DNA of 21,465 nucleotides, from the IMG/VR virus record IMGVR_UViG_3300011013_000115, positions 1 to 21,465 of that record; one strand, written 5' to 3'. Source of the DNA: a virus. A program made the position numbers and the translations under genes. The notes under the pieces were generated by a model. It worked only from the letters and a program-made list of their open reading frames with translations, was not told the DNA's origin and did not search any database. Of this stretch, positions 1 through 21,465 are shown in pieces (the stretch's first letter is position 1; the number at the start of each line of letters is the position of its first letter).

Positions 1-1
1 A

Positions 2-3000
2 ATGGGAAAAATTGCTCATCACTATCCTAGATATGTAGGTATTACAAACTCTTCATATAGTAATGGGCGTGTTTTAACTCCTAATGAAACTGGATCATTA
101 ACTGTTCATTATCGAATTTATCATGCAGTAGAAGAATCAGCATGGATTGATTCATCTATATCAAATGTTGATCAATCAAAAAAATGGAATAAATTTTCAC
201 CTTGGGGTTCATCAGACGCTAAAGCTGTTGCTGACACTACTAGAGAATTTGTAGATGACACAATGGCTGTAGGTGAACAATATATGGTTGGCTCAACACT
301 AATGACTGTTACTGAAGAAGATAATGGAAACAGATGGGTTCCTGGCTATGAAGGTTTTCAAAAAGCAATAAAATTAAAAGCAGATGAACCTGGTTATTTA
401 GAATTTAGGAATACAGATGAAACAAGACTTCCTTTTCAATCTTTAGTTGTTCAAAAAGCAAATCTTGCAACTTTTTCAAACACAAGAAAATGTAATATTA
501 CAGAGATAGGAATTAAAAGTATTGTTTGGAGGCAAATAAATGGTTTTCCTAATGTAAATGCAATGCCTTCTCAAGATCGCATTAGAAGTTATGAAGATAA
601 AAATGGCAGTATTCAATTAGGCAATGTAAGTAAATATGTAAAACGTCTTAGTTTCTTTGTTTTACAAGCAAAAAAATTAAATTCTGGAGATGACTTTCAA
701 AACGTAAATACTACATTAATTTGTGTTAAAGGTTCTTCGCCTGTTGCTCAATATAATGTTCTTTATGCCAAATCAATTGAGGGTGCTAAACAATTTGAAT
801 TTAGATTTAAACCTGTTCCAGGAAATGTAGTTCTTAATTATTATTCTGGAGCAGTACATGTTCTTAATTACTCAGCACCACTTCGTAGAGAAACAAATTA
901 TACTTTAGGGTTGCAAGTTTCCTATCATGCTCAATTAGAGTCATTACCTACAGACAAAACAAATGGTAATAAATTTACAAATAATACTGAATGGGATAGA
1001 GGAGGTTTAGGGAGTGCTTTAGATCCTGATACAGGAGATCCTCTTCCAATTGTTGGCCCTGTTAGTCAGTTTTCTCCTATGGAGAGTGGAACTTTACCAG
1101 TTGATGAAGATTTAGTTTATAACTATATAACTACGCCTTTTCTTCCTGACAACGTAACTACTTACACAGGTATTGGAACAAATAATCAACAAGGTACATG
1201 GACAAATGTAAGTAACTACAACTTTAAAGGAACTCCTGTTGTTGGAAATGCTTATTTCAGTCCACAAAAAGGAATTTACGCAATATCTGAACCTAGAGGT
1301 AGCAACACACGTTGGTATTTTACTTTTGGTGGAACTTTACTTCCTCAGACATTTTATAAAGATTATCCTACAAATTACGCTCCTTATAAAGAGAGTGATT
1401 GGAGCGATGGTATAGAAGAAGTTGATAGTAGTGGTAATGGAACTGGAATATTTCATAGATTTAGAATTGCAAGAAATCCTTCTTCTTTAGGTAGTGCAGA
1501 AGACTGGAGAGGTAGTGCTGGTAGCGGAAGAAACTTTTATGCTATTGCTGTACAAAAATCAAATAAAGTTCCTTCAATAATAATTACTACGGACGAAAGA
1601 CCAACAACAGCAACAACAGGTGCTGGGGTAGGTTTAACTATTAATGTTAAAAAAATAACTGATGGAACTAATACCTATAAAGAATATACATTAGGAGCGG
1701 CAGGGACTGGTTATCAAGATGGTGACAGAGTTACTATTAATAATGAATCTCCTACTCAAACTTTAGTTGTTACAATTGAGCCTCCTCCTGTGGATGTTGG
1801 AGCTATTGGAACTCATAGTGATTGGAGAATGGAGGGAGGAGATGGAACGGCTAATTATTATACAAATTATTGGAGTATTGTTAAACATAATCCAAATAAT
1901 GCAATAGCTGATTATTTCTTATTTGACGCAGAATCTTCAAGCCATGAAAATGGACCTGAACATGAGGTAACTTATTTAAATGAAATTACACATGCAGGTA
2001 CTAGTAGTAATCCAGAGATTAATTATGAAAAACTTGCAATGGCAGGCATTCGGATTGGAGCTACAAATACGTTAAGTAGTTTTGGTGCTTTCACTGCATT
2101 TATTGAAAAAGGAATAAAAGTAGATCGTCTAATTCCAGATTCAAATCCTAATACTGGTACTGGTTATTTAACTAGAAATTCTGAAACAGCTTCTACTAAT
2201 AATTTTGTAGAAATAGCTCATGATTTATTAACAAATACTATGTACGGTGTTGGCGATATTGTTGGACATGATGGTGTTGATCGTAAAAGTATGATTGAAG
2301 GAGCTAGGTATTGTAGAGCAAATAATTTTTACTGGGATGGCGTTATAGATAGTAAGTTTAATTTAAGAGAATTTATTTTTGAACATGCTGGTTACAACTT
2401 CTTAGATTTTTCTATATTAGGTGGTCGTTTTAGTTTAAAGCCAAGTTTTCCTGTTGATGGTGATTATAAAATTAATTATGACGCAGGAGTTAATACAGGT
2501 ATTGATATAAAAGCTTTATTTACTGATGGAAATATGAAAGATATAAAAATTACATTCTTAACGCCAGAAGAAAGAAAGATGTTTAAAGCAACTGTTATTC
2601 ATAGAGAAAACAATCGGAATAATAAGAACATAGGAGGTTTTCCTGAAAATATTGCAAAAACTTATGCTTATAATCCAACAGGACAAAACTTATCAAGTTT
2701 CTATGAAAACGCAGAAAAATTACCAGAAGAAGTTTTTGATTTAAGTAATTGGTGTACAAGTGAATCTCATGCTAAAACATTTGCAGCAATAGCCTTATCA
2801 ATTAGAAAAGAAATTGATCATGGAATTGTTTTTCAAACTCCTCCTAGTTCTGTTTTTGGATTAATAGCAGGTAATTACATTCGAGTATTAACTGAGATGA
2901 CACATACAAGTCGTTTTAAGAATGGAAGCATTGATGACAATGGAATAGTTACTTCTCGTTCATCAATTTCTGGGTCTATTAAGGCTTATGTTTGGAGTCC

Positions 3001-3283
3001 AGGTACGTTAGGAGGTGTAACAACATCAACTTTTTCTGTTAATAGTGCAGGAACTAATTCAGCAGGATTAAAAAATAAATTGTTTGCTCAAGTTGACACC
3101 ACCGAAGAAGATAGGATTTATAAGGTTGAATCTATTACTTATGGTGAAGAAGGTTTTATCCAGATAGCTGCTAGCCATGTACCTTTAACATCTGATAACA
3201 AACTTGCAGTTTTATATAATGCAAGTCCTAATTCTGTAAATGGCGTAAGCTTTACTCTTAGATTCCCTGAACTAAGTCGATAA
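2..3283 (+). CDS. Tail-tip / host-specificity protein, lambda J-like (probably 5'-partial)
   Basis: A 1093-residue open frame begins at the window edge. Only one base precedes the first ATG, and the N terminus reads like the inside of a domain, so the true start is probably upstream. Residues about 675-890 resemble the J-type tail-tip core: a 'LAMAGIRIGA' stretch, then 'DLLTNTMYGVGDI', an 'IEGARYCRANNFYWDGVID' helix and a following beta-rich segment ('FDLSNWCTSE' later on). In lambda-like phages this region forms the central hub at the tail tip, to which fibres attach. Residues about 528-597 look like a small inserted beta domain with a 'GTGYQDGDRVTI' motif. No membrane segment or signal peptide is visible. 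The stop overlaps the next ATG (TAATG), which indicates co-translation with the small tail gene downstream. I am fairly sure it is a tail-tip or baseplate-hub protein. The J assignment comes from motif resemblance, not a search. Confidence 0.7.
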   Translation: MGKIAHHYPRYVGITNSSYSNGRVLTPNETGSLTVHYRIYHAVEESAWIDSSISNVDQSKKWNKFSPWGSSDAKAVADTTREFVDDTMAVGEQYMVGSTLMTVTEEDNGNRWVPGYEGFQKAIKLKADEPGYLEFRNTDETRLPFQSLVVQKANLATFSNTRKCNITEIGIKSIVWRQINGFPNVNAMPSQDRIRSYEDKNGSIQLGNVSKYVKRLSFFVLQAKKLNSGDDFQNVNTTLICVKGSSPVAQYNVLYAKSIEGAKQFEFRFKPVPGNVVLNYYSGAVHVLNYSAPLRRETNYTLGLQVSYHAQLESLPTDKTNGNKFTNNTEWDRGGLGSALDPDTGDPLPIVGPVSQFSPMESGTLPVDEDLVYNYITTPFLPDNVTTYTGIGTNNQQGTWTNVSNYNFKGTPVVGNAYFSPQKGIYAISEPRGSNTRWYFTFGGTLLPQTFYKDYPTNYAPYKESDWSDGIEEVDSSGNGTGIFHRFRIARNPSSLGSAEDWRGSAGSGRNFYAIAVQKSNKVPSIIITTDERPTTATTGAGVGLTINVKKITDGTNTYKEYTLGAAGTGYQDGDRVTINNESPTQTLVVTIEPPPVDVGAIGTHSDWRMEGGDGTANYYTNYWSIVKHNPNNAIADYFLFDAESSSHENGPEHEVTYLNEITHAGTSSNPEINYEKLAMAGIRIGATNTLSSFGAFTAFIEKGIKVDRLIPDSNPNTGTGYLTRNSETASTNNFVEIAHDLLTNTMYGVGDIVGHDGVDRKSMIEGARYCRANNFYWDGVIDSKFNLREFIFEHAGYNFLDFSILGGRFSLKPSFPVDGDYKINYDAGVNTGIDIKALFTDGNMKDIKITFLTPEERKMFKATVIHRENNRNNKNIGGFPENIAKTYAYNPTGQNLSSFYENAEKLPEEVFDLSNWCTSESHAKTFAAIALSIRKEIDHGIVFQTPPSSVFGLIAGNYIRVLTEMTHTSRFKNGSIDDNGIVTSRSSISGSIKAYVWSPGTLGGVTTSTFSVNSAGTNSAGLKNKLFAQVDTTEEDRIYKVESITYGEEGFIQIAASHVPLTSDNKLAVLYNASPNSVNGVSFTLRFPELSR

Positions 3284-3681
3284 TGGCAAAATTCACCCCT
3301 ACAAATCTAACCCCTTCGGCAAGAAGTTATTCTCCAGGTGATTATCCGCAAGTTGAGTTTGAAGCTAATAATGGGGTAAAGACTGTTATTCGTTATGGAA
3401 AACATCGAACTGGATCTACTTTTAATTTGTCATTTAATAACATTCAAGATTCAGATGCTGCTGCAATTTTACAAAATTATGAAGATATAAATTCAGTTTG
3501 GGATCAAGTTGATTTTTCTGGAACTAAAGTTCTTGAAGGGGCTTCTAGTCAGATGCAGTCATATTTTGTAGAAAGAACAGAGTTAAAATGGCGATATGAT
3601 GGCCCTCCAATGGTGACAAGTGTCTATCCTGGACGTAGCAATGTTGAATGTAAATTTGTTGCTTGCCTCGATTCGCCTTAG
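3283..3681 (+). CDS. Small tail protein, possibly gpM-like distal/minor tail protein
   Basis: This 132-residue protein starts on an ATG that overlaps the stop of the tail-tip gene by one base. It has no signal peptide or membrane span. The middle ('VIRYGKHRTGSTFNLSFNNI', then 'DAAAILQNYE') resembles the layout of small minor or distal tail proteins such as lambda gpM: a strand pair, a short helix that contacts neighbouring subunits, then a beta-rich C terminus ('VECKFVACLDSP'). Proteins of this kind sit between tail tube and tip. The link to tail assembly comes mainly from its position between the tip gene and the tube-like gene. The family match is weak, and it could be another small tail-completion protein. 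Confidence 0.45.
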   Translation: MAKFTPTNLTPSARSYSPGDYPQVEFEANNGVKTVIRYGKHRTGSTFNLSFNNIQDSDAAAILQNYEDINSVWDQVDFSGTKVLEGASSQMQSYFVERTELKWRYDGPPMVTSVYPGRSNVECKFVACLDSP

Positions 3682-3712
3682 AATATAATGACTGTTTAAT
3701 TTAAAGATTGTC

Positions 3713-4147
3713 GTGGGCTACTATTCAGGCGGTGATGGGTTAATGAAAGTGGGTAATACCACAGTCGCAACCGTAACTACATGGAGTTTTACTGCTTCAC
3801 AGGAAACCTTAGATGTCACAACATTAGGTGATCGTGATAGACAACTTGTAGGTGGAACTCGCAGTGTTTCTGGTAGTGCATCTATCTCTTGGTATTCCGC
3901 ATCAGGTTCGACTTCTGGTCAGACGCAAGCATCTGTATTGATGGGCAAATTAGTTAAAACAGGTGGTGCGGTTTCGGAGACGGTAGAACTTAGTTTAGGA
4001 ATTACAGATCATGCAGGTGATGCAAAAGTTACGACTATGACTGTTATTTTGACAAGTATTGCTATGACAAGTAGTCAAGGTGAAGTCTTGTCTGCTGAAG
4101 TTTCCTTTGAGGCTGCTTCTGCTCCTACTGCTGTAATTGCTGCTTAA
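3713..4147 (+). CDS. Tail tube-like (major tail) protein
   Basis: This 144-residue protein starts on GTG. I prefer GTG over the in-frame ATG ten codons later because the extra N-terminal residues (MGYYSGGDG) look like the usual beginning of such proteins. It is Ser/Thr/Val/Gly-rich and all-beta in appearance. A pattern F-T-x-S, then LGD, then RQ, then a Gly/Ser turn and Trp (residues 26-60) recurs in the next protein, which suggests a shared tail-tube fold. Length and composition suit a tail-tube subunit that stacks as hexamers along the tail. The 31-base gap upstream contains no clear Shine-Dalgarno sequence. Alternatives are a tube-initiator or tail-terminator-type protein with the same fold. 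Confidence 0.5.
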   Translation: MGYYSGGDGLMKVGNTTVATVTTWSFTASQETLDVTTLGDRDRQLVGGTRSVSGSASISWYSASGSTSGQTQASVLMGKLVKTGGAVSETVELSLGITDHAGDAKVTTMTVILTSIAMTSSQGEVLSAEVSFEAASAPTAVIAA

Positions 4148-4151
4148 ATAG

Positions 4152-5021
4152 ATGCCCACCTATTTAGGGAGTGGAGGGTTCATTGAATTCAAGCGAAGTT
4201 CTATGGAGCAATCGCTTAATGGAACTCTTACTCCTTCAGATGTAAATACAGCTAGGAAAAGGTTTTCTTTAACTGGAGTTAAAGGAAATATTATTACTGG
4301 TGACAAAGTAGAAATATCTAGGACAGATGGTTCTTCAAATTTACAATTAGTTTCTGGTCATAACTATCGAGATGGAAGTTGGTTTGTTCATGTAGATGAC
4401 ATAGGTGGAATGAAGTTATATACAAGTTTTGCTCTTGCTGTTGGTGGGACAACTTCTAGTGCTTTAGCACTTGCAGTTCCTACAGAGAATCAAGAAATAT
4501 CTATAAAAGCTCGAAATGTTGCCTATAGACCATTAGCACGAATTGAAGAATATGAGTTCACAACATCAAGAGATCAAATCGAAATCAGTCAATTAGGAGA
4601 TAATTTTAAACGTCAATATGAAAATGGATTGATTTCTGGTCAAGGATCAATGACTTGTTTTTGGGAACATAGATATGTTGCAAGTGATCCTGATTATTCA
4701 ACTGGACAAGAATTTTCATCTTATTTAGCACGTTTAATTTTGCGTGTTAAACAAGGTGCTGATTTTTTAGGTCGTTTCTTTTTGTATAGGGAATCTGCTG
4801 GTTCTGCTAATAATGCGTGGTATGAGTGTGAAGCTCAGATTACAAATTGTAGTATTTCAGTTCCAAACGTAGGAATTGTAAAAACGCAAATAGACTTTAT
4901 TACTAATGGAGAATTTAATTTGCAGGTAGGTACGACTCCTAGTTATCTCCTACAAGAATCTACTGATTTCATATTGCAAGAAGATGGAAGTAAGATTTTC
5001 TTAGAAGATGATGCAACATAA
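4152..5021 (+). CDS. Tail tube-domain protein with N-terminal extension
   Basis: This 289-residue protein lies four bases after the tube-like gene. Residues about 130-255 repeat the pattern of that neighbour: F136-T-x-S, LGD 148-150, R154-Q155, Gly/Ser turn, W171, and a late beta segment ending near 'DFITNGEFNLQVG'. The first 125 residues form a separate beta-rich module with a Gly/Ala/Leu stretch near 96-110. The last 27 residues carry three variants of an [LI]-L-Q-E / F-L-E-D motif, a type of ending I associate with marine phage virion proteins. It may cap or join the tube at the tip or baseplate, or be a second tube protein. The fold relationship is seen in the sequence, but the role is inferred from position. 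Confidence 0.45.
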   Translation: MPTYLGSGGFIEFKRSSMEQSLNGTLTPSDVNTARKRFSLTGVKGNIITGDKVEISRTDGSSNLQLVSGHNYRDGSWFVHVDDIGGMKLYTSFALAVGGTTSSALALAVPTENQEISIKARNVAYRPLARIEEYEFTTSRDQIEISQLGDNFKRQYENGLISGQGSMTCFWEHRYVASDPDYSTGQEFSSYLARLILRVKQGADFLGRFFLYRESAGSANNAWYECEAQITNCSISVPNVGIVKTQIDFITNGEFNLQVGTTPSYLLQESTDFILQEDGSKIFLEDDAT

Positions 5022-5062
5022 GGTATAACAGATATAAACTGTCCTTAAAGTCCGTGAGTTAA

Positions 5063-8000
5063 ATGGCTGATCTTCAAATAAGTCAACTGCCTCAGTTAGC
5101 TGAAGCAGATTTGGCGGCTGTAGACGAATTAGCAGTTGTTGACGATAGTGCGTCAGAAACCAAACGAATTACGGCTAAAGCTTTAGTTGAAAAAGGTGTT
5201 GCATTAATTGATGCTGGTTCAATACCTGGTACAGCATTAGGAACTCTTGCTTCAAATGCTGTTACTACTGCATCTATTACAAACAATGCAGTTACAGCAG
5301 ATAAGATTGCGGCTGGTGCGGTAGGTGCTAGTGAGATAGCTGATGGAACAATAACAGCGACAGAAATAGCAGCTAATACTCTGACAGCAAATCAAATAGC
5401 AGCTAATGCCATAGGTGCTTCTGAACTGGCTGATGACGCTGTTGATACTGATGCAATTTTAGATGCGGCTGTTACCAATGCAAAAATCGCAAACGGTACA
5501 ATCGCTTATGCAAAATTAAATATTAATAATGCAGATATTCCTGGTGCAAAACTTGCTGATAATTCAGTAACAGCAGGCCAGATAGCTGCTGATGCTGTTG
5601 GTGCTAGTGAACTTGCTGATGATGCTGTAGATACAAATGCAATAGCGAATTTAGCTGTTACATCAGGGAAGTTAGCTGCTAATTCTGTTACTGCATCTAA
5701 AATAAATGATGGTGTTATTACAGGTGCAAAACTTGTTGCTGACACAATTACTGCTACACAAATAGCGGCTAATGCAATTACAGCTTCTGAATTAGCAGAC
5801 GATGCTGTAGATACAAATGCAATTCTTAATGATGCTGTAACTGCTGCAAAACTTGCGGCAGGTGCTGTCGATACAACAGCTTTAGGAGCAGCGGCTGTCA
5901 CAGGAGCGAAGATAGCTAGTACAACAATTACGGCAGCAAATATTGTAGCTGGCACAATTACAGCTACTGAACTGGCAGCAGGCTCTGTAGGGGCTAGTGA
6001 AATAGCGGCTAACGCTGTTGGTGCTAGTGAATTGGCTGACGATGCTGTAGATACTGCTGCCATAGTTAACTCAGCAGTCACCAATGCAAAGATTGCCGAT
6101 GGAACTATTGCTTATGCGAAATTAAATCTTTCAGACGGTGATATTCCTGCTGCCAAAATTGCATCTAATTCTTTAACTGCAAATCAAATAGCAGCCAATG
6201 CTGTAGGAGCAAGTGAGTTAGCAGATAACGCTGTAGATACAGCAGCTATAGCAGATGATGCAGTTACTGGAGCCAAGATTGCAGCAGCAACTATTGCTGG
6301 AGCAAATATTGCAGCAACGACAATTGCCGCAGGAAATATTGTTGCAAATACAATTACTGCTTCAGAAATAGCTCCTAATGCAATAGGTGCTTCAGAACTT
6401 GCTGATGATGCTGTTGATACAGCCGCTATAGCTAACACAGCGGTAACTGGTGCAAAAATTGCTAATGCAACCATTACAGCGGCAAAATTAAATTTATCAA
6501 ATGGAGATATTGCTGGAGCGAAGATTGCTGATAACTCTCTTACAGCAAGTCAAATAGCAGCCAATGCTATTGGATCTAGTGAACTAGCAGACAATGCAGT
6601 TGACACCAGTGCTATTGCGGATGATGCCGTAACAGGAGCAAAGATAGCCGCAGCGACAATTGAAGGAGCAAATATTGTTACTGGCACAATTACTGCAACT
6701 CAATTAGCTGCCGATTCTGTAGGTGCAAGTGAAATAGCAGCAAACGCAGTAGGAGCTTCGGAACTTGCAGACGATGCGGTAGATACAGCAGCAATAGTAA
6801 ACTTGGCAGTTACAGGAGCCAAGATTGCAAACGCAACCGTTACAGCGGCAAAGTTAAGTTTGTCTGCTGGAGATATCGATGGAACAAAGATTGCTAATGA
6901 TTCACTTACAGCAACTCAAATTGCCGCAAATGCAATCACAGCTAGTGAATTAGCTGATAACGCTGTAGATACTGCTGCTCTTGCTGCTAATTCTGTAACA
7001 GCAGCAAAGATTGCAGCCAACGCAGTAACAGCTTCTGAGCTAGCAGATAATGCTGTAGATACAGCAGCCGTAGCAGATGCAGCAATAACAACAGCGAAAA
7101 TTGCTGATGGAGCAGTTACAGCAGCAAAACTTTCAGGAACAATTGAAGCTGGAACTCTTGCAGATAATGCGGTTACGACAGCAAAAATTGCTGATGATGC
7201 TGTAACAGCAGCAAAGCTTGGAGCAGGTGCAGTTGACACAACTGCTTTAGGTGCAACTTCTGTAACAACTGCAAAAATTGCAGCTTCAGCAGTCACCGAT
7301 GCAAAGGTAGCAACTGGAATTAGTGGAACAAAAATAACTGATGCAACTATTACTGCTGCAAAATTAAACACAGCAAATATAGACAGATCTTTAAATGTAG
7401 CTTCTGGCAGTTTGGGGATCAATAATGTTATTTCGGCTGGAACATCTGCTGGAATAAGTTACAACGCACAGGGCTTAATAACCGCTGCAACTGCACTGGT
7501 AGCAAGCGATTTGCCAGTTGCGACAGCTACGGCAGTTGGTGGTGTTTCTATCGTCAGTTCAGGTGGACTTGCTGTTACAGGAGCAGGTGCTTTATCAATT
7601 GCTGCAACAACGACTGGAGCTACAGCAACAAAGGTCACTTTCAATAATTTCGGTCAAATAACAGGAACAGCCACTCTTGCTGCTTCTGATTTGCCTATTG
7701 CAACTGCTAGTGCTGTTGGTGGTGTTTCTGTTCCTACAGGAGGTCCACTTTCTGTTGATTCAAACGGTGCAATTACAGTTACTGATTCAGGAGTTACAGC
7801 AGGAACAGGAACGAAAGTCACAGTTGACGCAAAAGGAAGAGTCACAACTCTTGCAACGCTTTCAGATAGTGACGTTCCAAATCACAGTGCAGCATTAATT
7901 ACTTCTGGAACTATTGCAACAGCAAGAATTGCAAATGATGCAATTACAGGAGCAAAAATTGCAAATGCCTCAACAACGCTATTTGGTTCTGTAGCTCAGA

Positions 8001-11000
8001 CAGGTTTCCCAAACAGTGAATTTACAGGGCAATTTTTCTTCGATTCTGTCTCTGAAGATTTATATATTTATGATGGTAATGCTTACCAACCAATAACAAC
8101 TTTAACAAAAGGTTCGCTGGTCTTTGGTGGTACTTTTAACGCTGGAACAAGTAAAGTTGCAAGTGTAACAACAGCAGGTGCAGCAGCAGGTTTAAGCATC
8201 GGAAGCAATGTTCCGACTCCTACAAGTTCAACTGATGGTTTATATTTAGTAGTTGAAAATGCTGGAACTCCAAGTGCGCCAGCACCTGTCGTTGCACTTG
8301 CACCACCAGATTATATTTTAGGTGTTACAAATACAGGTGGAAGTTCATGGGAAGAAATTGATCTTTCGCAGACCGTGGCCGGGCAAGTTGCAAGCAATAT
8401 TGTTTTTACTCCATATGGTCAAATTGGAGCAACTAATGTTCAAGATGCACTTCAAGAATTAGAAACAGAAAAGTTAGCACTTGCAGGTGGCACTGTCACT
8501 GGGCAAGTCTTATTTAATAATACTGCAACGCTTGTTTTTGAGGGTTCAACTGTTGACGCATATGAAACAACTTTAGGAGTAGTTGATCCAACTACAGCGG
8601 ATAAAACAATACTTTTACCTAATACTTCTGGAACTTTAATAACACATAACGATAGTGGAACAGTAACCAGCACAATGATTGCTGATGGAACCATTGTTAA
8701 TGCTGACATAAATGCCTCTGCTGGGATTACGCTTACTCGATTAGAAGGCATAACTGCTGCAAAAATAATTGTTGGAAATTCATCAGGGGTTGCTGCTCAA
8801 GTTTCTGTAACAGGTGATATAGCAATATCAAATGCAGGTGTAGTTTCAATTACGGCTAATTCGATTGTTGATGGTGATATATCTGGATCGGCTGCAATAA
8901 CTGGAAGCAAAATAACTACAGGAACTACAAGTGCCGTTGGTGTTCTTCAGTTAACAGATAGTGCAGCTTCAACTTCTGCTACGACTGCTGCTACTCCTGC
9001 TGCTGTCAAGATTGCGAAGGATGCTGCTGATGCTGCTGCTACAACAGCAAATGCGGCGTTGCCGAAAGCTGGCGGCACAATGACTGGCAATTTGATTCTG
9101 GATAATGCTTCGGAATTGCGTTTTACAGAAGCTGATTCAGATGGTGCGAATTACACAGCATTAAAAGCACAGGCACAAGCTTCAGATATAACTCTCACTC
9201 TTCCTGCTACAGCACCAACTGCTAACCAAGTCCTTAAGGCTAATGCCAGCACACCTACCACTCTTGAATGGGCAACTGATACAACCAATACTGCTGCGGC
9301 AGATATAACTGGAACTACTCTTGCTTCCAATGTTGTTGCAAGTTCTCTTACTTCAGTTGGAACTCTTACTTCTCTAACAGTTAGTGGAACAATTACTGGA
9401 GATGTCACTGGAGATCTAACAGGCAACGCAGATACAGCAACAATACTTGCAACTGCAAGAACGATAGGAGGAGTTAGTTTTAACGGTTCAGCAAATATAG
9501 ATTTACCAGGCGTTAATACTGCTGGCAACCAAAACACTACAGGAAACGCAGCTACAGCTACAGCATTAGCAACCGCTAGAACAATAGGTGGAGTTAGCTT
9601 TGACGGAACAGCGAATATCACGCTACCTGGTGTTAATGCTTCTGGTACTCAAGACACTTCAGGTACAGCAGCACTTGCAACTCAGTTCACAGTCACAGCA
9701 AACGACACAACCAATGAAACTGTTTATCCGATTTTTGTAGACGCAGCCACTGGTTCTCAAGGTGCTGAGACAGATTCTGCTTTAACTTACAACCCTTCAA
9801 CTGGGGCTTTAACGACAACTACATTTATTGGGAATTTAACTGGAAATGTTACTGGAACAGCAGATTTAGCAACACAATTTACAGTTACAGCAAATAATTC
9901 AACAGATGAAACTGTTTACCCTTTATTTGTTGACGGAGCAACAGGATCACAAGGAGCAGAAACAGATACAGGTTTAAGTTATAACCCTTCTTCTGGAGCC
10001 TTAACTGCAACATCATTTGTAGGTGCATTAACAGGCAACGCTTCAACAGCAACAATCCTTGCCACAGCTAGAGATATTAACGGTGTTAGCTTTAATGGTT
10101 CTGCTGATATAACAATTACTGCTGCTGCTGGGACTTTAACTGGTGCAACATTGGCTAGTGGAGTAACAGCTAGTTCATTAACTTCAGTTGGAACACTTAC
10201 AGGTTTAACAAGTAGTGGTGATATTAATCTGAACGCTCAAGCAGACCTTCGGTTTAAGGATGCTGATAGCTCTCACTATGTCGCTCTTCAATCTCCTGCT
10301 TCTATTGCAAGTAGTTTTACTCTTACTCTCCCTTCGGCTGACGCTGCTGTTTCTGGCTATGTCTTAGCTAGTGATGGATCTGGAACTTTATCTTGGGTTG
10401 ATCCAGGTTCAACATCATCACCTACATTTACAGGAGATGTAAGTCTTACTAACGATGGAAATTTAGTTGGTTTTGCTGCTTTAAATGGAACATATACAGG
10501 TAACGCAAAAACATTAACGGTTACTGTTGCGAGTAAAACTGGAGCGCATAGATATAACGGTTCTGGATCTAGTTCTGGTTATAAAATTGACGGAAAAGAA
10601 TCACCATTTATAACTCTTACTCCAGGTCGTACTTACAAGTTTGACCAAGCAGACGGTACAAACTCAGGACATCCATTTCGTTTCTACCTAGAAGCAGACA
10701 AGACAACTGCTTACACCACAGGAGTTACTACAAACGGAACTGCTGGATCTTCTGGAGCTTATACACAAATAGTTGTTTCAGACACAACTCCTTCTGTTCT
10801 TCATTATCAATGTTCTGCTCATTCTTTAATGGGCAACGCTGTTCAAACAAATAGCAATGTTGCAGCGGCTGGTCAATTAACTGGAGCAACTCTTGCTAGT
10901 GGAGTAACTGCTTCAAGTTTGACTTCTGTAGGAACACTTGGAAGCTTAAACGTCACTAATAATGTCGTAGTCGGAGGAAATTTAACTGTTAATGGAACAA

Positions 11001-11683
11001 CAACTACAGTTTCAAGTACCACTGTTGAAGTCGCTGATAAGAACATTGAACTTGGTAAGGTAGCAAGCCCATCAGATTCAACAGCAGATGGTGGTGGTAT
11101 TACTCTTGATGCTGGATCTGACGGAGATAAAACTTGGAATTGGGTCAACTCCACCGATGCTTGGACAAGTTCAGAACATATTGATCTTGCAAGTGGAAAA
11201 GTATTAAAGATAAATGGAACACAAGTTCTTGATGGAACTAATTACACAGGCAATGCTGCAACAGCAACCAACGCTACCAATGCAGCAACAGTAACTGGAG
11301 CAGCCCAAACAAACATCACTTCACTAGGAACTCTTAGTGCATTAACAGTTGCAGGGAATCTATTATTTACTGGGACAGGAATGGTTGATCTTCCTAGTGG
11401 AACAACTGCTCAAAGACCTGGCGGTGCAGATAGAGGGGCTATTAGATATAACTCAACTTTAGAAATATTTGAAGGTTATGATAATAATGGCTGGGGTGAG
11501 TTTGGAGGTGGCGGTGGAGCTACAGGTGCAAGTGGTGACAAGGTATTTCTTGAAAACGGACAAAGCGTTACAGCAAGTTATACTTTAACTGCAAACACAA
11601 ATGCAAGCTCTGTTGGCCCTTTGACGGTAAACTCAGGAGTAACAGTGACTATTCCAGCAAACGCTATCTGGGCAATTCTTTAA
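5063..11683 (+). CDS. Giant tail fibre / virion structural protein with decapeptide repeats and cupredoxin-like domain
   Basis: At 2206 residues this is the largest protein in the window. Residues 1-64 ('MADLQISQLPQL...') form a short N-terminal segment like those heading marine cyanophage structural proteins, probably for attachment. Residues 65 to about 769 are some 70 near-perfect ten-residue repeats of the type A-V-T-x-A-K-I-A-x-N. Residues about 770-1000 hold 'ASDLPxAT' and 'VTVDAKGRVT' fibre motifs. A 'TGQFFFD...DLYIYDG' module follows, then 'ALAGGTVTG' and 'LPKAGGTMTG', which are common in phage fibres. 'LATARTIGGVSF' and 'ETVYPxFVDxATGSQG' modules come next. Residues 1827-1930 are cupredoxin-like (H1870, C1917, H1920, M1923). 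After that come an 'ADKNIELGKVASP' module and a 'FLENGQSVTA...NSGVTVTIP' C terminus. The likely role is an elongated host-recognition fibre. A trimeric or solenoid structure is inference. Confidence 0.75.
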   Translation: MADLQISQLPQLAEADLAAVDELAVVDDSASETKRITAKALVEKGVALIDAGSIPGTALGTLASNAVTTASITNNAVTADKIAAGAVGASEIADGTITATEIAANTLTANQIAANAIGASELADDAVDTDAILDAAVTNAKIANGTIAYAKLNINNADIPGAKLADNSVTAGQIAADAVGASELADDAVDTNAIANLAVTSGKLAANSVTASKINDGVITGAKLVADTITATQIAANAITASELADDAVDTNAILNDAVTAAKLAAGAVDTTALGAAAVTGAKIASTTITAANIVAGTITATELAAGSVGASEIAANAVGASELADDAVDTAAIVNSAVTNAKIADGTIAYAKLNLSDGDIPAAKIASNSLTANQIAANAVGASELADNAVDTAAIADDAVTGAKIAAATIAGANIAATTIAAGNIVANTITASEIAPNAIGASELADDAVDTAAIANTAVTGAKIANATITAAKLNLSNGDIAGAKIADNSLTASQIAANAIGSSELADNAVDTSAIADDAVTGAKIAAATIEGANIVTGTITATQLAADSVGASEIAANAVGASELADDAVDTAAIVNLAVTGAKIANATVTAAKLSLSAGDIDGTKIANDSLTATQIAANAITASELADNAVDTAALAANSVTAAKIAANAVTASELADNAVDTAAVADAAITTAKIADGAVTAAKLSGTIEAGTLADNAVTTAKIADDAVTAAKLGAGAVDTTALGATSVTTAKIAASAVTDAKVATGISGTKITDATITAAKLNTANIDRSLNVASGSLGINNVISAGTSAGISYNAQGLITAATALVASDLPVATATAVGGVSIVSSGGLAVTGAGALSIAATTTGATATKVTFNNFGQITGTATLAASDLPIATASAVGGVSVPTGGPLSVDSNGAITVTDSGVTAGTGTKVTVDAKGRVTTLATLSDSDVPNHSAALITSGTIATARIANDAITGAKIANASTTLFGSVAQTGFPNSEFTGQFFFDSVSEDLYIYDGNAYQPITTLTKGSLVFGGTFNAGTSKVASVTTAGAAAGLSIGSNVPTPTSSTDGLYLVVENAGTPSAPAPVVALAPPDYILGVTNTGGSSWEEIDLSQTVAGQVASNIVFTPYGQIGATNVQDALQELETEKLALAGGTVTGQVLFNNTATLVFEGSTVDAYETTLGVVDPTTADKTILLPNTSGTLITHNDSGTVTSTMIADGTIVNADINASAGITLTRLEGITAAKIIVGNSSGVAAQVSVTGDIAISNAGVVSITANSIVDGDISGSAAITGSKITTGTTSAVGVLQLTDSAASTSATTAATPAAVKIAKDAADAAATTANAALPKAGGTMTGNLILDNASELRFTEADSDGANYTALKAQAQASDITLTLPATAPTANQVLKANASTPTTLEWATDTTNTAAADITGTTLASNVVASSLTSVGTLTSLTVSGTITGDVTGDLTGNADTATILATARTIGGVSFNGSANIDLPGVNTAGNQNTTGNAATATALATARTIGGVSFDGTANITLPGVNASGTQDTSGTAALATQFTVTANDTTNETVYPIFVDAATGSQGAETDSALTYNPSTGALTTTTFIGNLTGNVTGTADLATQFTVTANNSTDETVYPLFVDGATGSQGAETDTGLSYNPSSGALTATSFVGALTGNASTATILATARDINGVSFNGSADITITAAAGTLTGATLASGVTASSLTSVGTLTGLTSSGDINLNAQADLRFKDADSSHYVALQSPASIASSFTLTLPSADAAVSGYVLASDGSGTLSWVDPGSTSSPTFTGDVSLTNDGNLVGFAALNGTYTGNAKTLTVTVASKTGAHRYNGSGSSSGYKIDGKESPFITLTPGRTYKFDQADGTNSGHPFRFYLEADKTTAYTTGVTTNGTAGSSGAYTQIVVSDTTPSVLHYQCSAHSLMGNAVQTNSNVAAAGQLTGATLASGVTASSLTSVGTLGSLNVTNNVVVGGNLTVNGTTTTVSSTTVEVADKNIELGKVASPSDSTADGGGITLDAGSDGDKTWNWVNSTDAWTSSEHIDLASGKVLKINGTQVLDGTNYTGNAATATNATNAATVTGAAQTNITSLGTLSALTVAGNLLFTGTGMVDLPSGTTAQRPGGADRGAIRYNSTLEIFEGYDNNGWGEFGGGGGATGASGDKVFLENGQSVTASYTLTANTNASSVGPLTVNSGVTVTIPANAIWAIL
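5255..7370 (+). repeat. About 70 tandem ten-residue repeats inside the giant fibre gene
   Basis: By hand the translation divides into about 70 ten-residue units, nearly all 30 nt long, with consensus [NDG]-A-V-T-x-A-K-I-A-x. Four units are 12 residues long (the 'GDIPAAKIAS' type), starting near 5525, 6131, 6497 and 6863, and two are nine residues. The block 'SELAD[DN]AVDT' occurs ten times. A hydrophobic residue falls every five positions, usually with Ala, Ser, Asn or Asp two residues before it. That spacing resembles the pentapeptide-repeat beta-solenoid. From 6131 a larger unit of exactly 366 nt repeats (6131-6496, 6497-6862, and a third copy from 6863 that later diverges). Confidence 0.9.
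10541..10857 (+). other. Cupredoxin-like domain within the giant fibre protein
   Basis: Residues about 1827-1930 of the fibre protein contain 'LTPGRTYKFDQADGTNSGHPF', a Tyr/Thr/Gly-rich middle, 'GAYTQIVVS' and then 'LHYQCSAHSLMG'. The order His1870, Cys1917, His1920, Met1923 is the type-1 copper ligand order of plastocyanin-like proteins. The C-x2-H-x2-M loop is shorter than in classical plastocyanin (C-x2-H-x4-M). Domains with this signature are, as I recall, frequent in marine phage structural proteins. Copper binding and any redox role are unproven, and the domain may serve only as a structural or binding module. Confidence 0.65.
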
Positions 11684-11686
11684 ATC

Positions 11687-13726
11687 ATGGCTTACGGCAA
11701 AATTAGAGTTGACACTCTTACTTGGGATAACTCAGGTACTCCCACCGATGTAACAATTAGTGCTTTGCCAACAGCGGCAAATCCAACTTTTACAGGTGCG
11801 ATTAGCCTAAATGCTCAAGGTGATTTTAGATATTACGACTCAGATTCAAGTAATTATGTAGGCTTTCAAGCTCCTGGGACAGTTTCAAGCAATGTGCTTT
11901 GGACATTACCTGGAGCAGATGGCTCGGCAGGGCAACAGCTTTCTACCGATGGATCTGGAACTCTTTCTTGGTCTGATGCAACTAATGTTCAGGCGGCAAG
12001 TTTAACTGGAACAACGATGGCAGCTAATGTTGTTGCTAGTTCTTTAACTTCTGTAGGCACTTTAAGTTCACTCACAATTGATGGCGATGTCACTTTCACT
12101 GGGGCAAGTTCAAATGGGTTATGGGATAAGTCAGCAGATGCGTTTGTCGCAAATTTAACTGGTACTGCTTCTATAGCTACAAGTGTCACAGTTGCAGATG
12201 AGTCGTCAGACACAACTTGTTTCCCACTATTTGCAACGGCTGCGACAGGAAACCTGCCTCCTAAATCAGGAACAAATTTAACTTTTAACGCAAACACTGG
12301 TGCTTTAGCAGCTACTTCTTTTACAGGAAATTTATTAAATTGCACTGGAAATGCAGCGACAGCCACAGCACTTGAAACTGCAAGGACAATTGGTGGAACA
12401 AGTTTTGATGGATCTGCAAATATAGCCGTAGCTTTAGCTGCTACTGCTACAGCACTTGCAACTGCAAGAAATATCGGTGGTGTGTCGTTTGATGGATCAG
12501 CAAATATAGATCTGCCTGGTGTCAACACTGCTGGCAACCAAGATACAAGTGGAACCGCAGCACTCGCTACTCAATTTACAGTTAGTGCTAATAACTCTAC
12601 TAACGAAACTGTTTATCCCATATTTGTTGATGGTGCTACTGGTTCTCAAGGAGGAGAAACTGACACTGGTTTAAGTTATAACCCTTCTAGTGGTGCTTTA
12701 AGTTCTACAACCTTTATCGGAGCATTAACTGGTAATTCTACTACAGCTACTAAAGCTAATAGCGTTCAGGTAGATGCCACTTCTGATACAAACTGTTTCC
12801 CTATGCTTACAGCTTCAGGTGCAACAGGCCAAAAAGCAGTTAAGAGTAGTTCTAATTTATCTTTCAACTCTAGTTCTGGAGCGTTAACAGCTACAAGTTT
12901 CGTTGGAGATCTAACTGGAGATGTCACTGGAGATGTTACTGGAAATACCTCTGGTTCTTCTGGGTCATGTACTGGTAATTCTGCGACTGCAACTACAGCA
13001 ACTAATGTCACTGTTAGTGCTAATAACTCTAGTAATGAAACCGTTTACCCTCTATTTGTAGATGGGGCAACTGGTACTCAAGGGGCTGAAACTGATACAG
13101 GTTTAACTTATAACCCTAGTAGTGGATTGCTTACAAGCACAGGATTTGCTGGTGCATTAACTGGAAACGTCACAGGTAACTGTTCTGGTTCTTCTGGATC
13201 TTGTACTGGTAACGCTGCAACTGCGGATGGTGTAGATACAACAGCTACCAGTTCTGACGCAAGTCATTATCTAACATTCGTTGATTCTTCTTCTTCAACA
13301 GCAGGGGAAACAATCCGAATGGATTCAAACCTGACATATAACCCTTCAAGTAATTTACTTACCGTTCCTATTCTTGAAATAACTAAATCATTTGAAAATC
13401 ATCAAACAGTTACTCATAGTTCTTCTGGTGGGTTATCACTTGATTTGAATAATGGAAATATTATTTATCTCAACCAAGGGGCAAACGCAACTTCTGTATC
13501 TCTCACTAACGCACCAAACAGTCATGCAGTTAGTTTTACTATCGTTCGTAAAAACACAGCAGGTTCTGCCTTAAGTATTACTTGGGGTTCTGCTTTTAAA
13601 TGGCCTTCTGGAGGTACAGCACCAACATTAACCAACACATCAAACGCTATAGACATTCTTACGTTTATAACTTTTGATGCTGGTACTACTATTTACTCCA
13701 TTAAAACTGGTACTAACTTCGCTTAA
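11687..13726 (+). CDS. Second tail fibre-like protein, modular
   Basis: This 679-residue protein begins three bases after the giant fibre gene. The N terminus ('MAYGKIRVDTLTWDNSG') and 'NPTFTGAISLNAQGDFRYYD' are typical of fibre heads that place a 'GSGTLSW' module after a 'LPGADGSAGQQL' strand. About five modules of some 60 residues follow, with core 'ETVYPLFVDGATG...LTYNPSSGxLT...F.GxLTGN'. Two of them are the more distant 'CFPLF/CFPML' type. They are interleaved with 'ATALATARxIGGVSFDGSANI' spacers also found in the giant fibre. The last 120 residues ('FENHQTVTHSSSGG' to 'IYSIKTGTNFA') differ from the giant fibre and probably form the distal, receptor-facing or trimer-locking domain. Repeated 'SGSSGSCTGN' linkers carry single cysteines. 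It is likely a second fibre or a distal fibre segment of the same appendage. Confidence 0.7.
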   Translation: MAYGKIRVDTLTWDNSGTPTDVTISALPTAANPTFTGAISLNAQGDFRYYDSDSSNYVGFQAPGTVSSNVLWTLPGADGSAGQQLSTDGSGTLSWSDATNVQAASLTGTTMAANVVASSLTSVGTLSSLTIDGDVTFTGASSNGLWDKSADAFVANLTGTASIATSVTVADESSDTTCFPLFATAATGNLPPKSGTNLTFNANTGALAATSFTGNLLNCTGNAATATALETARTIGGTSFDGSANIAVALAATATALATARNIGGVSFDGSANIDLPGVNTAGNQDTSGTAALATQFTVSANNSTNETVYPIFVDGATGSQGGETDTGLSYNPSSGALSSTTFIGALTGNSTTATKANSVQVDATSDTNCFPMLTASGATGQKAVKSSSNLSFNSSSGALTATSFVGDLTGDVTGDVTGNTSGSSGSCTGNSATATTATNVTVSANNSSNETVYPLFVDGATGTQGAETDTGLTYNPSSGLLTSTGFAGALTGNVTGNCSGSSGSCTGNAATADGVDTTATSSDASHYLTFVDSSSSTAGETIRMDSNLTYNPSSNLLTVPILEITKSFENHQTVTHSSSGGLSLDLNNGNIIYLNQGANATSVSLTNAPNSHAVSFTIVRKNTAGSALSITWGSAFKWPSGGTAPTLTNTSNAIDILTFITFDAGTTIYSIKTGTNFA

Positions 13727-13728
13727 TC

Positions 13729-14673
13729 ATGTATATCGACATTGAAACGAAGAGACTTTTACCTTCTCTTCCAAACGTCTATAAACACACATCGAATTTT
13801 CAGGCTCTTACTGAAGATGAACTGACTGGTCTTTTTGTGTACCCAATAGAGTCATTTCACGAAGATAACAACTACACTGTGCTGACTGATATTTTAGGGA
13901 CTAAATATATTGAGTATGATCAAGTAACTTTGCAATCAGGGGAAGTTGAAATAGGTAAAGACGTTAAAGTTGTTTTAGATGAACAATATTTTATTGATAA
14001 AATCAATACAGATAAAGGACAAACAGGTAATTATCCAACTGTAAAAAGAGCGTTACTAAATCAACCAATAGTTGATACTTCAAAGCCAGAAGAGCCACCA
14101 GCAGAATATGTATTTAGTGATTCAGAAAGTTATGTTTTTATTCTTTTAGGAACTTCAACATATGAAACTTTAAATGAAACTCCAACAGAAGATTGGTCAA
14201 CAGAAGATAAAACTTCTGATGTTCAAAAGCGTTATAAATACTCTTTAACTCGTACTAAATTATCATCCATGCCTTCGATCTCTGTTGGCGATAAAGTAAA
14301 TCAAGTAAATGGATTTCGTGGTGTTGTGAATTCAATTGATACAAGTAGTCAAGTTGTAAAGGTAACAAGTTGCTATGGGGTAGATCAGATTGATAAAGCA
14401 AAAGTTTTGACTATTGGTTCAGAAGAACTTGCAACCACAAATGTATTTTCTTATGAACAATATAGAAAAGTTATTTCTTATGGAGGTTTAAATATTGATT
14501 TTGGTTCTGAATACAATTCAGATCTAGCTTCTGCAAAAATAAAAATTGAAACTATTTATACTTCTGCTGATTTTGTAGAAACTGGTGAAAACTTGACCAA
14601 GATCCAGCATACTGGGGAAGATACTGATATTACGAGGGCTAAAACAATGAACTCGCAAGGGAGGTTGGTCTAA
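13729..14673 (+). CDS. Unrecognised phage virion-region protein
   Basis: This 314-residue protein starts on ATG two bases after the fibre gene stop. It is acidic and rich in Thr, Ser, Tyr and Val, with no signal peptide, membrane span or enzyme motif. The first 75 residues contain 'MYIDIETKRLLPSLPNVYKH' and 'EDNNYTVLTDILGTKYIEYD'. Residues about 150-260 look beta-rich, with a 'VGDKVNQVNGFRGVVNSIDT' segment resembling a small barrel strand pair. The C terminus ('ITRAKTMNSQGRLV') is charged. It sits between fibre genes and the glycine-rich adhesin-like gene, so it could be a fibre hinge, adaptor or chaperone. I do not recognise the family, and the structural role is inferred from position only. 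Confidence 0.55.
   Translation: MYIDIETKRLLPSLPNVYKHTSNFQALTEDELTGLFVYPIESFHEDNNYTVLTDILGTKYIEYDQVTLQSGEVEIGKDVKVVLDEQYFIDKINTDKGQTGNYPTVKRALLNQPIVDTSKPEEPPAEYVFSDSESYVFILLGTSTYETLNETPTEDWSTEDKTSDVQKRYKYSLTRTKLSSMPSISVGDKVNQVNGFRGVVNSIDTSSQVVKVTSCYGVDQIDKAKVLTIGSEELATTNVFSYEQYRKVISYGGLNIDFGSEYNSDLASAKIKIETIYTSADFVETGENLTKIQHTGEDTDITRAKTMNSQGRLV
14657..14664 (+). promoter_or_regulatory. Strong ribosome binding site inside the end of the preceding gene
   Basis: AAGGGAGG lies eight bases before the ATG of the FN3/glycine-rich gene, within the last codons of the upstream gene. Most genes in this block lack so good a Shine-Dalgarno match, so it suggests efficient independent initiation of the downstream gene. 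It also supports the ATG at 14673 as the start. Confidence 0.6.
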
Positions 14674-15722
14674 TGGCTACTATAGGTTCTTCTCAAAGGA
14701 TGAGAATGGTTGGCCCAGAGCCACCAGGTACTCCTGATAATTTTGCAGCCACTAAGTCAACAACTGCTAGTAAAACAATAAATTTAAGTTGGTCTGCTCC
14801 TTCTGGCCCTGCAATAGTTACTGGTTATAAACTATCTAGGGCTGGTTCTGTTATTGCAACTCAGGCAGGTACAACGTACACAGATTCAGGTTTAGCTGCA
14901 TACAGCACCAGTTATTCATATTCAGTAGTTGCTTACAACGCAGATGGTGACTCAGTAACACCAGCAACAGCCAGTGCAACTACAAATGCACAGTGCATTC
15001 CACCTGCCACAATTGAACTTGCTGCTGATGGTGATTTGGAAGGTTACAACACATCAGGAAGTAGTCACACAGATTCAAATTTATGGTCAACTAATAGTGG
15101 AAAGACTACTAGTGTAACTATTCCTGATGGTTGTTTTAAGGTAAGCGTTCAGGCTTTAAGTGGTGGTGGTGGTGGTTACAGGTACAGCAATCAAACACAT
15201 CATGGTTCTTGTTATCAAGGCCAAAACAGCGGTGGTGGTGGTGGTGGTGCATATATAAATGCTCAAAGTCCAGTAACACCAGGAACAACAGTCACAGTAC
15301 AAGCAGGGAAAGGAGGTAATAGAGGTTACTCAGGTGGGCCTTCTGGAATAAAAGATGTCATTGCGGTTTACGGAGGTGATCGAGGTTCTAGGTATCCAAA
15401 TGCTAATCCTGGTGGGTATGCACAAGCTGGTGGTTCACTCCCATATGCGCAGGTAGTTGCAGGTGATGCTTCTTCTGGCAGGAATGGTGGTGACGCTGCT
15501 AACGATGGATCTAACCCAACTGGTGTAGCTGGGTGGACTCATTCTGGCGGTGCTGATCAAACTTGCAGTGGTTGCGCTGGTTGCACTGGCCCTAACGCTC
15601 CTGCATTTGGTGGTGGTGGTGGTGCTGGGGGTACAGATAGTGGTTCTTTATATGGTGAAACAGCTTACGCAGGAGGGAATGGTGGTGGTGGATATGCTAG
15701 GGCGGTATTCGCAGAAAGTTGA
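14673..15722 (+). CDS. Fibronectin-III plus glycine-rich protein, probable tail-tip adhesin
   Basis: The 349 residues have two clear parts. Residues about 17-106 are a fibronectin type III domain: 'PPGTPDNFAATKS' start, 'INLSWSAP', 'VTGYKLSRAG', 'YTDSGL', 'YSYSVVAYNADGDS'. Residues about 150-349 begin with a 'VSVQALSGGGGG' strand and become glycine-rich, with Gly runs near 164-168, 187-192 and 313-317, and 'VTPGTTVTVQAGKGGNRG' turns. A C-x2-C-x2-C motif lies at 298-304. Glycine-rich domains of this kind occur in phage distal tail proteins, and some T-even-type adhesins use polyglycine helices to hold receptor loops. The position after the fibre genes agrees. The TAATG junction upstream and the strong ribosome binding site favour ATG at 14673. 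Receptor binding is inference. Confidence 0.65.
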   Translation: MATIGSSQRMRMVGPEPPGTPDNFAATKSTTASKTINLSWSAPSGPAIVTGYKLSRAGSVIATQAGTTYTDSGLAAYSTSYSYSVVAYNADGDSVTPATASATTNAQCIPPATIELAADGDLEGYNTSGSSHTDSNLWSTNSGKTTSVTIPDGCFKVSVQALSGGGGGYRYSNQTHHGSCYQGQNSGGGGGGAYINAQSPVTPGTTVTVQAGKGGNRGYSGGPSGIKDVIAVYGGDRGSRYPNANPGGYAQAGGSLPYAQVVAGDASSGRNGGDAANDGSNPTGVAGWTHSGGADQTCSGCAGCTGPNAPAFGGGGGAGGTDSGSLYGETAYAGGNGGGGYARAVFAES

Positions 15723-16327
15723 TTGTTAAATTAAAAACTAAATTCGATAAAATTCAGCATTTGCATCAGTGGTTTGAAGAAACTTATAATTTTATAATGC
15801 CTGTTTTTTTAAGTCATAATAAATATCCAGAATTAACTTTATCTAACGAGGAATGTAAACAGCTAATAGATCATGCAAATATGAGAGTTTATAATATAAG
15901 AAAAACATTACAACGTGGGTCTAGAGATGTTCATCCAAGCAATGAACTTGCACCTATTCAAAAGATAAAAAACCTAGCATTGGAAGTGAATCGGCTAACT
16001 TATAATTATGATTTAGATGAGCATGATTTTGAATGTATTATTCATAAATTTCAAAATGGAATGGGTTATTGTTTTCATCAAGATATAAATAGTTATAGGC
16101 CATATTGTAAACTTTCAGTAAGTGTTCAATTAAATGATTTAGAAGGTAATACTGGAGGTGATCTGGTCTTTTTTGAAAATGGTAAGCCAGAAGACGATTT
16201 TGTAATTCCAAGGGAACAAGGTGCTGTAACTGTTTTTCCTCCTTTCTTGCATCACAAAGTTTCTACCGTAAAATCAGGAGTAAGAAATTCTCTAGTTTTA
16301 TTTTTTTACGGCCCTAGATTCAAATGA
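15719..16327 (+). CDS. 2OG-Fe(II) oxygenase, prolyl 4-hydroxylase/PKHD-like
   Basis: The 202-residue frame starts on TTG in a 4-base TTGA overlap with the previous stop. A start at the internal ATG (15797) would remove 26 residues before the domain and is possible. The fold signature is complete: an 'LTLSNEECKQLIDHA' start, the metal pair H120-Q-D122 in 'CFHQD', 'LNDLEGNTGGDLVFF', and distal H179 followed ten residues later by R189 in 'HHKVSTVKSGVR'. Such enzymes use Fe(II), oxygen and 2-oxoglutarate to hydroxylate proteins or small molecules. The Arg co-substrate ligand is nearer PKHD/PiuC-type enzymes than animal prolyl hydroxylases. Its substrate is unknown. It overlaps the peroxiredoxin gene by 4 bases (ATGA), so the two are probably made together. 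Confidence 0.8.
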   Translation: MIVKLKTKFDKIQHLHQWFEETYNFIMPVFLSHNKYPELTLSNEECKQLIDHANMRVYNIRKTLQRGSRDVHPSNELAPIQKIKNLALEVNRLTYNYDLDEHDFECIIHKFQNGMGYCFHQDINSYRPYCKLSVSVQLNDLEGNTGGDLVFFENGKPEDDFVIPREQGAVTVFPPFLHHKVSTVKSGVRNSLVLFFYGPRFK

Positions 16328-16839
16328 GAAAAAACGCATTAAACACAGGTTTTTTTGTTAGTTCTTATGAGATGAAGCATCCTGAAGAGAAATATCATGT
16401 ATTTTCAACTAGACAAATAAATCTAAAAGATTTAACACGAAATCGATGTGTAATACTTACTCTACCTGGTGCTTTCACTCCTACTTGCACTTATCAACAT
16501 GTACCTTCCTTTGAAGACAAGTATGATGAAATACGATCTTACGGTGTAAATGAAGTTTATATTTTAACTATCAATGATTTTTTCACTCAACGAGTATGGC
16601 TTGATGCAATGGGTATTACAAAATTAAAGGCTATTAGTGATATGGAATTAGTTTTTGGAAATAATTTAAACAATGCTATTTATAGAGATGAGTTAGGAGT
16701 AAGAAACCAACGTGAAATATTAGTCTTTGATAATTGCAAAGTAGAAAAACGATTTACAGAGGTATATGAAAGCAATATTCACGACCCTTTTGATAAAACT
16801 AAAGTAAAAAACTTGTTGGATTACCTAAAAACCCTATAA
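16324..16839 (+). CDS. Peroxiredoxin (Prx5/redoxin-type)
   Basis: This 171-residue protein carries the peroxiredoxin active-site motif 'PGAFTPTC', with T52 and peroxidatic C55. Matching downstream features are 'YILTINDFFTQRVWLDAMGI' and the Prx5-like 'YRDELGVRNQREILVFDN' with conserved Arg near 127-130. Family members reduce hydrogen peroxide or organic peroxides in the cytoplasm, using thioredoxin, glutathione or similar. Two further cysteines, C42 and C138, are present, and C138 in 'FDNCKVEK' is a candidate resolving residue. The length is typical of the family. It is unusual beside phage tail genes and overlaps the upstream oxygenase by 4 bases. A link to oxidative stress in a photosynthetic or oxygen-rich host is plausible but inferred. 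Confidence 0.85.
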   Translation: MRKNALNTGFFVSSYEMKHPEEKYHVFSTRQINLKDLTRNRCVILTLPGAFTPTCTYQHVPSFEDKYDEIRSYGVNEVYILTINDFFTQRVWLDAMGITKLKAISDMELVFGNNLNNAIYRDELGVRNQREILVFDNCKVEKRFTEVYESNIHDPFDKTKVKNLLDYLKTL

Positions 16840-16863
16840 TTTGAAAGCATATACACTTTATCT

Positions 16864-17055
16864 ATGTCTACTATCTCTGAATTAGACGCTGCTGTTGAAG
16901 AATACAACGGTGTCGTTAAAAGACAGCAAGAAGCAAACAAAGCTGAACTTCAGCCTCTTGCAGTAAGAATCCAAGAATTACAAGGCAAAATTATCAACGA
17001 AGCTAGAGAAGCTGATCAAGCACCTGTTGACGGTGGTGAGGCTTGCCCTGCATGA
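16864..17055 (+). CDS. Small coiled-coil protein
   Basis: This 63-residue acidic protein is mostly a predicted helix. 'ISELDAAVEEYNGVVKRQQE' and 'LQPLAVRIQELQGKIINEA' show heptad-like spacing of Leu, Val and Ile. It has no membrane segment and ends in a short Gly/Pro/Cys tail. It begins after a 24-base gap, the largest in this block, and overlaps the following membrane-protein gene by 4 bases (ATGA). I recall similar small genes near cyanophage fibre genes, without known function. It may pair with the two membrane proteins that follow. Confidence 0.6.
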   Translation: MSTISELDAAVEEYNGVVKRQQEANKAELQPLAVRIQELQGKIINEAREADQAPVDGGEACPA

Positions 17056-17258
17056 TAAAAATCATAACTTGGATTAATTTCGCTGCCTTCATCTTGGGGG
17101 TAGCGAGTTTAGGTGGTGCATTTATTTTTAGATCAAAAATCTTTGATGCAGTACTAGATGGCGTTAAGAAAGAACTTCCTTCTTTAGTTCAAGATGCAAT
17201 GCCAGAAATGCCCAAAGTGCCTGAGATGACTGGTCCTGTGCTTCCGTTCGGCAAATGA
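17052..17258 (+). CDS. Small single-span membrane protein
   Basis: I chose the ATG at 17052, which forms a 4-base ATGA overlap with the upstream stop and has GGTGAGG about ten bases before it. A TTG three codons earlier is less likely. The 68 residues start with a hydrophobic segment ('WINFAAFILGVASLGGAFIF'), then a charged amphipathic helix ('KIFDAVLDGVKKELPSLV') and a Pro/Met-rich end. It is probably anchored in the inner membrane with the helix on one face. The coupling to a coiled-coil gene and another membrane protein suggests a small complex. A role in lysis or exclusion cannot be told from sequence. Confidence 0.6.
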   Translation: MIKIITWINFAAFILGVASLGGAFIFRSKIFDAVLDGVKKELPSLVQDAMPEMPKVPEMTGPVLPFGK

Positions 17259-17812
17259 TTCAATTTAAATCATTTAACGGCCTGACTTCTTTAGTGTTAG
17301 GCGGTGGACTCATTGCCACCAATTTCATGAGCTTAAACATGTTGGCTCGTAAGGACTCAGGCATCCCTGATATAGCCAAGCTTTCTAATACTCCTTACAG
17401 CAGTCTTCAAATTAGAAGTGAAAAAGGTGCTGATGGTGCAGAAGAGTGGAGTTTTGCTAGTCGTCAACACGATCCAAAAACAATGCTCCAGTATGAAACC
17501 AGTGAAACTCCTACGTTTAATAAAGGTGTAAAGACTAAACATATTCATAAAGAATCTGTTGCTCAGTTCATTACATATCCGCAAGGCTCAGACGGTAAAT
17601 TAACGGCAAAACAGATCGAATGTATTGAAAAACAAGCCCAAGGACGCAGTAATGGACAGATGATTGCTGATGCTGCTTCAGTTCAGGTGACACCAGCCAT
17701 AGCGAACGTACCTATAGTTGGCCCCGTCCTGGCAGGGATTTTCTTTGGTCAGGCTAGAAAACAAGTAGGAAGTGCAGCTAGTGATCTTGCAGGGCAATGG
17801 AATGATTGTTAG
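17255..17812 (+). CDS. Unrecognised protein with two hydrophobic segments
   Basis: This 185-residue protein starts in an ATGA overlap with the preceding membrane-protein gene. A hydrophobic stretch at residues about 9-27 ('GLTSLVLGGGLIATNFMSL') could be a membrane anchor or uncleaved signal. A second lies near 152-168 ('IANVPIVGPVLAGIFFG'). Between them is a polar region with 'TPTFNKGVKTKHIHKESVAQ' and a Gln/Lys-rich helix containing one Cys, and the last residue is another Cys. I do not recognise the family. Its place in an overlapping three-gene set suggests it works with the two small proteins upstream, probably at the membrane. Confidence 0.55.
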   Translation: MIQFKSFNGLTSLVLGGGLIATNFMSLNMLARKDSGIPDIAKLSNTPYSSLQIRSEKGADGAEEWSFASRQHDPKTMLQYETSETPTFNKGVKTKHIHKESVAQFITYPQGSDGKLTAKQIECIEKQAQGRSNGQMIADAASVQVTPAIANVPIVGPVLAGIFFGQARKQVGSAASDLAGQWNDC

Positions 17813-17814
17813 TT

Positions 17815-18393
17815 ATGCGATTAGCTACTTATATTTATTATCCAAATTTTTTATCAAAAGAAGAATGTAAAAGGATAGTAAAAGAAGGAACAATTAATTT
17901 AGAGAAAGGAAAGATTAATCCTGCAAGTCCACATAAGCTTGAAGAAGTAAGGGATACAAAAGTCTCTTTTATTAATGAAGGTAGTGTCGTACAAGATTTA
18001 ATGATAAAAATTATGAAACGTCTAGATTCCTGTGCTTCTAAGTATTATGGGTGTGATTTAACATATACAGAACCTATTCAATATGCAGAATATACAAAAG
18101 GGATGTTTTACAATTGGCATACAGATTCAGTAACAAAAATAAATGATCCGCAAAACTTAAAAAGAGATATATCTGCGTCTTTGATTTTAAATCACAGTAA
18201 AAAATATACAGGAGGTTCTTTAGAACTTATTACAGGTGCATGTAAATATACAAAAGATACGATTATCCCAGAAAAAGCAATTGATCAAGAACAAGGAACT
18301 TTAATTGTTTTTCCATCATCAATGCTTCACCGAGTTACTAAAGTAAAATCAGGAGTAAGAAAATCTTTAGTTTTATGGTCTGCTGCTAAATAG
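17815..18393 (+). CDS. 2OG-Fe(II) oxygenase, PKHD/prolyl hydroxylase-like
   Basis: I prefer the ATG at 17815, two bases after the previous stop, to the TTG at 17806 inside the upstream gene. The 192-residue product has the full metal and co-substrate set: H102-T-D104 in 'YNWHTD', H172 in 'SMLHRV' and R182 in 'KVKSGVRKSLV'. A 'YTGGSLEL' turn lies between them, and the opening is 'YPNFLSKEECKRIV'. The His-to-Arg spacing equals that of the oxygenase at 15719, so the two are probably distant paralogs. It should hydroxylate a peptidyl or small-molecule substrate with Fe(II) and 2-oxoglutarate. The next gene, which starts in a TAGTG overlap, begins with a proline-rich segment and is a candidate substrate, on position alone. 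Confidence 0.8.
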   Translation: MRLATYIYYPNFLSKEECKRIVKEGTINLEKGKINPASPHKLEEVRDTKVSFINEGSVVQDLMIKIMKRLDSCASKYYGCDLTYTEPIQYAEYTKGMFYNWHTDSVTKINDPQNLKRDISASLILNHSKKYTGGSLELITGACKYTKDTIIPEKAIDQEQGTLIVFPSSMLHRVTKVKSGVRKSLVLWSAAK

Positions 18394-19199
18394 TGGAATT
18401 AAATCCTCCTTTTATAAACGAGCCAAAGGTTAAAGATTTACCAGAACTAACAATAATTCCTCCTGCGGAAATAATCCCTCCAACTACTTTTGGTCAATTA
18501 CCGTTTGGATTTGTCCCAATTATTGAACTTCCTTGTGTTGTAGCCAGAGATAAAAAGACAGGTACAGGTAGTGAAATGTTTAATGTAGATCCCGAAAACA
18601 ATCTCACAGTATGCGATTTTGCTCCTCCCATGTACATCGCCCCTGATCTCTATGCTGATATTGCGCCACCAAAACCTAATACTGATTTAGTAAAAAATTT
18701 AAACAATGTAGGAGAGGAAGTGAAAGAGGATAATGGAAAAAGTGACGAGGAGAGCAATTCCAACGTAGGTCAACAAAATACAAACACCTCAAATATTGAT
18801 GGACAGTTTATTGCAGAAGTCTTGCCCTGCCCACCATTAGACACACTTGCTAAAACTCCTATTGGTTCGTTAGGCAAAGGAGGACTTGCAAGAATTAAAG
18901 GATGGAGAAGAGATCAAGTAACAAATAAATGTGAAACGGTATGGGAAGGTTTAAACCCACTTGAAATAGCAGGTAATTATTCTCCCCCCGTTCCCTTACT
19001 GGTTTCTACAAGTGCAATAGCTGTCACCAGTATTCTTGCTGTTGGCACTTTGCAGCCCTACATAAAAATCGTACAAAAACAGATTCAGAAGCAAATTAAA
19101 AAAAGATCTAAAAAACTTGCAAAGAGTTTATTCAAGAAGAAGGAGAAGTTATTGTCCCTTTCTGAAAGGAGAAAGGCTCAGAGGGATCTTCGGAAATAG
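18393..19199 (+). CDS. Proline-rich, single-span protein with basic C-terminal tail
   Basis: The GTG start overlaps the oxygenase stop by one base. The 268 residues open with a proline-rich segment ('NPPFINEPKVKDLPELTIIP', then 'PPAEIIPPTTFGQLPFGFVP'). Single cysteines follow in 'ELPCVV', 'LTVCDF', 'VLPCPPL' and 'TNKCET', with an acidic Asn/Ser-rich linker near 105-135. Residues about 197-222 are hydrophobic and probably span a membrane. The last 45 residues are strongly basic ('KQIKKRSKKLAKSLFKKKEK'). I recall cyanophage proteins with a similar ending of unknown role. The 3' end overlaps the opposing minus-strand gene by 68 bases. It may be a virion or membrane protein, but I do not recognise a function. 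Confidence 0.6.
   Translation: MELNPPFINEPKVKDLPELTIIPPAEIIPPTTFGQLPFGFVPIIELPCVVARDKKTGTGSEMFNVDPENNLTVCDFAPPMYIAPDLYADIAPPKPNTDLVKNLNNVGEEVKEDNGKSDEESNSNVGQQNTNTSNIDGQFIAEVLPCPPLDTLAKTPIGSLGKGGLARIKGWRRDQVTNKCETVWEGLNPLEIAGNYSPPVPLLVSTSAIAVTSILAVGTLQPYIKIVQKQIQKQIKKRSKKLAKSLFKKKEKLLSLSERRKAQRDLRK
19132..19199. other. Tail-to-tail coding overlap of convergent genes
   Basis: The plus-strand basic-tail protein ends at 19199, and the minus-strand secreted protein ends at 19132. For 68 bases both strands code: the plus frame gives a Lys/Arg/Leu helix, the minus frame a Ser/Pro/Phe-rich end. No hairpin terminator is visible between the two blocks, so transcripts from both sides probably run into each other. 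Confidence 0.75.
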
Positions 19200-19854
19200 A
19201 GTGATTGTGATCTATTAAGGTATTAGGTTTGCTGACTAACTCAATGTCGAGGCATAAAATTTCGTATTTTGAACCTTTTTTAAAGCGAACTCCATTCTTC
19301 AATAGATCTGCACAATGCTTTGCACGTCCCAATTCATAGGATAATCGTGCGTCTTCGTGCTTTGCTTGTAAAAGGTTTACTAAATGCACTTGACCTTCCC
19401 TGCACTTTCGGACGCTTTTCCTATCTAGATTTACATTAAAAGATAAACTTATGCCAGGGCTAATTGCAAAATTAGTCTTTTCAAATCTTTGTACTGTTTT
19501 ATATCCACGAATCAATGTTGGGTCGTCAACTTCTCCGTCACCTATTTCATTTCCGTTCTCATCTGTAGCTCCTTTTATATCTTTAGTTGAATAGATAGGC
19601 TCAAGGAAACTGTCAACCTTGGGTAACCCTCCAGAATAATTTCCCATCAAAAAAGGTTGAACAACCAAGGTATCGCCTTGGCATTGAACTTGATTTAATG
19701 ATAAAGTATTTGTAAATTGTTTACTCGCATAATTCATGACCCCAATATTTGATACCGACCCGGAACTATTACTTACCGGGTTATTAGTCATGTTTGTATC
19801 TGCAATTACAGGACTATTTATTAACAATAATGTTGCAAATAAATATTTGTTCAT
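19132..19854 (-). CDS. Putative exported protein, unrecognised
   Basis: This 240-residue protein begins with a classical signal peptide: Lys near the start, 'LFATLLLINSPVIA' and likely cleavage before Asp19. The mature N terminus is Asn/Ser-rich ('NNPVSNSSGSVSNIGVMN'), a start I associate with uncharacterised cyanophage proteins. Four cysteines lie in 'VQCQGD', 'RKCREG', 'KHCADL' and 'EILCLD', enough for two disulfides in the periplasm. The middle carries an acidic loop ('GNEIGDGEVDD') and beta-type stretches ('ISPGISLSFNVNLD'). The start overlaps the oxygenase stop by 4 bases (ATGA). It is probably delivered to the periplasm or outer surface during infection. The function is unknown. Confidence 0.6.
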   Translation of the reverse strand: MNKYLFATLLLINSPVIADTNMTNNPVSNSSGSVSNIGVMNYASKQFTNTLSLNQVQCQGDTLVVQPFLMGNYSGGLPKVDSFLEPIYSTKDIKGATDENGNEIGDGEVDDPTLIRGYKTVQRFEKTNFAISPGISLSFNVNLDRKSVRKCREGQVHLVNLLQAKHEDARLSYELGRAKHCADLLKNGVRFKKGSKYEILCLDIELVSKPNTLIDHNHSISEDPSEPFSFQKGTITSPSS

Positions 19855-20465
19855 TTTTTAAGATAGTTGAAAGCTAATGAAATTCTATTCTTTTTGCTTT
19901 TATTTTTTCCTACAGAATGTTCGACATGTGAAGGGAATATAAATACGTCACCAACTTTAGGCTCGAAACTTACTGTTTCAAATGTAAATTCAGAATCTTG
20001 TTTTATATCACCGTATGTTGCATAAAGAAATAAATCAGTCTGTCCTTTCCCCATAATTAAGCATCCACTATCTTTAGGTACTTCTAAATAAACACATCCT
20101 GATAAAATGCCTTTTGGGTGATTATGAAAAACATTAAAAGAATTTGGCCCATTAATGTTGAGCCATGTGTCACTAAGATTTATTTTTCCTTTCCATGTGG
20201 TTCCATAGATGGTTTGACTAATACTATCAATCGTTTTCATCAATTGAATTAAATTAGTATTTTTATGTTTTAAAAAGTCTAAGTTATTAGATTGATAAGC
20301 ATGTTTTCCTTGGTTACTTATAGATCTTCCTTTATCTTCTGATTTTATTTTTAAACATTCATCGATAATATTTTTTATGCTTAAATTTTGTTTTTTTAAT
20401 TCTTCTAAAATATTAATTTTCCAAACAGGAGTTGGAAATAAATAAAAGCTATTAATGTCGTTCAT
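19851..20465 (-). CDS. 2OG-Fe(II) oxygenase-like protein (TIGR02466-type)
   Basis: This 204-residue protein opens 'LFPTPVWKI' and has W101 in 'DTWLNINGPNSFNVFHNHP', 'LSGCVYLEVPKDSGCLI', 'PKVGDVFIFPSHVEHSV' and 'NRISLAFNY'. This is the layout of the putative 2OG-Fe(II) oxygenases of the TIGR02466 type. The likely metal ligands are H114 or H116 and H183, with R194 as co-substrate ligand. The first motif reads H-N-H-P, not H-x-D as in the other two oxygenases of the window. It lacks a signal peptide although the other complete genes of its operon have one, so it acts in the cytoplasm. Overlaps of 4 bases on both sides show translational coupling. The substrate is unknown. Confidence 0.7.
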   Translation of the reverse strand: MNDINSFYLFPTPVWKINILEELKKQNLSIKNIIDECLKIKSEDKGRSISNQGKHAYQSNNLDFLKHKNTNLIQLMKTIDSISQTIYGTTWKGKINLSDTWLNINGPNSFNVFHNHPKGILSGCVYLEVPKDSGCLIMGKGQTDLFLYATYGDIKQDSEFTFETVSFEPKVGDVFIFPSHVEHSVGKNKSKKNRISLAFNYLKK

Positions 20466-20884
20466 TGAGTAAATGTTGACATTGTTTCTGTAACAGATTC
20501 GGTAAGAATATCTCTACTAATTCGGGTAAACGATTTTAAGCCTGGCCCATGATAACTTTCAAGGAGGTTTGTAGCTGCTCCTTGAGTGTGCATCGTGACT
20601 GTAGGTTTAGTATTAAGGTCAATCCCGTGATGAGTAGTAGTAATTCCATCAACTGTGTGAGTACCTGTAGTAACTGTTTTAGGTAACATATCGCCTTGTA
20701 TTGATAAGTTTGAGCCACCAACAGAATATTCATATCCTGTCGAATATGACCAAGATTCTATTAACTCAGTTGTATTTTGTTTGCTCTCAGTTCTTGCTGT
20801 AGTAGACCCTGAATTAAATCCAGGGATAACAGGGACTGCTTGTGCTGGAACGGATAAAAAGATAAAAAATAATATATAACGCAT
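20462..20884 (-). CDS. Small exported protein, unrecognised
   Basis: This 140-residue protein has a signal peptide ('RYILFFIFLSVPAQA', cleavage after AQA) and a mature part rich in Thr, Ser, Gly and His. 'GTHTVDGITTTHHGIDL' and 'TVTMHTQGAATNLLESYHGP' contain several histidines. There are no cysteines and no membrane span after the signal. The ATG overlaps the stop of the upstream gene by one base (TAATG), with AGGTGA just before it. The stop overlaps the oxygenase start by 4 bases. It is probably a periplasmic or surface protein. I recognise no family. Confidence 0.6.
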   Translation of the reverse strand: MRYILFFIFLSVPAQAVPVIPGFNSGSTTARTESKQNTTELIESWSYSTGYEYSVGGSNLSIQGDMLPKTVTTGTHTVDGITTTHHGIDLNTKPTVTMHTQGAATNLLESYHGPGLKSFTRISRDILTESVTETMSTFTQ

Positions 20885-21396
20885 TAATCACCTATCGATA
20901 AAGATGAAGTTATTGATCCAGTTACAGATGTCCCGGACTTGCCTGCGGTGAGTCCTATTGTGCCACCAGAAACTGACGTAATAGTAGCTGCCAGCCCGGT
21001 GTTATCACCCCCAGTGTATGAGATCGTATCTCCCAACATTGGAAGTGATCCGATAGCACCATTACTCAAGGTTGTTGCACTTGGAACATCATCACCTTGA
21101 ATAAATGTTTCACTAAAAGTTGTAGCTGCCCCGGCGGTTGTCTGAGTATACGAACCTGAACCATGCGTTGCAGCAACTCCTGTTAAAGAGTTATTTGATG
21201 CTGCTGGAACGTCTAAATGTCCCATTGTTCCTGCCGTTACTCCAGAGCTACTCATAGAATATGTACTTCCGATGCGTTTTGCGTGAGAATAACTTCCGTC
21301 AACTGACGCTTGCGCTGTAGCCGTGATCTTATGGGTGATGCCTCCAGCATGAACTGGGGCTGCTAATAAAAGCAAAAGGGGAATGAAGCGTTTCAT
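20884..21396 (-). CDS. Small exported Ser/Thr/Gly-rich protein
   Basis: This 170-residue protein starts with a clear signal peptide ('KRFIPLLLLLAAPVHA', cleavage before Gly-Gly). The mature chain is low in charge and rich in Ser, Thr, Gly and Ala, with likely beta strands ('HKITATAQASVDGSYSHAKR', 'GDTISYTGGDNTGLAATITS', 'GTIGLTAGKSGTSVTGSITS'). It has no cysteines. The composition resembles adhesin or fibre-like beta proteins. I recall relatives in cyanophages near fibre and oxygenase genes, without assigned function. The ATG overlaps the upstream partial gene by 4 bases (ATGA). It could coat the host surface or be a virion protein, although a cleavable signal favours export in the host. Confidence 0.6.
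   Translation of the reverse strand: MKRFIPLLLLLAAPVHAGGITHKITATAQASVDGSYSHAKRIGSTYSMSSSGVTAGTMGHLDVPAASNNSLTGVAATHGSGSYTQTTAGAATTFSETFIQGDDVPSATTLSNGAIGSLPMLGDTISYTGGDNTGLAATITSVSGGTIGLTAGKSGTSVTGSITSSLSIGD
20888..20893 (-). promoter_or_regulatory. Ribosome binding site for the 140-residue exported protein
   Basis: On the minus strand AGGTGA stands three bases before the ATG at 20884, inside the end of the preceding gene. It is a good Shine-Dalgarno match at slightly short spacing and supports this start. Confidence 0.45.
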
Positions 21397-21465
21397 GTAA
21401 GCTTGCCTGTTTGTGGATCTACTTCCTTGCCAGAAATAGGATCAATGCGTGGTTTATCTGGTACT
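21393..21465 (-). CDS. C-terminal end of an unidentified protein (partial)
   Basis: At the window edge a minus-strand frame reads 'VPDKPRIDPISGKEVDPQTG' and then KLT before a TGA that overlaps the next ATG by 4 bases. The overlap pattern matches the other junctions of this operon, and the 'DPxSGKxVDPxTGKL' wording looks like a real protein end. Only about 23 residues are visible, so function cannot be stated. The gene and the operon promoter lie beyond the window. Confidence 0.5.
   Translation of the reverse strand, partial: VPDKPRIDPISGKEVDPQTGKLT

Follow-up and report, generated by a model that had tools for sequence, protein, structure and literature searches.

A convergent cassette of predicted exported and membrane proteins in marine cyanophages, and an oxygenase that appears to be its passenger

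Prochlorococcus and Synechococcus are killed in large numbers by cyanophages. The known system closest to the locus considered here is a set of clustered hypothetical genes described from T4-like cyanophages, made up of T4-GC 218, 219, 234, 235 and 237 with the 'plasmid stability' gene T4-GC 414 (Sullivan et al., 2010; PMC3037559). The S-SSM5 and S-SM1 records allow these to be mapped onto current families, such that T4-GC 218 is DUF6450, 219 is PHROG605, 234 is PHROG570, 235 is PHROG848, 236 is PHROG650, 237 is PHROG564 and 414 is PHROG568. No functional study of the cassette was found in the literature searched.

The window, meaning the whole stretch of DNA analysed, is a viral record of 21,465 bases, the left part of which encodes siphovirus-like tail proteins and fibres. 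In the phage collection, its gpJ-like large tail protein had five matching records and no others, each from a Synechococcus siphophage (S-LBS1, S-CBS3, S-CBS1), and a DNA-level search of phages with the window returned no matches. Homologues of T4-GC 219, 234, 235 and 237 (PHROG605, 570, 848 and 564) are adjacent in the window, and with its siphovirus-like tail genes this indicates that the cluster extends beyond T4-like myoviruses. The T4-like cluster has the same families, order and convergence as the window (564, 650, 848, 570, 605, 568 and the probable DUF6450 end), but DUF6450 heads the second arm there, whereas in the window it lies upstream of PHROG564 on the same strand; the window differs further in being siphovirus-like, in having a PHROG848 gene with its own ATG and in carrying two inserted oxygenases. 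What is new is the occurrence in this siphovirus-like genome and, as a four-gene core, in T7-like phages, the late motifs on both arms in T4-like cyanophages, the anticorrelation with hydrolases and, again in T4-like cyanophages, the signal for an out-of-frame PHROG848 start within PHROG650.

A preliminary description of this locus had reported a self-contained minus-strand operon encoding three exported, unrecognised proteins wrapped around a 2OG-Fe(II) oxygenase. The four complete open reading frames (170, 140, 204 and 240 aa) and the junction overlaps of 1 or 4 nt (4, 1, 4 and 4 nt, from coordinates and sequence) were confirmed (Table 1). The three exported products are recognisable, however, as PHROG564, PHROG650 (Pfam DUF6322) and PHROG848/1755 (5e-31 to 3e-43). 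Nor is the set self-contained on the minus strand, as it continues past position 19132, where the last minus-strand gene overlaps PHROG570 antisense, into a second arm (568, 605, 570) on the plus strand.

Table 1. Cassette features in the window, in order of position.
Feature	Coordinates	Strand	Support or remark
PHROG568 protein, 68 aa, first clearly conserved gene of arm 2	17052..17258	+	phrog_568 2.9e-7
PHROG605 protein, 185 aa, two hydrophobic segments	17255..17812	+	phrog_605 5.9e-14; hydropathy
Second 2OG-Fe(II) oxygenase, between PHROG605 and PHROG570	17806..18393	+	phrog_61 3.2e-34; PF13640 9.1e-16
PHROG570 protein, 268 aa, end of arm 2	18393..19199	+	phrog_570 7.3e-20; hydropathy
Antisense overlap, 3' ends of PHROG848 (-) and PHROG570 (+)	19132..19199	both	
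PHROG848/1755 protein, 240 aa, predicted signal peptide ending VIA	19132..19854	-	phrog_848 3e-43
TIGR02466 / PF13759 2OG-Fe(II) oxygenase, 204 aa, cytoplasmic	19851..20465	-	TIGR02466 85.8 bits, cut-off 62.5
PHROG650 / DUF6322 protein, 140 aa, predicted signal peptide ending AQA	20462..20884	-	phrog_650 1.8e-35; PF19847 1.3e-24
PHROG564 protein, 170 aa, predicted signal peptide ending VHA	20884..21396	-	phrog_564 5.2e-31; signal-peptide anatomy
Probable DUF6450 protein (T4-GC218-like, two hydrophobic segments), C-terminal end	21393..21465	-	heads arm 1; truncated at window end

On sequence grounds, the conserved unit is DUF6450 (two predicted transmembrane segments), PHROG564, PHROG650/DUF6322 and PHROG848 converging on PHROG568, PHROG605 and PHROG570, with hydrophobic segments present in all cassette proteins. 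In Syn9, gp167-gp166-gp165 correspond to 564-650-848 and face gp164-gp163-gp162-gp161, and both arms are syntenic and convergent in Syn9, S-IOM18, S-TIM5, S-PRM1, S-SSM5 and S-SM1. PHROG848 and PHROG570 converge in 100 of the 102 loci encoding both, with an antisense overlap in 87 of the 100 convergent pairs (median 98 nt), and genome-wide searches of S-PM2, S-CREM2 and P-SS2 found 650, 848 and 570 jointly absent. It is because of this synteny, convergence and joint absence that the cassette is treated as a unit, the genes first reported being half of a widespread cassette found in most viruses of marine photosynthetic bacteria. Matches by tblastn to 564, 650 and 848 were obtained in 227, 403 and 420 phage records respectively, nearly all named for Synechococcus, Prochlorococcus or cyanophages. 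A scan of genome contigs for a host copy found no cyanobacterial chromosome, and a host origin was rejected, the four contigs matched all having phage-like gene order and coming from non-cyanobacterial assemblies. Confidence is very high both in what the cassette consists of and in its oxygenase being a passenger (see below).

The assignment of the minus-strand oxygenase to TIGR02466 was correct, its score clearing the curated cut-off (85.8 against 62.5 bits) and the PF13759 cut-off also being passed. It shows approximately 30-32% identity to the best isolate-phage proteins among the matches listed, and in contrast to the TIGR02466/PF13759 oxygenases of cyanophages it sits inside an exported cassette. 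In a survey of the 650-848 junction in loci from 38 close and 80 more distant IMG/VR relatives, an insertion (more than 150 nt between the genes) was seen in the window only, one of 114 loci with both genes, the inserted sequence being this oxygenase. As only the window has an insertion here, the oxygenase lies outside the conserved unit, and a cassette wrapped around it is not what the other 113 loci contain; gene order with the oxygenase is not conserved in relatives, a result which the preliminary description had itself set against its reading, and which here counts against the oxygenase and hydroxylation before export. Close relatives join 650 and 848 by ATGA and the insertion keeps ATGA at both new junctions. 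The oxygenase is a passenger private to the window genome, kept translatable by the ATGA on either side. Within the cassette, 2OG oxygenases occur in 6 of 107 loci, the five others at other junctions, and the position of the second oxygenase of the window (605-570) holds related oxygenases in three loci (L023, L029, L039), with one cyanophage genome having 24 scattered 2OG oxygenases (PMC9602691). The suggestion that the hydroxylase modifies the three exported proteins before export draws on the start-stop overlaps that flank it on both sides in the window, but the junction is uninterrupted and oxygenase-free in 113 of 114 loci, and both the few, differently placed oxygenases in other cassettes and their scatter over a single cyanophage genome make such a functional pairing highly improbable. 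The window case warns against tying a neighbouring oxygenase functionally to the genes that surround it.

The same junction carries a different signal in T4-like cyanophages, where the PHROG848 frame has an ATG inside PHROG650, in the -1 frame and always equally far from the 650 stop, in 80 of 80 loci, which are related and not a count of independent events. Another start codon lies between the internal ATG and the signal-peptide region in 7 of the 80. TCA, ACA, CAA or AAA, followed by an invariant TGG, provides the A of the internal ATG, TCA being only 9% of serine codons nearby. The -1 frame is open in all 80 T4-like genes, compared with 17% expected from synonymous resampling; in the window's lineage it is open in 0 of 33 genes. 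For T4-like PHROG848, a frameshift or a start other than AUG was also weighed but gave way to the internal out-of-frame ATG. In GenBank, Syn9 gp165 is already annotated with this start; the selective signal for it is the addition of the present analysis. Since PHROG848 starts inside PHROG650, the junction in T4-like phages is closed to clean insertion.

The three signal peptides first proposed are borne out by their anatomy, with one or two K/R residues, an eight-residue core (mean hydropathy 2.95-3.09) and then VHA, AQA or VIA, whereas the N terminus of the TIGR02466 oxygenase has no such anatomy. The 140-aa protein has a P-SSP7 homologue that GenBank marks 'possible SignalP'. The mature chain of PHROG848 contains four cysteines (C40, C133, C163, C183) that are invariant across 59 relatives. 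The partial gene at the window end, of which the last 23 residues lie in the window, reads VPDKPRIDPISGKEVDPQTGKLT up to its stop and is nearly identical to VPDKPRIDPISGKEIDPQTGKLT in the DUF6450 protein of a podovirus relative, the full protein of which matches DUF6450 at 5.5e-30. Compared with a two-transmembrane (class II) holin, P-SSP7_043 (DUF6450) has hydrophobic segments at 29-47 and 64-82, GenBank noting '2 transmembrane regions', and in the DUF6450 homologues of the podovirus contig and P-SCSP2 the first segment alone is above threshold. On the second arm, hydropathy gives PHROG568 of the window one strong hydrophobic segment (8-26, mean hydropathy 2.01) and PHROG570 a hydrophobic segment at 202-220 between a proline-rich N-terminal part and a basic tail. 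The C-terminal cysteine of the window PHROG605 recurs in Syn9 and S-IOM18. Searches with the cassette proteins gave no match to peptidoglycan hydrolase families (window proteins, Pfam and PHROGs), to lysis families or to PDB sequences, and no similarity to photosynthesis or transport families. PADLOC-DB models, a library not covering phage exclusion genes as such, likewise gave no match to the cassette proteins and weak generic 2OG hits to the oxygenase. The lipobox cysteine of a spanin lipoprotein was absent, PHROG564 and PHROG650 of the window being Cys-free and PHROG848 having no Cys at the cleavage site.

The closest PHROG650 homologue (97%) is encoded on an IMG/VR contig of a T7-like podovirus, which also has genes for RNA polymerase, tail, capsid, portal and terminase; this terminase shares 75% identity with its counterpart in Prochlorococcus phage P-SCSP2. 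Both P-SCSP2 and P-SCSP1u carry DUF6450, 650, 848 and a 570-like gene (phrog_9426), and P-SSP7 042-045 are the same four genes, with this four-gene core lying between tail and terminase genes in all three phages. In coliphage T7, the slot between tail and terminase genes holds the holin and spanin genes. As in the cassette, the four podovirus genes are mutually adjacent, but they differ in that no 564, 605 or 568 was seen, the proteins are shorter and in P-SSP7 all lie on one strand. Syn5 gp55-gp58, alike in size and position, were rejected as the same block, having no cassette PHROG match and no signal peptides, with gp58 structural.

Thirteen cyanophage genomes were screened for six Pfam families of peptidoglycan hydrolase. 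A free-standing hydrolase was found in none of the eight cassette-bearing genomes (Syn9, S-TIM5, S-SSM5, S-SM1, S-IOM18, P-SSP7, P-SCSP2, P-SCSP1u), the hydrolase domains of several of these phages lying inside ORFs of at least 918 aa that are presumably virion-associated, and in four of the five cassette-less genomes (S-PM2, S-CREM2, P-SS2, S-CBS3; frames of 169-419 aa). Cassette absence was established genome-wide for S-PM2, S-CREM2 and P-SS2 and inferred for S-CBS3 from its absence among the tblastn matches listed and from its annotation. The fifth, Syn5, has no hydrolase of the six families and no cassette in the stretch examined, the five genes of the matching region. S-CBS3, related to the window through its tail protein, has a lysozyme after its fibre module. 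Eight cassette-bearing IMG/VR contigs, mostly fragments, yielded no phage lysozyme. The cassette tends to exclude free-standing endolysins (Fisher p 0.007, from 13 genomes that are few and related).

The cyanophage late promoter is NATAAATA (PMC2984593). Among T4-like relatives of the window, from which all the promoter evidence is drawn, an exact ATAAATA lies within 60 nt upstream of PHROG564 in 33 of 74 loci and of DUF6450 in 35 of 61 (2-3% expected in each case), and at none of the five internal cassette genes or regA. With the motif before 564 and DUF6450 and absent internally, the two arms are probably two late operons in T4-like cyanophages. Late motifs suit virion proteins equally well.

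Structure prediction was of low confidence (mean pLDDT 58 for PHROG848 from 59 sequences and 67 for PHROG650 from 30), and Foldseek found no significant fold match in the PDB (best E 0.22). The PDB list was rich in beta-hairpin pores and ring proteins; nothing in it was significant and it was therefore not used as evidence. Fold matches in BFVD were mainly cyanophage orphans, some named Gp165. The S-SM1 and S-TIM5 records label the cassette proteins hypothetical and not virion-structural, and in S-SM1, the virions of which were analysed, they carry no virion label although orphans found by mass spectrometry do; on these record labels the cassette proteins are apparently absent from the virion.

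Breaching of the envelope at the end of infection is what is suggested by the combination of late motifs, export, apparent absence from the virion, the lysis slot and the anticorrelation with endolysins. The reading preferred here, tentatively and at somewhat less than an even chance, is that the cassette is a late envelope-breaching (lysis or egress) module of marine cyanophages. From its composition, convergence, conservation and signal-peptide anatomy, with the late motifs of T4-like and the lysis slot of T7-like phages, we infer that the cassette would be expressed late and act on the host cell envelope, most likely breaching it for progeny release. The small membrane proteins DUF6450, PHROG568, PHROG605 and PHROG570 would lie in the inner membrane, and the Sec-exported PHROG564, 650 and cysteine-rich 848 may assemble in the periplasm or outer membrane. 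Confidence is modest because no lysis family matches, structure prediction was of low confidence and the late motifs would fit virion proteins too. As to the host-envelope cassette of the preliminary description, a conserved, envelope-directed exported set, apparently non-virion, is retained, whereas its oxygenase-centred and self-contained character is not.

Exported proteins that coat or remodel the infected cell surface, blocking adsorption or injection, would also account for three exported and several membrane proteins of wide conservation. In T4, the exclusion genes imm and sp are active early, unlike arms headed by late motifs in T4-like phages, which better fit a late step, and a receptor-specific function would not be expected to be so strictly conserved from one tail type to another, so that superinfection exclusion or receptor masking, as raised in the preliminary description, is unlikely. 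The late motifs, the tail genes adjoining the cassette in the window and in podoviruses and the beta-rich PHROG650 and 564 are in keeping with proteins of the virion or factors for its assembly, such as a decoration or appendage put together outside the cytoplasm. This too is unlikely given the signal peptides and invariant cysteines, the S-SM1 and S-TIM5 labels, the sharing of the cassette by contractile, non-contractile and short-tailed phages and a P-SCSP1u cryo-EM model confined to capsid, portal, adaptor, nozzle and fibre (PMC10575957).

Restriction of the cassette to phages of marine picocyanobacteria would suit a role in the host cell. In cyanobacteria, Sec signal peptides direct proteins to the thylakoid lumen as well, and cyanophages carry many photosynthesis genes, in line with remodelling of the host in the lumen or periplasm that alters photosynthetic membranes or nutrient uptake. 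The cassette proteins resemble no photosynthesis or transport family, however, and with the lysis-slot position in podoviruses and the late motifs this leaves host remodelling rather improbable.

Returning to envelope breaching, it is possible, though doubtful, that the cassette is a lysis or egress system common to all three tail types, unlike holin-endolysin-spanin and without a dedicated soluble endolysin. The cassette-bearing genomes searched have no free-standing endolysin of six common families despite the killing role of cyanophages, and endolysin-free lysis by the cassette, if true, would explain the many abundant cyanophages without recognisable lysis genes. A near-universal cassette that crosses tail types offers a specific four-gene lysis candidate, P-SSP7 042-045. 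Compared with the holin-endolysin-spanin modules of T7 and lambda, it has no lysis-family match, no endolysin and no lipoprotein o-spanin and has three exported soluble-type proteins, but it resembles them in its slot in the podovirus genome, its small transmembrane proteins with exported partners and, in T4-like relatives, its late motifs.

Throughout the T4-like cyanophage loci compared (L067-L146), PHROG848 starts within PHROG650 in the -1 frame (80/80), with the frame open at the overlap in all 80 against an expectation of 17%, and judged from these reading frames the internal start is apparently under selection. As such PHROG848 would carry a long N-terminal extension on its signal peptide in these phages. 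The internal start is absent from the lineage of the window.

On the facing arm of the cassette, PHROG568 has been named 'plasmid stability' in records and papers, and this name has served as grounds for inferring cassette mobility and pseudolysogeny (PMC3037559, PMC9602691). The PHROG568/T4-GC 414 homologues are chains of 68-90 aa with a single hydrophobic segment, and PHROG568 has no Pfam match. On sequence grounds the label looks unfounded. The 63-aa gene directly upstream of PHROG568 has no PHROG match, with counterparts 76-98% identical in two of the compared loci (L022 and L039). A short way upstream of the cassette, the third 2OG-Fe(II) oxygenase of the window, all three lying within 5 kb, overlaps a peroxiredoxin-like gene by 4 nt. 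Elsewhere, a fibre-like protein containing many short near-identical repeats (NAVDTAAIADDAVTGAKIA...) is probably a long repetitive tail fibre.

Positions of the genes discussed
Feature	Position	Strand	Remark
Fibre-like protein	5063-11683	+	2206 aa
Third 2OG-Fe(II) oxygenase and peroxiredoxin-like gene	15719-16839	+	PF08534/PF00578 (peroxiredoxin-like)
63-aa gene	16864-17055	+	
PHROG568 gene	17052-17258	+	T4-GC 414 homologue

An IMG/VR contig of 38934 bases (L009/L057-L058) holds PHROG564-650 in two non-identical copies, one at each end, such that it may represent two strains joined or a genuine duplication. The full cassette is also present on a 188 kb contig titled Nonlabens xiamenensis (L063, NZ_RMVE01000006.1), which looks like a cyanophage contig within a bacterial assembly, since the cassette adjoins hsp20 and regA in the arrangement found in T4-like cyanophages.
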